Shown here in pieces: positions 1 through 64,000 of a stretch of DNA of 64,000 nucleotides. The stretch comes from Brevibacillus sp. GTDB taxonomy: Bacteria > Bacillota > Bacilli > Brevibacillales > Brevibacillaceae. Location of the stretch: the NCBI GenBank assembly GCA_017656235.1, contig JACDOF010000002.1, forward strand, positions 186,001 to 250,000. Reading direction: 5' to 3'. The position numbers and the translations under genes were made by a program. The notes below the pieces were generated by a model. It made no database searches. It was not told the DNA's origin and saw nothing but the letters and a program-made list of their open reading frames with translations. Every line of letters begins with the position of its first letter. The first letter of the stretch is position 1.

Positions 1-158
1 TCGCAGAGGTGACCGATGATCTCGGCTGCGGCCCGTGTACCTTTCGCCCGCGTCATTTGCAGCGTTTCCTCCGTTACATGTGATCCCAATCTTTCGATGC
101 GATCCATTGTTTCAGCCAAAGAAGCCATAATTTGCCTGTCTGACAAGCGAGATAACAT
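1..158 (-). CDS. Partial hypothetical protein, runs off left edge
   Basis: Fifty-two codons are visible in an open minus-strand frame that continues beyond the window. The start chosen is an ATG at 158 with AGGAAG eight bases upstream. The frame stays open upstream to a stop at 252-254, so a longer N-terminus from a TTG at 248 is possible, and that extension also reads like protein (it contains FHCWYFHSLHDDF). The visible part is charged and probably helical, starting MLSRLSDRQIMASLAETM, with no signal peptide. I do not recognise the family. It diverges from the lipoprotein gene that starts at 423. Confidence 0.45.
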   Translation of the reverse strand, partial: MLSRLSDRQIMASLAETMDRIERLGSHVTEETLQMTRAKGTRAAAEIIGHLC

Positions 159-422
159 GCTGTACTCTTCCTGTTCCCGGTACAAAAAATCGTCATGAAG
201 TGAATGAAAATACCAACAATGAAAGAGAATTCTTTCTCTTTCTTGCAAGTTCTAAGGGCAACAGCGGAAAAACCTTTACGTAAGCATAAAATTCGTATTC
301 CTGCTTAATTCCTTCAGATTTGCACTGACTTCCTCGTTATGGTAATTTGTTGACTTGAATGACTGGTCAGATGACCGGTTTTTCCACAAAGAGCGATGAG
401 AAGAGAGAAAAAGGTGATGGAG

Positions 423-962
423 ATGAGATACTGGGCAGTATCGCTTTGCTTGGCGCTGGCGATGGGCGTGGCCGGGTGCGCGGATCAACAGGCGGATGGA
501 CCACAGTCACAAGCCAATGCCGGATCACCCAACAGCGGACAGCCTGTGGCCGAACAACCTGCAGGGGGACAAACAGAGGCGAACCAGCCTGCTGCCGAGC
601 CAAGCGGCAAACTGGATGTTCAATACGTAAAAGAGCACCTCAAGACGGGACTGACACAAGAGGACGTAAAGAAGTTGTTCGGCAGCAGCTATACGGAAGT
701 GAAAGCAGCGATGGATGACAGCGACATGTGGCGCTTTGACATTGGCGCGCAGGAGGGATACCAATCTCCTGACGACCAGTACGATACGGTTGACGTGGAA
801 GGAATCAAGACCGGCAAGTTGGAGATGATCCTGTTCGTCGGCTGGGGAAATGACGGTACCGTCGAGACGTTTTCCCTGTATTACAAGAACAAAGACGACG
901 GCCGTGTGTATGACTATCGCGTGATGCCGAACGGACAGGAAAAGGAACAAGCGATCACCTGA
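423..962 (+). CDS. Small secreted lipoprotein, unknown function
   Basis: A 179-residue lipoprotein. Residues 1-18 are a short hydrophobic signal peptide ending in a VAGC lipobox, so Cys19 would be lipidated and the protein anchored to the outer face of the membrane. Residues about 20-60 are a Gln/Pro/Ala-rich linker. The C-terminal domain opens with LKTGLTQEDVKKLFG, a pattern resembling SmpA/BamE-like small lipoprotein domains; that likeness is only suggestive. ATG 423 was chosen because AAGGTG lies six bases upstream. An ATG at 417 and one at 396 are in frame. It appears monocistronic and is closed by the hairpin at 1013. Confidence 0.75.
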   Translation: MRYWAVSLCLALAMGVAGCADQQADGPQSQANAGSPNSGQPVAEQPAGGQTEANQPAAEPSGKLDVQYVKEHLKTGLTQEDVKKLFGSSYTEVKAAMDDSDMWRFDIGAQEGYQSPDDQYDTVDVEGIKTGKLEMILFVGWGNDGTVETFSLYYKNKDDGRVYDYRVMPNGQEKEQAIT

Positions 963-1012
963 GGCAGAGCAGCCAGCCATTTTTTCCATGCCATGCGTTT
1001 GACAGAGCGAAG

Positions 1013-1053
1013 CCTCCGGGGCAGGCGCAGCACGTGCTCCCCGGAGGTTTTTT
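1013..1053. terminator. Bidirectional intrinsic terminator
   Basis: Nine-base stem CCTCCGGGG (1013-1021) and CCCCGGAGG (1039-1047) followed by six T on the plus strand. It lies between the convergent lipoprotein gene and ecfT and abuts the ecfT stop, so it probably serves the plus-strand lipoprotein and may also end the ECF operon. Confidence 0.85.
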
Positions 1054-1886
1054 CAGTTCCCGAACGGGTACCAAAAACTTGTAAAAACGTTCAGCTTCAG
1101 CCAGATGGAGAGGGCGAGCAAGGCCAGGCTGGCGGCAAACGTGACGTAATCCACCTTCCCAAACGAAGTGGCATTGTACCAGGTCCGGCTGCGTCGGTTG
1201 CCGAAACCGCGCAGCTCCATTGCGTTGGAGACCGTCTCGACGCGATCAAGACTGGAGACAAACAGCGGCATCAACAGGGCGACCCAGGCCTTCAAGCGCT
1301 TGCCGATGCTCCCGCTCCCCTTTTCCAGCGAAACGCCTCGCACCTGTTGGGCATGCGCAATCTGCATGAATTCCCGCTGTACGTTGGGCAAGTAGCGCAG
1401 CGCGATGTTGAGGGAGTAGGCGATCTTGTAAGGAATGCCGATGCGGTGCAGGCTGCTGGCCAGACGGCTGGGATGAGTCGTCAGGATAAACAGCACCGCC
1501 ATCGGGAAGATGGCCAGGTACTTGACGATCAGCATCACACTGTAAAAGACGGTCTCCTTGGTGATGGTCAACCCGGCCACGGTGAGCAGCGGATGCTGGA
1601 CCGAGACGTATTTGCCGGCATACGATGGCGTCAGGATGTTGGTCAGCAAGGCGGTCAGCGTGACGAAGGCGATCATCATCAGGATCATGCGCCGAATGCG
1701 GGAAAAAGAGATGTGCGACAGCGGAATCAGGGCGAACCCCGCTGTAAGAAAGACCAGCAGGATCCGGATGTCATAAAACAAAAAGATCGAGCCGGTCCAA
1801 CAGGCCAACAGCGCCAGCTTGGTTCGCCCGTCCATGCGGTGCAAAAACGAGCGGCCGGGAATGTATTGAAAGTTAAGGGACTGCAT
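1053..1886 (-). CDS. ecfT: ECF transporter transmembrane T component (EcfT)
   Basis: 277 residues, about the usual EcfT length. Several hydrophobic segments precede a cytoplasmic coupling region that carries the two short motifs typical of EcfT: QQVRGVS near residue 181 and MELRGFG near residue 228. These Ala/Arg/Gly motifs contact the ATPases. The protein is the membrane scaffold that couples ATP hydrolysis to toppling of the substrate-binding S component. It is the last gene of a minus-strand operon and its start overlaps the end of the ATPase gene by 14 bases, which points to translational coupling. Confidence 0.9.
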   Translation of the reverse strand: MQSLNFQYIPGRSFLHRMDGRTKLALLACWTGSIFLFYDIRILLVFLTAGFALIPLSHISFSRIRRMILMMIAFVTLTALLTNILTPSYAGKYVSVQHPLLTVAGLTITKETVFYSVMLIVKYLAIFPMAVLFILTTHPSRLASSLHRIGIPYKIAYSLNIALRYLPNVQREFMQIAHAQQVRGVSLEKGSGSIGKRLKAWVALLMPLFVSSLDRVETVSNAMELRGFGNRRSRTWYNATSFGKVDYVTFAASLALLALSIWLKLNVFTSFWYPFGN

Positions 1887-3591
1887 CCACCTTCACCTGC
1901 CTGTCCGTATCAATAAAATACTGGATGAATCGCTCTGGTTCCGCCATCTCAAGGTGTTTGGCCAACTCGTACAGACTGGTCGTCCGCAAGCTGGCTGCCT
2001 GCAGCAGCTGTTCGTCTGCAAACAGCTGGGACGTGGCCATGTCGCCGATCATCCGGCCCCGACTCAGAACCAGCGAGCGGTTGGTATACTCCAGTGCCAG
2101 GTGCATGTCATGGGTCACCATCAGGAGGGCAATGCCGGTTTCCGTCAAGCGGCTGATGAATTCCATCATTTCCCGATAGTGGCGGTAATCCTGGCCGGCG
2201 GTTGGCTCATCGAGCAGCAGCACACTGGGTTTCATGGCCAGGACGGCGGCGATGGTCAGGCGCTTTTTCTGGCCAAAACTGAGCGCAGAGACGGGCCAGT
2301 TCCTGTATCCGGCCAGATCACACACCTCCAGTGCCTCGTCAACGCGTTGTTGAATCTCGCTCTCACTCAGCCCGAAATTGCGCGGTCCAAAGGCCACCTC
2401 ATCCTTGACCGTCTCCTGTGAAATCATGTGATGGGGATTCTGCATGACGTAGCCGATCTTGCCGCCGCGTTCGACAATGCTCGCTTTCTCAGCGGGTTTT
2501 CCGTCCAGATAAATGTGTCCCTGCTGCGGTTTGAGTATGCCGAGCATCAGATGGGACAGCGTTGACTTTCCTGCTCCGTTGTGACCCAACAGGGCAATCC
2601 GTTCGCCGGGGTAGATCGCAAAGCTGATCTTGTCCAGCAGCGGCTCTTCCGGCGTGTAGGAAAACGATACCTGATCGAACGCCAAGAGCGGTGTCCGATC
2701 GCCGTACGATGCCCCGCCCGGGAGCGATGCCGCCCGCCAATCCCGGAAGTGCGGCCGTACGGCATCCCGGTCTACAGCGGTGACGCTAAGCGGGATCGTT
2801 TCGGCCGTGTACGGCACGCCAGCTCTCTCCAGTGCTTCCAGGTAAAGCGGGTGGCGAATCCCTGCCTGCTTGAGGCGGCCCGAGCCAAGCACGTCCGCGA
2901 CCCGGTTGTCCGCGACGATCTCCCCCTGTTCCATCAGGATGATCCGGTCCATGCCGATCTCCAGCACTTCCTCGATGCGGTGCTCAACGATAATGATTGT
3001 CTTGTGGTAACGGCGGTGGATCTCGTCAATCAGGGCCATGACCTGCTGTCCGCTGAGCGGATCGAGATTGGCCAGCGGCTCGTCGAACAGCAGGATAGCG
3101 GGGTTCATCGCCAGGATGCCGGCAATCGCCACTTTCTGCTTTTGGCCCCCGGACAGCTCCTGTGGACTTCTTTCGATGAGATGGGACATCTTCACTTTTG
3201 CCAGCGCTTCCTCTACCCGCTTCGCCATCTCGGGATAGGGCATTTCCTGGTTTTCCAGGGCAAAGGCGACGTCTTCTCCCACCGACAGACCGACGAACTG
3301 CCCTTCCGGGTCCTGCAGAATCGTGCCCACACTCTCGGAGATGTCGAAGATCTTGGCTGAAGCGGTCGACTTGCCGTTCACAATCACCTGTCCAGTCAAT
3401 TTTCCCTTGTAACTGTGCGGGATCAAACCGTTGAGGCAGCGGGCCAGCGTCGATTTGCCGGAACCGCTGGGGCCGGCAATCAGGATTTTCTCACCGGGGT
3501 AGATGTCGAAACTGACGTTGCGGATACTGGGGTGTTTCAACCCCTCGTAAGTGAAGCTTACCTTTTGTACGGATACGATCGGTTCCATCAT
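1873..3591 (-). CDS. ECF transporter dual ATPase (fused EcfA-EcfA', YkoD type)
   Basis: 572 residues with two complete ABC ATPase domains in one chain. Domain 1 has Walker A GPSGSGKST at residues 40-48, signature LSGGQ and Walker B ending FDEP. Domain 2 has Walker A GHNGAGKST, a variant signature LSFGQ and Walker B LLDEP. Fused ATPases of this kind are known from YkoD-type ECF systems. Here it would power the S component encoded just upstream and the T component encoded downstream. Two consecutive ATGs follow AAGGAG; the second (3588) has the better spacing. A hairpin at 3608-3634 separates it from the S gene. Confidence 0.9.
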   Translation of the reverse strand: MMEPIVSVQKVSFTYEGLKHPSIRNVSFDIYPGEKILIAGPSGSGKSTLARCLNGLIPHSYKGKLTGQVIVNGKSTASAKIFDISESVGTILQDPEGQFVGLSVGEDVAFALENQEMPYPEMAKRVEEALAKVKMSHLIERSPQELSGGQKQKVAIAGILAMNPAILLFDEPLANLDPLSGQQVMALIDEIHRRYHKTIIIVEHRIEEVLEIGMDRIILMEQGEIVADNRVADVLGSGRLKQAGIRHPLYLEALERAGVPYTAETIPLSVTAVDRDAVRPHFRDWRAASLPGGASYGDRTPLLAFDQVSFSYTPEEPLLDKISFAIYPGERIALLGHNGAGKSTLSHLMLGILKPQQGHIYLDGKPAEKASIVERGGKIGYVMQNPHHMISQETVKDEVAFGPRNFGLSESEIQQRVDEALEVCDLAGYRNWPVSALSFGQKKRLTIAAVLAMKPSVLLLDEPTAGQDYRHYREMMEFISRLTETGIALLMVTHDMHLALEYTNRSLVLSRGRMIGDMATSQLFADEQLLQAASLRTTSLYELAKHLEMAEPERFIQYFIDTDRQVKVDAVP

Positions 3592-3607
3592 GACTCCTTC
3601 TCAGCGA

Positions 3608-3634
3608 AAAACCCTCTGCGCAAGAGAGGGTTTT
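3608..3634 (-). terminator. Intercistronic hairpin, possible partial terminator
   Basis: On the minus strand AAAACCCTCT, a seven-base loop, then AGAGGGTTTT and a further T. It sits between the S-component gene and the ATPase gene. The stem plus T run resembles an intrinsic terminator that could lower expression of the ATPase and T genes relative to the S gene, or protect the 3' end of the S message. Confidence 0.6.
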
Positions 3635-3680
3635 CCATGCGGTTATAAGATTGAAGCACCGTCTTCGACGGCAGTCCGGC

Positions 3681-4247
3681 TTACTTGCCGATTTCCAGAT
3701 CAATCTTGCTGCTGTTGCGGCGGGCAAATGCGGCGACAAGCAGCAGGCCCAGTGTTGCTACCCAGGCAGCGTTGACCAGTGCCGGGACGACGGCCCAACC
3801 CCAGACGGCAAGATCAAACGATACGCCCATGGCCACATCGACCAGCGCGGCAGCCGTCAAACCGATGAGATTGCCGAGCAGTCCATAGACGACGATCCAG
3901 GCGTAATGCGATTTCGTTACCTGGCCCCGGCTGAGGTCGAAGTCTTTCATCAGGTAGACGAAGCCGGCAAACATGCCGATGATGCCGTTCCCGATGTTCC
4001 AGTGCAGCCAGATCTGACCGGAGAACAGGTCGTTGATCATGGCGCCGAACGTGCCGGCGAAGAATCCGACCAGCGGGCCGAACATCGCGCCCATCAGCGT
4101 CAGCAAGGCGATCGCCGGGCGCAGGCTGTTGCCGCCTACCGGGATGAAGTTGGTCACGTACGAAAGCAGTCCGTACAGGACAGCGCCGATCCCGATCACG
4201 ACGACCGTTTTGGTACTCAATTCAAAGACGGATTTGGATGATGACAT
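3681..4247 (-). CDS. ECF transporter substrate-binding S component (UPF0397-like)
   Basis: 188 residues with about six hydrophobic segments. The pattern RPAIALLTLMGAMFGPLVGF, followed by a Trp/Asn segment and GNGIIG, is typical of the UPF0397 group of ECF S components. This subunit binds the nutrient. It heads the operon with the dual ATPase and EcfT, so the set is a complete dedicated transporter. The gene lies behind a SAM-I riboswitch, which suggests a cargo tied to methionine or SAM metabolism rather than riboflavin, a default database name for the group. ATG 4247 was chosen; a GTG 12 bases upstream is closer to GAGGAG but too close to it. A distant paralogue is at 62520-63095. Confidence 0.85.
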   Translation of the reverse strand: MSSSKSVFELSTKTVVVIGIGAVLYGLLSYVTNFIPVGGNSLRPAIALLTLMGAMFGPLVGFFAGTFGAMINDLFSGQIWLHWNIGNGIIGMFAGFVYLMKDFDLSRGQVTKSHYAWIVVYGLLGNLIGLTAAALVDVAMGVSFDLAVWGWAVVPALVNAAWVATLGLLLVAAFARRNSSKIDLEIGK

Positions 4248-4276
4248 GCCTGCATGCACTCTCCTCTGCGGTAAAA

Positions 4277-4300
4277 ATAAAAAAATCCTCGACAAGAGGA
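4277..4300 (-). terminator. SAM riboswitch expression-platform terminator
   Basis: On the minus strand TCCTC, five-base loop, GAGGA, then a run of seven T. The TCCTCTT arm can pair instead with AAGAGGA at the 3' edge of riboswitch helix P1 (forward 4311-4317), forming a seven-base antiterminator. The choice is therefore between P1 plus terminator and antiterminator. Confidence 0.85.
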
Positions 4301-4310
4301 ACCGGAAACA

Positions 4311-4432
4311 TCCTCTTATCTTGCGAGCATGGATCGACTCGCGGGAATTGGCACCAACATGTGCTGCATGCGGTTGCCGGGTTTCATCGGGCCCTGCCCC
4401 TCCACCTCTCTGGATAAGAGTGATTGACAATA
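4311..4432 (-). ncRNA. SAM-I riboswitch (S-box leader)
   Basis: Read on the minus strand, the leader opens with CTCTTATCCAGAGAGGTGGA and continues into GGGCCCGATGAAACCCGGCAA, the hallmark conserved core of S-box leaders. It closes with GATAAGAG, which pairs with the opening CTCTTATC as helix P1. Established function: SAM binding stabilises P1, frees the terminator and switches expression off. The downstream gene is the ECF S component, so uptake is predicted to rise when SAM is low. Confidence 0.95.
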
Positions 4433-4448
4433 TGAAAATTTCAGTTAA

Positions 4449-4477
4449 AATTTATCACTTCGTCCCGGGGATGTCAA
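4449..4477 (-). promoter_or_regulatory. Sigma-A promoter of the S-box ECF operon
   Basis: On the minus strand TTGACA (4477-4472), a 17-base spacer, then TAAATT (4454-4449). The expected transcription start near 4442 falls just before the riboswitch 5' helix. Confidence 0.75.
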
Positions 4478-4630
4478 TCTGTTTTTATAGAATCTTCTGT
4501 ATACGTCTGGTGGTCGTTGACGGTTCCCGCAAGAAACATGCAGATCTTTGAATCCAAAATATCGTTTCTTGTGGTAAACTAAGGAATAGTAAGCCAATAT
4601 ACTTTTTCCAGAATGGGGGAGAGGAACTGT

Positions 4631-5461
4631 ATGGCGGCAGGTCAGATTACCGATTGTACCGTGCTGCATAACGGCGTGAAGATGCCGTGGCTGGGTTTGG
4701 GTGTGTGGAAAGCCAAGGAAGGGGATGAGGTAAAAAAGGCGGTTCGTTGGGCACTGGAAACCGGCTATCGCAGTATCGACACCGCTGCCATCTACGGCAA
4801 CGAGAGTGGTGTCGGCGAAGCGATCCGCGAAAGCGGCATTCCCCGCGACCAACTGTTCATCACGACCAAGGTGTGGAATGCGGATCAGGGATACGAGACC
4901 ACTCTCAAGGCGTTTGAAGAAAGCCGCAAACGCCTGGGATTGGAGTACCTCGATCTCTATCTGGTGCACTGGCCGGTCAAGGGGAAGTACAAGGAGACGT
5001 GGAAAGCACTTGAAAAGCTCTACAAAGACGGCTATGTTCGGGCAATTGGCGTAAGCAACTTCCAGATTCACCATCTGCAAGATCTGATGGCTGACAGTGA
5101 ACAGGTTCCGGTCGTCAACCAGGTGGAGTACCACCCGCTGCTCACCCAGCAGCCCCTGCTTTCGTTCTGCCGGGAACACCGCATCCAACTGGAGGCGTGG
5201 AGTCCACTGATGCAGGGCAACCTGGATCAGCCGCTGCTGGATAGGTTGGCGGATAAGTACGGCAAAACCCCGGCCCAGATTGTCCTTCGCTGGGATCTGC
5301 AAAACGAGGTGGTCACGATTCCCAAGTCGGTCACCGAACAGCGCATTCGTGAAAATGCCGACATCTTCGATTTCACGCTGAGCGATGAGGACATGGCGCA
5401 AATCAGCGCACTCAATCAGAACAAACGCTTTGGCCCCGATCCCGACAACTTTGACTTTTGA
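4631..5461 (+). CDS. Aldo/keto reductase (YvgN/YtbE-like)
   Basis: 276 residues, the usual size of an AKR5-type single-domain NADPH-dependent carbonyl reductase. The catalytic tetrad is complete: Asp50 and Tyr55 (in DTAAIYGNE), Lys80 (TTKVW) and His113 (LVHWP). NADPH-binding residues follow in the later TIM-barrel strands (IPKS). Likely substrates are aldehydes such as methylglyoxal or glyoxal; the exact one cannot be read from sequence. ATG 4631 was chosen because GGAGAGG lies six bases upstream; an ATG at 4613 lacks a ribosome binding site. It is monocistronic and ends opposite the monooxygenase gene. Confidence 0.9.
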   Translation: MAAGQITDCTVLHNGVKMPWLGLGVWKAKEGDEVKKAVRWALETGYRSIDTAAIYGNESGVGEAIRESGIPRDQLFITTKVWNADQGYETTLKAFEESRKRLGLEYLDLYLVHWPVKGKYKETWKALEKLYKDGYVRAIGVSNFQIHHLQDLMADSEQVPVVNQVEYHPLLTQQPLLSFCREHRIQLEAWSPLMQGNLDQPLLDRLADKYGKTPAQIVLRWDLQNEVVTIPKSVTEQRIRENADIFDFTLSDEDMAQISALNQNKRFGPDPDNFDF

Positions 5462-5517
5462 GCTAACTTGAAAAACCCACCCGCGATATTCGGCAAGTGG
5501 GAGGAACCGTAACAACG

Positions 5518-5584
5518 GAAAAACATCCTTATTTGGCAATAGGTGGGTCACTGCATCCCATCTACCCAAGCAAGGATGTTTTTC
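5518..5584. terminator. Long hairpin between convergent genes, likely bidirectional terminator
   Basis: GAAAAACATCCTT (5518-5530) is a perfect inverted repeat of AAGGATGTTTTTC (5572-5584). The 41-base interior can form a second stem (AGGTGGG with CCCATCT). Each strand ends the outer stem with a short T run. The position between the aldo/keto reductase and the monooxygenase fits a shared terminator, though the length is unusual for one. Confidence 0.55.
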
Positions 5585-5614
5585 ATTTCATGTTGACGTT
5601 CGAAATTCCTCGAC

Positions 5615-6796
5615 TCAGTTGTACCGGCGGCTGTACAGCCAATCGACATGGCTGATGTCTTCCGGACTGCGCTGCTCCATGATGGTATTGCGCAAAAGAA
5701 TGGCGATCGGATCGTCGGCGTGGATGATGTCTCCCCACACGCGAGCGCTGCGCTGCACTGTGGCCGTGCGTGGAATGCGCTCTTGCTGGTAGGCCAGGAA
5801 AGCCTTCTCCACGTCGGTGTCATGCAACCGCAGCATTTCCGTCAGGCAAGCGGCATCCTCCAACGCTTGACAACCACCTTGGGCGAGATACTGCAGCATG
5901 GGATGAGCGGCGTCACCGAGCAGCGTGATCCGTCCCGACGTCCAGTTGTCGATCGGCTCACGGTCGTACATGGGCCAACGTCGTTGACGCTGGATGTAAG
6001 TCACCGCGTTGCGCACGGGTGGGCAGCATGCACCGAAGTGCTCGTCAAGCTCGTCAGGAGTGCCCCAGTCATCGGAATCCTCCTTGTAGCGGAAGCTTTT
6101 AAACACAACCACCTGGTTATAAAGCTCCTTCCGCCGCACGGGATACTGAACAAGGTGGAGATGAGGACCGATCCACATGATGACGTCGTCCAGGTCGGCG
6201 TGCGGAGTGATTTCCGACATCGGAATGGTGCCGCGATAGGCGACGTATTGTGAGCAGACGGGCTTGTCGTCGCTAAACAGTCGTCGCGTTTTCGACCACA
6301 ATCCGTCCGCGCCGATCACTGCTTCTGTCAGATAGGTAGTACCGTCATGGCAGACGACCCGGGCTTTCTCACCCAAATTCTCAACGTGCTCTACCATTTG
6401 GTCGGTAAGCAGCGTGATACGGCCATTTGCCCGGCAGGCGTCAAGCAGTACCTTGTGCAGATCGGATCGATGCAGCACAAGGTAAGGATAGCCATAACGC
6501 TCGCGGAAGGAACCGCCCAAGTCAAGAGCGCTAAGTTCCTTTCCGGAAAAGGCATCCATCAACACGAGACGTTTCGGAAAGACCGCATATTCACGAATCG
6601 CTTCAAGTACCCCAAATTTGTCCAAAACCGCTGTCGCATTTGGTGCCAATTGTATGCCAGCACCAATTTCGCCAAACTCCTTGGCCTGCTCCAATACGTG
6701 GACGGACCGACCGGTCTCGGCAACGCCCAGTGCAGCTGCGAGACCGCCAATGCCGCCGCCAACGATCAGGAATGGAACCTCTGTCACTTTCGTCAT
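5615..6796 (-). CDS. FAD-dependent monooxygenase, likely 3-hydroxybenzoate 6-hydroxylase
   Basis: 393 residues, matching class A flavoprotein hydroxylases. The FAD-binding GGGIGG lies at residues 13-18, the NAD(P)H/FAD motif in VIGADGLWSKTR, and the FAD ribityl-binding motif in LLGDAAHPMLQYLAQGG. The family includes 3-hydroxybenzoate and salicylate hydroxylases. Because the next genes degrade gentisate, the expected reaction is 3-hydroxybenzoate to gentisate with NADH and O2; a salicylate 5-hydroxylating role is less likely for a single-component enzyme. It is the last gene of the minus arm. ATG 6796 follows GAGGTG by nine bases; a GTG 12 bases upstream has no site. Confidence 0.85.
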   Translation of the reverse strand: MTKVTEVPFLIVGGGIGGLAAALGVAETGRSVHVLEQAKEFGEIGAGIQLAPNATAVLDKFGVLEAIREYAVFPKRLVLMDAFSGKELSALDLGGSFRERYGYPYLVLHRSDLHKVLLDACRANGRITLLTDQMVEHVENLGEKARVVCHDGTTYLTEAVIGADGLWSKTRRLFSDDKPVCSQYVAYRGTIPMSEITPHADLDDVIMWIGPHLHLVQYPVRRKELYNQVVVFKSFRYKEDSDDWGTPDELDEHFGACCPPVRNAVTYIQRQRRWPMYDREPIDNWTSGRITLLGDAAHPMLQYLAQGGCQALEDAACLTEMLRLHDTDVEKAFLAYQQERIPRTATVQRSARVWGDIIHADDPIAILLRNTIMEQRSPEDISHVDWLYSRRYN

Positions 6797-6841
6797 AACA
6801 AGAAACACCTCATGTCATGTAGTAGATTCGCTGCTGTCAGA

Positions 6842-7954
6842 TCAGGGCAAAAGAGGTGTGAATTCATCGGTAATCTCTTGATGCCCTTGATTCTGCTCAT
6901 AACTCTCTTCTCGTTGAACCTCAAACCTCTCCATAATCGGCAGGTCACTTGCAGAGAACAGAAACGAATCCTCTGCAGCCACATGCTCATGCCAAGCCCA
7001 GTTTGGCACCACGAAGCAGTCTCCTTGTGACCAATCAAAACGAATGCCATTAATGACTGAATAACCGGAACCTTTGAATACCTGATAGATGGTTGAGCTG
7101 GTATGTCGATGTGCTTTGGAGTGAAACCCTTTGGGAAGCTTCTGCATCCAGGCAGCGATGGTTGGATTGGCCGTTTTTCCATTGGATGGATTGATAAACT
7201 CCACGGCATAACCATCATAAGGATCCGGTTCAAATCGGCTTAATCCCTCGATTGCGGCCAGCGTTTTCGCCCATTTGTATGAACCGAGCGGAGCCACTTT
7301 TGGATGGCGATCTGAGATCGGACGAACCATTCCTCCTGCATATCGCCACGCCGTGTAATTATCCGGAACCTTCGGCTGCTCTATCTTTTCAGGGTAATTC
7401 TCAAAGAACGTTCCACCAATTGCATAGATGGTTGGAATATCGAGACAGTCCATCCAAATCATCGGCTCATCTCCAGGATGAGCATGTCCGTGCCACAGAC
7501 CCTTTGGAGTGATCAGAAAATCGCCTTCCTCCATAAAGATTCGCTCACCTTGAACGATTGAGTAAGCGCCGCTTCCTGTCGTAATAAACCGGAGAGCGCT
7601 CTGGGTATGGCGGTGAGACGGTGCTATTTCTCCCGGCAAAATCAACTGCACGGCCGCGTAAAGGGTTTGGGTCGTGGACGCCCATCCCCATGGTTTGCGG
7701 TGTTTTAAGCCAGGGTTTTGCAAGTAGATGGCTCTTCTTTCGCCGCCGCGCTCAGGGGTGAAAATTTCACGTGCTTCCATTAGTTTTGTGTACAGCGTCT
7801 TCCATTTCCACAGATAAGGGACAGCTTGTGGTGCAGGCTGTTTGTGCATCAAATCAGGGATTGCGTTCCAAAGAGGTCCGAGATGGTACTTTTCAATCTC
7901 TTGATTAAACTCTTGCACGACTTTACTTTGAAAAAAATCGTTCTTTTCAGCCAT
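6842..7954 (-). CDS. Gentisate 1,2-dioxygenase
   Basis: 370 residues, a bicupin of the usual length for the family. The N-terminal cupin carries the Fe(II)-binding motif SHRH at residues 113-116 and a further His cluster HGHAH at 155-159. The C-terminal cupin has SKAHRHTSS and WAWHEH. The enzyme opens the gentisate ring between C1 and C2 to give maleylpyruvate. It lies between the hydroxylase and the DinB-fold protein in a tight minus-strand operon. The gene starts at ATG 7954, 19 bases after the upstream stop. Confidence 0.93.
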   Translation of the reverse strand: MAEKNDFFQSKVVQEFNQEIEKYHLGPLWNAIPDLMHKQPAPQAVPYLWKWKTLYTKLMEAREIFTPERGGERRAIYLQNPGLKHRKPWGWASTTQTLYAAVQLILPGEIAPSHRHTQSALRFITTGSGAYSIVQGERIFMEEGDFLITPKGLWHGHAHPGDEPMIWMDCLDIPTIYAIGGTFFENYPEKIEQPKVPDNYTAWRYAGGMVRPISDRHPKVAPLGSYKWAKTLAAIEGLSRFEPDPYDGYAVEFINPSNGKTANPTIAAWMQKLPKGFHSKAHRHTSSTIYQVFKGSGYSVINGIRFDWSQGDCFVVPNWAWHEHVAAEDSFLFSASDLPIMERFEVQREESYEQNQGHQEITDEFTPLLP

Positions 7955-7972
7955 CTTTTGACACCTCGATTC

Positions 7973-8470
7973 TCAGCGTGTTTGATGCCGTTCGTGGTAC
8001 TGCTGGATATTTCGTTTGATTTGGTTCAAATGAGTGGCGAGATGTTCTGCCAATAAATGATCAACAACAAATTGCATCGGTTTTGTTCCGAAGCGAGGAT
8101 TGCGGCTTGGTGACTCTATTTGCAAATCATCCTCCCGGATAGAGCCGAGCGTCTCCTGCACCTTTGCCTTTGAATGTTCGATTCCTTGTAAAACATCCTG
8201 GACGGAACGCTGATCGGCTTGAGCCACGGCTGCCAGCCGCCCCTCATGCTGCAAACCGCGTCCCCACTCGATTCCCGGATTTTTGACGACCTGTTGGATT
8301 TCATTCAGCCAATATGGGGTTGCCTCTTCCACATGGCACAATACTTCCATGATGGACCACTTATCCTCGGCTGGCTTCCAACGAATCAATTCTTCCGATA
8401 ATTCTTTGGAAACGCTAACAATTTGATCTATCGTTTCTTGGATGCTTTTAATCGCCTCGCTCACGTTCAT
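7973..8470 (-). CDS. DinB-fold protein, candidate thiol-dependent maleylpyruvate isomerase
   Basis: 165 residues forming the four-helix DinB/YfiT pattern. The metal-binding triad appears as His46 (LCHVEE) and His143/His147 (EHLATH). DinB-superfamily enzymes include mycothiol-dependent maleylpyruvate isomerase of actinobacteria and bacillithiol transferases of Bacillota. Its place between gentisate dioxygenase and fumarylpyruvate hydrolase is exactly where the maleylpyruvate to fumarylpyruvate isomerase is needed, and no glutathione-type isomerase is present. I therefore infer a bacillithiol-dependent maleylpyruvate isomerase. Only the fold and triad are directly seen; general bacillithiol transferase is the alternative. 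Only three bases separate it from the hydrolase gene upstream. Confidence 0.75.
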   Translation of the reverse strand: MNVSEAIKSIQETIDQIVSVSKELSEELIRWKPAEDKWSIMEVLCHVEEATPYWLNEIQQVVKNPGIEWGRGLQHEGRLAAVAQADQRSVQDVLQGIEHSKAKVQETLGSIREDDLQIESPSRNPRFGTKPMQFVVDHLLAEHLATHLNQIKRNIQQYHERHQTR

Positions 8471-8473
8471 TTT

Positions 8474-9418
8474 CTATTCCCCCTGATCGACCTTTTTTAC
8501 CCGATTCTCCAGTACCCCAATGCGATCGATTTCAATCCGAACAACATCTCCATCTTTCAAGAACACTTGTGGGTCTCGGGCAACACCTACTCCGCCTGGT
8601 GTACCCGTTAGTATCACATCACCCGGTTCAAGCGTCATGAGATTGGACAAAAATTCGACCAAATAGGGAACGGAAAACACTAAATTTCTCGTATTGGATC
8701 GTTGGCGTTCTTCTCCATTTACCGTCAAAACGACTTCCAATCCGGACGGATCTTTCAGCTCATCACTCGTCACCAACCATGGTCCCATCGGGGCGCTGCC
8801 TTCCACTGTTTTTCCCTGCAGCCATTGAATCGTTCTTCTTTGGATATCGCGATAGGTCACGTCGTTGACGATTGTGTAACCGGCTACATAATCCAACGCA
8901 TCTTGCTGCGATACATTTCTGGCCCGCTTTCCCATGACAAAGGCGAACTCCGCCTCGTAGTCCAGCTGCTCAGAGAGCGGGAAGAAAGGAATATCATCTT
9001 GAGGACCGATGATGGTATTGCTGAACTTGGCAAATACGACAGGATAGGGAGGAATCTCACGGCCCATCTCTAAAATATGCTCACGATAATTGTGGCCAAC
9101 GCAAATCATTTTCCCAGGCTGCAAGACCGGCGCCTCAATTTTTACATCCGACACTTGATGAATAACCTTGTATGTAAATGCTTTGGCGCTTTGATTGACA
9201 TATTCGACCGCTTGCTTGGCCAGCTGCAGACTTTGCTCTCCACCCTGTAAAAATTCAACCATATTAGCGGGAATGAAAGCTTCGGCAATTTGTTGGGCGC
9301 GAAGTGATCCTTCCGATTCAAGCATTGTACGGTAAGCATAGTTTAAATCAATGATCTTATCGTCCATGATGCAGCCAATCCGAGTATTTCCCTCGTAACG
9401 AAAACTGACAAGCTTCAT
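8474..9418 (-). CDS. Fumarylacetoacetate hydrolase family protein, likely fumarylpyruvate hydrolase
   Basis: 314 residues. An N-terminal regulatory region is followed by the FAH catalytic domain with VGHNYREH near residue 107, metal ligands Glu154 and Glu156 (DYEAEF) and an Asp near 186 (IVNDVTYRD), then the conserved ILTGTPGGVG segment. The family cleaves C-C bonds in 3,5- or 2,4-diketo acids. In this operon the expected reaction is fumarylpyruvate to fumarate plus pyruvate, finishing gentisate breakdown. It is the first gene of the minus arm and faces the transporter arm across a 355-base regulatory region. Confidence 0.87.
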   Translation of the reverse strand: MKLVSFRYEGNTRIGCIMDDKIIDLNYAYRTMLESEGSLRAQQIAEAFIPANMVEFLQGGEQSLQLAKQAVEYVNQSAKAFTYKVIHQVSDVKIEAPVLQPGKMICVGHNYREHILEMGREIPPYPVVFAKFSNTIIGPQDDIPFFPLSEQLDYEAEFAFVMGKRARNVSQQDALDYVAGYTIVNDVTYRDIQRRTIQWLQGKTVEGSAPMGPWLVTSDELKDPSGLEVVLTVNGEERQRSNTRNLVFSVPYLVEFLSNLMTLEPGDVILTGTPGGVGVARDPQVFLKDGDVVRIEIDRIGVLENRVKKVDQGE

Positions 9419-9457
9419 TCGCTCATCTCCTTTCTTGACCCCTTTTCATCGTTATAC

Positions 9458-9482
9458 AAATAGAGAATTTAGTTCCCTATTT
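9458..9482. promoter_or_regulatory. Palindromic operator A, gentisate arm
   Basis: AAATAGAGAA, five-base spacer TTTAG, TTCCCTATTT: a ten-base inverted repeat with one mismatch, about 40 bases upstream of the hydrolase start. It shares the left half AAATAGAGAA and the following TTArTTC with operator B at 9688. It overlaps the probable promoter region of the minus arm (a TATAAA on the minus strand lies at its right edge). The IclR protein encoded at 14166 is the obvious candidate to bind. Confidence 0.6.
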
Positions 9483-9650
9483 ATACATCATTGAAAAGCA
9501 AAAGCAATCATTTTGTCAATATTCATACGGAAGATAATTTTTAATTTTTTATAAGTTTGACCGATGGAATTGGAGACGCGGCTGAAAAAGAATGGAGCTG
9601 CCGAACAACAACTTTTTGGGTGAAGGTCATATCGCAGAGTAAAAATCATG

Positions 9651-9680
9651 TTGACAGATGTCGAATGGCGTGGTTATAAA
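9651..9680 (+). promoter_or_regulatory. Sigma-A promoter of the transporter arm
   Basis: TTGACA at 9651-9656, then TATAAA at 9675-9680 with an 18-base spacer (or TTATAA with 17). Close to consensus. Operator B begins eight bases downstream and would cover the transcription start. Confidence 0.75.
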
Positions 9681-9687
9681 TTATTAT

Positions 9688-9720
9688 AAATAGAGAACTT
9701 AATTCACAATATTCTCTATT
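9688..9720. promoter_or_regulatory. Palindromic operator B, transporter arm
   Basis: AATAGAGAA (9689-9697) and TTCTCTATT (9712-9720) are a perfect nine-base inverted repeat. The left part also continues as in operator A (AAATAGAGAA, five bases, TTC). It covers the predicted start site of the transporter promoter, so a bound regulator would most simply repress. The rest of 9419-9773 shows no coding potential. Confidence 0.6.
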
Positions 9721-9773
9721 ACCTAAAAAATCGTAAAGAACAAAGGAGTATGACGCACGAAAGGGGGGCCAAA

Positions 9774-11201
9774 GTGGAACTTGGCGGGTTGAGCAACGAG
9801 CCGCACTGCAGTTGGTTGAACAGGCACCCAAGGATATGGCAGACAGCAACAGTAGTGTTTGCTGCTGCTGCCGCTTACAGTCTGTATCAATTCGTGCCGG
9901 AAAGTACTCTCGCCGAACAACCCAGGTTAACGCTAGCGATCAATTTGTTTGTCATTTTTCTTTGGGCGACGCAAATCGTACCCTCCGGATACGCTGGTCT
10001 AATCGCGTTGATGCTTTTTGCTTCCCTTGATCTTGGCAGCAAGGAATCCGTCTATTCCTTCTGGATCAGCCCGATTGCTTTTCTGGTTATCGCTTCATAC
10101 TTGATTGCCAGAGCGGTGGAAAAATCGGGTCTGGGGGAGAGGATTGCATCGTGGATATTGACGCCTTTCGTGACGTCGTATCGCACGCTGATCGCATCGG
10201 TGTACGCGGCCGGCCTTTTGCTCACGCTAGTCATACCGCATCCATTTGCGCGTGCCTTTATTGTTTTGGCTGCTGCCAAAGCGATGTACGATCATCTGCG
10301 ACTCGAACATGATGAAAGGGCTTCCGTGGGTTTGGCCATCTTTTCTTCCGCCTCGATCAATTCGCTTATCTTTTATACGGGAGACAGCGCTTTAAATCCC
10401 GCAATTTCGGAATTGACGGGTATTCCTATTTCATGGTTGGGCTGGTTTCAATGGATGGGTGTTCCTTCACTCCTTTTGTATGCGCTTTCTTTTGTGGTTC
10501 ATCTGTTGGTATTTCCTGGACGAGGAAACGCAGCGCCGATTTTGAAGAAGAAACGGCCTTCAACTCCATTCAGCGTTTCGGAAAAGTGGACACTTGGATG
10601 GCTGGTTATAGCCATGACCTTATGGGCGACGGACACCTGGCACGGAATTCATCCCGGTTGGGTGGCAGTATTCTGCGTGTTTGGCATGGTACTGCCGATT
10701 GCTGGCCCTTTGCTTGGCCCTGACGATTTTAAAACGGTAAAAATCGACGTGCTGCTTTTTATGGCCGCTGCCATTGCCATCGGCAAAGTGAGCGAGGAGA
10801 CGGGGCTTAGTGCGTATCTTGCGGATTTGCTGTTTCCTGACAAATCCCTTGATCATCCCCTCCTGATTGTCGGTTTACTGACATTGGCAGGCATGGCGAT
10901 GCACTTTTTTATTGGCAGTGCGTTCTCCTTGGTCAGTTTTATGGTTCCAATGACCGTGATCTTGATGCAGCAAAACATGATGAACCCGATTGTTGGAGCC
11001 ATGATCGTCTATATTTGTGCCAAAGCGCAGTGGTTTTTTCCATTTCACGTGATGGATCTGATGATTGGAATGGAACCGGGGGGTTACGCTCAAAGACAGG
11101 TCATCCGGCTCGGTGCAGCCATGATGATACCGCTTATGATCAGTATTCTCTTTTTTTATCTTCCTTGGTGGTGGATGGTGGGATGGCTCTACACCGGATG
11201 A
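9774..11201 (+). CDS. DASS/SLC13-family anion permease
   Basis: 475 residues with about a dozen hydrophobic segments. The divalent-anion:sodium symporter family is suggested by the two repeated halves, the first with SSASINSLIFYTGD, the second with FMAAAIAIGK and MHFFIGSAFSLVSFMVPM, corresponding to the paired re-entrant loops that hold substrate and sodium. These transporters import carboxylates. Here the cargo is probably 3-hydroxybenzoate, gentisate or a related carboxylate, because the gene faces the gentisate operon and shares its operators. GTG 9774 was chosen, five bases after AAGGGGGG; an ATG at 9750 directly abuts AAAGGAGT and has no usable spacing. Confidence 0.8.
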   Translation: MELGGLSNEPHCSWLNRHPRIWQTATVVFAAAAAYSLYQFVPESTLAEQPRLTLAINLFVIFLWATQIVPSGYAGLIALMLFASLDLGSKESVYSFWISPIAFLVIASYLIARAVEKSGLGERIASWILTPFVTSYRTLIASVYAAGLLLTLVIPHPFARAFIVLAAAKAMYDHLRLEHDERASVGLAIFSSASINSLIFYTGDSALNPAISELTGIPISWLGWFQWMGVPSLLLYALSFVVHLLVFPGRGNAAPILKKKRPSTPFSVSEKWTLGWLVIAMTLWATDTWHGIHPGWVAVFCVFGMVLPIAGPLLGPDDFKTVKIDVLLFMAAAIAIGKVSEETGLSAYLADLLFPDKSLDHPLLIVGLLTLAGMAMHFFIGSAFSLVSFMVPMTVILMQQNMMNPIVGAMIVYICAKAQWFFPFHVMDLMIGMEPGGYAQRQVIRLGAAMMIPLMISILFFYLPWWWMVGWLYTG

Positions 11202-11275
11202 CAGGGAAGAAGAAGTGACTGAGCAACAACTACGAAGTTGTGTGTGTAAAGGATTTGTATATTGGGGGGTAAAAC

Positions 11276-12307
11276 ATGAAAAAGACATTTTCATTCGTAC
11301 TGTCAGCTATCCTGAGCTTGTCCCTTGTGCTTGCTGGTTGCGGAAATGACTCGCAAAATTCAAGCGCTTCCAATTCTTCCGGTGGTGATCAAGCGGGCGG
11401 TAAAACGTATGAGTTTAAACTGACGCATATTACGCAGAACAGCCACGTTTGGCACAATACCGCCGAGAAGTTCAACGAAGAGTTGCAGGCACGATCCAAC
11501 GGCCGCATGAAAGTGGAAATATTCCCCGCAGGCCAACTTGGCGCTGAGCAAGACATGGTCCAGCAGTTGGAAACTGGATTAGTTCAGTTCGGAATTATTA
11601 CCAATGGATATGTAAGCACCCGTTCGGAATCTTTTAACGCTTGGTTCATGCCTTTCTTGTTCGAGAATCTGGAACAAGCTGCACAAGCCCGTGATTCCGA
11701 ACCCGCTAAAAAAATCCTGGATGAATTAAGCAGCCAAGGTATTCTGGGGTTTGACTTTGTCTTTGCCGGCAACCGTCACATTCTGATGAAAGAAACTTCT
11801 GTTACAAAGCCGGATGATTTGAAAGGGAAGAAGATCCGCATCCTCGGCAGCCCTGCTGTTCAAGATTTTTGGACTGCTGTAGGTGCGGGACCGACTCCGA
11901 TGCCGCTGCCTGAAGTATACACTTCCTTGCAGAGCGGTGTGATCGACGGAATCGAGATCGACCTTGATGCTCTCAATACTCAAAAGTACTACGAGATCGC
12001 GAAAAACCTGACGATTGCCAACCTCATGACGTTCCCGGGCGTATTTGTGATGAGTAAATCTGCATACGATGAATTGTCGCCAGAAGACCAACAGATTGTT
12101 GCTGAGTCGATTAAAGCGGCTGTGGAATGGGGCAATCAAGAAGCGATTTCCCGTGAAACCAAAAACCTGGAAGAGTTAAAGAACAAAGGTGTGACCATTA
12201 CCGAATTGACCAACAAGGAAAGCTTCAATGCGATTCGTGACGAAATGTATGCAAAATACAGCAGCAACCCATTGATCAAAGAATTCATTGAAGCACACAA
12301 AAAATAA
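11276..12307 (+). CDS. TRAP transporter solute-binding lipoprotein (DctP family)
   Basis: 343 residues. The signal peptide ends in a VLAGC lipobox, with Cys21 lipidated, then a Ser/Gly-rich linker. The DctP fold follows: AGQLGAEQDMVQQLETG, then GNRHILMKETSV and PDDLKGKKIRI, ending with the long helix and GQ-type segments typical of the family. The conserved Arg that binds the substrate carboxylate is in KKIRILGSP. It delivers a carboxylate to the DctQ/DctM permease encoded next. Anchoring by a lipid is the Gram-positive arrangement. The operon context points to an aromatic or keto acid. Confidence 0.9.
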   Translation: MKKTFSFVLSAILSLSLVLAGCGNDSQNSSASNSSGGDQAGGKTYEFKLTHITQNSHVWHNTAEKFNEELQARSNGRMKVEIFPAGQLGAEQDMVQQLETGLVQFGIITNGYVSTRSESFNAWFMPFLFENLEQAAQARDSEPAKKILDELSSQGILGFDFVFAGNRHILMKETSVTKPDDLKGKKIRILGSPAVQDFWTAVGAGPTPMPLPEVYTSLQSGVIDGIEIDLDALNTQKYYEIAKNLTIANLMTFPGVFVMSKSAYDELSPEDQQIVAESIKAAVEWGNQEAISRETKNLEELKNKGVTITELTNKESFNAIRDEMYAKYSSNPLIKEFIEAHKK

Positions 12308-12320
12308 GAGGTGCACCAGC

Positions 12321-12815
12321 GTGAATATCTTGAGAAGAATAAGTGACACCTTATTCGCGATTGAGAAGTTGGCAGCGATTATCCTGATCAGTGTCATGCT
12401 GTGTTCCTTGGTTGCGGGAGTCATGTTCAGATACGTTTTGAACTCTCCTTTGGCTTGGTCCGACGAGGTTGCGATTTTCGCCCTCGTCTGGATCACGTTT
12501 ATTGGCGGAAGTATGGGAATCAAACTTGAACAAGCAGCTTCCGTTACGATTTTTACTGACTTTCTGAAAGGTCGTTCGAAAGAAATCATTTTTACGATCG
12601 GCTGGGGAATCGTATTTGTCTTCTGCTTGTTTCTATTAATCTATTCATGGGCATGGATCATGTCCCCTTCCATTGGTGTACAAAAGTCAAGCTCGCTGCA
12701 GCTTCCGATGATTTATCCGTACCTTAGTGTACCGGTGGGCCTGTCGTTCTTGACTGTTCATACGCTGAGCAAGTTCGTGGACTGTTTGTTTAGCGGGAGA
12801 GGAAAGGGGGAATAA
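12321..12815 (+). CDS. TRAP transporter small permease (DctQ family)
   Basis: 164 residues, four hydrophobic helices, with the DctQ pattern FRYVLNSPLAWSDEVA followed by WITFIGGSMGIK. DctQ is the small membrane subunit that partners DctM. GTG 12321 was chosen, seven bases after AAGAGGTG; an upstream ATG at 12288 lies inside dctP and lacks a site. The gene is 13 bases after the binding-protein stop and four before dctM. Confidence 0.9.
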   Translation: MNILRRISDTLFAIEKLAAIILISVMLCSLVAGVMFRYVLNSPLAWSDEVAIFALVWITFIGGSMGIKLEQAASVTIFTDFLKGRSKEIIFTIGWGIVFVFCLFLLIYSWAWIMSPSIGVQKSSSLQLPMIYPYLSVPVGLSFLTVHTLSKFVDCLFSGRGKGE

Positions 12816-12818
12816 TCG

Positions 12819-14096
12819 ATGACCACTGCGCTCTTGATCTTCATTGTGCTGATCCTGATCCGCGTCCCCATCTCGCTCGTACTCGGCATCACGAGTATTG
12901 CGTACATCCTGTTGAGTGCCAATTCCGGTTTGCTGATTACGGTCCCGCAGCGCCTATACTCGGGGTTGGAAAGCTATGGATTGCTGGCTATTCCGCTCTT
13001 TATGCTTGCCGGTGAGTTGATGAACTCAGGGGGAATTACGACCCGTCTGATTCAATTCGCCAAAAGTTTTGTCGGTCACTTCCGGGGCGGATTGGCTTAT
13101 GTTAACATTGTGGCGAACATGTTCCTCGCCGCCATCATCGGATCGGCGACAGCACAAATTGCGATGATGTCCCGGGTTATGGTTCCTGCCATGGAACGAG
13201 AAGGATACAAACGGGAATTCGGCGCAGCGACCACGGCAGCCGCAGGTCTGCTCGGCCCCATCATTCCGCCGAGCATGCTGTTCATTATTTACAGCGTCGG
13301 ATCGGGCGCATCCGTGGGAAAGATGTTTCTCGCCGGCATCATACCCGGCCTGATTATTGGTCTGTCGTTCGTCATCCTGGTCGCGTATATCGGCTACAAA
13401 CAATCTTTGCCCAAATCGGAAAGAGTGCCGTTCAAAGATAAACTGGAATCGACGTTCAAAGTGCTGCCGGCGCTTCTCGTGCCAGGCATTATGATTTGGG
13501 GAATTTTAAGCGGTGTGTTCACCCCGACGGAATCGGCAGCGATTGCCAACATGATTGGATTGATCGTGGGCTTCTTCTTTTATAAAGAGTTGAAGTTGAA
13601 AGATATTCCGGGAATTATCTTGAACACTGCCGTTACGACGGCTACCGTGACGCTGTTGGTCGCGATGGCCAATTTGTTTGGATGGGTGCTGGCGTTTGAA
13701 CGTATCCCGCAGCTTATCGCGGAATGGATGGTGAATCTTACGACCAATCCGTATGTGTTTCTGCTGCTCGTCAACATGTTTCTCCTTTTGATAGGAATGG
13801 CGTTTGACGGCATTGCGGCGCTCATCATTTTGGTACCGATTTTTATGCCGCTCCTGCCCCATTTTGGCATCGATCCGATTCACTTTGGCGTCATTGTTTG
13901 CCTCAACTTGACAATCGGTCTGCTTACACCGCCGGTTGGCGCCGGGCTCTTCATATCCTCTGCGATTGGCAATGTAAAATTGGAAGCTTTGTTGAAATCG
14001 ATCTGGCCGTTCTTGATTGCTTCCATGGCTGTGCTTCTTCTCATCACGTATATACCAGATCTCGCATTATGGATACCGAATCTGGGAGGAAAGTAA
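12819..14096 (+). CDS. TRAP transporter large permease (DctM family)
   Basis: 425 residues with about twelve hydrophobic helices, the normal size of DctM. Diagnostic stretches are LFMLAGELMNSGGITTRL near the N-terminus, GPIIPPSMLFIIY in the first repeat, and NLTIGLLTPPVGAGLF in the second. These correspond to the sodium- and substrate-binding re-entrant loops. It is the ion-driven translocator of the tripartite system. It completes the plus-arm transport block before the IclR regulator. Confidence 0.93.
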   Translation: MTTALLIFIVLILIRVPISLVLGITSIAYILLSANSGLLITVPQRLYSGLESYGLLAIPLFMLAGELMNSGGITTRLIQFAKSFVGHFRGGLAYVNIVANMFLAAIIGSATAQIAMMSRVMVPAMEREGYKREFGAATTAAAGLLGPIIPPSMLFIIYSVGSGASVGKMFLAGIIPGLIIGLSFVILVAYIGYKQSLPKSERVPFKDKLESTFKVLPALLVPGIMIWGILSGVFTPTESAAIANMIGLIVGFFFYKELKLKDIPGIILNTAVTTATVTLLVAMANLFGWVLAFERIPQLIAEWMVNLTTNPYVFLLLVNMFLLLIGMAFDGIAALIILVPIFMPLLPHFGIDPIHFGVIVCLNLTIGLLTPPVGAGLFISSAIGNVKLEALLKSIWPFLIASMAVLLLITYIPDLALWIPNLGGK

Positions 14097-14165
14097 GACG
14101 TTGATCATCAGACGCGTCTATTTTATACTGGAACATATGCGAAATTGTAGAAAGGTTGTCAAGAA

Positions 14166-14927
14166 ATGGTTGCATCCAAATCAAGCACCACAATTCAGTC
14201 TTTGCAGATTGGCTGTGATATACTCGAATTGGTTGCTTCTCACGAGAGACCGTTGAAATTCAACGAAATCCACGAAATGTCTGGAATCACAAAGAGTAAT
14301 TTGTATAAATATTTAAATACGCTCACGCAGATCGGGCTGCTTTATCGAGACAAAGAAACCGGCCTGTATTCACTGGGAAGCAAACTGGTGGAATACGGCA
14401 TGAAAGCCGTGAATCAGGAGAACGTAATTGAGCGGGTCACACCTTACCTTCAGGAAATTAACCGAATCTGCAAAAATACGGCATTGTTGGCGACATGGAC
14501 GCACAACGGACCGGTTGTGGTAAAACTCATCAACAGTCAGCAGGGACTGAATATCGGCGCACAAATCGGCACGTTTCTTCCCATCATGTCGGCATGCGGG
14601 AAAGTGTACGCAGCTTTCATGGAAGAAACATCAATTGGGGAGTGGAAAAAGCAGCAGTTGGCGAAGCTGGACGGCGAACAAAAGCTCCAACTGGAAGCGG
14701 AAATCGAATTTGTCCGGGAAAATGGCATTTCGTTTGCGAAAGAACCGCTGGTACCGAGTATTTCCTCTATCGCCCTGCCGATCTTTAACTTTGAAAAACG
14801 TCTGCTGGGCGTCATCATTGTCGTCGGCTTTAATGAAACCGTACCAAATCAAATCGACGATCCGATGAGCCAATATTTGATAAAGACGGTTAAAGAGATA
14901 TCTCAAACGTTTGGGTACAAGGCCTGA
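14166..14927 (+). CDS. IclR-family transcriptional regulator
   Basis: 253 residues. Residues about 10-75 form the winged helix-turn-helix (LKFNEIHEMSGITKSNLYKY), and the remainder is the IclR effector-binding domain with the expected LSACGKVYAAF-like segment (here IMSACGKVYAAF) and SSIALPIFN. IclR proteins commonly control aromatic-acid catabolic and uptake genes, binding an inverted repeat near the promoter. As the last gene of the transporter arm it is the likely regulator of both arms through operators A and B. Effector is probably gentisate or 3-hydroxybenzoate, by inference. Confidence 0.88.
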   Translation: MVASKSSTTIQSLQIGCDILELVASHERPLKFNEIHEMSGITKSNLYKYLNTLTQIGLLYRDKETGLYSLGSKLVEYGMKAVNQENVIERVTPYLQEINRICKNTALLATWTHNGPVVVKLINSQQGLNIGAQIGTFLPIMSACGKVYAAFMEETSIGEWKKQQLAKLDGEQKLQLEAEIEFVRENGISFAKEPLVPSISSIALPIFNFEKRLLGVIIVVGFNETVPNQIDDPMSQYLIKTVKEISQTFGYKA

Positions 14928-15021
14928 AGTATCCTGTCAAAGCCCCATCTTCCAATCGTAAGCTGCTCGGCACTCTGCACACAGGGGGCCGATTATTTTT
15001 TGTGCCACAAACGGTATCAAA

Positions 15022-15058
15022 AAAAGAGGAGCACTTCTCATTGGAGTGCTCCTCTTTT
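15022..15058. terminator. Bidirectional terminator overlapping the GT-C gene 3' end
   Basis: AAAAGAGGAGCACT (15022-15035) pairs perfectly with AGTGCTCCTCTTTT (15045-15058) around a nine-base loop. The stop codon of the minus-strand glycosyltransferase lies in the loop, so its last codons are part of the terminator stem. It separates that gene from the convergent iclR. Confidence 0.85.
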
Positions 15059-16711
15059 CACGAGATTCACCGTGTGAACGGGTATTTCATACACCACCAC
15101 GGTATCATAAACCGGAAAGAGAAACGGATCGGCCGTGAAGCGGGCGACTTCTTTTACCTCACTGCGAAACGGATGCTCTGCCCCGAATCCGTCCAGTACG
15201 GCCTTGGTGATGAGCATGTACGGCTTCGTCTCGGCCTGCAGCAGCAGCGATTGGACAAAGTAAGGAAAACTCTGCAGCCGTTCCGTTCCGATCGCCGGGG
15301 CGTAGTAATCGAACAGCCGCTGCTCCTCCCACGTGTAGATCAACGTCTTTTCCGCTGGGTAGTGCTCCTCTACATACCGCACCAACTGCAGCGCGGGCGG
15401 GGGGTGAAGATGCTGCTCAAGCACGGTGAGTTGACGAACGAACAGCGAGCAGATCAGCAGGATCATCGGGAGTGTGAGGACGCAGTGTGTAATAGCTCGA
15501 CCGTTGGGTGCAAAGCATGTTCTGCCAAAACCGGAATTCGCACTTTGAGGGCAGGGTACCAAGCGATTGACAGCGGCAGCAGAACGTGTCTCGGACAGTT
15601 TCCACAGCACAGTCCACCCATAAGCCGCGAGCAGGATTACCCACGGAAGCAGCGGCAGCAGATGGCGCGACTTTTCCGGATTTTGTCCAACGATCATCCA
15701 CAGCGCGTAGGGAATCACCGAAAGGGCGGCAAAGGAGGCAACTGACCGTTTCGCAGTGCCTCTGTGAATCAGCTGCAACGCGCCTGCCACGAGTAAGAAG
15801 ACGGACAACGAGGTACAGAAGATCGCCACTCCAACTGAAAGAGGCGCCATAGTCGCCCATTCGGCTGTCCCGGTGAGGCCGTTCATCACTGCGCGGTCCC
15901 ATATCCATGTTTTGATCCGCTCCCACCACGCCGCATCTGACTCCGCGGTAAAAGCGGTTCCGCCCCATTCGGCAAAGTGACCGGAGGTAAACGCCTTCCC
16001 GAGTGCGAAATAGGCGGTGAGTCCCCCTTCCGTCGCCGCGGTCGGCAACAGCCAGGCGAGCAGACTGGCCGTAAAAACCAGGATGACGATCAAGCAGGCA
16101 AGCAGGGAGCCGGTTGTTCGTTTGTGCGCCTTCCACAGTCGTGTCAGCGGATAAAGCAGTACCAGGCCAACGGGAAAGTACGAGATCCGGACGGCCAAGA
16201 TACAGGATAATAAGATGACCCCCACGCAGGTGAAAAAGAGCAGACGATGCGGCGGTGCGTCCAGTGTGCGGGCAACCCACGCTTGAAACACCAGCACGAA
16301 GAACATTCCGAGCGCTTCCGACATCGGCTGTGTCCCCGTAAGGGCGAGCAGCGGGTTCGCTGCAAACAGCAGGCAAGCCGTCCACACCGTGAGCGGGTCG
16401 CGGCAGGTACGGCAGGCCAATTGATAAAACGGAATGATCGACAGGCTGCCGAACCAGGCCGACAGCCAGCTCAAAGCAAGTACAGGATCGCCGGTGAGCG
16501 GCAGGAACAGATGGCCGAACAAGATGAACAGCGGATAGCCGGGAAAGTGCGGCTGCATCTCAAAGATGTCGTACCGCTCAAGGGCCAGTGCGAAGTCAAC
16601 CGCATCCCAGCTTTCGGCGTACGTGCCCGCATGGACCAGGCGGACGACAAGCGCGAGCCCAACCAGTCCGGTGAGCGCGATGAGGTTTTTCTGCTGGCTG
16701 ATTCCCTGCAT
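15038..16711 (-). CDS. GT-C type membrane glycosyltransferase (family 39-like)
   Basis: 557 residues. About eleven hydrophobic helices are followed by a short soluble C-terminal part. The first extracytoplasmic loop has ESWDAVDFALALE with acidic residues in the place of the catalytic Asp/Glu of GT-C enzymes, then HFPGYPLFILFGHLF, which fits the ArnT/PMT-like family that uses polyprenyl-phosphate sugars. It would glycosylate a lipid or surface protein outside the membrane; the acceptor is unknown. ATG 16711 was chosen for AGGAGG five bases upstream. It follows the FTR1 gene by about 100 bases and may be read from the same Fur promoter. Confidence 0.75.
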   Translation of the reverse strand: MQGISQQKNLIALTGLVGLALVVRLVHAGTYAESWDAVDFALALERYDIFEMQPHFPGYPLFILFGHLFLPLTGDPVLALSWLSAWFGSLSIIPFYQLACRTCRDPLTVWTACLLFAANPLLALTGTQPMSEALGMFFVLVFQAWVARTLDAPPHRLLFFTCVGVILLSCILAVRISYFPVGLVLLYPLTRLWKAHKRTTGSLLACLIVILVFTASLLAWLLPTAATEGGLTAYFALGKAFTSGHFAEWGGTAFTAESDAAWWERIKTWIWDRAVMNGLTGTAEWATMAPLSVGVAIFCTSLSVFLLVAGALQLIHRGTAKRSVASFAALSVIPYALWMIVGQNPEKSRHLLPLLPWVILLAAYGWTVLWKLSETRSAAAVNRLVPCPQSANSGFGRTCFAPNGRAITHCVLTLPMILLICSLFVRQLTVLEQHLHPPPALQLVRYVEEHYPAEKTLIYTWEEQRLFDYYAPAIGTERLQSFPYFVQSLLLQAETKPYMLITKAVLDGFGAEHPFRSEVKEVARFTADPFLFPVYDTVVVYEIPVHTVNLVKRGALQ

Positions 16712-16808
16712 GAGGTCCTCCTCTGTGCCATACCCGAACTCATTCATCAATCTGTCCGGCAGCTACCTACTCGCTGCAGGAGCGGGCAGCGTGACCGTAT
16801 CCCCAACG

Positions 16809-17738
16809 TCAGGCTGCCGGAGGATTGGAAGTGTGGCTGAGCTGACTGCGCTTGCGCGCGACAGTCTGCCAACGTACAACAAGGAAGATGACCAGATAGT
16901 ACAGCCAGTAGCAGAGGAATTCCTCCACGGACGGGTTGTGTGTATATCCGAGCATCGCCTTCAGGAAAATGCCAATCTGTCCGCTTAACAGCGGTTTTTC
17001 TCCATAATCGCGGATGTAGTGTTCTTCGTCGGTCGGATGTTCCGGCAGGATGGAGACGAGATTGTAGAGTTCACCCACCTCGCCGGCTGGAGTCATGTAG
17101 AGACTGCCAATCAGTTTGTGGTCCTGCAGCAGTCCAACTCCTTGGGCAAACAGCCCGGCGGCGATGATCAGGATAAGCACCTTGGTGATGGTAAAGAACG
17201 TGCGCAGCTTCAGCCGCTTGCTGCCGCGGAAGAACAGGTAGGCGAGCACGCAGGCGACGACCAGTCCGCTGACGGCCCCCCAACTGGTTACGGCCTGCTG
17301 AATGTCACCGCCGCTGATGGCGGCGAAGAAGAAGACGGTCTCCACGCCTTCCCGCAGTACGACCAGGAAGGAGTGGATCAACAGATTGGCCACGCTGCCG
17401 GCAGTCAGGATTCTGTTCAGCTTTTGTTCCATCTGTCCGCGCAGGTCGTTTTGCTGCCCGGACATCCACAGCGCCATGTGGGTCAGCAAAAGGGAAGAGG
17501 CAAACAAGATGCCGATCCGCATGTAGTTTTGGCTGGCCATCGCCGCAAACCCGGTCAGAATCACCTGGAAGACCAGCGCGACGAGAAAACTGGCCACCAG
17601 GGCCAGCAAGCTGCCGACCAATACCCATTTGTTCCATTGTGAAGCCCCTACCCGATTGAGATAAGCGACAATAATACCGACGATCAACAACGCTTCAAAC
17701 GCTTCGCGCAAAGTAATCAGAAACGCCTGAACATCCAC
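16809..17738 (-). CDS. FTR1-family iron permease
   Basis: 309 residues, seven hydrophobic helices. Both hallmark REXXE iron-binding motifs are present: REAFE at residues 11-15 and REGVE at 129-133. FTR1/EfeU proteins import iron, in many bacteria together with EfeO and EfeB. Neither partner is visible here; two secreted proteins of other types precede it instead. The start is GTG 17738, eight bases after AGGAGG. It is the third gene downstream of the Fur box at 20536, so iron repression is expected. Confidence 0.92.
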   Translation of the reverse strand: MDVQAFLITLREAFEALLIVGIIVAYLNRVGASQWNKWVLVGSLLALVASFLVALVFQVILTGFAAMASQNYMRIGILFASSLLLTHMALWMSGQQNDLRGQMEQKLNRILTAGSVANLLIHSFLVVLREGVETVFFFAAISGGDIQQAVTSWGAVSGLVVACVLAYLFFRGSKRLKLRTFFTITKVLILIIAAGLFAQGVGLLQDHKLIGSLYMTPAGEVGELYNLVSILPEHPTDEEHYIRDYGEKPLLSGQIGIFLKAMLGYTHNPSVEEFLCYWLYYLVIFLVVRWQTVARKRSQLSHTSNPPAA

Positions 17739-17760
17739 GCTGGCTCCCTCCTCAGCAGGC

Positions 17761-17785
17761 AGACCTCTCCGACGCGGAGAGGTCT
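17761..17785. terminator. Ten-base-pair hairpin between stalk-domain and FTR1 genes
   Basis: AGACCTCTCC (17761-17770), loop GACGC, GGAGAGGTCT (17776-17785), followed by six T on the plus strand only. On the minus strand, which carries the genes, there is no T run after the stem. It therefore looks like a terminator for antisense transcription and, on the sense message, a hairpin just before the FTR1 ribosome binding site. Confidence 0.55.
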
Positions 17786-17808
17786 TTTTTGTGCCGTTTG
17801 TCAGACGT

Positions 17809-19314
17809 TTACGGCAGTACCAGAATCGTTTGCTGGTGGAAAAACACCTTCTGTCCGAGCATCTGCGATACGGCCCGCAGCGGGATATAGGTGCGGCCTT
17901 CCTTGATCAGGGCCGGTTGGTCAAAGGCAATTTCCAACTTCTTGCCGTTCTTTTCAATCTCCGTGCCTCCGATCACAAACGTGTACGTGTCACCGTCTTT
18001 GGTAATCGTGATCTGTTTCGTCTCACCGTTAAAGGCAATCGTACCGCCGAGCGCCTCCACCAGTGCACGGGCCGGAACCAGCGTGCGGCTGCTGTCAGGA
18101 TCGATAAAGGAAGCCGCATCCGTTTTCCTTTCCTCACCGTTAACCAGCAGGCTGGACGAGCCCACTTTCAGTTCGACACCGTTTAACGAAGCAAGCGCCT
18201 TCAGTACGGGGAAGATGTGGGCGGTTGCCTGAGCCTTGTCTTTCGCCTTGACAGCTTCGTAGTACTGCTCGGCATGAGCGGTCAGTTCACCGTACGCTTG
18301 CTCACCCAGCTTTTCTTTAAGCAGAATCTCTGCGACGGAGAGGAACATGTTGCCTTCCATGGCCTGCTCCTGTGCAATTTCGGCCTGTTCTTGAACCGTG
18401 AAGTCGGCCGCAAGGACTTTGGAGGCATAACCGGAGATTTTCCCGGCAAGCGCGGTGAGAAACGCTGTCTTGACAGCCTGTTCGTCGATTTTGCTGGCGT
18501 CACCGGACTCAAATGCCGCTTTAATCGCGTCAGCGGAAGCCTGGTGACCGCCTGCCATGGAGTTGTAGATCGGCAGGAAGAAGAAGTACCCTTCCGTGAT
18601 TGCCGCTTTCGTATCCTCCGGCTGGGAGTCCCTGATCTCGGAGATTTTTTTGGCATAGCCAAGCGTAGCCAGGTGGAACATCTTGATCAGGGTTTTGTCA
18701 AACATCTGGCGGTAGACGTTGTAGGAGAGGGAGTCGCCCTCTTCCACCGCTTTTTGCAGCGCCGGAATGATAATGGTGTCCAACTGCTCCTGCATCCGGG
18801 TTCCGTATGTATTGTCCCGTTTGACAACTGTTCCCTGCAGTGCGCCGACATACAGCTGGATCGCCTGTTCCAGGGCAGCCAGTGCTTCTTCTTTTTTCCC
18901 CTCTGCCAGCGCCGTTTTCGCTTTGTTCTTGGTCAATTCCGTGATTTCCGCGTAAAAATATCCCTGCAGCCCTTTGTCTACGGCTTGTTTGGCCTGACCG
19001 ACGGTAAACTGGCCGGCAATTGCGCCATCCAGTACGGTCAGGATCAACTCGTCCTGGTCAGGAATGCGCTCTTGCACTTTGGCCTGCAGGTTGGCCGTAT
19101 ACTGTTCTTTTACTTTTGCCAGATCGACCGAGTCGGCGTCAAACAACGCTTTCAATTGGGCAAAAGCCTCGACGTCCGCTTTTTGCAGCGAGGTGTCGGT
19201 GGTCAGGTGGAAATCAGTTTCGATCGTGGACTGAGCCGGTGCCGAATCGGCATACGCCGCGACCGGGCTAAGCAATAATGCGGCTGCAAGCGAGCTGACA
19301 ACAAATTTTTTCAT
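17809..19314 (-). CDS. Secreted stalk-domain protein (copper amine oxidase N-like) of the iron operon
   Basis: 501 residues. Residues 1-22 are a signal peptide (cleavage after AYA). The central part, about 30-370, is helical with no family I can name; it contains regularly spaced Glu/His residues such as AGGHQASADAIKA and HAEQYYEA. The C-terminal 120 residues are a copper amine oxidase N-terminal type stalk domain: VNGEERKTDA, RTLVPARALVEALG, YIPLRAVSQMLG. Stalk domains usually hold proteins at the wall. Lying between an anchored protein and FTR1 under a Fur box, it may deliver or oxidise iron in place of EfeO/EfeB. That role is inference. Confidence 0.75.
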   Translation of the reverse strand: MKKFVVSSLAAALLLSPVAAYADSAPAQSTIETDFHLTTDTSLQKADVEAFAQLKALFDADSVDLAKVKEQYTANLQAKVQERIPDQDELILTVLDGAIAGQFTVGQAKQAVDKGLQGYFYAEITELTKNKAKTALAEGKKEEALAALEQAIQLYVGALQGTVVKRDNTYGTRMQEQLDTIIIPALQKAVEEGDSLSYNVYRQMFDKTLIKMFHLATLGYAKKISEIRDSQPEDTKAAITEGYFFFLPIYNSMAGGHQASADAIKAAFESGDASKIDEQAVKTAFLTALAGKISGYASKVLAADFTVQEQAEIAQEQAMEGNMFLSVAEILLKEKLGEQAYGELTAHAEQYYEAVKAKDKAQATAHIFPVLKALASLNGVELKVGSSSLLVNGEERKTDAASFIDPDSSRTLVPARALVEALGGTIAFNGETKQITITKDGDTYTFVIGGTEIEKNGKKLEIAFDQPALIKEGRTYIPLRAVSQMLGQKVFFHQQTILVLP

Positions 19315-19393
19315 ACGTAATCTTCACTCCCCCAATGAATGATGTATGATGACCAGCAGCGTAGAAATCAGGCTTTGCGCAGCCAAACGGCCC

Positions 19394-20512
19394 TCACAAC
19401 AGCCCTTTCCGCTTGCTCCACCAGAAGATGATTCCGGCTGTGAGCAGTAGTCCGCCGATGACGCTGACGGTCACAAGCGGGTTTACCTTGGAGTCGGGAA
19501 CAGGAGCGGATGGCGCTGCGGGGACAGAGGCGGATTCACTCTTGATCCCGGCGTCTTCGGAGGTGCCGACTGCCGATTCTGTCACAGCGGAGTCTGTCGG
19601 TGATTGCGCACTGCCGCTGGCGCTTTCTGCTGCTGCGGTTTCAGCTGTTTCGGAGGCGGCTGATGGATCACCTGCGGCCGTCTCCGATAAGCCGGCATCG
19701 TCAGTGTTCGCAGTTTCCCCGTTTCTTTCCGCGAACGGTTCGGCTCCCGCCTGCTGATCGGTCCCGGAGGAAACAGTCTCCACCCTGTCAGAGACAGCAG
19801 TGTTTTTCGCCGCGGCTGACTGGGAAACCGCTTTTGCCTGGTCGGATGGCTGCTCCTTTTTCGGCTGCTGTGCCGGTAATGCCGCTTCGTGTGGAACGGC
19901 CGGCTTTTCAGCAGCATCGGGTTTGGCCTGGGCGGGTGCCTTTAGTTTGTACAGCGGATCAAGCAAGGAGCGAATCTGTTTGCTCTGCTTGAGGAACTCC
20001 TCTTTGTCCGGCTCTACTTTACCGACTCCGAACAAGCCTGGATTGCCCAGTGCAGCCAGCGCCTTGTCAAAGGCATCGTAAGCCTGTTTGGAGGTTCCGG
20101 CATTGATGTACGGCGAGAGCACATTCAACGTTCCGCGCCCCTTGGCCAGGAGCAGTTTTGCCTGGGCGTAGTCGTCAAACTGCTTTTCGGCATAGTTGAG
20201 ACGGCGGTTGATATTGAGAATGAGCACTGCCTTGTAGTTGTTCAGCACCAACTGTTTATCCCTGGCGGTGAAACTGTCCTCGAGAATCTGGACTGTTTGC
20301 TGGCCGAACTCGAGCGAGATCTCGTTTTTGCGGGCCAGATAGGCTTGGTAGGCGCCGTCCCAGTCCGGCGGCTGCTTCTCCAGCTTGGCAGCGATCTCTT
20401 TATAGGTTTCGGCAAGCTCTTCCTTGTTCGGATCACCATAAGAGTAGGCATGAACGGTCATCGGTGCAAGGAGCACCAGACAGACGACCAGCAGCCATCG
20501 TACGAGCAACAT
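19394..20512 (-). CDS. Secreted, C-terminally anchored protein of the Fur-regulated FTR1 operon
   Basis: 372 residues, first gene after the Fur box. Residues 1-22 are a signal peptide ending VHA. Residues about 25-195 form a helical domain (KEELAETYKEIAAKLEKQ, then a segment with QTVQILEDSFTARDKQLV). Residues about 200-340 are a low-complexity Ala/Ser/Glu/Pro linker that would span the wall. The C-terminus is one membrane helix followed by WWSKRKGLL, with no sortase motif. The helical domain loosely recalls extracytoplasmic partner domains of FTR1 systems, but I cannot assign it. Upstream AGGAGG lies four bases from ATG 20512. Confidence 0.75.
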   Translation of the reverse strand: MLLVRWLLVVCLVLLAPMTVHAYSYGDPNKEELAETYKEIAAKLEKQPPDWDGAYQAYLARKNEISLEFGQQTVQILEDSFTARDKQLVLNNYKAVLILNINRRLNYAEKQFDDYAQAKLLLAKGRGTLNVLSPYINAGTSKQAYDAFDKALAALGNPGLFGVGKVEPDKEEFLKQSKQIRSLLDPLYKLKAPAQAKPDAAEKPAVPHEAALPAQQPKKEQPSDQAKAVSQSAAAKNTAVSDRVETVSSGTDQQAGAEPFAERNGETANTDDAGLSETAAGDPSAASETAETAAAESASGSAQSPTDSAVTESAVGTSEDAGIKSESASVPAAPSAPVPDSKVNPLVTVSVIGGLLLTAGIIFWWSKRKGLL

Positions 20513-20535
20513 GTTCCCTCCTCAAAAGAAGAAAG

Positions 20536-20550
20536 TGATAATCATTATCA
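20536..20550. promoter_or_regulatory. Fur box (perfect 7-1-7)
   Basis: TGATAATCATTATCA is an exact match to the Bacillus Fur consensus of two seven-base arms around one base. It lies directly downstream of the -10 element at 20562, covering the transcription start of the iron operon. Fe-loaded Fur should therefore block initiation. Confidence 0.93.
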
Positions 20551-20561
20551 GACCCATAATC

Positions 20562-20590
20562 ATCATACTGGTCGTATCCCGCCTCGTCAA
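20562..20590 (-). promoter_or_regulatory. Promoter of the Fur-controlled iron operon
   Basis: On the minus strand TTGACG (20590-20585), 17-base spacer, TATGAT (20567-20562). The predicted start falls inside or next to the Fur box. Confidence 0.8.
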
Positions 20591-20714
20591 GAAAGAATTT
20601 CGCTTCATCGCGGCATTTTTGCGTCTGTGTTGAATCGGGCAGGTTTTGGTGTACCAATCGGCCGCAATAATTGGTACCATAGACGAAACAGATCCTGACA
20701 AAGTGGTGATACAG

Positions 20715-21326
20715 GTGTTGAAACTTACTGGTGAACGGGTGATCCCCGAGTTGATGAAGCCGACCAACGGACTGCTGCTGGAACATCTGGCACGTTACTA
20801 CTTTGCCACTCCGTATGTATCCGGGCGGGTGCTCGACATTGCCTGCGGCGTCGGGTACGGGGCGCATATGATGGCCAAGATGTGCAAAAAGGAAGCGACC
20901 GAGATCGTTGCTGTCGACTGCGACCGGGATACCATCGCGTACGCCAATAAAACGTACAACCATCCACTGGTCCAGTACCGCCTGGAAGACGCACTCGATC
21001 CCGATCTGCCGAAAAAGCTGGGCCAGTTTGATACAATTGTCAGCTTTGAGACGATTGAGCACTTGAGAGATGACCGGCTGTTTATGAACAGTCTCTACGA
21101 GATGCTTCGTCCTGGCGGCATCCTGGTGCTGTCCACTCCGTTCGGGCAGGGGAGAGGCAAACCTTGCAGCGAGCCGTTTCATGTCCACCAGTTTACGCAG
21201 GAAGAGTTTGCCGGGTTGTTTCACGCCTTTTCTGAAGTGGAACTGTACTACCAGCGAGGGGTGACGATCGAGCCGCCGCGGCGAGATGTGAAGTATTACC
21301 TGGGAGTGGCGGTTTGCAAAAAATAA
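20715..21326 (+). CDS. SAM-dependent class I methyltransferase
   Basis: 203 residues. Motif I is VLDIACGVGYGAHM (SAM-binding glycine-rich loop), followed by an acidic residue in EIVAVDCD (motif II), and SFETIEHL (motif IV region) with LRPGGILVLSTP (motif VI). The family modifies small molecules or RNA and the acceptor cannot be deduced. The start is uncertain: GTG 20715 is used because the conserved-looking N-terminus KLTGERVIPE begins there; an in-frame GTG at 20646 overlaps the Fur promoter region. The gene diverges from the iron operon and ends in a shared terminator. Confidence 0.8.
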   Translation: MLKLTGERVIPELMKPTNGLLLEHLARYYFATPYVSGRVLDIACGVGYGAHMMAKMCKKEATEIVAVDCDRDTIAYANKTYNHPLVQYRLEDALDPDLPKKLGQFDTIVSFETIEHLRDDRLFMNSLYEMLRPGGILVLSTPFGQGRGKPCSEPFHVHQFTQEEFAGLFHAFSEVELYYQRGVTIEPPRRDVKYYLGVAVCKK

Positions 21327-21327
21327 G

Positions 21328-21351
21328 CGGTAATGGCCGGTGCCATTACCG
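21328..21351. terminator. Bidirectional terminator overlapping the AraC gene 3' end
   Basis: CGGTAATGGC (21328-21337), four-base loop, GCCATTACCG (21342-21351), followed by TCTTTTC on plus and CTTATTTTTT on minus. The stop codon of the minus-strand AraC gene lies inside the stem. Confidence 0.85.
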
Positions 21352-22221
21352 TCTTTTCACAATGGGGATCCATATTTCACTTTTGAACGTCGGTGAGTTA
21401 ATATCGTTGTGTTCATTCCACAGGATTTCTGGACCCTCTATCTGTTCGTAGCCGGAGGATGGAAACCATTCGGAATATATCCGTCCCCAGGTCTCCTGCA
21501 GCGTATCAGGAAACGGTCCAACAGATTGGAATACGGCCCATGTTGCGGCGGGGACTTCAAGTTGTGTCAGGTGATCTGGGCACTCCTTCGTCGTTGCCAC
21601 GCCTATATAATGATCCAATTCCCCTTTTTCCTCCATTCGGCCCTCCGAAAAGTTAGCAGATGCTTGAATCAGTCCCATGGGCTCCACATTGGACAACTGC
21701 TTTAGTGTCTGGATCGTCTTATTATCTAGCGTTTTCCACATAGCGGCAATCTCTGGATTGATTCCATGGAATACGATGGGGACTCTTTTTTTTATCCCCA
21801 CGACGCGAAACGCTCCTTTTTTCTCGATGCGGTAATTCATTTCTGTTCCTCCTTTCATCGACAACTGGAAGGTCATTCGTGGATATGCCTTAAGTGACTG
21901 ACCGCTGTTTCTGGCTTCTGACGGCGTTACGCCATGCAAACTTTGAAAAGCTCTGGTAAACGAGTCGGGTGAGCTGTATCCATATTTGAGCGCGAGATCA
22001 ATGATTCTTGTGCTGCTGTGAGTAAGCTCAAATGCTGCAAGCGTAAGGCGTCTGCGGCGGATGTATTCAGATAGCGTGATCCCTGCTAGGAAGGAAAACA
22101 TCCTTTTGAAATGATATTCCGAACAGAAAGCCAGTCTGGCCACTTCTCTCAAGTCGATCTCGTTGGTAAGGTTTTCCTCTATATAGGTAATCGCTTGGTT
22201 CATGTTCTTGAGCAAATCCAT
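21346..22221 (-). CDS. AraC-family regulator with GyrI-like effector domain
   Basis: 291 residues. The N-terminal 105 residues hold two helix-turn-helix motifs of the AraC/XylS family ([19 protein letters not shown] and [20 protein letters not shown]). Residues about 125-290 form a GyrI/SOUL-like effector-binding domain ([18 protein letters not shown]). This layout occurs in multidrug and stress regulators such as the Rob/SoxS-like and YdeE-like proteins. Targets are not obvious: the neighbour upstream is a broken sugar transporter. It is transcribed away from that remnant. Confidence 0.88.
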
Positions 22222-22317
22222 TCGATGGCCTCCTTATGTCATATAGAATAGCAGGAGTTGCATCTCCCCATCCGACATTTCGTGCTCAATGTTGCAGGAT
22301 CTGTTCTTCATGATAAA

Positions 22318-23246
22318 AAGGTCGTCTGCCGGAAGTGTTCCGCATCGCCGACCGGGTGACGGTGCTTCGGGACGGGCAGCATGTACTGGAGCGGGCCGGT
22401 ATTGAGACAAACGCGGATGAGGTAATTGCGGCCATGCTCGGCAAAAGCTTTGCCGAGGAGTTCCTCAAGGAACCGACACAGCCAGGCGAGGTCCTTCTCG
22501 AGGTAAGCGGGCTTGGGGCCGGCCACAAGGTGAAGCAGGTCGATCTGAGCTTGCGCGCCGGAGAAGTGGTGGCTGTCGTCGGACTGGTTGGGGCGGGCAA
22601 GAGTGAAACGGCCCGCCTGCTGTTCGGCGCTGATCGCCGTGAAGCGGGACGGATCCTGCTGAGGGGGAAGGAGATCAATCCCCGTACGCCGCGGGAGGCG
22701 GTGCAAAACGGCATTGTCCTGGTCCCGGAAGAGCGTCGTCAGCATGGCGTTCTGGTAGAGGATCCGGTCAGCGACAACATTACCTTGGCCAATCTGCACG
22801 CTTACTGCACGGCAGGCGTGATCAGGCGCGGAGAGGAGCGGCGGCAGGCGGCTCGGATGGTGGAGCAGCTTGGCATCAAGACATCCGGCCTCGATCAACT
22901 GGTGGGCCGGTTGTCAGGCGGCAATCAACAGAAGGTGGCGGTAGGCAAATGGCTGCTGCGTGATGCCCAGATCTACCTGTTTGACGAACCGACCAAGGGA
23001 GTGGACATCGGAGCCAAAAGCGATATTTTCCGCTTGATCAACAGTCTGGCCGTGGAACAAAAAGGGGTGCTCTACTTCTCCAGCGAGATTGACGAAGCGA
23101 TGGGCATTGCCGACCGCCTGCTGGTGATGGAGGGCGGCAGGATCGTCAAGGAGTGGGAGCGGAAGGAATGGGTGAGCGGCGGGGTTACGGCGGAAACGGT
23201 AATGTGGTATGCAAGTGGGGGTGAAGGAGATGGGAGCACATCCTGA
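22318..23246 (+). pseudogene. 5'-truncated sugar ABC ATPase (RbsA/MglA family)
   Basis: Homology starts abruptly at about 22318 with GRLPEVFRIADRVTVLRDG, which corresponds to the end of the first ATPase domain in RbsA-type proteins. The normal protein is about 500 residues with two ATPase domains; about the first 200 are missing. The second domain looks intact, with GLVGAGKSE, the signature [15 protein letters not shown] and FDEPTKGVDIGAKSDI. No start codon with a ribosome binding site is visible at the junction, which lies about 95 bases from the divergent AraC gene. A deletion has probably removed the 5' half together with the binding-protein gene and promoter. Confidence 0.8.
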
Positions 23247-24282
23247 GCAGCAGCTGACATCAAACGCTGATGTTGCCGACAAAGCCGGGGCGACAGCATC
23301 GAAGGGTAGACGGGGAGCATTTGTCCAGCGTTACGGATCGCTGCTGGCAATTGCAGCCGTGATCTTGTTTTTCAGTATCGTCAATGAAAACTTCCTGACG
23401 TACGCCAATCTGAGCGATATCCTGCGCTCGATCTCCATCGTTACCCTGGTGGCCATCGGGGTCACCTTTTCGCTGATCGTGGGCGGATTTGACCTGTCGG
23501 TAGGGTCGATTGTCAGTGTGTCCACCGTGTTATCGGCGTCGCTGATGGTCTGGTACCGGCAGGAACTGCTGGTTGCCGTACTGGTGTCGCTGCTCGTCGG
23601 CCTGGTGATCGGACTGGTCAACACCTTTTTGGTTGTGAAAGTGCGGATTCCCGACATCCTGGCCACTCTGGTAACGATGTACATTTTTCAGGGGATTCAT
23701 CTCAGTTATACGAAAGGATTTTCCATCTACAACAACATGCCGCTGGCCGATGGCAGCACCGCTCCGGGAATCATGATCCCTTCCTTTCTGTTTATCGGGC
23801 AAGGAAAGCTGTGGGGGATTCCCGTTCCGGTCATATTGATGGGAGTGGTTGTCATTCTGGTTCATCTCTTCCTGACGTATACTCGCTACGGCCGTTTTCT
23901 CTACGTGACAGGAGGAAATCGGGAGGCAGCCCGCCTGTCCGGCATTCCCGTCAATCGCTACCGTATGCTGGCCTATCTTCTGTCCGCCTTTTTTGCCTCG
24001 CTCGGCGGCATCGTTCTGGCTGCCCGGATCGGCACCGGGCAGGTGATGGCAGGAGCACCGCTGTTGATGGATGCGGTGGCGGCAGCGTTTATCGGCTTTT
24101 CCATCTTTGGACAGGCCAAGCCGAACGCCTTTGGTACATTTTGCGGTGCCGTGTTGATGGGCGTGCTGATGAACGGCCTGACCATGCTAAACGTTCCGTA
24201 CTACGCCCAGGACATCGTCAAAGGAGTTGTGCTGGCCGGCGCACTGGCCCTTACCTATCTGCCCAACTGGCGGAGAGCGTAA
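23230..24282 (+). CDS. Sugar ABC transporter permease (RbsC family), orphaned
   Basis: 350 residues, about nine hydrophobic helices, with the RbsC-family features GGFDLSVGSIVSVSTVLSAS and GGNREAARLSGIPVNRYRM (coupling-helix EAA-like loop). It overlaps the end of the truncated ATPase gene, as in intact rbsAC operons. Without a full ATPase or a binding protein nearby it is unlikely to work unless it borrows partners, for example the related ATPase at 35935. The start is uncertain (ATG 23230 or upstream ATG 23209). The reading frame itself is undamaged. Confidence 0.8.
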   Translation: MGAHPEQQLTSNADVADKAGATASKGRRGAFVQRYGSLLAIAAVILFFSIVNENFLTYANLSDILRSISIVTLVAIGVTFSLIVGGFDLSVGSIVSVSTVLSASLMVWYRQELLVAVLVSLLVGLVIGLVNTFLVVKVRIPDILATLVTMYIFQGIHLSYTKGFSIYNNMPLADGSTAPGIMIPSFLFIGQGKLWGIPVPVILMGVVVILVHLFLTYTRYGRFLYVTGGNREAARLSGIPVNRYRMLAYLLSAFFASLGGIVLAARIGTGQVMAGAPLLMDAVAAAFIGFSIFGQAKPNAFGTFCGAVLMGVLMNGLTMLNVPYYAQDIVKGVVLAGALALTYLPNWRRA

Positions 24283-24399
24283 AAACATGGGCTGGATGGC
24301 GGGGGTTCAGGCGGACGTCAGTTGGACGCCCTATGATTCTGTGTTATAATGAGCCGAAAGATTGACGGCAGGAACCCCTGCAGCAAGGGAGGAAAGGTG

Positions 24400-24681
24400 A
24401 TGGAGCAGCCGAACAAGCCGCTTGTGCCGGAACTGGAGGAATTGGTGTACAAGTTTACGGAACTCTTGACCGGCGAAGCTACTCCCGAACGGATTGAAAT
24501 GGTTAAAGTGTGGTGTCTGTACAGCCATATGCTGAAAGTGATGCCGCAGTTGATTCAACACTGGGCGAGTGAACCGAACCATCAAGAGGCGCGTGGACAG
24601 ATCAGGCAAATCGTGGAACAGATCAAACAGTGGAACATGGAGAAAAACCAGAAGTCGCAAAACGGCTCTCTTCCGCAGTAG
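24400..24681 (+). CDS. Small DUF2573/YusU-like protein
   Basis: 93 residues, no signal or membrane segment, Glu/Lys/Gln-rich and helical (VPELEELVYKFTELLTGE, then a region ending RQIVEQIKQWNMEKN). The pattern of YTELLTGE-like and HMPxLxxHW-like segments is reminiscent of B. subtilis YusU (DUF2573), function unknown. ATG 24400 follows GGGAGG by seven bases. It sits alone between the permease and the tRNA operon. Confidence 0.65.
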   Translation: MEQPNKPLVPELEELVYKFTELLTGEATPERIEMVKVWCLYSHMLKVMPQLIQHWASEPNHQEARGQIRQIVEQIKQWNMEKNQKSQNGSLPQ

Positions 24682-24718
24682 CGGGGGGAGTCGTTTGCAG
24701 CTAACCATCTTTTTCTGG

Positions 24719-24747
24719 TTGACTATTATTTTGTTTAGTGATACTAT
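24719..24747 (+). promoter_or_regulatory. Upstream tRNA operon promoter P1
   Basis: TTGACT (24719-24724), 17-base A/T-rich spacer, TACTAT (24742-24747). First of two promoter-like elements ahead of the tRNA genes. Confidence 0.65.
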
Positions 24748-24790
24748 ACTTTTTGTGTTTCGGAGCTGAAAAGTGCAGAAAAAATTGCTC

Positions 24791-24819
24791 TTGACTTTTC
24801 AGTGCCTAGCTGATATGAT
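24791..24819 (+). promoter_or_regulatory. Downstream tRNA operon promoter P2
   Basis: TTGACT (24791-24796), 17-base spacer, TATGAT (24814-24819), near consensus, about 55 bases before tRNA-Arg. Tandem promoters are common before stable RNA genes. Confidence 0.8.
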
Positions 24820-24879
24820 TTGTAAATGTCGGCGGTCGATAGAAACGCGACCAGCCCTGCTGGATTTGCTCATGGATAC

Positions 24880-24956
24880 GTGCCCTTAGCTCAGCTGGAT
24901 AGAGCGTTTGACTACGAATCAAAAGGTCGGGAGTTCGAATCTCTCAGGGCACGCCA
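24880..24956 (+). tRNA. tRNA-Arg (ACG)
   Basis: Acceptor GTGCCCT pairs with AGGGCAC, discriminator G, CCA encoded. D-arm AGCTCAGCTGGATAGAGC and T-arm GTTCGAATC are canonical. The anticodon loop reads CTACGAA, anticodon ACG (inosine at the first position), decoding CGN arginine codons. Confidence 0.95.
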
Positions 24957-24963
24957 TCTCAGT

Positions 24964-25040
24964 CGGGAAGTGGCTCAGCTTGGTAGAGCGCTTGGTTCGG
25001 GACCAAGAGGTCGCAGGTTCAAATCCTGTCTTCCCGACCA
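24964..25040 (+). tRNA. tRNA-Pro (CGG)
   Basis: Acceptor CGGGAAG pairs with CTTCCCG, discriminator A, CCA encoded. Anticodon stem CTTGG/CCAAG with loop TTCGGGA gives anticodon CGG for the CCG codon. T-arm GTTCAAATC. Seven bases separate it from tRNA-Arg. Confidence 0.95.
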
Positions 25041-25060
25041 CCTATCCATTCATCCAGTGT

Positions 25061-25143
25061 GCCGGTATGGCGGAATTGGCAGACGCGCGCGACTCAAAAT
25101 CGTGAGGGAAACCGTGGGGGTTCAAGTCCCTCTACCGGCACCA
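25061..25143 (+). tRNA. tRNA-Leu (CAA)
   Basis: Class II tRNA with long variable arm. Acceptor GCCGGTA pairs with TACCGGC, discriminator A, CCA encoded. Anticodon stem CGCGA/TCGTG with loop CTCAAAA gives anticodon CAA for the TTG codon. Confidence 0.93.
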
Positions 25144-25167
25144 ATACATATCCGCTTCAGGTTGTTC

Positions 25168-25214
25168 AGCGTGTAGACAGCGTACCAAATGTACGAGGTC
25201 TGCACGCTTTTTTT
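25168..25214 (+). terminator. Terminator of the tRNA operon
   Basis: AGCGTGTAGAC (25168-25178) pairs with GTCTGCACGCT (25198-25208) with one mismatch, followed by a run of seven T. The interior can form a small second hairpin (GTAC pairs). Confidence 0.85.
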
Positions 25215-25251
25215 GCATTTCAAAACAACAGACAGAATGCAGCTATCCAAA

Positions 25252-25281
25252 TGTTTAAGTAAGGCAAAATGGGTCATAATA
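25252..25281 (+). promoter_or_regulatory. Sigma-G-like forespore promoter of the ger operon
   Basis: TGTTTA (25252-25257), 17-base spacer, CATAATA (25275-25281). The -10 matches the sigma-F/sigma-G consensus exactly and the -35 matches partly. GerA-type operons are classically sigma-G dependent. The predicted start near 25288 also rules out the in-frame ATG at 25269 as the translation start. Confidence 0.6.
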
Positions 25282-25325
25282 AACCTACGTACTGGTACCA
25301 AATCATAACGTCAGGTGGTCGTGTT

Positions 25326-26798
25326 ATGTTTTGGAAGATGGACAACCAAAAGAATACTGACATCCAAAGCGAGGGTCACACGGCGTTAACAGTAGAAGCT
25401 CTTAGACATGTGCTAGCCAACATGGAAGATGCAGAATTCATGGAATGCGAAACAAATCATGATCAAACGATCACTCTTATATACATTCGAACGTTAATCG
25501 ACTCGGAGCGACTAAATGAATCCATTATCGGACCGTTAAACCGCTGCACCGATAAAACAATTCCTGATTGTTTGGAAACCTCCAGAGTGTCTGAAATTGC
25601 TGGTATGAGTGAGGGGGTGAAACATCTGATAGAAGGGTCCGTCCTTCTTTGTGACACGCTGCAAAACAAATGGTGGGCTGTTCATCTTGAAAATCCATTG
25701 GGGCGCGCCATTGAGCCGTCCGAAACGGAAACCGTCATTTACGGAGCGAAAGACAGTTTCACGGAACAATTAGAGGACAATATCGCCTTGATTCGCAGGC
25801 GGCTTCCCACGACAGCGCTCAAAACGGAAAAGTTTACTGTCGGTTACCTGAGTAAAACGCCAGTTGTCTTAATGTATATGGAAGGCTTGACCAATCCCGA
25901 ATTTATATCCATTGCGAAGGAAAAAATTACCAGCATTGATTTTGATCAATTTCTGGACTCATCCCAGATTGCCGTGTTTATGGAGGATCACCCACATACC
26001 GTTTTTCCGCAGTTTCTGCAAACCGACCGCCCGGATGCGTGCGCATATTCGCTAGGTATTGGGAAAGTTGTTTTGTTGGTAGGAAACTCGCCATTTGCCC
26101 TGGTAGCCCCGAGCACCTTTTTTCACCTTTTTCATTCTCCCGAAGACTACTTCCTTCGCTGGGTCACTGCCAGTTTTTTTCGGTGTATCCGATTTTTTAG
26201 CTATTTCCTCTCGGTGTCCTTGATTCCGCTCTATGTGGCCTTAACCACGTTCCATTATCAAATGATTCCGCTGCAAATCCTTTTTGTTTTAACGGAATCA
26301 AGGAGCAAGTTGCCTTTTACACCATTTTGGGAAGCGCTTCTGACGTTAATAACCTTGGAAATCATCAAGGAAGCGAGTCTGCGGATGCCTACCAAAACTG
26401 GTCAGACTCTGGGAGTGATTGGCGGCATTGTGATTGGGGAAGCTACGGTGGCAGCCGGTTTCGCCAGCAAGGTGTTAATTGTTCTGGTCGGCATTTCCGC
26501 GATTGCTTCTTTCCTGGTTCCAACCTACCAGATGACCAAGTCAACCTCCATCATTCAATTTGGGTTGCTTGTACTTTCGTCATTTCTTGGAGTTCTGGGA
26601 ATCGTGCTTGGGATGATTGGAATGCTGGCTCATCTGAACGGGCTTACTTCCCTGAGACAACCTTATTTTGCGCCGGTAGCTCCATTTTACGGGAAGGATT
26701 GGAACGATCTTTTCATCAGCAGTCCCTTAACATGGATGAAGACTCGCCCCGGTTATTTGCGTCCCCTGCAGAAATGGCGATACAGTCGAAGGAGATGA
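25326..26798 (+). CDS. Spore germinant receptor A subunit (GerA family)
   Basis: 490 residues. The hydrophilic N-terminal half includes DQTITLIYIRTLIDSERLNE and EGSVLLCDTL, followed by the GerAA signature region (RRRLPTTALKTEKFTVG, PHTVFPQFLQTDRPD), then four to six C-terminal membrane helices (SLIPLYVALTTFH, FWEALLTLITLEIIKEASLR). GerA-type A subunits sit in the spore inner membrane and, with B and C subunits, sense nutrient germinants. ATG 25326 follows AGGTGG by seven bases. First gene of a complete A-B-C operon. The germinant cannot be deduced. Confidence 0.9.
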   Translation: MFWKMDNQKNTDIQSEGHTALTVEALRHVLANMEDAEFMECETNHDQTITLIYIRTLIDSERLNESIIGPLNRCTDKTIPDCLETSRVSEIAGMSEGVKHLIEGSVLLCDTLQNKWWAVHLENPLGRAIEPSETETVIYGAKDSFTEQLEDNIALIRRRLPTTALKTEKFTVGYLSKTPVVLMYMEGLTNPEFISIAKEKITSIDFDQFLDSSQIAVFMEDHPHTVFPQFLQTDRPDACAYSLGIGKVVLLVGNSPFALVAPSTFFHLFHSPEDYFLRWVTASFFRCIRFFSYFLSVSLIPLYVALTTFHYQMIPLQILFVLTESRSKLPFTPFWEALLTLITLEIIKEASLRMPTKTGQTLGVIGGIVIGEATVAAGFASKVLIVLVGISAIASFLVPTYQMTKSTSIIQFGLLVLSSFLGVLGIVLGMIGMLAHLNGLTSLRQPYFAPVAPFYGKDWNDLFISSPLTWMKTRPGYLRPLQKWRYSRRR

Positions 26799-26802
26799 TT
26801 GC

Positions 26803-27924
26803 GTGGCAACGTGTTCGTTATATGCGAAAACGTCTGGCTATGGCGGCATCTATGTCATGTTGATGGTTAACCGGCTGCAAATACTCTATTTTATTTTGTC
26901 AATGCCCGCGTATCTGGTTCATCCCTACATGATCTGGGGCATTATCGCCATCGGGGTTCTATCGCAATGTAACCTGATGATATTGTCCCGATGGTTTGCC
27001 TCCAAGTACGCTGCAAAAGGGTTTCAAGGATTCGTGCAGCTTTTTGGAGAACGTGGGGTTCGTTTTTTGGCTTTTGCCGCTTTGTTTCCCGTTTTCGTCA
27101 AAGTAACCGTGTTAACGTTGGGCTATGTGGAAATTGTCCAGATGTTTATCTTTCCTTCGATGGATAAAATATGGTTGCTTTTATCCGTTTTTGTCACCTG
27201 CTTTTATGTCGCCCAACAGGGGATTGAAAAAACGATACGCTTTGTCGTCATAGCATTCTTATGTACGATATGGATGATAGTATTGTTTTTTCCTTTTATT
27301 CTTCCTCCGCTTGCTACTTATTCCAATCTGCTTCCGCTGGTACCGACAGAATGGTCGCTGCAATCCTGGAAAGGATTGTTAATCGTTTGGGCAGCTTTGT
27401 CAGGACCGGAGTATTTGATCTGTCTGGCTCCCTGGTTTAACTCAAACCATAACTTGATCAAATATCTGACTCTTGGAAATGCCCTTTCCATCCTTGAATA
27501 TTTGCTTCTGTTCGCTGCATCGCTCTCATTTTTCGGTTCAGACTACTTGAGGATCAGCAATTTTCCAGTGGTGCAGATCATTCGGTACCTGCAGTCTCCC
27601 GTTTTTGAGCGAATTGATATCATTTTGATCTGCATTCATTTGTTTCATTTCGTGTTTGCTGCAGCGCTCCTGCTGCTGTACTTTTATGGCGCTGTCCGCA
27701 TCATCGTTGGGAAATGGCATGAACAAACCACCCGGCGCGGTTTCGTGTTAGCCAGTATGGCCGTATTGGCATGCATGATGATTATCAATCAGTGGTTCTG
27801 GACAACAGGGGAAGAACAATACAAATGGTTGGCCCTGCAGGTATGGTTAGGGGCATCAACCTACTTGTTGGTTCCGGGATTGCTTCTGCTGGCGATGAAA
27901 ATAAAGGAGCGTCTGCAAGCATGA
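26803..27924 (+). CDS. Spore germinant receptor B subunit (GerB, APC-like permease)
   Basis: 373 residues, ten hydrophobic helices, the usual GerAB length. It belongs to the endospore germination permease group of the amino acid/polyamine/organocation superfamily and holds the ligand-binding pocket. Recognisable segments are ILYFILSMPAYLVHPYM near the start and LLIVWAALSGPEYLICLAPWF in the middle. GTG 26803 follows AAGGAG by eight bases and four bases after the A-subunit stop. The C-subunit gene overlaps its stop codon. Confidence 0.9.
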   Translation: MATCSLYAKTSGYGGIYVMLMVNRLQILYFILSMPAYLVHPYMIWGIIAIGVLSQCNLMILSRWFASKYAAKGFQGFVQLFGERGVRFLAFAALFPVFVKVTVLTLGYVEIVQMFIFPSMDKIWLLLSVFVTCFYVAQQGIEKTIRFVVIAFLCTIWMIVLFFPFILPPLATYSNLLPLVPTEWSLQSWKGLLIVWAALSGPEYLICLAPWFNSNHNLIKYLTLGNALSILEYLLLFAASLSFFGSDYLRISNFPVVQIIRYLQSPVFERIDIILICIHLFHFVFAAALLLLYFYGAVRIIVGKWHEQTTRRGFVLASMAVLACMMIINQWFWTTGEEQYKWLALQVWLGASTYLLVPGLLLLAMKIKERLQA

Positions 27925-29012
27925 AAGATTTCAAGCGTGCTGTACTGGCGGTGTTGAGCAGTATCGCGTTGACGACGGGATGTTCTCCATTTGTGGATAA
28001 CAATATGATCGAAGAAATCGCCCCTGTGATATTCTGGTACGTTGCGGACGCCGGAGAAGGGAAGTTGAAAATCAGCACGGTGGTGCCGCCGCTGGTTAGG
28101 GAACAAAAGCGCTTGCTAACGATGCAAGTAGACCTGTTGAAGCAGGGGGGGAAGGACTTTAACCTCATTTATTATCGTGAACTGAAAGTGGGACAGCTTC
28201 GTATGGTATTGATCAATGAAGAAATCGCCAAAAAGGGATTGATAAGGATGGTCAATACCCTTTTGTCGGACCCTGCTATTTCCCCCCGCCTTTTTCTGGC
28301 GATTGTACAAGGAAATTTCGACGATTACATCAGTGCTCAACTGCAAAAGCAGCCAAACCTTGATTATTTTTTATATCGCATGTTTAAACACTACGAGAAA
28401 ACGAATCAAGGTGAAATGACGATCGTCAATCTGCATGATTTTTTGAAAAGGTATTATTCCCCGATGCCGTATCCCAACCTGCCGGTCTTCAAGGTCAGCA
28501 GCAATTATTTCTCTTACGTGGGGACCGCCTTCTTTGGCCGTGACAAATTGAAAGCAATCGTTCAAAACATGGACGATCAAATCTACCAGCTCATTAACAA
28601 TGATAAGTACCTTAAGCATCTTGCCATACCCGCATTATCCACCACCCTGGGGCAGGTTCGCTCAAGCGTCCAAATGAAAATGAACCAAGACGCTTCGTCG
28701 ATTTCCGTTCAAGTCGATCTGACGGGCAGAATTGAGGAGTACCAAGGGGATAAAAATTTACTTGAAGGTGAACAATTAGCTGATCTTCGCAAAGAAATCG
28801 AATCGTATCTGGAAAAACAAACAGCGGAACTGCTGAAAAAAATGCAGCGGTGGAAAGTGGACCCACTGCAAATGGGAAGCCTCTCATTAGGGCCCCTTAA
28901 GAAACCGCTCCGTGAAAAAGAGTGGTTGAACACCTGGGAGCATGTGAAGTTTGACGTTGATTACCGACTTCATCTTCAGCCCTCGGCGACTGCTTTACCG
29001 GTAGGGCGGTGA
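27921..29012 (+). CDS. Spore germinant receptor C subunit lipoprotein (GerC family)
   Basis: 363 residues. A short signal peptide ends in a LTTGC lipobox, so Cys20 or so is lipidated. The GerAC fold follows, with the C-terminal domain GRIEEYQGDKNLLE and an amphipathic helix segment KEIESYLEKQTAELLKKMQ. The protein is the outer lipoprotein of the receptor. ATG 27921 overlaps the B-subunit stop in ATGA, showing translational coupling. The region 29013-29250 after it shows no further gene. Confidence 0.9.
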   Translation: MKDFKRAVLAVLSSIALTTGCSPFVDNNMIEEIAPVIFWYVADAGEGKLKISTVVPPLVREQKRLLTMQVDLLKQGGKDFNLIYYRELKVGQLRMVLINEEIAKKGLIRMVNTLLSDPAISPRLFLAIVQGNFDDYISAQLQKQPNLDYFLYRMFKHYEKTNQGEMTIVNLHDFLKRYYSPMPYPNLPVFKVSSNYFSYVGTAFFGRDKLKAIVQNMDDQIYQLINNDKYLKHLAIPALSTTLGQVRSSVQMKMNQDASSISVQVDLTGRIEEYQGDKNLLEGEQLADLRKEIESYLEKQTAELLKKMQRWKVDPLQMGSLSLGPLKKPLREKEWLNTWEHVKFDVDYRLHLQPSATALPVGR

Positions 29013-29250
29013 GGGGAGTTTGGGCCTGGTTTCGCCCCTTTCCTCCGCCGCTATCATTCTATCATCAAACCTGTGGCAAAACACAACTGCCCGATAACGG
29101 GATCCCGATTGTGGTGGTGTGGTACAATGGAAGCGGACTGCAGCCATTGGGGCCGAGAGTCGGTCCTTTCGCGTCAAGGCACAATGGTGGCGCTGCTTTT
29201 TACCGCTCCGCCCCGTCCTTCTGTGAAACTGTTGATCGGGAGTGAAGAAC

Positions 29251-29772
29251 ATGAGACTGCAAGGAAAAAAAGTAGTCTGCTTTGTTGAGCAGGAGTTTGA
29301 GGACTTGGAACTGTGGTATCCAGTGCTTCGCCTGCGGGAAGAGGGAGCCGTCGTCTATCTGGCAGGCCCTGAAGCAGGCAAGGCGTATGTCGGGAAGTAC
29401 GGCGTTCCATGTACCGCTGACAAATCGCTGGACGAGATAAACGCGGAAGACTATGACGGCGTGCTGGTGCCGGGGGGATGGGCACCGGATAAACTGCGCC
29501 GCTATCCGCAGGTGCTTTCGTTTGTACGGGCAATGCATGAAGCAAAAAAACCAATCGGTCACATCTGCCACGCGGGTTGGGTGCTGGCGTCAGCCAAGAT
29601 TCTGCAGGGAGTGACGACCACATCGACACCAGGGATCAAGGACGACATGGAGCATGCCGGGGCGATTTGGGTAGACCGGGAAGTAGTGGTCGACGGACAC
29701 ATCGTTGGAGCGCGTCGACCGCCGGACCTGCCGGCTTACGCCAAGGCGTTCGCTGATCTGTTGGCTCGCTGA
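29251..29772 (+). CDS. DJ-1/PfpI family protein
   Basis: 173 residues of the class I glutamine amidotransferase-like fold. The nucleophile elbow is HICHAGW with Cys-His adjacent, and the conserved Glu lies in FEDLELW near the N-terminus; GVLVPGGWAPD forms the oxyanion side. The family includes PfpI/YfkM/YraA stress proteins, with protease, glyoxalase or protein-deglycase claims that remain debated. ATG 29251 follows GGGAG by eight bases. It is monocistronic and is closed by the terminator at 29804. Confidence 0.88.
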   Translation: MRLQGKKVVCFVEQEFEDLELWYPVLRLREEGAVVYLAGPEAGKAYVGKYGVPCTADKSLDEINAEDYDGVLVPGGWAPDKLRRYPQVLSFVRAMHEAKKPIGHICHAGWVLASAKILQGVTTTSTPGIKDDMEHAGAIWVDREVVVDGHIVGARRPPDLPAYAKAFADLLAR

Positions 29773-29803
29773 GAAAGGGGAAGAGGGGTTCCACACGTCG
29801 GGC

Positions 29804-29832
29804 CCGGAGCTTTTTCGCTCCGGTTTTTTTTC
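29804..29832 (+). terminator. Intrinsic terminator after the PfpI-like gene
   Basis: CCGGAGC (29804-29810), six-base loop, GCTCCGG (29817-29823) and eight T. The same stem recurs in the terminator after the LacI-family gene at 31061. Confidence 0.9.
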
Positions 29833-29882
29833 TGACGGCACCAAGAAGACCAGCATGAAACATCTGTAATTGTTCAAAAATA

Positions 29883-29911
29883 TTGCGAAACAAAAAGGAA
29901 GGATGTAAGAT
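29883..29911 (+). promoter_or_regulatory. Promoter of the LacI-family regulator gene
   Basis: TTGCGA (29883-29888), 17-base spacer, TAAGAT (29906-29911). The AAGCGCTT operator core at 29930 lies just downstream of the predicted start. Confidence 0.65.
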
Positions 29912-29926
29912 AGTGACAGGAGTGAG

Positions 29927-29942
29927 AGCAAGCGCTTTCTCA
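29927..29942. promoter_or_regulatory. AAGCGCTT operator 1 (regulator autoregulation)
   Basis: GAGCAAGCGCTTTCTC, a 16-base palindrome with one mismatched pair, between the promoter and start codon of the LacI-family gene. The AAGCGCTT core recurs at 31183, 31307 and 33669. It resembles both a LacI-family operator and a relaxed cre site, so either the local regulator or CcpA could bind. Confidence 0.6.
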
Positions 29943-29995
29943 TCCCGCTCCTTTTTTCAGAATGCGATACTACCCTAACGAAAGATTGGTGAGAA

Positions 29996-31006
29996 ATGAA
30001 GCCTACCATATACGATGTCGCTGAAAAGGCCGGTGTGTCCATTTCCACTGTATCCAGAGTGATCAATAATACCGGTCGGATCAGTGAGAAAACGAAGAAA
30101 AAAGTTTTGCAAGTGATGGAATCTCTCCGCTATCAGCCCAGTGTAGTGGCATCGGCATTAACGGGAAAGCGTACACGCACGATCGGACTCATCATCCCTG
30201 ACGTAGCCAATCCCTTTTTTGCAGAAATAGCAAGAAGAATCGAAGATCGTGGAAGAGAGTTGGGATTTAACCTGTTAATGTGCAATACGGATAACAACCA
30301 GCATACGGAAGAAATGGCCCTTTCTTTATTGAAACAGAAAAGTGTAGACGGCATCATCATCGGGACCACAACGAAAAACTACACGCTTTTGAATGAATTG
30401 CTGCAGGAACAATTTCCTGTCGCGCTTATTGCGCAAGATATCCCCGAATTGGTGATTGATGTCGTAACGGTAGATGACTTTTTGGGTGGTTATCAGGCTA
30501 CCTCTCATTTGGTCTCTTTGGGGCATACGAAGATAGCCTTCCTGATGGGAAATTCAGGTCGAACAAGTGATAAATACCGACTGCAGGCATATCGACAAGT
30601 GCTGGAAGAGAATCGTTTGCCATTTGATGAAAGACTGGTTGTCGAGACAGACTATTCAATGGAGGCCGGGAAACGAGCAGCGCTGGAAATACTTGCCTCC
30701 CCGCAAAGACCAACAGCCATTTTTGCCGGTTTCGACTTAATAGCCATTGGTGTATATCAAGCTGCCAAAGAATTGGGACTTCGCATACCAGATGATTTGT
30801 CCGTGGTTGGCTTCGATAACACCATATTGGCTACCATTGTTGATCCCCCGCTGACCACCATAGCGCAGCCCATTGATGAGATGGGACGTCAAGTGATGGA
30901 TTTGCTGGTACGGGAAATAGAGGGCAGCAAAAGTACGAAACAGCGGGTTATTTTGCCTCCCGAGCTGATCATTCGCAATTCCACGAAAGAAATTGCGGGT
31001 GCATAA
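29996..31006 (+). CDS. LacI-family transcriptional repressor of the inositol-type locus
   Basis: 336 residues. The N-terminal helix-turn-helix and hinge helix are clear: PTIYDVAEKAGVSISTVSRV, then YQPSVVASALTGKRT. The remainder is a periplasmic-binding-protein-like sensor domain (IGLIIPDVANPFFAEIA to RVILPPELIIRNST). Such proteins bind a sugar or polyol and release palindromic operators with a central CG. It lies directly upstream of the inositol locus, which uses AAGCGCTT sites. B. subtilis controls iol genes with DeoR-family IolR, so the regulator type differs here. Confidence 0.9.
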   Translation: MKPTIYDVAEKAGVSISTVSRVINNTGRISEKTKKKVLQVMESLRYQPSVVASALTGKRTRTIGLIIPDVANPFFAEIARRIEDRGRELGFNLLMCNTDNNQHTEEMALSLLKQKSVDGIIIGTTTKNYTLLNELLQEQFPVALIAQDIPELVIDVVTVDDFLGGYQATSHLVSLGHTKIAFLMGNSGRTSDKYRLQAYRQVLEENRLPFDERLVVETDYSMEAGKRAALEILASPQRPTAIFAGFDLIAIGVYQAAKELGLRIPDDLSVVGFDNTILATIVDPPLTTIAQPIDEMGRQVMDLLVREIEGSKSTKQRVILPPELIIRNSTKEIAGA

Positions 31007-31060
31007 GCAAGGTGGACTGACGTTTCTCTTTGCCCGCCACGGTATTTGCACAGAAAACGG

Positions 31061-31084
31061 CCCGGAGCTTTGCTCCGGGTTTTC
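31061..31084 (+). terminator. Terminator after the LacI-family gene
   Basis: CCCGGAGC (31061-31068), three-base loop, GCTCCGGG (31072-31079), then TTTTCTT. It separates the regulator from the catabolic operon, which has its own promoter. Confidence 0.88.
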
Positions 31085-31137
31085 TTAATTTACGATCGGG
31101 ATTTATTATTCGAGTTTTGAAAAATGTCAAAAAACTG

Positions 31138-31166
31138 TTGCAAAAAAAGCGTTAAACGTTTAGAAT
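31138..31166 (+). promoter_or_regulatory. Main promoter of the inositol-type catabolic operon
   Basis: TTGCAA (31138-31143), 17-base spacer, TAGAAT (31161-31166). The spacer ends in AAACGTTT, a second LacI-type palindrome overlapping the -10. The transcript would have a 260-base leader before the first gene; within 31085-31434 I see operators but no gene. Confidence 0.7.
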
Positions 31167-31182
31167 GAAGTCAAGTTAAGGA

Positions 31183-31190
31183 AAGCGCTT
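31183..31190. promoter_or_regulatory. AAGCGCTT operator 2
   Basis: Core AAGCGCTT in GGAAAGCGCTTGCGC, about ten bases after the predicted transcription start of the catabolic operon. Confidence 0.55.
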
Positions 31191-31306
31191 GCGCAATACA
31201 TAAGGCAGTGCAATCATAAGATGTAGATCGCTGTGTATCAAGCTTTGTGATTCTGTGGGAAACTTTGCGAAACGGAAAAGACAAGTTATTTTTGCGGTTT
31301 TTGTGT

Positions 31307-31314
31307 AAGCGCTT
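31307..31314. promoter_or_regulatory. AAGCGCTT operator 3
   Basis: Core AAGCGCTT in TGTAAGCGCTTTAC, 124 bases downstream of operator 2 in the leader. It fits a cre-like consensus at most positions. Two sites this far apart could support DNA looping by a tetrameric LacI-type protein or a CcpA roadblock. Confidence 0.5.
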
Positions 31315-31434
31315 TACGTTTGGGAGCAGGGTTCCGGAATCGGGAGTGTACGATCTTTCAACAGGTGGGAGTTCCAGCAGACAGCGCGTGGATTGTCAGA
31401 ACGATGCTCATGATTCAGAAGGGAGACATGGAAT

Positions 31435-32433
31435 ATGGCACAAGTGAGAGTTGGCATTTTGGGAGCAGGCGCGATTGCCAAGGTGCACACATCTATCCTC
31501 AAAAAAGATAAGCGGGTGGAAATTGTTGGCGTTGCCGATATCTTGATAGAACGAGCGGCGGCATTGGCAAAAGAGGCAGGTGATGTGAAAGCGGTTACAA
31601 GCTTGGAAGAGTTGTTTGATCTTGGTGTCGATGCGGTTTACGTTACGACGCCCAATACCCTGCATGTCGAACCGGTACTGAAGTGTCTGAAACAGGACAT
31701 CCACGTGTTTTCCGAAAAACCAATGGCCACCTCTCTTGTGGAAGCGGAACAGATCAGGGATGCTGCGCAAACATCAAAAGCAGTTTACAATCTGGGGATG
31801 AATCGCCGTTATGCCTCCGTTTACAAAAGGGTGAAAGAGTTGATCGATTCAGGTGAGGTTAGACCGTACCTGGCCAACATCAAGATGAATCGGGGAGAAT
31901 TGTTGAATCCACCGTGGACGTCCAATCCCGAGGTTACGGGTGGTTTCCTTTACGAAACGCCTTTTCATCTCATGGATCTGAGTCGTTATTTGTTCGGTGA
32001 GGTGCAAACCGTTCAATGTGAAGCGAGACAAAACATTTCAGAATCAGAAATGGACACGTTTGCGATCCTGCTCACCTTTGAAACAGGAACCATCGCCACC
32101 TTTGTCACTTATGCCCATGCCGGATGGAGTTTTCCGTTTGAGAGCGTGGAGGTTTACGGTACATACGCGACTGTCGCCACACAGGAACTGGAAAAGGTGA
32201 TGTATGCCCCCGGCCTTAAGCAAGCAGCGCAGGTAAGCGACTTCTTCCAGGTATCTGTGGAGGAAAAATGGGGTTACGCGGAGGAAGATCGTTTGTTCAT
32301 TGACGCAATTGTAGAAGGGACCAAACCTCCGGTGTCAGCTGAAGACGGATTCCGTTCGATTCGTTTGCTGGAAGCCATTTATGAAAGCGCAAGAACAGGA
32401 AAACGCATCGATTTTCGCCAGACGGCGCAGTAA
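31435..32433 (+). CDS. Gfo/Idh/MocA family oxidoreductase 1
   Basis: 332 residues. The Rossmann motif GAGAIA is at residues 10-15 and the EKP motif (cofactor/catalytic Lys) at 94-96. The catalytic region reads GGFLYETPFHLMDLSRYL, with His178 and Asp181; the usual Asp before it is replaced by Glu174. The family oxidises inositols and other polyols with NAD(P). First structural gene of the locus, upstream of two further members, so it may handle a different inositol isomer or a methylated/keto intermediate. GAAGGGAG lies nine bases before ATG. Confidence 0.85.
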   Translation: MAQVRVGILGAGAIAKVHTSILKKDKRVEIVGVADILIERAAALAKEAGDVKAVTSLEELFDLGVDAVYVTTPNTLHVEPVLKCLKQDIHVFSEKPMATSLVEAEQIRDAAQTSKAVYNLGMNRRYASVYKRVKELIDSGEVRPYLANIKMNRGELLNPPWTSNPEVTGGFLYETPFHLMDLSRYLFGEVQTVQCEARQNISESEMDTFAILLTFETGTIATFVTYAHAGWSFPFESVEVYGTYATVATQELEKVMYAPGLKQAAQVSDFFQVSVEEKWGYAEEDRLFIDAIVEGTKPPVSAEDGFRSIRLLEAIYESARTGKRIDFRQTAQ

Positions 32434-32476
32434 GACGATTCACTGCGTTCCATTACGTGATGAAAGGGTAGCGGTA

Positions 32477-33652
32477 ATGATGATGATCAACAAAAAACAG
32501 GTGCGCATCGGGATGGTTGGTTACAAATTTATGGGCAAGGCCCACAGTCACGCTTTTCGGGATATTCCGTTTTTCTTTGATACGGAAGTCGTACCGGTTC
32601 TTAAGGCGATCGCCGGCCGCGATGAACAAGGGGTCAGACAGGCAGCGGAAAAGATGGGATGGGACTCTTATGAAACAGATTGGCGGCGCCTGATCGAGCG
32701 GAATGATATTGATGTCATCGATATTGTCACCCCGAACAATACCCATGCCGAGATTGCCATAGCAGCAGCCAAAGCCGGTAAGCATGTTATCTGTGAAAAG
32801 CCGTTGGCGTTAACCTTGGAAGAGTCCGTACAAATGCTGGAAGAAGTGAAGAAAGCCGGTGTCGTCCACATGGTTTGCCACAATTATCGGTTTGCTCCGG
32901 CTGTACAATTTGCGAAGAAACTGATTGATCAGGGTCGATTGGGCAGGATTTTTCACATTCGCGCAACATTTCTGCAGGATTGGCTGATGAGCCCTGAATT
33001 CCCCTTGATTTGGCGGCTTCGCAAAGAAGTATCCGGTTCAGGCACTCTCGGTGATCTGGGAGCTCATATTATTGACCTGGCGCGTTTTCTGGTTGGAGAA
33101 TTCGACGAAGTGGTCGGCATGATGGAGACATTTGTGAAAAAACGCCCTCTCGGAGAAATGGACATGAATTTAAAAGGGCGTGCGGAAAGCGGCAAATGGG
33201 GAGAAGTAAACGTTGATGATGCGTCCGTCTTCATGGCTCGCTTCGAGAATGGAGCATTGGGCGTTTTCGAAGCAACTCGTTTCAGCAGAGGGAATCGGGC
33301 GGGGAACCGTTTTGAAATCAATGGCGAAAAAGGATCGATCCGCTGGGATATGGAGAACATGAACAACCTGCAAGTCTATTTGGAAGAGGACGAGCCTGGA
33401 TTGCAAGGCTTCCGGACCATTAACTGTACCGAGGTGGAACATCCATTTGCCGGCGCTTATTGGCCTGCCGGACACATCATCGGCTATGAGCACACGTTTA
33501 TCAATTTGCTGGTGGAAATGATGAACGGGATTTCCCGGGGATTCAGCCCGTCACCAAATTTTGAAGACGGTGTTCGCAACCAGATGGTGCTGGAAGCGGT
33601 TGAACAATCGGTTCGTACCGGCAAATGGGTGAAACTATCCGAATATGTCTAA
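32477..33652 (+). CDS. Gfo/Idh/MocA family oxidoreductase 2
   Basis: 391 residues, longer than its two neighbours. The nucleotide-binding loop is GMVGYKFMGKAHSHAF, an atypical form with Tyr-Lys in the turn, and EKP is at residues 107-109. The C-terminal half has GTLGDLGAHIIDLARFL with the Asp/His pair of the active site. Proteins with this MVGYKFMGKAHS start are commonly found in polyol or aminosugar loci; the substrate is unknown. Three ATGs occur in a row; 32477 follows AAAGGG by eight bases. Confidence 0.83.
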   Translation: MMMINKKQVRIGMVGYKFMGKAHSHAFRDIPFFFDTEVVPVLKAIAGRDEQGVRQAAEKMGWDSYETDWRRLIERNDIDVIDIVTPNNTHAEIAIAAAKAGKHVICEKPLALTLEESVQMLEEVKKAGVVHMVCHNYRFAPAVQFAKKLIDQGRLGRIFHIRATFLQDWLMSPEFPLIWRLRKEVSGSGTLGDLGAHIIDLARFLVGEFDEVVGMMETFVKKRPLGEMDMNLKGRAESGKWGEVNVDDASVFMARFENGALGVFEATRFSRGNRAGNRFEINGEKGSIRWDMENMNNLQVYLEEDEPGLQGFRTINCTEVEHPFAGAYWPAGHIIGYEHTFINLLVEMMNGISRGFSPSPNFEDGVRNQMVLEAVEQSVRTGKWVKLSEYV

Positions 33653-33658
33653 GTTTTA

Positions 33659-33686
33659 TTGGAAACGAAAGCGCTTACTTTACATT
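33659..33686 (+). promoter_or_regulatory. Internal promoter with AAGCGCTT operator 4
   Basis: TTGGAA (33659-33664), 16-base spacer, TACATT (33681-33686), with AAGCGCTT (33669-33676) inside the spacer. This would let the regulator control the iolG-type gene and the transporter genes separately from the first two oxidoreductases. Confidence 0.5.
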
Positions 33687-33716
33687 TATCACTAGAAAAT
33701 GAAAGGCGGATGGCTC

Positions 33717-34724
33717 ATGGCGATTCGTTGCGCTGTTCTTGGATTGGGTCGACTAGGTTATCATCATGCGAAAAATCTGGCTGCTCATCAGATCAGTGGA
33801 GCAGTGCTGGCCAGTGTTGTCGATCCGATGGAAGGACGGGCAGAGCAGGCTGCAAGAGAATTCGGCATCGGAAAATGGTCCAGGAATCCCGACGACGTTT
33901 TTCAAGATCCCGATATTGATGCGGTGATCATTGTTACCCCCACCAGCACCCATGCCGAGATGATTAAACGGGCGGCGAAACATGGAAAAGCGATTTTTGT
34001 GGAAAAACCGCTGACGCAGCATTTGGATGAATGTGACGAGATTATCCAGGTTGTAAAAGACTGCAAGGTGATCTGCCAGGTAGGATTTATGCGCAGGTTT
34101 GATCCCGCCTATGCCGAGGCAAAGAGAAGAATTGAGGCCGGAGATATTGGAAAACCGATCTATTTCAAAGGGATTACCCGTGATGCCGGCTCCCCTCCAG
34201 CCGAGTTTATCAAGCACAGCGGGCGGATGTTTCTGGATGTTTCGATTCATGATTACGATATTGCGCGGTATCTGATGGGGGCTGAAATCAGCTCTGTGTC
34301 CGCGCACGGGAGAGTGCTGCTGCATTCGTTTATGGAAGAATTCCGCGACGTCGATCAGGCGATTACCTATGTTCATTTTGACTCCGGGGCGGCAGGTGAT
34401 ATTGAGGCAAGCCGAAATTCGCCCTATGGCCACGACATTCGTACAGAAATCATCGGTACGGAAGGCTCGATCTTTATCGGAACGCTGCGAAATCAGAATG
34501 TGACGCTGCTTAACTCCAAAGGGAGCACCTACGAGATCATTCCCGACTTCCAGACCAGATTTCACGATGCCTACCGTTTGGAACTGATTCACTTTATCGA
34601 ATGTGTGCAAAACAATCAGACACCGAAGGTTACAGAACGGGATGGCAAAATCAATCTTGAAATCGCGATCGCAGCCACAGAGTCATTTGATAGCGGCAAA
34701 ACCGTGGTTGTGAAGGGGGGATAG
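33717..34724 (+). CDS. iolG: Inositol 2-dehydrogenase-like oxidoreductase (IolG type)
   Basis: 335 residues, the length of myo-inositol 2-dehydrogenase. GLGRLG at residues 9-14 binds NAD, FVEKPLT carries the conserved Lys, and FLDVSIHDYDIARYL matches the IolG active-site pattern with Asp and His catalytic residues. Expected reaction: myo-inositol (or scyllo-inositol) to the corresponding inosose with NAD. Of the three Gfo/Idh/MocA proteins here it is the best IolG candidate. ATG 33717 follows AAAGGCGG by seven bases. Confidence 0.8.
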   Translation: MAIRCAVLGLGRLGYHHAKNLAAHQISGAVLASVVDPMEGRAEQAAREFGIGKWSRNPDDVFQDPDIDAVIIVTPTSTHAEMIKRAAKHGKAIFVEKPLTQHLDECDEIIQVVKDCKVICQVGFMRRFDPAYAEAKRRIEAGDIGKPIYFKGITRDAGSPPAEFIKHSGRMFLDVSIHDYDIARYLMGAEISSVSAHGRVLLHSFMEEFRDVDQAITYVHFDSGAAGDIEASRNSPYGHDIRTEIIGTEGSIFIGTLRNQNVTLLNSKGSTYEIIPDFQTRFHDAYRLELIHFIECVQNNQTPKVTERDGKINLEIAIAATESFDSGKTVVVKGG

Positions 34725-34818
34725 CCGGGACGAAACGAGAAAGCCATCACCATGGTACCAATGTGAAGGAAATGATGCTCTGCTTGTCCGCTTACATGAA
34801 TAAAGGGGGAATGAATCA

Positions 34819-35826
34819 ATGAGAGAAAAGAAACATTTTGGCTGGCTCGTGACTGTGTTTCTCGCTGCCTTATTGGTTGTCGGCTGCGGCGAAACCCAGA
34901 CCGGGTCGCCATCAAACACGGGGACGCAGGCAGGCTCGGAAAATCAGGATTCTTCCGGAAACAGCGACAAGATTGTGATTGGCGCAGCGCTGCCTGACTT
35001 TGATGACAAGTGGTTGAGCTATTTGCAGGATGGAATGAAAGCATACGAACAAACACAAGAAAACGTGGAAGTTATTTACGTGGATGCGATGAATGACGCC
35101 AGCAAACAGTTGTCCCAAATCGAAAACTTCATCCAGCAGCAAGTCGACGCGATCGTGCTGGTACCGGTTGACACCACCTCGGCCCCCAATATGGTTGAAA
35201 AAGCCAATAGTGCCAACGTGCCGATCGTAGTGGTAAACCGCCAATATGAAGGGGTGGAGAACGCGACTGCCTATGTCGGTTCGGAATCGATCAAAGCAGG
35301 GATCATGCAAATGGAAGAAGTGGCCAAACTCCTTGACGGAAAAGGAAACGTCGCCATCATGAACGGCCAGATGGGGCATGAAGCACAAATTAAAAGAACG
35401 GAAGGCAACAAACAGATCATCGACAAATATGCGGATATGAAGGTCGTGCTGGAAGGAACCGGTGAGTGGGATCGGGCCAAAGGCATGGCATTAATGGAAA
35501 ACTGGCTGCAGTCAGGGCAGCACATTGACGCGGTTGTGTCCAACAATGATGAAATGGCGATCGGCGCGATCATGGCCCTTGAAGCGGCAGGAAAACTGAA
35601 TGACGTCATCGTAGCGGGTGTCGATGCTACCCCGGATGCACTGGAATATGTAAAGGCCGGGAAATTGCAGGTAACTGTATTCCAGAATGCCACGGGCCAG
35701 GGACAAGGCGGTCTGGAAACCGCGATTCGGGCAGCGAAAGGCGAACAGGTAGAAAAGTTCAACTGGATCCCGTACGAATTGGTGACCAAAGAGAATGTGG
35801 AAGAGTACATCAAGAAATGGCAGTAG
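34819..35826 (+). CDS. Sugar/inositol ABC transporter binding lipoprotein (RbsB family)
   Basis: 335 residues. The signal peptide ends in a VVGC lipobox, with lipidated Cys near residue 23, then a Ser/Gly/Thr linker. The type I periplasmic-binding fold follows: ALPDFDDKWLSYLQDGMKAY, DAIVLVPVDTTSAP, VVVNRQYEG, and the hinge-side SNNDEMAIGAIMALE. Its place among iol genes suggests inositol, as in IatA/InoB-type importers; this substrate is inferred. It is the first of three ABC genes. Confidence 0.88.
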   Translation: MREKKHFGWLVTVFLAALLVVGCGETQTGSPSNTGTQAGSENQDSSGNSDKIVIGAALPDFDDKWLSYLQDGMKAYEQTQENVEVIYVDAMNDASKQLSQIENFIQQQVDAIVLVPVDTTSAPNMVEKANSANVPIVVVNRQYEGVENATAYVGSESIKAGIMQMEEVAKLLDGKGNVAIMNGQMGHEAQIKRTEGNKQIIDKYADMKVVLEGTGEWDRAKGMALMENWLQSGQHIDAVVSNNDEMAIGAIMALEAAGKLNDVIVAGVDATPDALEYVKAGKLQVTVFQNATGQGQGGLETAIRAAKGEQVEKFNWIPYELVTKENVEEYIKKWQ

Positions 35827-35860
35827 GATTTCGGATCTGAGGCAGAACTGAATAAATGTA

Positions 35861-35901
35861 GAGGGAAAGGACACTACCTGCCTGATCGTGTCCTTTCCCT
35901 C
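35861..35901 (+). other. Intercistronic 14-bp hairpin after the binding-protein gene
   Basis: GAGGGAAAGGACAC (35861-35874) pairs perfectly with GTGTCCTTTCCCTC (35888-35901) but is followed by AAAAGCC rather than T. It probably protects the 3' end of the binding-protein message, giving more binding protein than ATPase and permease. Confidence 0.7.
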
Positions 35902-35934
35902 AAAAGCCATCCTGTCAAAAATGAGGGAATTGAC

Positions 35935-37425
35935 ATGAGCGGAGATTACATTTTGGAAATGGAGAATATTACGAAGGAATTCCCGGGAGTGAAAGCATTG
36001 GACAACGTACAGTTCAGGGTAAAGAGAGGAACTGTGCACGCCTTGATGGGAGAAAATGGCGCCGGGAAATCAACGTTGATGAAAATATTGATTGGCATTT
36101 ACAGTCCGGATCGCGGGGTTATCCGTTTCGACGGTGAAGTGTTAAAACTCTCCAATGTGAAACACGCCCTGAATAAAGGGATATCGATGATTCACCAGGA
36201 GCTTAGTCCGGTTCCGTACATGACGGTTGCCGAAAATATTTTTTTGGGAAGAGAGCCGAGCTATCGATTTACCGGTTGGGTAAAGGCCAGGGAACTGGAA
36301 GAAAAAACGAGAAAACTGCTGGAACGATTGGAAATTGATATTGATCCAAACACAAAGATGGCTGATCTCAGCATCGCCAATACACAAATGGTAGAGATTG
36401 CAAAGGCGATTTCTTACGATTCCAAATTAATTATCATGGATGAGCCGACATCCGCGATTACCGAAAGAGAAGTAAACCACCTGTTTAAAATCATCCGTTC
36501 CCTCAAAAAAGAAGGGGTGTCGATCATTTACATTACACACAAGATGGATGAATTGTCGCAAATCACGGATGAAATTACGGTTTTGCGCGATGGAAAGTAT
36601 GTGGGAACAAAGCCGAGCGATCACGTCACCAAAGAGCAGCTCATTGAAATGATGGTTGGCCGGGAATTAAACCAGGTATTTCATAAAATAACGGCAGAAA
36701 TCAATGATGTGGCATTGTCAGTCAAAAACGTCTCCAAAAAAGGAAAATTTGAAAATGTCAGTTTTGAGGTTCGATTCGGCGAAATCGTCGGCGTTGCCGG
36801 ATTGATGGGTTCCGGACGAACAGAAGTGATGGAAAGTGTATTCGGTATTACCCCGCCCGATTCGGGAGAAATCTTCATTAAAGGCGAAAAAAAGATCATT
36901 CGTTCCCCTCGCGATGCGATCGCATGCGGCATGGGGCTACTTACAGAAGATAGAAAATTGACCGGTTTGTTCCTGCCGCTTTCGGTTCAGGACAATATGA
37001 TTACCGTCAGCATAGACGATTATCGCAAAGGCGGATTTCTTGATCACAGGCGAATCAAATCTGATTGTCAAAAGCTGACGGAGCATTTATCCATCAAGAC
37101 GCCTGGCCTGAACCAAACAATCAAGTATTTAAGTGGCGGCAATCAACAAAAAACACTCATCGCCAGATGGCTGCTTCACAACCCGGAAATCCTGATCCTG
37201 GATGAACCGACAAGAGGTATTGATGTTGGAGCCAAGTCGGAAATCTATCATCTGATCTTTGAGATGGCCAAAAAGGGAAAAGCGATTGTGGTGATTTCAT
37301 CCGAACTGCCGGAAATCTTGGGGTTAAGTGACAGAATTATTGTCATGCACGAAGGAAGGAAAACGGGTGAATTAAAAAGGGGAGAGGCAACACAGGAAAA
37401 AATCATGGAGCTGGCAACGGGATAG
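35935..37425 (+). CDS. Sugar/inositol ABC transporter dual ATPase (RbsA family)
   Basis: 496 residues, two ATPase domains as usual for the RbsA/MglA family. Domain 1 has GENGAGKST, the unusual signature LSIAN, and Walker [11 protein letters not shown]. Domain 2 has the degenerate loop GLMGSGRTE typical of these proteins, signature LSGGNQQK and [18 protein letters not shown]. It powers the permease encoded next. The truncated homologue at 22318 lacks the first domain; this intact protein might serve that orphan permease too, although that is speculation. Confidence 0.9.
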
Positions 37426-37465
37426 CTGAACATCAGCCAGATAAACAAGCCGGGGGGAAGTACTG

Positions 37466-38470
37466 ATGAGAAGCGAAGTGACAATCGCAAACAAGAACGA
37501 ACAGACTGAAACATCGGAAAAGAGCGAACGAAGAGTAAAGGTTTCCCATTTTCTTGGTCGATACGGGATGCTGCTGATCCTTATCGCGTTGATTGTATTG
37601 ATGTCGATTCTATCCCCGACGTTCTTTACGACCGGGAACCTGCTAAATATCGTAAGGCAAATGTCCGTCATCGGAATTGTGGCCATCGGTGTGACGATGA
37701 TCATCATCACCACCGGGATCGATCTATCATCCGGATCTGTCATCGCCCTCGTCTCGGTAGTGGTTGCCAGCCTGGCGCAAGTGGACAGCTATTCAGTTGT
37801 CCTGGCGATCGCCGTCGGCCTTGCAGTCGGATTGCTTACAGGTGTGATCAACGGAACGATTATAGCCAAAGGAAAGATTGCACCATTTGTGGTTACACTC
37901 GGGATGATGACAGCGGCGAGGGGCGCGGCGCTGCTTTACAGCGGCGGAAGACCGATCGGAAATTTATCCGAATCCTTCAAATTCATCGGCCAGGGATCCC
38001 TCCTCGGGATACCGGTTCCCATCATCATTTTTGCCTTGGTCGGATTCGTCTCCTATATCCTCCTGAACAAAACAAAATTCGGAAAGTATGTCTATGCCAT
38101 CGGCGGAAATGAGCAGGCGGCCATCATCGCCGGTGTCAATGTGGAAAAGTACAAAATCCTGATTTACGGATACGCCGGGTTGTTATCTTCAATCGCCGGG
38201 ATTATCTTGACATCACGCATTGCATCCGGCCAACCGACAGCAGGTGTCATGTACGAGTTGGATGCCATTGCTGCCGCTGTCATTGGCGGCACCAGCCTTA
38301 CCGGAGGGATCGGAACGGTTGGCGGAACGATTATTGGCGCTCTCATCATCGGTGTCATGAACAACGGGCTCGATCTGCTCAACGTATCGTCGTATTGGCA
38401 GCAAATCCTGAAAGGAGCGATTATTGTCACTGCCGTTCTCATTGATGCCCGGAAGAATCGAAAAACGTAA
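37466..38470 (+). CDS. Sugar/inositol ABC transporter permease (RbsC family)
   Basis: 334 residues with about nine hydrophobic helices after a charged N-terminal tail. The family pattern is clear: [18 protein letters not shown] and [19 protein letters not shown], the latter being the cytoplasmic coupling loop that docks on the ATPase. It forms a homodimeric channel. ATG 37466 follows GGGGGGAAG by five bases. It completes the importer between the dehydrogenases and iolI. Confidence 0.9.
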
Positions 38471-38488
38471 ATGGAAGCGGGCGGGTGA

Positions 38489-39331
38489 ATGATGATGAAA
38501 ATAGCATTTAATCAGGCGACGACGATGAAACACTCCACCCTGAAAAAAGATCTGGAGCTTTGTGAGAAGCATGGGTACGCATACATTGAAATCCGGCTCG
38601 ATAAGTTGAAGGACTACCTCAAGGACAACACGGTTGAAGATTTGAAATCCTTTTTCGACAAGAGCCGCATCAAGCCTTACGCTTTTAACGCGCTGGAGTT
38701 TATCAATTTCAGGGACGAAGCCGGATGTCAGCAAATCCTGGACGATTTGCAATTCCTCTGTCGGATTGGCGATGTGATCCACTGCAAGACCATTGTCGTC
38801 GTTCCAAGCTTTGACATTGGTGACTTCACCAAAACGCAGATAAAGGAAGAAACCGTAAAGGTCCTGCATGAGCTGGCAAATCTGGCCGAACCTTTTGGGG
38901 TAAGGTTGGCCCTGGAATTTTGCGGATATCCCAACTGTTCGATCAATACGTTTGGTCAAGCGTACGAGATCGTAACAGAGGTAAACAGAGAGAATGTGGG
39001 AATGGTTCTGGACTGCTTTCACTTCCACGCCATGAACTCCCGTATCAATGACTTGCAGAATGCCGACCCAGGCAAAATCTTTGTGTTTCATATTGATGAT
39101 TGTGAAGATCTTCCGGTAGGGGCATTGCGGGATCATCACCGGGTATGGCCGGGTGAAGGAGCGGTTGACCTGGATGGGATCTTGCGTACCTTGCAGGAGA
39201 TCGGTTATCAGGAGATGGTCTCGATCGAACTGTTTCGTCCGGAGTATTGGGAATGGGACGTGGAAAAGGCAATCAAAGCAGGAAAAGAAACAACGGAAAA
39301 AGCAGTAAGAAAATTTTTTGAAGTGGAATAA
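38489..39331 (+). CDS. iolI: Inosose isomerase IolI (TIM-barrel)
   Basis: 280 residues, same length as B. subtilis IolI and clearly similar in its start ([20 protein letters not shown] versus the MKLCFNEATT type). Metal ligands of the AP endonuclease 2-like barrel are present: Glu in LALEFCG, Asp in MVLDCFHFH, His in FHIDD and Glu in SIELFRPE. IolI interconverts 2-keto-myo-inositol and 1-keto-D-chiro-inositol, which allows D-chiro-inositol to enter the pathway. Three ATGs occur in a row (38489, 38492, 38495). The frame upstream of iolD overlaps its end. Confidence 0.92.
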
Positions 39332-39392
39332 CATCACTTGTGAACCGCAGGGGAAACACGTATCACTGGCGGGAAGGTGGGAAACGGACGAA

Positions 39393-41327
39393 ATGAAAAC
39401 GGTGAGATTAACGACTGCTCAAGCGCTGATCGCGTTTTTAAACCAGCAGTACGTTGAGTTTGACGGGAAAGAAGAAAAATTTGTCAGGGGGATCTTCACC
39501 ATCTTTGGTCATGGGAATGTTCTGGGGCTTGGTCAGGCGCTGGAAGAAGATCCCGGAGATCTGGAGGTGTACCAGGGCAGGAACGAGCAGGGGATGGCGC
39601 ATGCTGCCATCGCTTTTGCCAAGCAAAAGCACCGCAAGCAAATCATGGCATGCACCTCTTCGGTCGGTCCGGGAGCGGCCAACATGGTGACCGCGGCAGC
39701 GACTGCTTCCGCCAATAACATTCCGGTGCTGCTGCTCCCTGGCGATACGTTTGCCACCAGACAACCGGATCCCGTTCTCCAACAAATTGAGCACTGCCAT
39801 GACTTGACCTTGACCACCAATGATGCCTTTCGCGCCGTGAGCAAGTATTGGGATCGGGTAAATCGTCCGGAGCAGTTGATGACCGCGATGATCAATGCCA
39901 TGCGCGTTCTCGCTGACCCGGCTGATACCGGAGCGGTAACGATAGCGCTTCCTCAGGACGTGCAGGGAGAAGTGTACGACTTTCCGGCGTACTTTTTCAA
40001 GAAGCGTGTCCATCGGATTGAGCGCCGTGTGCCAACCGCGTCGGATCTGAAAGACGCGGTGGAGTTGATCAGAGGAAAGAAAAAGCCGATCATCATTTGC
40101 GGCGGCGGTGTTCGTTATGCGGAAGCGGCAGAACCGCTGAAGCGTTTTGCCGAGAAGTTCAACATCCCCTATGGGGAAACCCAGGCCGGAAAGAGTGCAG
40201 TTGAAAGTCAGCATGCGTACAACCTGGGGGGGATCGGCGTAACCGGCAGCCTGGCGGCAAACCTGATCGCCAAAGAGGCAGATGTGGTTATCGGAATCGG
40301 TACCCGCTATTCAGATTTTACAACGGCATCCAAGCAGTTGTTTCAGCATCCGGAAGTGGATTTTGTCACCATCAACGTTTCGGAATACCATGCGTATAAG
40401 TTTGATGCGGTGAAGATCGTGGCTGACGCGAAATTGGCCCTCCTCGCTTTGGAAACGGAATTGGAAAAGATCGGGTACCGCTCTGGCTACACCGATGAAA
40501 TTGAAAGGGCCAAGAAGGCATGGCAGGCGGAGTGTAACCGGCTGCATCAAGTCAGGTACAAACATGAAGGGTTTGTACCTGAAATCGCCGGGCAGCTGGA
40601 TGAAGCGCTGGCGGAGTTCCATGAAACTTTTGGATCTTGTCTGACTCAGACGGAAGTGATCGGCCTGATAAACAATCTGATCGATGAGGATGCGATTATC
40701 GTCGGTGCCGCGGGCAGCCTGCCCGGAGACCTGCAGAGAATGTGGGAGGCCCGCCGCCCCAATACCTACCATATGGAATACGGCTACTCCTGCATGGGCT
40801 ACGAAATATCCGGCGCGCTTGGCGTGAAAATGGCCGAACCGGACAAAGAGGTCTATGCCATGGTGGGGGACGGGAGCTACCTGATGCTGCATTCGGAATT
40901 GGTGACCAGCATCCAGGAAGGAAAAAAAATCAATGTCCTGTTATTTGACAACGCAGCTTTTGGGTGCATTAACAACCTGCAAATGGGGAACGGCATGGGC
41001 AGCTTTGCCACGGAATTTCGGTATCGGAACCCGGAAAGCGGTCGCCTGGATGGCGATTTCATAAAAATTGATTACGCCCAAAGTGCAGCCGGATACGGTG
41101 TGAAAACGTATCGGGCTGCCACTGTGGAAGAACTGCAGGCAGCCATCGCGGAGGCAAAAAAGCAAACCGTGTCAACATTGATCGATATCAAAGTTCTTCC
41201 CAAGACGATGACTGGCGGATATGAATCGTGGTGGCATGTCGGCATTGCGGGTACTTCTCGCAATCCCAAGGTACAAGAAGCTTATCTTGACAAGGAACGC
41301 AACCTGAAAAGAGCAAGAAAATATTAA
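39393..41327 (+). CDS. iolD: 3D-(3,5/4)-trihydroxycyclohexane-1,2-dione hydrolase IolD
   Basis: 644 residues, ThDP-dependent enzyme close in size to B. subtilis IolD (about 637). The N-terminus [20 protein letters not shown] with [20 protein letters not shown] is highly characteristic. The ThDP/Mg motif begins [14 protein letters not shown] and continues to [11 protein letters not shown]. It hydrolyses the cyclic dione to 5-deoxy-D-glucuronate, opening the ring. ATG 39393 was preferred to an in-frame ATG at 39318 because homologues begin near [12 protein letters not shown]; no strong ribosome binding site helps the choice. Confidence 0.93.
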
Positions 41328-41348
41328 ACCAAACCAGAGGTGTCAATG

Positions 41349-42299
41349 ATGGCTGTGAATGAGAGAGAAACCAACCACTTTCGGATCGGAATCGCCCCCA
41401 TTAGTTGGGTCAATGACGATATACCCGGTCTTGGCGACCACTATACCCAGGATCAGGTCTTGTCCGAAATGTCCGCACTTGGCTATGTTTCCACCGAAAT
41501 GGGCCGTCTGTTCATGCAAGATCCTCCTGCGCTGAAGGCGAAGCTGGACCAGTACGGAATCCAGCTTGCGAGCAAATTTGTGGGAACACTGTTTTCTGAT
41601 GCAGGCCGTCTGGAAGCGGAACTTCATTCCTTTGCAGAATGGGTAGGATACCTGAAGGAAATGGGCTGCGAGCATGTGATTGTGTGTGAGATGGGAGGGT
41701 CGATGCATTGGGACCCCCGCCGTCCTGCTGATGCCAACACCATCCAGAAGCTGACGGATCAAGAATGGGGACATCTGGTAGATGGTCTGCATCGGGCGGC
41801 CCGGCTGTGCCAGGAATCGGGGATGCAGCTCGTCTATCATTATCACGCCGGTACGGTCGTGGAAACGGTGGAAGAGATTGACCGCCTGATGGAATTGACC
41901 GACCCCCATCTGGTCTCTCTGCTGTTCGACACAGGGCATGCGCTGTATGGCGGATATGATCCGTTGGAGCTGTACAGGAAATATTGGGAGCGAATCCGAT
42001 ACGTTCACTTGAAAGATGTCCGGCGTGATGTACTGGACCGTGTCCGGAAGGAGAAGATCGACTTTCGCACTGCGGTTGTGAAAGGACTGTTTACGGTACC
42101 GGGAGACGGATGTATAGATTTTGCTCCCATTTTCAAGGAATTGATCGAAAGAAACTACGATGGCTGGATCATCGTGGAAGCGGAGCAGGATCCGGCTGTC
42201 GCCCATCCTTACACATATGCGCAAAAGGCAAAGGAATATATTGATGCTACCGTGATGTCGATCAAGGCGTTACGTCAACGACTGGAAGGGAGAGGGTAG
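41349..42299 (+). CDS. iolE: Inosose dehydratase IolE
   Basis: 316 residues, TIM-barrel of the IolE/IolI (AP endonuclease 2) superfamily. It starts with FRIGIAPISWVNDD, the IolE-specific opening, and carries VYHYHAGTVVET, LLFDTGHALYGG and GWIIVEAEQDP, which hold the metal ligands. It dehydrates 2-keto-myo-inositol to the dione used by IolD. GTG 41340, ATG 41346 and ATG 41349 are all in frame after GAGGTG; 41349 has the best spacing (six). The stop is followed immediately by the iolB GTG. Confidence 0.92.
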   Translation: MAVNERETNHFRIGIAPISWVNDDIPGLGDHYTQDQVLSEMSALGYVSTEMGRLFMQDPPALKAKLDQYGIQLASKFVGTLFSDAGRLEAELHSFAEWVGYLKEMGCEHVIVCEMGGSMHWDPRRPADANTIQKLTDQEWGHLVDGLHRAARLCQESGMQLVYHYHAGTVVETVEEIDRLMELTDPHLVSLLFDTGHALYGGYDPLELYRKYWERIRYVHLKDVRRDVLDRVRKEKIDFRTAVVKGLFTVPGDGCIDFAPIFKELIERNYDGWIIVEAEQDPAVAHPYTYAQKAKEYIDATVMSIKALRQRLEGRG

Positions 42300-42300
42300 C

Positions 42301-43119
42301 GTGAGCCGTTTGATTGTGCCTGGCCAGATGCCGGATGAAGAAGGCAATATCGTACGTGTTACCCCGCAATCCGCCGGCTGGATGCATGTGGGTTTTGAAG
42401 TGTATTCCCTTCAGAAAGGGCAAACCCTGAAAAAGGCAGCGGGTGATCAGGAAGCCTGCATCGTGCTGTTGACAGGCAAAGCGAATGTCACCACCAAACA
42501 TGAGAAATGGAACAACATCGGACAGCGAATGAGTGTGTTTGAAAAAATTCCGCCTTATTCCGTCTATGTCCCGCCGGAGGAAGGATACGAAGTAGAAGCT
42601 TTGACCGATCTGGAAATCGCTGTCTGTCTTGCTCCCGGAAAGGGAACACACCCTGCCCGCCTGATCGCACCGGAGGACGTCGGGATTGAGACAAGAGGAG
42701 CGGGTAATATCGAACGCAAAATTCACAACATTCTTCCCGAACAAAAACCTGCGGACAGCTTGCTGGTGGTGGAAGTGTTTACACCCGAAGGAAATTGGTC
42801 CAGCTATCCTCCGCACAAACATGATCAGGATAACCTGCCTCATGAATCATATTTGGAAGAGACGTATTATCACAAGGTTAACCCCGGTCACGGATTCGCC
42901 GTGCAGAGAGTGTACACGGATGACCGTTCTCTGGATGAGACGTTGATCGTCAAAAACGGAGATACGGTATTGGTTCCAAAAGGCTATCACCCCGTATCGG
43001 CACCGCCCGGCTATGAACTCTACTACCTGAACGTCATGGCGGGACCGGTGCGTACCTGGCGATTTCGTAACGATCCCGATCACGAGTGGGTGATGGACAG
43101 AAAACTGGCGGGCAAATAG
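42301..43119 (+). CDS. iolB: 5-deoxy-glucuronate isomerase IolB
   Basis: 272 residues, bicupin isomerase of normal length. The second cupin carries PPHKHDQDNLPHESYLEETYYH with the clustered His/Glu metal ligands, then GYHPVSAPPGYELYYLNVMAG, the family hallmark. It converts 5-deoxy-glucuronate to 2-deoxy-5-keto-D-gluconate. The GTG start at 42301 follows GAGAGGG and is one base after the iolE stop, indicating coupled translation. Confidence 0.93.
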   Translation: MSRLIVPGQMPDEEGNIVRVTPQSAGWMHVGFEVYSLQKGQTLKKAAGDQEACIVLLTGKANVTTKHEKWNNIGQRMSVFEKIPPYSVYVPPEEGYEVEALTDLEIAVCLAPGKGTHPARLIAPEDVGIETRGAGNIERKIHNILPEQKPADSLLVVEVFTPEGNWSSYPPHKHDQDNLPHESYLEETYYHKVNPGHGFAVQRVYTDDRSLDETLIVKNGDTVLVPKGYHPVSAPPGYELYYLNVMAGPVRTWRFRNDPDHEWVMDRKLAGK

Positions 43120-43141
43120 CTGCGGAAGGAAGGGAAGTGCG

Positions 43142-44155
43142 GTGAACATGTTGTCGTTTGATCGCGAAAAGCCAATGGATTTTATCGCCATCGGACGTCT
43201 TTGCATTGATTTGAATGCAAATGAAATCAATCGCCCCATGGAAGAAACGATTACCTTCACCAAATATGTGGGTGGATCGCCCGCCAATATTGCGATTGGA
43301 ATGTCCAGATTGGGAATGAAGACCGGATTTATCGGCCGAGTAGCAGACGATCAGATGGGGAGGTTTATTGTCGGTTATCTGCAAAAAAATCACATTGATA
43401 CTTCCCATGTGATTACCGACAAAACGGGAAGCGTAACCGGGCTTGCGTTCACGGAAATCAAAAGCCCTGCCGATTGCAGCATTCTCATGTACAGGGACAA
43501 TGCAGCGGACCTGAAGCTGGAACCGAACGATGTGAGCGAAACCTATATCAAAAAGGCCAAGGCTCTCTTGATTTCGGGTACAGCGCTGGCCAAAAGCCCG
43601 TCCCGGGAAGCCGTGTTTTTGGCTCTTGCTTACGCCCGAAAGAACGATGTGGTCGTGTTCTTCGACCTTGACTACAGACCGTATACGTGGACTTCGCCGG
43701 AGGAGACGGCGGTGTATTACAACCTGGCTGCTGAGAAGTGCGATGTCATCATCGGAACAAGAGAAGAATTCGACATGATGGAATGTTTCGAACGAAACGC
43801 GAGTCGCGATGATGATTTTACCGCCCAAAAATGGTTCGGTCATCGTGCCGGCATCGTCGTGATCAAACACGGGAAAGACGGTTCCACTGCTTACACCAAA
43901 GAGGGAGAGCGCTTCAAGGGAACAACCTTCCCTGCCCGCGTAATCAAAACATTTGGTGCGGGAGACTCCTATGCGGCGGGTTTCATCTACGGGCTGATGC
44001 AGGGATGGGAGATTACCCGAGCGATGGAATACGGTGCTGCCGCCGCTTCGATCGTCATCTCCAGCCACAGCTGCTCCGAGGCCATGCCGACGGTCGAACA
44101 GATCGACAGCTTTATCGAAAAGTGCAAAAGCGGAGAAATCGCGGCCAACGATTAA
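43142..44155 (+). CDS. iolC: 5-dehydro-2-deoxygluconokinase IolC
   Basis: 337 residues, PfkB/ribokinase family. The N-terminal PfkB signature is [18 protein letters not shown], and the second is [17 protein letters not shown], with GAGD holding the catalytic base. The start [17 protein letters not shown] is typical of IolC. It phosphorylates 2-deoxy-5-keto-gluconate. GTG 43142 and ATG 43148 are both plausible. In the complete pathway the product is cleaved by the IolJ aldolase, whose gene is not in this window. Confidence 0.93.
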
Positions 44156-44178
44156 ACCCCTGGAGAGGAGAAATGACA

Positions 44179-45639
44179 ATGTCAACCAATACAACGGTCC
44201 AAACACTGAAAAACTTTATCGGCGGTCAGTGGGTAGAATCCTCTTCCCATAAAAAGGACATGGTTCCCAATCCAGCCACTGGAGAGCCCTTGGCATATGT
44301 GCCGATCTCCAACCGCGAGGACCTGGATCGGGCGGTAGAGGCAGCAAAGGAAGCGTTTAAAAGCTGGAGCAAGACAGCCGTTCCGAAGAGGGCACGGATC
44401 CTGTTCAGGTATCAGCAATTGCTGGTTGAGCATTGGGAGGAGCTGGCCCGTCTGGTCACCTTGGAAAACGGGAAAAGTTACGGAGAGGCTTACGGTGAGG
44501 TACAGCGCGGGATTGAGTGCGTAGAATTCGCGGCCGGTGCCCCTACGCTCATGATGGGACGACAGCTTCCGGATATCGCCACCAATATCGAATCGGGAAT
44601 GTACCGTTATCCGGTGGGGGTGGTAGGCGGGATTACCCCTTTCAACTTCCCGATGATGGTTCCCTGCTGGATGTTCCCGCTTGCCATCGCCTGCGGAAAC
44701 ACGTTCGTCTTGAAACCGTCCGAGCGTACGCCATTATTGGCCAATCGCCTGGCCGAACTGTTTGCGGAAGCAGGGCTGCCGGACGGGGTACTCAATATCG
44801 TCCATGGTGCCCACGATGTCGTAAATGGATTGTTGGAGCATCCCGGCGTCAAAGCGATCTCCTTCGTCGGTTCACAACCGGTGGCTGAATATGTTTATCG
44901 TACCGCTTCTGCTCATGGAAAGAGAGTACAGGCACTGGCCGGAGCCAAAAATCATTCCATCGTCATGCCTGACGCGGACGTGGATTTGGCTGTAAAGGAA
45001 ATCATCAATGCAGCATTTGGTTCAGCCGGTGAAAGGTGCATGGCTGCTTCTGTCGTAGTCGCTGTCGGCGAGGTTGCAGAACCTCTGATCCAAAAGTTGG
45101 TTCAAGCAGCAAATGAGATCAAGATCGGCAATGGCTTGGATGACGGCGTGTTCCTTGGTCCGCTCATTCGCGATGCCCATAAGGAGAGAACCGTGAAATA
45201 CATTGAAACGGGAGAAAAGGAAGGGGCGAAGCTGATTCGCGACGGTCGTCGGGATGCGGCGGCAGACCAGCCAGGCTGTTTTGTCGGACCTACGATCTTT
45301 GATTACGTAACCACGGAGATGACCATTTGGAAGGAGGAAATCTTTGCTCCCGTATTGTCGATCGTCCGTGTCAATTCCCTGGAGGAAGCGATCGAATTGA
45401 CGAACCAGTCGCCATTTGCAAACGGGGCTTGTCTTTATACGCAGAGCGGCAGCAATGTGCGCAAATTCCGGGAAGAAATCGATGCCGGCATGCTGGGGAT
45501 AAACGTGGGAGTCCCTGCTCCAATGGCCTTCTTTCCCTTTTCCGGGTGGAAGCATTCCTTCTACGGTGACCTCCATGCCAATGGTACCGATGGCGTGGAG
45601 TTCTATACACGCAAGAAGATGGTGACAGCTCGTTGGTAA
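44179..45639 (+). CDS. iolA: Methylmalonate/malonate-semialdehyde dehydrogenase (CoA-acylating) IolA
   Basis: 486 residues, matching IolA/MmsA. Catalytic Cys287 is in [10 protein letters not shown], the cofactor loop in [12 protein letters not shown], and [11 protein letters not shown]-like sequence ([18 protein letters not shown]) is diagnostic for the CoA-acylating group. It oxidises malonate semialdehyde to acetyl-CoA and CO2 with NAD and CoA, the last step of inositol breakdown. One oddity: the usual LAGAKNH motif occurs as [11 protein letters not shown], intact. ATG 44179 follows GAGAGGAG by eight bases; ATG 44173 is too close. Last gene of the operon. Confidence 0.93.
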
Positions 45640-45666
45640 CGGTATAAGACAGAACAAATTTTCATG

Positions 45667-45695
45667 TTGAAAATGGGTGACTATTTTGTTAAATT
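45667..45695 (+). promoter_or_regulatory. Promoter of the LIV-type transporter operon
   Basis: TTGAAA (45667-45672), 17-base spacer, TAAATT (45690-45695). A small inverted repeat ATTGAAA/TTTCAAT (45693-45699, 45709-45715) overlaps the -10 and the predicted start near 45702. Confidence 0.65.
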
Positions 45696-45777
45696 GAAAA
45701 TACGGAAATTTCAATACAAGAAAGCTGGATTACCTCTGGGGAGAAAGCCGCAAGCTGGATCTCATCATTAAGCAGGT

Positions 45778-45845
45778 AAAACCCAGCGACGTGACAGAGC
45801 CCTTTATTGCCGTAAAGGGGCAGCGCGTTGCTGGGTTTTCTTCAT
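45778..45845 (+). terminator. Structured leader hairpin, possible attenuator of the LIV operon
   Basis: AAAACCCAGCGAC (45778-45790) pairs with GTTGCTGGGTTTT (45827-45839), enclosing a perfect CCCTTTA/TAAAGGG hairpin (45800-45806, 45813-45819), and is followed by TTCTTCATTTCTT. It lies 75 bases after the predicted transcription start and before the first gene at 45872. CTGGG at 45737 could pair alternatively with CCCAG of the first arm. It is either the terminator of the iol operon or an attenuator of the LIV operon, possibly both. Confidence 0.6.
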
Positions 45846-45871
45846 TTCTTACACCATAAGGGGGATTTGGC

Positions 45872-47092
45872 ATGAACAAGAAGTCATGGGGAGCCATGCT
45901 GCTGTCCGCTGCCATGGCCATCAGCCTGGCGGCCTGTGGAGGGACGGGCGGTTCGACCGGTTCCGGCAGCAGCGAAAATGTAAGCGCTTCATCAGCAGGC
46001 GGTGCCGGCGAGTGGAAGATCGGCGCCGTTCTGGAACTGACCGGCAAGGCATCGGTGTGGGGGATTCCCCAGCGCGACGCCATACAGATGGCGGTAGAAG
46101 AGATAAATGCCAAAGGGGGCATCGGCGGGAAAAAACTGAATCTGATCGTCTATGACAACGAGTCCAACGAAACCAACTCCCTGGTAGCGGCGAAAAAGCT
46201 GGTCAGCCAGGACGAGGTGCTGGCCGTGATCGGCGCGGGTACGACTCCCACGACGATGCCGCTCATCCCCTACATGATGAAAGAAGAGGTGCCGCTCATC
46301 TCGGTCGGCTCGGGAGATGAAATCGTGCTGCCTGTAGAAGACCGCAAGTGGGTGTTTAAGACACCAAGCAATAATGCGGACATCTCCACCAGCATCGTCC
46401 AGTTTCTCAAGCGTCAGGGCAAGTCCAAAGTGGCCTTTATCTCCGTCAACAACGCATACGGAGACAGCGGCAAAAAGACGTTTGAGATGATTGCCAAGGC
46501 CAACGGCATTGAGATTGTTGCGGCAGAAAAATTTGGCGCAGCAGACAAGGACATGAAGCCGCAGCTTACCCGCATCAAGAGTTTGAATCCGGAAGCGGTC
46601 ATCGTCTGGGCGATTCCGCCTGCAGCATCCATCGTCAACCGCAACTTCTGGGAGCTGAAGATGGACAGCATGCTGATTTACAGCGCCGGGGCCGGAGCCA
46701 ACGCCTTTATCGAACTGGCCGGCGAAGCGGCGGAAGGCACCTACATCGCCTCCGGCAAAGTGTGGGTAGCCGATCAGCTTCCGGACAGCGATCCGCAAAA
46801 GCAGATTCTCATGGATTACGTCAAGGCGTACGAAGAAAAGTACAAAACACAGCCCAGTCCTATTGACGGCATGGCCTACGATGCCGCGCTGCTGCTGGCA
46901 GAAGCGATCGGGCAGGCGGCAGAAAAGGGAGACGTGACACGGGCGGCGATTCGCGACGGACTGGAAAACGTAAAGAACCTGGTGGGGTTGACCGGTATTT
47001 TCAACACTTCGCCGGATAATCACCAAGGGTTGAAAGCGGATGACGTCGTCATGCTTCAGGTTAAAGACGGAAAATGGGTGTTGGCTCAATGA
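45872..47092 (+). CDS. LIV-type ABC transporter binding lipoprotein (LivJ/UrtA-like)
   Basis: 406 residues. The signal peptide ends in a SLAAC lipobox with lipidated Cys, followed by a Gly/Ser linker. The Leu/Ile/Val-binding fold follows: GAVLELTGKASVWGIPQRDAI, NLIVYDNESNETNSLVAAKK, AVIGAGTTPTTMPLIP. The family binds branched-chain or other amino acids, amides, urea or aromatic acids. It is the first gene of a five-part importer compressed to four genes. An AAGCGCTT sequence at 45982 is inside the coding linker. Confidence 0.9.
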   Translation: MNKKSWGAMLLSAAMAISLAACGGTGGSTGSGSSENVSASSAGGAGEWKIGAVLELTGKASVWGIPQRDAIQMAVEEINAKGGIGGKKLNLIVYDNESNETNSLVAAKKLVSQDEVLAVIGAGTTPTTMPLIPYMMKEEVPLISVGSGDEIVLPVEDRKWVFKTPSNNADISTSIVQFLKRQGKSKVAFISVNNAYGDSGKKTFEMIAKANGIEIVAAEKFGAADKDMKPQLTRIKSLNPEAVIVWAIPPAASIVNRNFWELKMDSMLIYSAGAGANAFIELAGEAAEGTYIASGKVWVADQLPDSDPQKQILMDYVKAYEEKYKTQPSPIDGMAYDAALLLAEAIGQAAEKGDVTRAAIRDGLENVKNLVGLTGIFNTSPDNHQGLKADDVVMLQVKDGKWVLAQ

Positions 47093-47976
47093 TCGACCTT
47101 TCCTTTACGGACGTGATGCAGCTTCTCTTCTCGGGAATTGCCGTCGGGGGTATTTACGCCCTGATCAGCGTGGGCTTTGTCACCATTTACAATGTCAACG
47201 GAGTGATCAACTTCGCTCAGGGCGAGTTTGTGATGATCGCCGGGATGGTTGGGGCGACGCTGGCTTCCACCGGGATGCCGCTGTGGCTGGTTTGTCTGGC
47301 TGCTGTCCTCGCTTCCACCCTGACAGGTGCGCTGATGCAGCGGTTTATCCTGCATCCGGCCCGCCATTCCACGGAAGTGGTGCTGATCATTATTACGATT
47401 GGCGTTTCCATCACGTTGCGAGGCATCGCGCTGCTGATATGGGGCAGCAATCCGCGGACGCTTCCTGCCTTTTTCGAGGGAGAACCGCTCTCCCTGTTGG
47501 GAGCGGCGATCCCCCGGCAGGACATCGTCGTGGTCGTGATCGCCTTTGTTTGCATGGTGGCGTTGTTCTGGTTTTTTGAACGCACATATACGGGCACCGC
47601 GCTCAGGGCATGCATGATTAACAAGCAGGTCAGCAGACTGATGGGGATCTCCCCGGAACGCATGGCGCTGATGAGTCTGATGCTGGGAGCCTGTCTGGCA
47701 GGAGTGGTTGGCGTGGTGGTGACGCCGATTTCTCTGGCGACACCGGAAATGGGGCTGATGATCGGCCTGAAGGGATTTGTCGCCGCCACCCTGGGCGGGT
47801 TGACCAGCATCCCAGGCGCCGTGTTGGGCGGACTTCTTCTCGGCGTTCTGGAGTCGCTCGGCGCCGGTCTGGTCTCCTCCGGCTACAAGGATGCGATTGC
47901 CTTCTTCCTCCTGATTCTGCTGCTCGTGCTGAGACCAAACGGCATCCTGGGCGGACGCAGCGCAAAACGGGTATAG
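47089..47976 (+). CDS. LIV-type ABC transporter permease LivH
   Basis: 295 residues, about eight hydrophobic helices. Diagnostic segments are GGIYALISVGFVTIYNVNGV and INFAQGEFVMIAGMVGA near the N-terminus and the coupling loop MINKQVSRLMGISPERMALM. It forms the channel with LivM. ATG 47089 overlaps the binding-protein stop as ATGA, so the genes are translationally coupled. Confidence 0.92.
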   Translation: MIDLSFTDVMQLLFSGIAVGGIYALISVGFVTIYNVNGVINFAQGEFVMIAGMVGATLASTGMPLWLVCLAAVLASTLTGALMQRFILHPARHSTEVVLIIITIGVSITLRGIALLIWGSNPRTLPAFFEGEPLSLLGAAIPRQDIVVVVIAFVCMVALFWFFERTYTGTALRACMINKQVSRLMGISPERMALMSLMLGACLAGVVGVVVTPISLATPEMGLMIGLKGFVAATLGGLTSIPGAVLGGLLLGVLESLGAGLVSSGYKDAIAFFLLILLLVLRPNGILGGRSAKRV

Positions 47977-47983
47977 GGGGTGA

Positions 47984-49012
47984 ATGGAATACATGGAAAA
48001 ACAGTTGGAGGCTGCTGTTCACTCCAGAAAGACTGCCATTCCCCGGCACTGGCCGCTGCTGCTGGTCCTTGCCCTCCTGCTGCTGGGTGTACCGCTGTTC
48101 ACCGGTTCCTACGTCACAGGCTTGTTCGTGCTGATGGGCATTTACGTGATTGCCGCAACCGGGATGACCCTGATCATGGGGTATGGCGGCATCGTAACCC
48201 TGTGCCAGGCGGCCTTTTGGGGAATGGGTGCCTATACATCAGGCATCCTCACCGCTTCGTACGATGTCTCCCCACTGGCCGCACTGCTGGCAGGGATCGT
48301 CCTCACCGGCGGTGTGGCGGCACTGCTTGGCTTGATCACCCTGAATCTGCACGGCCATTTGCTTTCCCTGGCCACCTTGGGGTTTGGGATTGTCGTAAAC
48401 ATCTTTTTGCTCGAAGAGTCAGAACTGACCGGTGGACCCTCCGGACTGGTTGGCATTCCGGAGTTCAATCTGTTCGGCCTTACGCTTGCATCCGACAAGC
48501 AATGGTTTTATCTGGTCTGGTTGGCGGCCTTTTTGGTTATCCTCTTGGTGCGCAATCTGGTCAACTCCTCCTGGGGCCGCACATTGAAAGCCGTGCACGC
48601 CAGTGCGGCGGCGGCGGAAGCGATGGGGGTACACGTTGGCCGCTACCGCTGGCAGGCGTTTATCATCAGCGCCGTGCTGGCTTCGTTGAGCGGTTCTCTT
48701 TACGCTCATTACATGACCTTTATCAGCCCGGAACTGTTCAGCTTTGAACAGTCCATCAGGTACGTGCTGATGGCCGTTGTCGGCGGGCTTGCTTCCGTAT
48801 GGGGCGGTCTGATCGGGGTGATTGTCGTAACCGTATTGACCGAGTTGTTGCGGGAAGTGATTCCGCTGCTGCTGTCAGAGTCGTCGGCGGGAGCGGCCGA
48901 GACGATCTTCTTCGGCGGCCTGTTGGTTGTCATGATGATCTTCATGCCGCAGGGTATGGCCGGGGGATTGAACAAACTGTGGGACAGGATCAAGGACGGG
49001 AGGAACGCGTGA
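47984..49012 (+). CDS. LIV-type ABC transporter permease LivM
   Basis: 342 residues, ten hydrophobic helices. The LivM features are ATGMTLIMGYGGIVTLCQAA and the coupling loop WGRTLKAVHASAAAAEAMGV. It starts after GGGGGTGA. The stop codon overlaps the ATG of the ATPase gene (TGATG), a strong coupling signal. Confidence 0.92.
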   Translation: MEYMEKQLEAAVHSRKTAIPRHWPLLLVLALLLLGVPLFTGSYVTGLFVLMGIYVIAATGMTLIMGYGGIVTLCQAAFWGMGAYTSGILTASYDVSPLAALLAGIVLTGGVAALLGLITLNLHGHLLSLATLGFGIVVNIFLLEESELTGGPSGLVGIPEFNLFGLTLASDKQWFYLVWLAAFLVILLVRNLVNSSWGRTLKAVHASAAAAEAMGVHVGRYRWQAFIISAVLASLSGSLYAHYMTFISPELFSFEQSIRYVLMAVVGGLASVWGGLIGVIVVTVLTELLREVIPLLLSESSAGAAETIFFGGLLVVMMIFMPQGMAGGLNKLWDRIKDGRNA

Positions 49013-50562
49013 TGAGCAGGCAGGTGATGCTCTCTTTTGAAGGAGTGAACAAGTCGTTTGGCGGAGTGACAGCGGTGGCCAACTCCACATTTGAGGTGCC
49101 GGCGGGGGCGATCGTCGCGTTGATTGGTCCCAACGGAGCCGGCAAAACGTCAACCTTTAACTGCATCACCGGGATGTACACGCCGGACAGCGGACGGATT
49201 CTGTTCAACGGACAGCCGATCCATCACCTGAAGCCGCACGAAATCGCCCGCTGCGGCCTCTCCCGCACCTTTCAGAACCTGCAGGTGTTCCACAACCTGA
49301 CCGTACTGGAAAACGTCCTGGTGGCCTGCCGCGCGACACGGCAAGCGGGACTGCTTCCAGCGATGCTTCGCCTGCCGCGCATCCGCCAGCAGGAGCAGGA
49401 GGCTGAGAGATTGGCGCTGAAGCTGCTTGGGGACGTCGGATTGGCTCACAAGGCAGAGAGCTCTGCCAAGGATCTGTCGTTTGGCGAGCAGCGCTTGCTG
49501 GAGGTGGCCCGGGCACTGGCCGTGGAACCGAAGCTGCTTCTGCTGGATGAACCGATGTCCGGTCTAAGCAGGGAAGAGGTGGCAGCGATGGTGAAGCTGC
49601 TGAAGCGGCTGCGTGCGGATGGATTGACCATCCTGCTGATTGAGCATGACGTGTCGACTGTGATGGAAGTGGCGGATCAGATCGTGGTCCTGGAGTTTGG
49701 TACGCCGATTGCCGTGGGGACACCGGAAGAGATCCGAACCAATCCACGTGTGATCGAAGCCTATCTGGGGCAGGAAAACCAGGAGTGGACACCTCTTTTA
49801 GGAGGAAAAAGAAATACGTCAGAGGAAACAGTCCTCACGGTTCGCAACCTGGACGCGTACCGCGGCAGCATCCACGTGCTCCGCGACGTTTCACTCGAAG
49901 TGCGAAAAAATGAACTGGTGACCATTATCGGTGCCAACGGAGCGGGAAAGTCGACACTCCTGGCGGCCATTTCCGGCCTGATTCCGGCAGCGGCGGGACA
50001 GGTGATCGTCCACGGTCAGGAGGTACAGGGCAAAACGGCGGAGCAGCTGGCTTCCATAGGCATCAACCACGTGCCGGAGCGGCGCGGGATGTTTCCGGAG
50101 TTGACCGTTGAACAAAGTTTGCTGTTGGGAGCGTACACCCGGCGTAAAGGAACCAAGGCCGGGGAAACTGGCGCAGAGGCGGTTCAGGAAGACCTGGAGA
50201 GAATGTACACGCTGTTTCCCAGGTTGAGGGAAAGGAAAAAGCAGCTTGCCGGCACGCTGAGCGGCGGAGAGCAGCAGATGCTGGCGATCGCCAGAGGATT
50301 GATGGCCAGGCCGCAGCTGCTGATGCTCGACGAACCTTCACTTGGTCTGGCGCCGCTGATCGTCGCCGAAATCTTTGAAAAGCTGTGCGAATTGAAAGAA
50401 CAGGGGATGACAATCCTGCTGGTGGAACAGAATGCCCGGGCCGCGCTGCGCATCGCCGACCGGGTCTACACACTGGAGCGTGGAACGATCCAGTTCAGCG
50501 GAACACCGGAGGAACTGCTGGCTGATGCCCGGCTAAACCAGACCTTTTTGGCCGGACACTAG
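49012..50562 (+). CDS. Fused LivG-LivF ABC ATPase
   Basis: 516 residues containing two complete and different ABC ATPases that are normally separate proteins. Residues about 5-260 match LivG: GPNGAGKTSTFNCITGMY, the LivG-specific LSFGEQRLLEVARAL signature and HDVSTVMEVAD. Residues about 275-510 match Liv[52 protein letters not shown] and LGLAPLIVAEIF. They are joined by a short linker with GGKRNTSEETV. Fusion fixes a 1:1 heterodimer. GGGAGG lies eight bases before ATG. No frameshift is needed, so this is one genuine reading frame. Confidence 0.92.
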   Translation: MSRQVMLSFEGVNKSFGGVTAVANSTFEVPAGAIVALIGPNGAGKTSTFNCITGMYTPDSGRILFNGQPIHHLKPHEIARCGLSRTFQNLQVFHNLTVLENVLVACRATRQAGLLPAMLRLPRIRQQEQEAERLALKLLGDVGLAHKAESSAKDLSFGEQRLLEVARALAVEPKLLLLDEPMSGLSREEVAAMVKLLKRLRADGLTILLIEHDVSTVMEVADQIVVLEFGTPIAVGTPEEIRTNPRVIEAYLGQENQEWTPLLGGKRNTSEETVLTVRNLDAYRGSIHVLRDVSLEVRKNELVTIIGANGAGKSTLLAAISGLIPAAAGQVIVHGQEVQGKTAEQLASIGINHVPERRGMFPELTVEQSLLLGAYTRRKGTKAGETGAEAVQEDLERMYTLFPRLRERKKQLAGTLSGGEQQMLAIARGLMARPQLLMLDEPSLGLAPLIVAEIFEKLCELKEQGMTILLVEQNARAALRIADRVYTLERGTIQFSGTPEELLADARLNQTFLAGH

Positions 50563-50620
50563 GCTCTTCCCTGTCCAATCGGTCGGGCCTGCCAGATGAA
50601 AACGTGATGGGGGTGATAAG

Positions 50621-50947
50621 ATGGTGGACTACGCCGGGAGAAATACGGTACTGGCCGCAGGCTTTGCCCAGGTTCCCAAAGGGACGACCTTGTATGAACT
50701 CTATACCCTGGTTGGTTGTGTGCTGATCATTGATGTGGACGATGACGTGATTGTGGACGCCTCATTTACCTTCGTGATGGAAAAGACAAGTGATTACCTC
50801 GCTCACCTGCTGCGCGGCAAAAGCATCGCCAACGGGGTGGGGGAAATCACCAAACTGATTCAGGAACGCTTTTTGGCTCCCGGGCAGGGAGCGGTGCTGC
50901 AGTCGATTCGCGCCGCAATCGACCGCTACCATGAAATGAGAAAATAG
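50621..50947 (+). CDS. DUF3870 family protein
   Basis: 108 residues, no membrane segment. The pattern NTVLAAGFAQVPKGTTLYEL, then VGCVLIIDVDDDVIVDASFTFV and IQERFLAPGQGAVLQSI, fits DUF3870, a small family of unknown function often near amino-acid racemase, transport or catabolism genes. It follows the LIV ATPase by 58 bases on the same strand and is probably in that operon, supporting an amino-acid-linked role. Confidence 0.8.
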   Translation: MVDYAGRNTVLAAGFAQVPKGTTLYELYTLVGCVLIIDVDDDVIVDASFTFVMEKTSDYLAHLLRGKSIANGVGEITKLIQERFLAPGQGAVLQSIRAAIDRYHEMRK

Positions 50948-51124
50948 CGCTACAACCAGGCTGCCTATTTACGGGGATGAGGTGCAAAAGCCAATTCTCA
51001 TTAGCAAATACGGCCGGCTGAAAAGGAGCGGAAGGGGGCAAAACCAACCGTGTCTCGCTCCGGTTTCGGCTGGCCTTTTCATTCTACATTCCAGCTTGAA
51101 AACAGGATGAAGGAGGAACTGATC

Positions 51125-52138
51125 ATGAAGTTTGGTCTGTTTACGGTGTTTGACAACTACGCAAACGAACTTCCCCGTTCTGCGGAGGCGTTTGTCGACC
51201 AGGTTCTGGAACAAACCGTGCTCGCCGAGGAATATGGGTATGATGCCGTGTGGTATGCGGAACACCACTTTCATGAATACGGCGTTTTAACCTCGCCGCA
51301 CATGCTGATTGCCGCCGCCGCCGGCATGACCAGGCGCATCCGGCTGGGGGTGTCGGTTGTGGTGCTGCCGTTTCACGATCCGGTTCGCGTGGCGGAGGAT
51401 TACGCGCTGGCCGATTACCTCAGCGGCGGCCGCTTAAACATGGGCCTGGGCAGCGGCTATCTGCCGCATGAGTTTGGCGGGTTCAACATTGATCCAGCCC
51501 TCAAGCCGTTCATGTTCAACGAAAAGTTTGAAGTCCTGAAGCGGCTTTGGGCGGGAGAACGGTTCACCTTTAAGGGGGAATATCATCAGTACGGCGACAT
51601 CTCGCTGGAAGTGCTGCCCACGCAAAAACCGGTGCCAACCTGGATTGCGGCACTCCGTCCGCAAGGGGTGGAATACGTGGCCAAAATGGGGCAGCCGATA
51701 ATGGGCGTAGCCTACGTCAGCAGCAATTCGGTCGGCGAACTGAAGTCGATTCTCGATCAGTACAAGCAGGTCAGCGCCGCTTCCGGATTTGAACCGGCGA
51801 AGATGGAGATACCGATTGCCCTGCACGTCCACGTCGCCGAGACGACCCAGCAAGCGAGAGAGAATGCCTACGAGCCGCTCAACCGCTATCTGCGCACCCG
51901 TTTGTACGGAAAAGGAGCGGTATTCGAAGACCTGGCCCAGCGGGAGCAGTTGATTGTCGGCTCCCCAGAGGACTGCATCGCCCAGATCAAACGATACCAG
52001 GAAGCCGGGGTGAACCATTTAATGTGTTTGATGAACTTTGGCGGAATGGAGCATGACAAGGTGAAGGCTTCCATGAAACTGTTTGCCGAGGAAGTGATCC
52101 CCGCCTTTCGCCCGAAAGAGTCGGCACAACCCGCATGA
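51125..52138 (+). CDS. LLM-class (luciferase-like) flavin-dependent oxidoreductase
   Basis: 337 residues, TIM-barrel of the bacterial luciferase superfamily. Typical elements are KFGLFTVFDNY at the start, AEEYGYDAVWYAEHHFHEYG, the flavin-site RIRLGVSVVVLPFHDPVRVAEDYA, and GRLNMGLGSGYLPHEF. It would use reduced FMN or F420-like flavin to oxygenate or oxidise a substrate I cannot identify. ATG 51125 follows AAGGAGG by eight bases; the upstream in-frame ATG at 51050 has none. It is closed by the terminator at 52157. It may act on a compound imported by the LIV system. Confidence 0.88.
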   Translation: MKFGLFTVFDNYANELPRSAEAFVDQVLEQTVLAEEYGYDAVWYAEHHFHEYGVLTSPHMLIAAAAGMTRRIRLGVSVVVLPFHDPVRVAEDYALADYLSGGRLNMGLGSGYLPHEFGGFNIDPALKPFMFNEKFEVLKRLWAGERFTFKGEYHQYGDISLEVLPTQKPVPTWIAALRPQGVEYVAKMGQPIMGVAYVSSNSVGELKSILDQYKQVSAASGFEPAKMEIPIALHVHVAETTQQARENAYEPLNRYLRTRLYGKGAVFEDLAQREQLIVGSPEDCIAQIKRYQEAGVNHLMCLMNFGGMEHDKVKASMKLFAEEVIPAFRPKESAQPA

Positions 52139-52156
52139 CGGTGAAAGCCCGTTTCA

Positions 52157-52201
52157 CGATGCCGCCTGGCGCCAACGCTGCCGGGCGGCATCGTTTTTTT
52201 G
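52157..52201 (+). terminator. Terminator after the LLM oxidoreductase
   Basis: CGATGCCGCC (52157-52166) pairs with GGCGGCATCG (52184-52193), followed by seven or more T. Confidence 0.92.
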
Positions 52202-52307
52202 CCTGTCTTTTGTCGTTGAACTAACCGGTAAGGTGTGTTACATTCGGCATGGTGAAGTAGAAAGAGCAGAGCAGGTAGCAGAGTAGGGAGATGGAGATGA
52301 TCAACGC

Positions 52308-53948
52308 GTGAACGGGAAGCAAGTGGTGGAAAGAGAACGGTTTGCTGAGCTGGCCGACCGCGTCGGACGCGCTGCCGGGCTGGCGGCGGCGGCCGGTGAC
52401 GAAGGAACGGCCGCGAAGCTGAAGCAATTGGCTGAGAAAGCGGGTCAGGGTGAGCTGGTGATTGCCTTTTGCGGCCATTTTTCTGCCGGTAAGTCGACCA
52501 TGATCAACACGCTGCTTGGCAGAGATCTGCTGCCGTCCAATCCGATTCCGACCAGCGCCAATGTAGTCAAAATCCGCGGCGGGGAAGCGGCCGCCCGGGT
52601 TTATACCCGGCAGAGCGGCGTGCTTGCCTTTGACCCTGATACCCAGCTAGAAGAACTGAAACGGTATGCGGTTGACGGGGATACCGTGGAATGGGTGGAA
52701 ATCTCCTGTCCGGACTTGTTTCTTGGCGACAAGGCCGCTCTTCTGGACACGCCGGGCATCGATTCGACCGATGCCGCCCACAAAATCGCCACCGAATCGG
52801 CGCTTCACCTGGCTGATGCGGTCGTCTACATGATGGATTACAATCACGTGCAGGCAGAGGAGAACTTTCAGTTTACCAAGACCCTGAAAGATCGGGGCAA
52901 GCCTGTCTTTCTGGTGATAAACATGATTGACAAGCATGTCGATTTTGAGCTTGATTTCGAGGAGTACAAGGAAAGTGTCGAGGAGGCCTTTGAGAACTGG
53001 AATATCGCACCCGACGGCGTCTTTTACACCTCGTTGGCTGAACCGGATCATCCGGAGAATCAGTACGATCTCTTTCGCTGCCAGTTGATGGAACTGCTTG
53101 CACGGCGGGAGGATCTGGTCAGCAGCAGTGTGTTCCAGTCGGCGCTCCACCTTGTTGACGAGCATCGCCGTTTCCTGAGCAGTCAGCACGCCGAACAGCG
53201 GAGCACCCTGGAGAGGGAGCTGGAGGCGGCAGCGGCAGAGGAAGATGACTGCGCCACCAGCAGGGAGCAGGTGGAGGCTGCCTGTGAACAGGCGGAGCAG
53301 CAGCTTGCCGCGCTGGAAGCCACCCTGGAGAGGGCGTTTGGTGAGATGCAAACGGAGCTGAACAAACTGCTGGCCAACGCCCGACTTACCTACTACAGCA
53401 CCAATGAAGCGGCAGAGCGCTATTTGGAGAGCCGCCGTCCCGACTTCAAAGTAGGCCTGTTTTTTGCGGCGAAAAAGACGGAAGAAGAACGCACCGCGCG
53501 GATGGAAGCGCTCTTGGCCGATTTCCGGGACAAAGTGGAGGCCAATCTCGATCGGCACTTCAAGCAGCTGCTGGCAAAACTGCCGGAGGCGTACGGCATT
53601 CATGACGACGCGTATCATGCCGCCGTTCATGCGGTACAGGTTGAAGTGACGGCAGATTTCCTCGCTGACCGGGTAAAACCGGGAGCAGGCTCACGGGAGT
53701 ACGTGCTCAACTACTGTCAGGACATCTCGGACGGGATCAAGGCGGAGTACCGCCGGATCGGCCTGACGCTGATCGAGCAGGTGTCGTCCATGTTGAGAGA
53801 GCGGGCTGAGACAGAGCGGAGCCGCCTTGCTGCCCGGATCAACCGGCTGCGCAAGCTGAAATCGGTCCACGAAGCGCTGGACCGGCTCGCCGCCGAGGAA
53901 GCGGCGGCCGCTGAACATTTGCGGTCGATCTTGCAAGAGGGAGCGTAA
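52308..53948 (+). CDS. Dynamin-like GTPase, corresponds to the N-terminal half of DynA
   Basis: 546 residues. The GTPase domain carries G1 GHFSAGKST (residues 56-64), G2 threonine Thr82 (IPTSANVV), G3 DTPG (147-150) and a variant G4 NMID (205-208). Long coiled-coil-forming segments follow (LERELEAAAAEEDDCATS, LEATLERAFGEMQTELN). B. subtilis DynA is one chain of about 1,190 residues with two such modules; here the next gene encodes the second, and together they total about 1,208. Bacterial dynamins tether and fuse or protect membranes. The GTG start at 52308 overlaps the stop of a six-codon frame that begins at an ATG at 52293. Confidence 0.88.
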   Translation: MNGKQVVERERFAELADRVGRAAGLAAAAGDEGTAAKLKQLAEKAGQGELVIAFCGHFSAGKSTMINTLLGRDLLPSNPIPTSANVVKIRGGEAAARVYTRQSGVLAFDPDTQLEELKRYAVDGDTVEWVEISCPDLFLGDKAALLDTPGIDSTDAAHKIATESALHLADAVVYMMDYNHVQAEENFQFTKTLKDRGKPVFLVINMIDKHVDFELDFEEYKESVEEAFENWNIAPDGVFYTSLAEPDHPENQYDLFRCQLMELLARREDLVSSSVFQSALHLVDEHRRFLSSQHAEQRSTLERELEAAAAEEDDCATSREQVEAACEQAEQQLAALEATLERAFGEMQTELNKLLANARLTYYSTNEAAERYLESRRPDFKVGLFFAAKKTEEERTARMEALLADFRDKVEANLDRHFKQLLAKLPEAYGIHDDAYHAAVHAVQVEVTADFLADRVKPGAGSREYVLNYCQDISDGIKAEYRRIGLTLIEQVSSMLRERAETERSRLAARINRLRKLKSVHEALDRLAAEEAAAAEHLRSILQEGA

Positions 53949-53949
53949 C

Positions 53950-55938
53950 ATGATGAACCAGATACAGACAACATTGCGGGATACCGCCAACCAACTGCGC
54001 CGTGTCAGTGCCGAGATCGCCGGACTGCCCGGGATGGAGACACAGGCGCGGGCGCTGGTCGAACGGGCTGAGCGGCTTGAGGCCAACCGCTTTACGGTCG
54101 CCCTGTTCGGCGCGTTCAGCGCCGGGAAATCCTCCTTCGCCAATGCCTTGCTAGGCGACATGGTGCTGCCCGTCTCCCCCAACCCGACCACGGCGGCGAT
54201 CAACAAGATTCTGCCTCCGACGGAGCAGTATCCGCACGGCACCGTACGTGTCCTGATGAAGACGCGGGAGGCGATGGAGCATGACATCATGCGTTCGCTG
54301 GCCGTGTTTGACATCGCGGCAGCGGACGTCAGCGAGGGGTTGGCAGCCGTGGAGAGGATCGATGTTTCCCAGATGCCGCCCAGCGCCAAACCGCATTACA
54401 CCTTTTTGAAAGCTGTCCTCAAAGGCTGGCCGGTTATGGCCGAACAGCTTGGCGGCGAGCAGCTTGTCGACATGAAGGCGTTCAAGGGATTTGTGGCCAA
54501 AGAGGAAAAGGCCTGCTTTGCCGATTCGGTCGAACTGTTCTACGACTGTCCCCTGACCGCTCAAGGCATCACGCTGGTGGATACGCCAGGGGCTGATTCC
54601 ATCAATGCCCGTCATACCGGGGTTGCCTTTGATTACATGAAAAACGCGGACGCGGTGCTGTTTGTCACCTATTACAACCATGCCTTTGCCCAGGCGGATC
54701 GCGAGTTTTTGCTGCAGATGGGCCGGGTGAAAGAAACGTTTGAGCTGGACAAGATGTTTTTCATCGTCAACGCAGCCGATCTGGCCGGTTCACCGGAAGA
54801 GTTGAACGGGGTCCTTGCCCACGTGGAGAAGAACCTGCTTGCCTGCGGCATTCGCCATCCCCGTATCTACCCTGTCTCCAGCCAAACGGCGCTCTTGGCC
54901 AGACTGCACGAACAGGAGAAACTGTCCCCCTCTGCGGAAAAAGTGTACCGGCAGCGCACCGGCACTCTGGAGGGAGAACCGCTGCCTGATGCCAAGAAAG
55001 CATTGACCATGTCGGGCCTGCCGGCATTTGAACGGGATTTCTTCCGCTTTACGCTGGAAGAGCTGACCCAGATGGTCGTGGAGGCGGCTCGGGGAGAGAT
55101 CAAGCGGGCTCACGATACGCTCGGGGAGATGATCGCACTCGCTAAGCAAGGGGAGGAAGTGCGCCATGAACGGCGTCAAACTCTGGAGGCGACGCGCCGG
55201 CAGACCTTGGAAACCCTCGCTTCCTTCACTCCGGCCGCGATTGAACGTGAGCTGGCAAGTGAGCGCGAGGAACTGCTGTACTACGTGAGACAGCGGCTCT
55301 TTTTCCGGTTTCAGGAACTGTTTCAGTACGCCTTTAACCCGTCGGTGCTGGTCGATGACGGGCGTAATCTGAAGCAGGCGCTGAAGGGCTGTCTGCAGGA
55401 ACTGCTGCACTCGGTCAGCTATGATTTGGCTCAGGAACTGAGAGCCACCTCGCTTCGTTTGGAGAAGTTCTTCAACAATAGCGGTGCCAGAATGGTGGAG
55501 CAGTGGAGCTCGCAGCTTGCTGCCCACGTCGCCGGGTTCAGTCTGGCTCCGTACGCAGCGCGCCGTATCCCGACACCTGCATTTGATGAAGAACTGTCGA
55601 TAGCGTCGCTGCCGCAGGTGCAGGCAGCACTCAACCTGTTCAAGAATGCGAAAGACTTTTTTGAGCGCGACGGGAAAATAAAGATGCGCGAGGCATTGGA
55701 GAAGCAATTGCAGCAGCCAGTTGGCGGCTATCTGCAGCGCGGTGGCGAGCAATTGGCCCGGACATTTGCGTCTGCACTGGCCCAAATGGTGGATGAGGAG
55801 CGAGCCCGCGCGGCCAATCAGCTGGAGGAATACTTTACCGGCCTGTTGGCGGCCCTGGAGATGCGGGTCGATATTGCCGATCTGGAGCGGCGGCAGCGGA
55901 GGATTGCCGAGCAATTAGCTGCGCGACAAGCGGGATAA
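53950..55938 (+). CDS. Dynamin-like GTPase, corresponds to the C-terminal half of DynA
   Basis: 662 residues. G1 is GAFSAGKSS (54-62), G2 Thr in NPTTAAIN, G3 DTPG (211-214) and G4 the variant NAAD (274-277), where the usual Lys is lost. An insertion of about 110 residues separates G2 from G3. Helical stalk regions follow, with EEVRHERRQTLEATRRQTLE and a hydrophobic patch near FFRFQELFQYAF. It starts one base after the stop of the first dynamin gene, with GAGGGAG upstream, so the two proteins are surely co-made and probably heterodimerise. Closed by the 19-bp hairpin at 55969. Confidence 0.88.
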   Translation: MMNQIQTTLRDTANQLRRVSAEIAGLPGMETQARALVERAERLEANRFTVALFGAFSAGKSSFANALLGDMVLPVSPNPTTAAINKILPPTEQYPHGTVRVLMKTREAMEHDIMRSLAVFDIAAADVSEGLAAVERIDVSQMPPSAKPHYTFLKAVLKGWPVMAEQLGGEQLVDMKAFKGFVAKEEKACFADSVELFYDCPLTAQGITLVDTPGADSINARHTGVAFDYMKNADAVLFVTYYNHAFAQADREFLLQMGRVKETFELDKMFFIVNAADLAGSPEELNGVLAHVEKNLLACGIRHPRIYPVSSQTALLARLHEQEKLSPSAEKVYRQRTGTLEGEPLPDAKKALTMSGLPAFERDFFRFTLEELTQMVVEAARGEIKRAHDTLGEMIALAKQGEEVRHERRQTLEATRRQTLETLASFTPAAIERELASEREELLYYVRQRLFFRFQELFQYAFNPSVLVDDGRNLKQALKGCLQELLHSVSYDLAQELRATSLRLEKFFNNSGARMVEQWSSQLAAHVAGFSLAPYAARRIPTPAFDEELSIASLPQVQAALNLFKNAKDFFERDGKIKMREALEKQLQQPVGGYLQRGGEQLARTFASALAQMVDEERARAANQLEEYFTGLLAALEMRVDIADLERRQRRIAEQLAARQAG

Positions 55939-55968
55939 AAGGAACAGATATTGTGCCCGCACCAGTAA

Positions 55969-56020
55969 ACCCCTCAGGAAGCAGGAATAAGGCGGGACCT
56001 TTTCCTGCTTCCTGAGGGGT
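55969..56020. terminator. Bidirectional terminator with a 19-bp perfect stem
   Basis: ACCCCTCAGGAAGCAGGAA (55969-55987) pairs perfectly with positions 56002-56020 around a 14-base loop. It lies between the convergent dynamin operon and lipoprotein gene. The T runs are short, but the stem is exceptionally stable. Confidence 0.85.
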
Positions 56021-56045
56021 ATTCTTTGCTGTCAGCACCCGTCGT

Positions 56046-56606
56046 TTACTCCGTTTGCGCTCCGGTGCCAGCAGCTTCGCCAGCGCCGTTCGCTTCATCC
56101 GATCCGCCGCCCCCATGGGCTCTGCCAACTGTGTCCAATTCAGCGGTACTGTCTACCTGGATTTCGCCGTTCTTGTCGAGGAAGGCGTTGAATTCGCCGA
56201 TGATGGCCGGTTCGCCATCAGGCTGACTCAGGTGATAGCGAAGCACCTGGAAGGTTCCATCTGCTGTCAGTTTGCCGCGAAACTCGACGTCCAGGAATTC
56301 TGACCGGTAGAAGGTGAAGTTGGCCAACTCCGTTCTCTCCAGCTCCTCGGCCAGCAGTTCGCCATCCCCGGAGAACATCGCTTCGCGCAGCGCTGCCGAC
56401 GATTCGTACTTTTCTTTCAGGAACGATTGCAGCTGGCGGGCGATCTCGGAATTGGCCAACTGTTTGCCTGCCTCCAACACCTGTCTGCCTGTCTCCAGGA
56501 CTTGCCGCCCCGTTTCCACAGCCTGCCTGCCGCTCTCCACAGCTAGGTCCAACTGGGCACAGGCCGCCAGCAGAAGCGCTCCCATGACGATCCACCAGTA
56601 TCGCAA
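56046..56606 (-). CDS. Lipoprotein with heptad Gln/Glu repeats, unknown function
   Basis: 186 residues from a TTG start at 56606, chosen because AAAGGAG lies nine bases upstream and translation then opens with a perfect lipoprotein signal (RYWWIVMGALLLAAC). In-frame ATGs upstream have no site. After the Cys comes a four-fold seven-residue repeat (SGRQAVE, TGRQVLE, TGRQVLE, AGKQLAN), an amphipathic helix. A folded domain follows with FYRSEFLDVEFRGKLTADG and a beta-rich region, then a Gly/Ser/Ala tail. I do not recognise the family. Confidence 0.75.
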   Translation of the reverse strand: MRYWWIVMGALLLAACAQLDLAVESGRQAVETGRQVLETGRQVLEAGKQLANSEIARQLQSFLKEKYESSAALREAMFSGDGELLAEELERTELANFTFYRSEFLDVEFRGKLTADGTFQVLRYHLSQPDGEPAIIGEFNAFLDKNGEIQVDSTAELDTVGRAHGGGGSDEANGAGEAAGTGAQTE

Positions 56607-56789
56607 TCTCCGACGCTCCTTTCTTCCAGCCATACATGAGAGCAAGTCACGAACTGGTAATCACTTCTCATTGTAACCGAAAGCACGTGTGAATAAAATA
56701 GTGTCGTTTCGTACACCTCTGTCCGTTTCCGCATAAGATAAATAAAGAGAAAAGAGCGGGGTACCGCCAGATGAGGAGGAAACTGGAAC

Positions 56790-57008
56790 ATGCAAGGCAG
56801 AGTCAAGTGGTTCAGCAAGGAAAAGGGATATGGTTTTATCGAGAAAAAAGAAGGGGGCGACATTTTCGTCCACTTTACGGGGATTGCCGGCAGCGGTTAT
56901 CGCAATCTCGAGGAAGGAGAAATCGTTACGTTTGACATCGTTGAAGGGCAGAAGGGGCCTCAGGCCACGAATGTTGTTCGTGTAAAGGATGAGTTCCAAC
57001 AGCGATGA
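56790..57008 (+). CDS. Cold-shock domain RNA-binding protein
   Basis: 72 residues, single cold-shock domain. RNP1 KGYGFIE and RNP2 DIFVHF are intact, and the opening [15 protein letters not shown] is classic. These proteins melt RNA structure and aid transcription and translation. GAGGAGG lies upstream of ATG. It differs from the main CspB-like proteins in its tail (RVKDEFQQR). It ends at the terminator at 57061. Confidence 0.93.
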
Positions 57009-57060
57009 AATCCTGCCCCAGGACATTTTTCCCCTTCGGGACACTTTGACTACACGCTGG

Positions 57061-57097
57061 AACCGTCAGGCTGTTCATGTCTGACGGTTTTTTTTCA
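57061..57097 (+). terminator. Terminator after the cold-shock gene
   Basis: AACCGTCAG (57061-57069), loop, CTGACGGTT (57081-57089) and eight T. Confidence 0.9.
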
Positions 57098-57200
57098 TGT
57101 AAACAGGAGCAGCAGGCGAAGTTCGCGAAACCTGCACAGCAGGTGTTTCTTCTGTTATGATGGAGAGAGCAAAGGTTGCCAATACGGAGGAGAACAAACG

Positions 57201-58415
57201 ATGAGCGAGTGGTTGTCAGCCAATTTGAAAGAGCTGCTGCGTGCGGAGGAAGAGCAGATGGTAGCCTGGCGGCGCCATCTGCACCAATACCCCGAACTCT
57301 CCTTTCGGGAAGAGAAGACACCGGCGATGATCGCCGAAATATTGCACGGGTTTGAGCTGGATGAAGTGCGGACGCAAGTGGGCGGCCGCGGCGTTCGGGG
57401 GCTCATCCGCGGTGGTGCGCCGGGTCCGACCGTAGCGCTGCGTGCCGATTTTGATGCGCTGCCCATCCAGGATCAGAAAGACGTTCCCTACAAATCAAAA
57501 GTTCCCGGAGTGATGCATGCCTGTGGCCATGACGGGCACACAGCCTCGTTGCTGGGGCTGGCCAGGGTACTGGCCCGGCACCGTCATCTGCTGTCCGGAA
57601 ATATCGTCCTGATTTTTCAACATGCCGAGGAAGAAAATCCGGGCGGCGCGATTCAAATGGTGGAAGACGGCGTGCTGGAGGGCGTGGATGCGATATTTGG
57701 CGCCCACCTTTGGGCGACCGAGCCCGTCGGGAAAGTGCTGGTGGCCCCAGGACCGATCATGGCCAATGTGGACGACTTTCTGATCGAGATCAAAGGGAGA
57801 GGCGGGCATGCGGCCCTGCCGCATCAGACGGTCGATTCGATCGTCATTGGAGCACAGGTAGTGAGCAGCCTGCAGACGATTGCCAGCCGCAACGTCAGTC
57901 CGCTGGAAAGCGTCGTGGTCACAGTCGGGACCTTCCATGCCGGCGACAACAACAACGTGATTGCGGATTCATGCCGGATGAGCGGTACCGTACGCACGTT
58001 TCTGCCGGAGGTGCGCGATCTGGCCGAGCAGCGGCTGAAGGAGATTGTCATCGGTACGGCAGCCATGATGGGGGCGACAGCCGCCGTTCATTACGACCGC
58101 GGTTATCCGGCAGTGGTCAACTCACTGTCCGAGGCCTCCCTGATGCACGCGGCGGCATTGGCTGCCGTTGGAGAGAAACAGGTGGAACTGATGAAGCCGA
58201 TCATGGGCGGCGAAGATTTTGCCTATTATTTGCAGCGGGTACCCGGGGCTTTTGCTTTCATCGGTGCCGGCAATCCCGAAAAAGGGGCCGTGTACCCGCA
58301 TCATCATCCGATGTTTGACATCGATGAAAGCGCCATGCTGATCAGCGCCGAAGTGTTGGGACGCAGTGCGCTGGCCTACTTGATGCAGCATTCCGATGGA
58401 GGTGGTGAAACGTGA
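57201..58415 (+). CDS. M20-family metallo-amidohydrolase
   Basis: 404 residues of the M20D peptidase/amidohydrolase family. Metal ligands appear in HACGHDGHTA, HAEEENPGG, the dimerisation-domain motif GRGGHAALPHQTVD, and MGGEDFAYY near the end. Such enzymes hydrolyse N-acyl amino acids, indole-acetyl-amino acids or aminobenzoyl-glutamate-like amides in the cytosol. Substrate not deducible. The alpha/beta hydrolase gene overlaps its stop codon, so the two are coupled. Confidence 0.9.
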   Translation: MSEWLSANLKELLRAEEEQMVAWRRHLHQYPELSFREEKTPAMIAEILHGFELDEVRTQVGGRGVRGLIRGGAPGPTVALRADFDALPIQDQKDVPYKSKVPGVMHACGHDGHTASLLGLARVLARHRHLLSGNIVLIFQHAEEENPGGAIQMVEDGVLEGVDAIFGAHLWATEPVGKVLVAPGPIMANVDDFLIEIKGRGGHAALPHQTVDSIVIGAQVVSSLQTIASRNVSPLESVVVTVGTFHAGDNNNVIADSCRMSGTVRTFLPEVRDLAEQRLKEIVIGTAAMMGATAAVHYDRGYPAVVNSLSEASLMHAAALAAVGEKQVELMKPIMGGEDFAYYLQRVPGAFAFIGAGNPEKGAVYPHHHPMFDIDESAMLISAEVLGRSALAYLMQHSDGGGET

Positions 58416-59248
58416 TCCATTCCTTTACCCTGCCGCTTGATGGAAACCTGGTGATTCGCGGCGACCTGAACGTTGACGAGCAGAGAGAGGGAAAGCTGCC
58501 GGTACTGTTGTTCTGCCACGGCTTTAAAGGTTTTAAGGACTGGGGCAGTTTCCCCTACGCCGCTGAGCAGTTGGCGGCACGCGGCATTGCCGTGATCCGC
58601 TTTAACTTTTCCTGCAACGGCGTCGGCGAGAGCTTGACGGAGTTTGACGAACTGGAGAAGTTTGCCGTAAACACGTATGCCCGGGAGCTGGCTGACCTCG
58701 CCGCTCTTGTGGGCTGGCTTCGGGACGAACCCTTGCCCGTGTCTGCCAGGCTGGACCTGGAGCAGCTCTTTCTGCTTGGCCACAGCAAGGGAGGCGGCGA
58801 CGCCATCCTGTTTGCTGCCGACAACCCGGAGGTGAAAGGGGTCGTTAGCTGGAACGGCATCGCTCACGTTAACCTGTTTGATGAAAAACTTCGCCAGGAA
58901 ATCGCCGCAAACGGTGTCGGGTACATCCACAACGCCCGCACGCTGCAGCAAATGCCGATCAGGAAAGTCGTGATCGACGATGTCGACCAGAACGCGGAAA
59001 AGTACGATCTGGTCGACAGGGTGAGCAGAATGCCGCAGCCGCTGCTTTTGGTGCAGGGGGATCAAGATTATCCCCGGCTGGTCAATGGTGCCCGACAGCT
59101 TCACGCAGCGGCGCAAAACAGCCGCCTGCACTGGATTAAAGGAGCCAATCACACCTTTAACACGGTACACCCGTTTGCCGGAACCACGCCCCAGTTGGAG
59201 GAAGCGATAGAGGTTACAGCCCGATTTATCCGCGAGCACTCCGCATAA
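58412..59248 (+). CDS. Alpha/beta hydrolase
   Basis: 278 residues. The nucleophile elbow is LGHSKGG (Ser), the oxyanion-side motif LFCHGFKGFKDWG, the acid Asp in VQGDQDY and the base His in GANHTFN, so the triad is complete. The pattern HGFKGFKDWG is shared by dienelactone-hydrolase-like and acylaminoacyl-type serine hydrolases. GTG 58412 overlaps the upstream stop (GTGA). It may work after the amidohydrolase, for instance on esters or acyl groups; that is inference. Confidence 0.85.
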   Translation: MIHSFTLPLDGNLVIRGDLNVDEQREGKLPVLLFCHGFKGFKDWGSFPYAAEQLAARGIAVIRFNFSCNGVGESLTEFDELEKFAVNTYARELADLAALVGWLRDEPLPVSARLDLEQLFLLGHSKGGGDAILFAADNPEVKGVVSWNGIAHVNLFDEKLRQEIAANGVGYIHNARTLQQMPIRKVVIDDVDQNAEKYDLVDRVSRMPQPLLLVQGDQDYPRLVNGARQLHAAAQNSRLHWIKGANHTFNTVHPFAGTTPQLEEAIEVTARFIREHSA

Positions 59249-59302
59249 GATCAATCGATAAGAAGAAACGGGCGGCATTGTGCCGGTTTTGACAACATTC
59301 TG

Positions 59303-59328
59303 AAAAGAGCATCTGATGCTCTTTTTTT
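59303..59328 (+). terminator. Terminator after the hydrolase operon
   Basis: AAAAGAGCAT (59303-59312), three-base loop, ATGCTCTTTT (59316-59325) and further T. Confidence 0.88.
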
Positions 59329-59420
59329 TCGTGGAATAGCTGTGGTATACTGGTAGGCAATCAAATTGTACAGAAAATAAAAAGACAATTAATACAATTG
59401 GAAAAAATGGAGTGTTGAAG

Positions 59421-61055
59421 TTGGAAAACGTGGGAGAGAAACGCATCTATCTGTACGATACCACCCTGCGAGACGGAACCCAAGGGGAGGGTATCAGCTT
59501 GTCTGTGGAGGACAAGGTGAAGATTGCCATTCGCCTTGATCAGTTTGGCGTCGACTTCATCGAAGGCGGGTGGCCAGGCAGCAACCCCAAGGATATGGCG
59601 TTCTTCGAGCGGATTCGCGAAGTACCGCTTCAGCATGCCAAGATTACCGCATTTGGCAGCACCTGTCGCCCTGGTGTGGCCGCCGAGGAGGATCAAAATC
59701 TGCAGGCACTGATCAAGAGCGGTGTAAAAGCAGCAACGATCTTTGGAAAGTCGTGGGATTTGCACGTCACCCAGGCGCTGAAAACGACCCTGGAAGAAAA
59801 TCTGCGGATGGTTGCCGACTCGGTCCGCTTTTTGAAGCAGAATGGGCTGATGGTGATTTTCGATGCGGAACACTTCTTTGACGGATATAAGCATAATCCG
59901 ATCTACGCCCTGCGCGTACTGGAAGCGGCGGAAGCGGCCGGTGCCGACTGGCTGGTGCTGTGTGACACCAATGGCGGAAGTCTTCCCCAGGAGGTAGCGG
60001 AAATCGTGAGCACGGTACGAGCCAGCCTGCATGCGCCAATCGGCATTCACGCCCATAACGACGGGGAACTGGCTGTGGCCAATTCGCTGGCAGCGGTACA
60101 GGCCGGTGCGACCCAGGTCCAAGGAACGATCAACGGAATCGGGGAGCGCTGCGGCAACGTCAACCTGATCTCCGTGATTCCCAACCTGCAGTTGAAGATG
60201 GGATACACCTGTGTGAAAGAGGAAAACCTGGCTCAACTCACCTCCCTTTCCCGCTACGTGGCAGAGATCGCCAACATGGTCCTGCCGACCAATCAACCGT
60301 TTGTCGGCAACAGCGCATTTGCCCACAAGGGTGGCATCCACGTCAGCGCCGTGTTGAAGAACCCGCAGACCTACGAACATCTGGCTCCTGAAAAAATCGG
60401 GAACCGCCGCCGCGTCCTCGTCTCCGAACTGGCCGGACAAAGCAACCTGCTGGCCAAGGCCGAAGAGATGAACATCAGTTTTGACCGCAACCGTCCGGAG
60501 GCGCGCGAAATGATTCAGCGGATCAAGGAGCGGGAGTATCAGGGGTATCAATACGAAGGGGCGGAAGCGTCTCTCTCCCTGCTGCTGCTGGAAGCATCCG
60601 GCGAAGCACAGGAACTGTTTACGCTGGAATCGTTCAAAATCTGGATGGAGAAAACGGCCGAAAAGGCAATCCTCTCCGAAGCGATGGTCAAGATCCGGGT
60701 GAACGGACAGATCGTTCATACCATTGCCGAAGGGAACGGACCGGTCAACGCTCTGGACAACGCTCTTCGCAAAGCGCTGGAAGAGCATTTCCCCTGTCTG
60801 TCCGAGATGTACTTGACCGACTACAAGGTCCGTGTTCTGGACGAGAGCCAGGCGACGGCCGCCAAGGTGCGGGTTTTGATTGAATCGATGCGCAACGGGG
60901 AGCGCTGGAGTACGGTCGGGGTATCCACCAACGTGATCGAAGCGAGCTGGGAGGCACTGGCAGACAGTATTCGCTACCTGCTTTGGAAAGAAGGCTGCAA
61001 AATCGAGGCACCAGCGGAAGAAGCAGAGCCTCGTGAAGGTATCGTCAATCATTGA
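59421..61055 (+). CDS. cimA: Citramalate synthase (CimA-type, isopropylmalate synthase family)
   Basis: 544 residues, matching (R)-citramalate synthase. The catalytic barrel has DTTLRDGTQGEG (residues 13-24), ADWLVLCDTNGG and the metal-binding GIHAHNDGELA. The C-terminal LeuA-type dimer/regulatory domain starts near residue 390. It condenses acetyl-CoA with pyruvate to citramalate, a threonine-independent entry to isoleucine synthesis. TTG 59421 is chosen because GGAG lies eight bases upstream; GTG 59412 and TTG 59415 are in frame. 2-isopropylmalate synthase is less likely given the GTQGEGISLSVEDK variant. Stands alone in the window. Confidence 0.87.
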   Translation: MENVGEKRIYLYDTTLRDGTQGEGISLSVEDKVKIAIRLDQFGVDFIEGGWPGSNPKDMAFFERIREVPLQHAKITAFGSTCRPGVAAEEDQNLQALIKSGVKAATIFGKSWDLHVTQALKTTLEENLRMVADSVRFLKQNGLMVIFDAEHFFDGYKHNPIYALRVLEAAEAAGADWLVLCDTNGGSLPQEVAEIVSTVRASLHAPIGIHAHNDGELAVANSLAAVQAGATQVQGTINGIGERCGNVNLISVIPNLQLKMGYTCVKEENLAQLTSLSRYVAEIANMVLPTNQPFVGNSAFAHKGGIHVSAVLKNPQTYEHLAPEKIGNRRRVLVSELAGQSNLLAKAEEMNISFDRNRPEAREMIQRIKEREYQGYQYEGAEASLSLLLLEASGEAQELFTLESFKIWMEKTAEKAILSEAMVKIRVNGQIVHTIAEGNGPVNALDNALRKALEEHFPCLSEMYLTDYKVRVLDESQATAAKVRVLIESMRNGERWSTVGVSTNVIEASWEALADSIRYLLWKEGCKIEAPAEEAEPREGIVNH

Positions 61056-61066
61056 TCGGATCGCAA

Positions 61067-61110
61067 AACAAGCATCCCGTTCCCTGTCACTGCCGGGCGG
61101 GATGCTTGTT
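61067..61110. terminator. Terminator between cimA and the acetyltransferase gene
   Basis: AACAAGCATCCCG (61067-61079) pairs with CGGGATGCTTGTT (61098-61110). On the minus strand it runs into TTTTGCG, so it best serves the minus-strand acetyltransferase; on plus the T run is poor. Confidence 0.75.
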
Positions 61111-61134
61111 GCTGTTTCCCTGAAAGCTTCGCAT

Positions 61135-61944
61135 CTACCCGGAGGTAGCGCGCTGCTGCAGCCAAGAGACGGCGAAGTCGACCGCGTCTCGCTGCCGAAA
61201 CAACCGGCTGTATGCAGAGCCAACATGGCCTGTGACAATCTGACACTTCCGTTCCATTTCTGTGCCGATCTGGACAAAGTCTTCTGTGCGGTAATCCAGG
61301 GTGGCATACGTTTTCCAAACACGCTGACCCTGTTCCAGCACCGGTGCGCCCGCCTCCGTTTTCTTGCTGTGTGGGCAGCGATATTCGGCGAGGTGAAAGG
61401 ACGTGTTCGCGTCGTATCCGACTCCGAGCAGAAGTACCCATCCATCTCGCTCGTAGATGCGGGCCAACGGCGACTCTTCCCCGAATTCGTTATCGAGGCT
61501 GTGTGCAGTGACGATCTCCGCTGCGTCTTTTCCCCACGCAGCAAACGAGCCGGCAGGATGAGAACTGCGGCATACCTGCGGCCAGGTGCGAAAGGCTTCG
61601 GCAATGGCTCCCATGCCGTACGTAGGGGTAATCGCCGGTTCAAATGCCGGCATGTGGTTGCGGATGATTTCCCACCATGATTGTGGAACCGGTGGGTTTT
61701 CCCACGTGGCGGGATCGGAATAGTGGGCGCTGTGAGCGGGCATCACCAGCGTTCCTTCCTCGGTGATCACATCCATCAGGGCCTGTACAACTGCGATTGC
61801 TCCGCCGCACACCCAACCTATTGAGCGAAGGGAGGAGTGGACGATGACCGTCATTCCTGCTCTAAGCCCCAGTTGGCGTAAATCCGCAGCGATGCTCTCA
61901 CGCGTACGCGGCAGGTTTGTCTGGTGGATTACAGATTGCTCCAT
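61135..61944 (-). CDS. Aminoglycoside N(3)-acetyltransferase family protein
   Basis: 269 residues. The AAC(3) fold is marked by GLRAGMTVIVHSSLRSIGWV, then IDVITEEGTLVMPAHSAHYS, TPTYGMGAIAEAF with SSHPAGSFAAWG, and LLLGVGYDANTSFHLAE. The catalytic His and Asp fit the family. Chromosomal YokD-like members occur in many Bacillota and do not always confer resistance, so the natural substrate is uncertain. Start ATG 61944. It lies downstream of and close to the YbjQ-family gene on the same strand. Confidence 0.88.
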   Translation of the reverse strand: MEQSVIHQTNLPRTRESIAADLRQLGLRAGMTVIVHSSLRSIGWVCGGAIAVVQALMDVITEEGTLVMPAHSAHYSDPATWENPPVPQSWWEIIRNHMPAFEPAITPTYGMGAIAEAFRTWPQVCRSSHPAGSFAAWGKDAAEIVTAHSLDNEFGEESPLARIYERDGWVLLLGVGYDANTSFHLAEYRCPHSKKTEAGAPVLEQGQRVWKTYATLDYRTEDFVQIGTEMERKCQIVTGHVGSAYSRLFRQRDAVDFAVSWLQQRATSG

Positions 61945-62016
61945 CTTGTGTCATCTCCCCAAGTCCGGACAGGCTCGGACCATTTCCCATCCTGCTTCGT
62001 AACGTTGATCTGTCTG

Positions 62017-62334
62017 CTATCCTTTCACCTTGACAGCCGTACCCGTAGCGACGCAGATCATCATCCCGTCGCGAAGGGTTTCAAAATCGAGGTCCACTCC
62101 GATTACCGCATTTGCTCCCAACCGCTTCGCCTTGTCGATCATCTCCTGAATTGCCATTTCTCTGCCTTCTGCCAGCTTGCTTTCGTAAGCACCGCTGCGC
62201 CCGCCGATGATGTCGGTAATTCCGGCGAGAAAGTCGCGCACCACATTGGCTCCCATGATGACTTCTCCGCTGATTACCCCGCAGTACTCGATGATTTCCT
62301 TCCCCTGAAGTGTGCTGGTCGTCGTGACAATCAT
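62017..62334 (-). CDS. YbjQ/UPF0145 family protein
   Basis: 105 residues, a compact alpha/beta protein. The hallmark is the opening MIVTTTSTLQGKEIIEYCGV followed by SGEVIMGANVVRDFLAGITD, GGRSGAYE and ANAVIGVDLDFET, which defines the UPF0145 heavy-metal-binding-domain-like family. Members form pentamers and the function is unknown. ATG 62334 follows AAAGGAGG by eight bases; the longer frame to 62451 is not needed. It may be co-transcribed with the acetyltransferase gene. Confidence 0.92.
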   Translation of the reverse strand: MIVTTTSTLQGKEIIEYCGVISGEVIMGANVVRDFLAGITDIIGGRSGAYESKLAEGREMAIQEMIDKAKRLGANAVIGVDLDFETLRDGMMICVATGTAVKVKG

Positions 62335-62519
62335 TCGTGTATCCTCCTTTTCAACCTGATCCAGGATATTGTTCACAGTATGAATTACGGTTATCTGCCG
62401 CAAAAGTTGCAAGACTTTTCCTTCTTTGTGTACTTTGCCCTCTACTCGCAAGGTTTTGCCTTTTCCTCTCGCCGGGTATAGACTGGTAGCGTAGGAAATC
62501 GGGAGGGGAACTTGAGCGG

Positions 62520-63095
62520 ATGGAGCGAAACTGCGTGGGGTTCAAATGGCTGATGGTAATGGCCGCGTCTGTGGCGTACGCTTTTTTTTCTTTTCTTACT
62601 GCCGATGTTGAAGTCGGCGATTCTGCTCAATTTAGACCAGCAGTGGCGATTCTCGCCTTTTCATCAGCCGTGTATGGGCCGCTGTCAGGCTTTTTGATCG
62701 GATTTCTGGGAAATGTCGGTGTCGACTTCCTGCTGCAGGACATTTGGTGGCACTGGAGTGCGGCCAACGGCATGATCGGACTGATGATCGGACTGCTGCA
62801 CATGGTACCCGGTTACCAGCCCGAACGAGGGCGGATGCAGCTCATCCACCTGTTTTTGTTTCTGCTGCTGGTCATTGTGGGCAACTACGCAGGTCTTACC
62901 CTCGCCGCTCTGTTCGACATCATCCTGCAAGGTGTCCCCTTTCATCAGGCAATTTATGGATGGGCCATTTCACCTGCAACCTCAAATGTACTGGCATGCA
63001 GCATCCTGGGTACGCCGCTGTTGTACGGATATGTCGCGCTTAAGCGGTACCGGCGAGTTTCGTCCCTTGCCGCCAGGTTTGGAAAGAGGGACTAG
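62520..63095 (+). CDS. Orphan ECF transporter S component
   Basis: 191 residues, about six hydrophobic segments. It shares a framework with the S component at 3681-4247: FRPAVAILAFSSAVYGPLSGF against RPAIALLTLMGAMFGPLVGF, and a shared IW-HW then ANGMIG or GNGIIG segment. No ATPase or T gene is next to it, so it must use a shared energising module (group II style), possibly the one at 1-3.6 kb or another elsewhere. The start is uncertain; ATG 62520 has GGGAGGGG 13 bases upstream. It is divergent from the YbjQ-family gene. Confidence 0.8.
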   Translation: MERNCVGFKWLMVMAASVAYAFFSFLTADVEVGDSAQFRPAVAILAFSSAVYGPLSGFLIGFLGNVGVDFLLQDIWWHWSAANGMIGLMIGLLHMVPGYQPERGRMQLIHLFLFLLLVIVGNYAGLTLAALFDIILQGVPFHQAIYGWAISPATSNVLACSILGTPLLYGYVALKRYRRVSSLAARFGKRD

Positions 63096-63126
63096 AAACG
63101 CACCGCCCCACATGACTTGCAGGAGA

Positions 63127-63252
63127 GCGGCCATTTTCCGCACGAACGACTTTGCCAACCATCCGAGCGGAGCAAGCCCGCTGCCGGATGGCGAAGCGGA
63201 CAGTCCAGCCCCATTGGAGGTTGGCAGCGGAGTGAGAGAGGAAAATGGCCGC
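63127..63252 (+). ncRNA. Candidate structured noncoding RNA or palindromic element
   Basis: Nested perfect inverted repeats: GCGGCCATTTTCC (63127-63139) with GGAAAATGGCCGC (63240-63252); GCCAACC (63154-63160) with GGTTGGC (63219-63225); CCATCCG (63159-63165) with CGGATGG (63185-63191), which shares two bases with the second helix; and TCCA with TGGA inside. The result is a closed multibranch fold in a convergent intergenic region. A terminator follows on plus at 63287. Could be a small RNA, a 3'-UTR element or a dispersed palindromic repeat. The rest of 63096-63319 is otherwise empty. Confidence 0.5.
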
Positions 63253-63286
63253 CTCCCTCTATCCAAACACTTTATCTGAACGCTGA

Positions 63287-63317
63287 AGCGCCGTACCGTT
63301 TTGGTGCGACGCTTTTT
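63287..63317 (+). terminator. Intrinsic terminator after the structured element
   Basis: AGCG, two-base bulge, GTACC, loop GTTTT, GGTGC, two-base bulge, CGCT, then five T. Oriented for the plus strand; lies just before the end of the convergent DUF1128 gene. Confidence 0.6.
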
Positions 63318-63319
63318 GC

Positions 63320-63550
63320 TTACGACTGTTTGCGCAGGCTGCCAAGCTCTTCGACAATGGCGGTCATTTCGTTAATGCTGAACGTCTTTTTTTTCTGCAC
63401 CATGTTGTACAGGTACAGCAGATCGTCATAGCTGGCCAGATCATAATCTTCCGGCTTCATCACGGCCGTATTGACCATGTTGAGCCTGGTCTTGATTCCT
63501 TCCAGTACATACCGCAGGTTATCCTCTGTCGCTTTTGTCAAATCGGGCAT
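63320..63550 (-). CDS. UPF0435/DUF1128 (YfkK-like) protein
   Basis: 76 residues, soluble, helical. The family pattern is clear: EDNLRYVLEGIKTRLNMVNTA, VMKPEDYDLASYDDLLYLYNM and KTFSINEMTAIVEELGSLRK. Conserved in Bacillales, function unknown. ATG 63550 follows AAAGGAGGG by six bases. It lies 13 bases downstream of the U32 peptidase gene and is probably in the same transcript. Confidence 0.9.
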   Translation of the reverse strand: MPDLTKATEDNLRYVLEGIKTRLNMVNTAVMKPEDYDLASYDDLLYLYNMVQKKKTFSINEMTAIVEELGSLRKQS

Positions 63551-63563
63551 GCCGATCCCTCCT

Positions 63564-64000
63564 TTATTTGGTCAACTGGCCGCGGGTTACTCCCAGTTGG
63601 TTAATGGCTTTTAGCGTCCGCCAGACGTACGTGCCGCTTACTTCTCCACGCAGAGCCTGCCGGTACAGTCCGATCACTTCCTGCACGCGGGCCGGTTCTT
63701 CTTCCAGGAATTCAATCCGATAGCTGCCCACGCCGCGCTTGAGGAATTCGCTCAGGTATTCGGCGCCGGACTGGTCGATTGCATTGTAGACGGTGTTGCG
63801 GCAGCCTGTGTCTACTCGTACCGGATGGGAGAAGCCGACCCGGTCGCGGAGAGATATCCGCGATTTTTCACACGGAGTTCCACAGTTTGTATGGTCGGTT
63901 CCCTCGCTTAAAAAGGTGCAGTAGACACAGTGCTCGGTGTGAAACATTGGCAGGTGCTGATGGATGACCACTTCCATCTTGGCCGGATCGACGCGATCCA
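63564..64000 (-). CDS. Partial U32-family peptidase, runs off right edge
   Basis: The C-terminal 145 residues are visible; the frame continues beyond the window (DRVDPAKMEVVIHQHLPMF is inside the frame). The U32 hallmark Cys/His cluster follows: HTEHCVYC and CGTPCE, which would hold an iron-sulfur or metal site, then FSHPVRVDTGCRNTVYNA. U32 proteins are annotated as collagenase-like peptidases, but several act in tRNA or ubiquinone hydroxylation, so the peptidase name should not be taken literally. It lies upstream of the DUF1128 gene on the same strand. Confidence 0.85.
   Translation of the reverse strand, partial: DRVDPAKMEVVIHQHLPMFHTEHCVYCTFLSEGTDHTNCGTPCEKSRISLRDRVGFSHPVRVDTGCRNTVYNAIDQSGAEYLSEFLKRGVGSYRIEFLEEEPARVQEVIGLYRQALRGEVSGTYVWRTLKAINQLGVTRGQLTK

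Follow-up and report, generated by a model that had tools for sequence, protein, structure and literature searches.

The window is a stretch of 64,000 nucleotides from Brevibacillus sp., and between its positions 5615 and 9418 lie four genes on the minus strand. In the order of transcription, these encode an FAH-family hydrolase, a DinB/YfiT-fold protein (DinB), a gentisate 1,2-dioxygenase-like bicupin (GDO), and a flavin monooxygenase resembling 3-hydroxybenzoate 6-hydroxylase (Table 1). The first-pass annotation had described a tight operon of these four genes, and all of them are present as claimed. Because the gaps between successive genes are only 3, 18, and 33 bases, the four are likely transcribed as one operon. 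A chance neighborhood is ruled out, as the FAH-DinB-GDO set is found again in other genomes. Counts from a scan for promoters and terminators are as expected by chance (6 against a mean of 5.1, and 4 against 5.2).

Table 1. Genes of the cluster and its flank, with positions in the window.
Feature	Position	Strand	Evidence
FAH-family hydrolase, predicted fumarylpyruvate hydrolase; 314 aa; first operon gene	8474-9418	-	PF01557 250 bits
DinB/YfiT-fold protein, predicted thiol-dependent maleylpyruvate isomerase; 165 aa	7973-8470	-	PF12867 50.2 bits; 22-sequence alignment; model; PDB fold matches
Gentisate 1,2-dioxygenase-like bicupin (GDO); 370 aa	6842-7954	-	TIGR02272 328 bits, cut-off 442; PDB relatives 2d40, 3bu7
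3-hydroxybenzoate 6-hydroxylase-like flavin monooxygenase; 397 aa, GTG start	5615-6808	-	NF006021 430 bits, cut-off 459; 4bjy
DASS/CitMHS-type anion transporter, divergent from operon	9750-11201	+	PF00939 104 bits
TRAP transporter DctP	11276-12307	+	PF03480 237 bits
Two TRAP membrane subunits	12288-12815, 12819-14096	+	Named by sequence and position, without family scan
IclR-family regulator	14166-14927	+	PF01614/PF09339

The divergent DASS/CitMHS-type transporter may possibly serve in aromatic-acid uptake. A TRAP set similar to the one that follows it adjoins the cluster in P. naphthalenovorans (L014), as judged from sequence. The IclR-family gene probably regulates the cluster. Of 13 DinB-bearing stretches, 10 contain an IclR match at E ≤ 1e-3, in some cases a weak one, and L050, L062, and L066 contain none.

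Histidines occupy positions 46, 75, 99, 138, 143, 147, 159, and 162 of the DinB protein, which confirms the three (His46, His143, and His147) singled out in the first-pass annotation. These three are invariant in an alignment of 22 sequences (A1), together with Arg71, Arg78, His138, Gln150, Arg153, and others, and they are kept in both of the natural FAH-DinB fusions as well. They are the putative metal ligands of the protein. PF12867 is matched well above its cut-off (50.2 versus 24.8 bits), as is PF05163 (27.2 versus 23 bits), and the mycothiol-S-transferase profile PF04978 is barely exceeded (27.4 versus 27 bits). A scan of NCBIfam gave zero matches at E ≤ 0.001, and the MDMPI_N profile (PF11716) had no match at E ≤ 0.01. 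At this last threshold, PF12867 and the mycothiol-S-transferase profile are each matched by 22 of the 22 members of A1 and MDMPI_N by 7; the L061 member exceeds the MDMPI_N cut-off (27.2 versus 24.2 bits). Orthology with the two-domain actinobacterial isomerase was rejected, since the window protein lacks both an MDMPI_N match and the C-terminal part, yet seven of its 22 relatives do match MDMPI_N.

The predicted structure of the DinB protein (pLDDT 91.4) most resembles YfiT/BstA (1rxq) among the PDB folds compared, with a Z of 17.1 over 155 aligned residues at 2.6 Å. BH0186 (2rd9) follows with a Z of 16.6, then the mycothiol transferase 8f5v (14.7) and the mycothiol-dependent maleylpyruvate isomerase 2nsf (13.0, 149 aligned, 12% identity). 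By profile matches and predicted fold, the protein is a four-helix bundle of the DinB/YfiT (S-transferase-like) superfamily. When the PDB was searched with the alignment of gentisate-linked DinB sequences, 2rd9 was the sole match at E ≤ 0.01 (36.7 bits). The three DinB paralogs of the window genome score at most 4.6 bits with the DinB profile and align too poorly for residue-by-residue comparison.

The association of this protein with gentisate clusters was examined with a profile built from 22 DinBs of GDO clusters and applied to 398 class genomes. At E ≤ 1e-15, 18 of these genomes give 22 matches in total, of which 21 score at least 183 bits and the remaining one 64.5 bits. All 21 high-scoring matches (18 genomes) have a GDO gene no more than 5 kb away, a selectivity that is partly by construction because the profile was built from GDO-linked loci. 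A scan of a separate collection that started from DinB alone gave four loci; all three full-length relatives sit in FAH-DinB-GDO clusters, and the remaining locus matches only in part and has neither GDO nor FAH. The same four-gene order had been proposed as a search target. It is the FAH-DinB-GDO set that recurs, and the order varies: FAH-DinB-GDO, GDO-FAH-DinB, and DinB detached by ~4.5 kb from GDO are all seen. Two lineages that stand apart on the FAH tree (L050 and L059) carry the two as one fused protein, with DinB on the C-terminal side. A phylum-wide sample (398 genomes, 267 genera, not all of them necessarily bacillithiol makers) was matched by the DinB profile in the window genome alone and so adds no out-of-sample clusters.

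Shared descent accounts for part of this joint presence, because the DinB-bearing genes may form a single lineage on each of the GDO and FAH trees, with one change per tree. On the DinB tree, where rows L026 and L061 had their first residue set to M despite the lack of a start codon there (A1 does not use rows written this way), an unlinked DinB on a long branch (L090) falls within the GDO-linked set; this gives two changes, and a single clade is not shown. Identity of GDO gives no clean split between clusters with and without DinB, since a value of 54% is shared by DinB-bearing G232 and G375 and DinB-lacking G038. In bits, the top-scoring GDO reaches at least 471 in each DinB-bearing genome and at most 452 in the five genomes without DinB. 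The GDO places without DinB were viewed in 14-20 kb for seven loci (L052-L058) and in 4 kb only for L025, L047, and L048; two have no locus.

Profile searches for the two known isomerase types were negative in the window genome. The profile for MaiA-type isomerases (TIGR01262) matches none of the 24 GDO genomes at E ≤ 0.001, the window genome included, and a search of the window genome with PF11716 gave no match. The earlier reading would be refuted by a separate isomerase gene essential for growth on gentisate; by profile, the window genome has none of either known type, though another type may exist. The same reading called for bacillithiol synthesis genes, and the window genome carries BshA (570.8 bits) and BshC (556.4 bits), both over cut-off. 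BshC is present in 24 of 24 GDO genomes. Its presence in every DinB-bearing one is weakly informative because 333 of the 398 sampled class genomes have it; at that rate, 18 of 18 has a probability of ~0.04. Among the open-access literature matches listed, judged by title and abstract opening and with subscription journals mostly outside the search, none is a bacillithiol-dependent maleylpyruvate isomerase.

These observations are best read as a complete 3-hydroxybenzoate/gentisate pathway in which DinB is the maleylpyruvate isomerase and its thiol most likely bacillithiol, a reading to which we assign a probability of about three in four. The hydroxylase would convert 3-hydroxybenzoate to gentisate, and the dioxygenase would open the gentisate ring to give maleylpyruvate. 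DinB would then turn the cis double bond to trans, yielding fumarylpyruvate, which the FAH hydrolase would split into fumarate and pyruvate. If the mechanism parallels that of the mycothiol-dependent enzyme, His46, His143, and His147 would hold a divalent metal that activates the thiolate of a small thiol. The activated thiolate would add to the cis-enone, the bond would rotate, and the thiol would depart. In DinB-bearing hosts this thiol is most likely bacillithiol. The first-pass annotation had named the protein a bacillithiol-dependent maleylpyruvate isomerase. The isomerase part of that name stands on the linkage to GDO and FAH, its retention through rearrangements, the two fusions, and the lack of a match to an isomerase of known type in the window genome, comparative evidence by which the assignment is strongly supported; catalysis, metal binding, and bacillithiol as the thiol are what we infer.

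Two rival readings concern the ring that is opened and the product that is hydrolyzed. The best NCBIfam model for the dioxygenase is gentisate 1,2-dioxygenase, but its 328 bits are nearly equaled by the 5-aminosalicylate model (320 bits), and both scores are under cut-off. Such near-equality would suit a pathway that opens 5-aminosalicylate, a substituted gentisate, or some further ring in place of gentisate itself, in which case the isomerized compound would differ; a relative of the window hydroxylase was also not found in the examined stretches of L015, L016, and L050. This reading is highly improbable given that the window hydroxylase is nearest to the 3-hydroxybenzoate 6-monooxygenase model, whose product is gentisate, albeit short of the curated cut-off. 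Its closest PDB relative, 4bjy, is labelled "probable salicylate monooxygenase". Salicylate dioxygenase as the identity of the window GDO was rejected on two aligned sites that differ between 2phd and 4fag/3nst, where the window enzyme has Y and A and 2phd has W and G. We take 2phd to be a salicylate dioxygenase whose substrate range is presumably set by those sites; the PDB search labels 2phd, 4fag, and 3nst all as gentisate 1,2-dioxygenase. For the FAH protein, the rival is direct hydrolysis of maleylpyruvate to maleate and pyruvate, with DinB as an accessory. Direct hydrolysis is described as a known alternative route (PMC11603403), and the maleylpyruvate hydrolases 6jvv/6jvw (125 bits) do rank above the putative fumarylpyruvate hydrolase 4maq (96 bits). 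That ranking says little, because several other FAH members score higher (8sky, 221 bits), and the FAH sequence does not decide which ring product is split. The rival is unlikely, as DinB persists where the gene order has changed and two lineages have it joined to FAH in one protein. A direct hydrolase would fit the clearly different FAH of seven DinB-less clusters, which scores 119-178 bits with the window FAH, compared with 263-701 bits for relatives in DinB clusters (own score included).

The role of DinB itself bears on the remaining alternatives. Isomerization by DinB with cysteine, coenzyme A, or no thiol at all would agree with the glutathione-independent isomerization in Bacillus that was reportedly described in 1985. 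It is doubtful in view of the structural relatives of known cofactor, which use bacillithiol or mycothiol; the universal presence of BshC in the GDO genomes counts against it as well, weakly for the reason given above. DinB could instead be a bacillithiol S-transferase that conjugates reactive intermediates such as quinones or maleylpyruvate, for detoxification rather than isomerization, this being the activity that assays with monochlorobimane as model substrate tested in its B. subtilis relatives (PMC5815605). Such a role would leave the pathway without an isomerase of known type, and a pathway enzyme is the more natural partner in a fusion with the hydrolase that acts next, making detoxification very unlikely. 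It is also rather likely that the single-domain DinB proteins form a bacillithiol-dependent maleylpyruvate isomerase family apart from the two-domain actinobacterial enzyme and account for the gene so far lacking for gentisate breakdown without glutathione in Bacilli. Their fusion to fumarylpyruvate hydrolase, seen in at least two lineages, would give a bifunctional enzyme that isomerizes and then cleaves, perhaps handing the intermediate over directly.

If this is true, bacillithiol would be the cofactor of a carbon-catabolic step, beyond its part in detoxification and redox buffering, and the natural FAH-DinB fusions would be a ready-made bifunctional enzyme. The sole annotated public record examined, a plasmid of Alicyclobacillus dauci, calls the protein just "DinB family protein", so gentisate pathways with DinB may appear incomplete in automatic annotation.

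Among known systems, YfiT is BstA, one of the B. subtilis bacillithiol transferases BstA-H, in which a three-histidine site is described (PMC5815605). The window DinB has the fold of YfiT/BstA (1rxq) and BH0186 (2rd9) in common, as well as the three histidines and a host with bacillithiol genes; for the Bst proteins, the activity assayed was S-transfer to a model electrophile, whereas the window protein is a predicted isomerase. Glutathione-dependent isomerases of the NagL/MaiA type (TIGR01262) perform the thiol-assisted cis-trans isomerization predicted for DinB and differ from it in fold. Glutathione-independent isomerization of maleylpyruvate was reportedly found in 1985 in Bacillus megaterium, a member of a bacillithiol-making genus, and the gene behind it may be a member of the window DinB family, in which case it would be available decades after the report. 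A parallel in role is the mycothiol-dependent isomerase of Corynebacterium glutamicum (NCgl2918, PDB 2nsf), which shares the DinB-type bundle, the pathway position, and a gene neighborhood with GDO and an FAH hydrolase. That enzyme has 240 residues with an extra C-terminal part and a metal site that is presumably His/Glu/His, while the window DinB is a single domain of 165 residues, aligned to residues 7-155 of 2nsf, with a putative His/His/His site. The former depends on mycothiol and the latter is found in a host with bacillithiol synthesis genes, so that one fold would carry out one reaction with two different thiols.

The first-pass annotation had described four tightly packed genes for gentisate breakdown, and these are present in the window, separated by gaps of 3, 18, and 33 bases. 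The hydroxylase is best matched by the 3-hydroxybenzoate 6-monooxygenase model (430 bits, below the curated cut-off of 459) and the gentisate dioxygenase (GDO) by the gentisate 1,2-dioxygenase model (328 bits, below the cut-off of 442), with the 5-aminosalicylate dioxygenase model scoring nearly the same (320 bits, also below its curated cut-off). The DinB protein exceeds the cut-offs of PF12867, PF05163 and, barely, PF04978 (mycothiol-S-transferase), and carries His46, His143, and His147 at the positions claimed. The FAH-family hydrolase (FAH) scores 125 bits with chains named maleylpyruvate hydrolase (6jvv, 6jvw) and 96 bits with the single chain named putative fumarylpyruvate hydrolase (4maq); several other FAH chains score higher (8sky, 221 bits; 1gtt, 212 bits). 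Its sequence decides neither for maleylpyruvate nor for fumarylpyruvate as substrate.

Next to this one aromatic-acid operon lie a DASS and a TRAP transporter system, which are unrelated to each other. DctP of the TRAP set was identified by family scan, and the two membrane subunits were judged from sequence and position. A TRAP-like set, judged from sequence, also adjoins the Paenibacillus naphthalenovorans cluster (L014).

Features of the window and of related loci (coordinates are those of each locus)
Feature	Locus	Coordinates	Strand	Details
FAH hydrolase, DinB, dioxygenase, flavin hydroxylase (transcription order)	window	5615-9418	-	4 genes
DASS-type transporter, TRAP transporter genes, IclR regulator	window	9750-14927	divergent from operon	
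DASS and TRAP systems adjoining the operon	window	9750-14096		
FAH-DinB fusion	L050 (G021)	10371-11822	-	483 residues; Pfam FAH 104-308, DinB 341-468
Genes near the L050 fusion	L050	12019-16578		FAD hydroxylase-, aminotransferase-, amidohydrolase-, and LigB-like dioxygenase genes (judged from sequence)
FAH-DinB fusion	L059 (G232)	8260-9597	-	445 residues; Pfam FAH 76-281, DinB 297-432
FAH and DinB, Alicyclobacillus dauci chromosome	L044	26-1347		overlapping ORFs, different frames
FAH/DinB region, A. dauci plasmid	L092 (NZ_CP104065)	5061-6486		annotated as three ORFs
PIG-L family deacetylase gene, A. dauci plasmid	L092	10045-10575		~3.5 kb from DinB gene
Weak DinB relative, Bacteroidetes metagenome contig	L017	4133-4657		38.7 bits

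The DinB subfamily is closely tied to GDO clusters. A scan of genome_contigs with the DinB as query gave four loci, three of them full-length relatives, in P. naphthalenovorans, P. fonticola, and P. ginsengihumi, all lying between FAH and GDO; the fourth (L017) is a partial match with no GDO or FAH in the stretch read. With the window dioxygenase as query, 23 of 398 genomes of the class matched at E<=1e-40. The class is taken to be Bacilli: among named organisms, Paenibacillus has the nearest relatives of this cluster, and G375, sampled as the same class, shares its coordinates with the A. dauci plasmid. A profile of 22 DinBs from GDO clusters (A1) gave 22 matches (E<=1e-15) in 18 of the 398, all within those 23. 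Because the profile was built from GDO clusters, the informative part is that strong matches occur nowhere else in the sample: 21 matches score 183-255 bits, each within 5 kb of a GDO of the dioxygenase search (20 within ~1.1 kb; the G261 copy ~4.5 kb off). The other match, at 64.5 bits, is in G021 and has none of R71, R78, and H138. In a phylum-wide sample of 398 genomes, the window genome was the only match to the profile.

Five of the 23 GDO genomes (G008, G009, G017, G038, G059) are without a gentisate-linked DinB, and their dioxygenases are more distant (best at most 452 bits, against at least 471 in DinB-bearing genomes). Compared with the window FAH, the FAHs of seven DinB-less clusters, read in stretches of 14-20 kb, reach 119-178 bits, and those of DinB-bearing clusters 263-701, the window's own included. 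In quick trees, a single change accounts for presence of the DinB on the GDO tree (support 35) and likewise on the FAH tree, where support is 100 but a long-branch warning applies, so the set may have been co-inherited, and the covariation does not amount to many independent events. L052-L058 carry another GDO type, more distant than the first, together with a different FAH and without DinB; this type sometimes shares a genome with the DinB type (G084, G232, G391).

The annotation had proposed a search for the same four-gene order in other genomes. For three of the genes, the order FAH-DinB-GDO recurs in nine further loci (L014-L016, L064-L069), and other arrangements also occur: L060-L063 have GDO-FAH-DinB, with the hydroxylase next in line in L060 and L061, and L051 has a detached DinB ~4.5 kb from GDO. 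Both natural FAH-DinB fusions adjoin a GDO gene. All 12 A1-invariant residues are present in both, and neither is part of A1. In the FAH tree, L059 falls inside a six-row clade (SH-aLRT 98) with the unfused L060-L063, and L050 lies elsewhere among unfused relatives (15-row set, support 80); in the DinB tree, L050 belongs to a 20-row group (support 95/94) with L059 outside. Two separate fusion events are the simplest reading. An unlinked DinB on a long branch (L090) is placed inside the linked set on the DinB tree, which speaks against a neat subfamily, as the tree does not show the gentisate-linked DinBs to be a single clade. Of all single observations, the joining of DinB to the hydrolase that acts in the following step hints most strongly that DinB supplies that enzyme's substrate.

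The neighbors of the L050 fusion suggest another feeding route into the ring-cleavage step. Both A. dauci copies have FAH and DinB split up, while a relative (L059) has one fused gene. The A. dauci plasmid also carries a PIG-L family deacetylase gene; PIG-L proteins include bacillithiol deacetylases and conjugate amidases.

An AlphaFold2 model of the DinB, computed with three relatives, has a mean pLDDT of 91.4 and a pTM of 0.87. Foldseek ranked 2rd9 (BH0186) and 1rxq (YfiT) best, then the mycothiol transferase 8f5v; the mycothiol-dependent maleylpyruvate isomerase 2nsf was ninth (E 2.2e-3). VIA-align Z scores were 17.1 (1rxq), 16.6 (2rd9), 14.7 (8f5v), and 13.0 (2nsf), the last over 149 residues (7-155 of the 240 of 2nsf); a Z near 13 alone is possibly unspecific for helical bundles. 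Kinship is likely because of the profile matches, with 22/22 A1 members matching the mycothiol-S-transferase model and 7/22 matching MDMPI_N at E<=0.01. In Bacillus subtilis, BstA activity is metal-dependent, and its histidines H67, H160, and H164 alone are conserved across all eight Bst proteins (PMC5815605). The 22 gentisate-linked sequences share further invariant residues, among them R71, R78, H138, Q150, and R153; as a guess, the two carboxylates of maleylpyruvate may be bound by some of them.

A genome devoid of bacillithiol synthesis genes, or one with a separate isomerase gene essential for growth on gentisate, had been named as counting against a bacillithiol-dependent isomerase. The window genome (3.6 Mb, 31 contigs, completeness rated 100%) encodes BshA and BshC, which exceed their profile cut-offs with 570.8 and 556.4 bits, respectively, and neither of the two known isomerase types, GST-type (TIGR01262) and mycothiol-type (PF11716), is matched in it at E<=0.001. 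Of the four DinB_2 proteins in this genome, the three besides the window DinB score at most 4.6 bits with the gentisate-linked profile. Bacillithiol is a plausible cofactor since BshC occurs in 24/24 GDO genomes (the 23 from the dioxygenase search plus G033) and TIGR01262 matches in 0/24, but BshC is also found in 333/398 sampled genomes of the class; at that rate, its presence in 18/18 DinB-bearing genomes would be expected with a probability of ~0.04.

By far the best reading of the window DinB is a thiol-dependent maleylpyruvate isomerase of a single-domain DinB type, with bacillithiol as the likely cofactor. Glutathione-independent isomerization was reportedly described in Bacillus megaterium in 1985. 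A search of open-access full-text literature, by title and opening of abstract, returned no report of a bacillithiol-dependent maleylpyruvate isomerase, and the DinB subfamily, host group, presumed thiol, and fusions appear undescribed within the literature searched. The reaction and the fold are already known from actinobacteria, as is the idea of a thiol cofactor, and a review assigns the cofactor role in Corynebacterium to mycothiol (PMC4360819).
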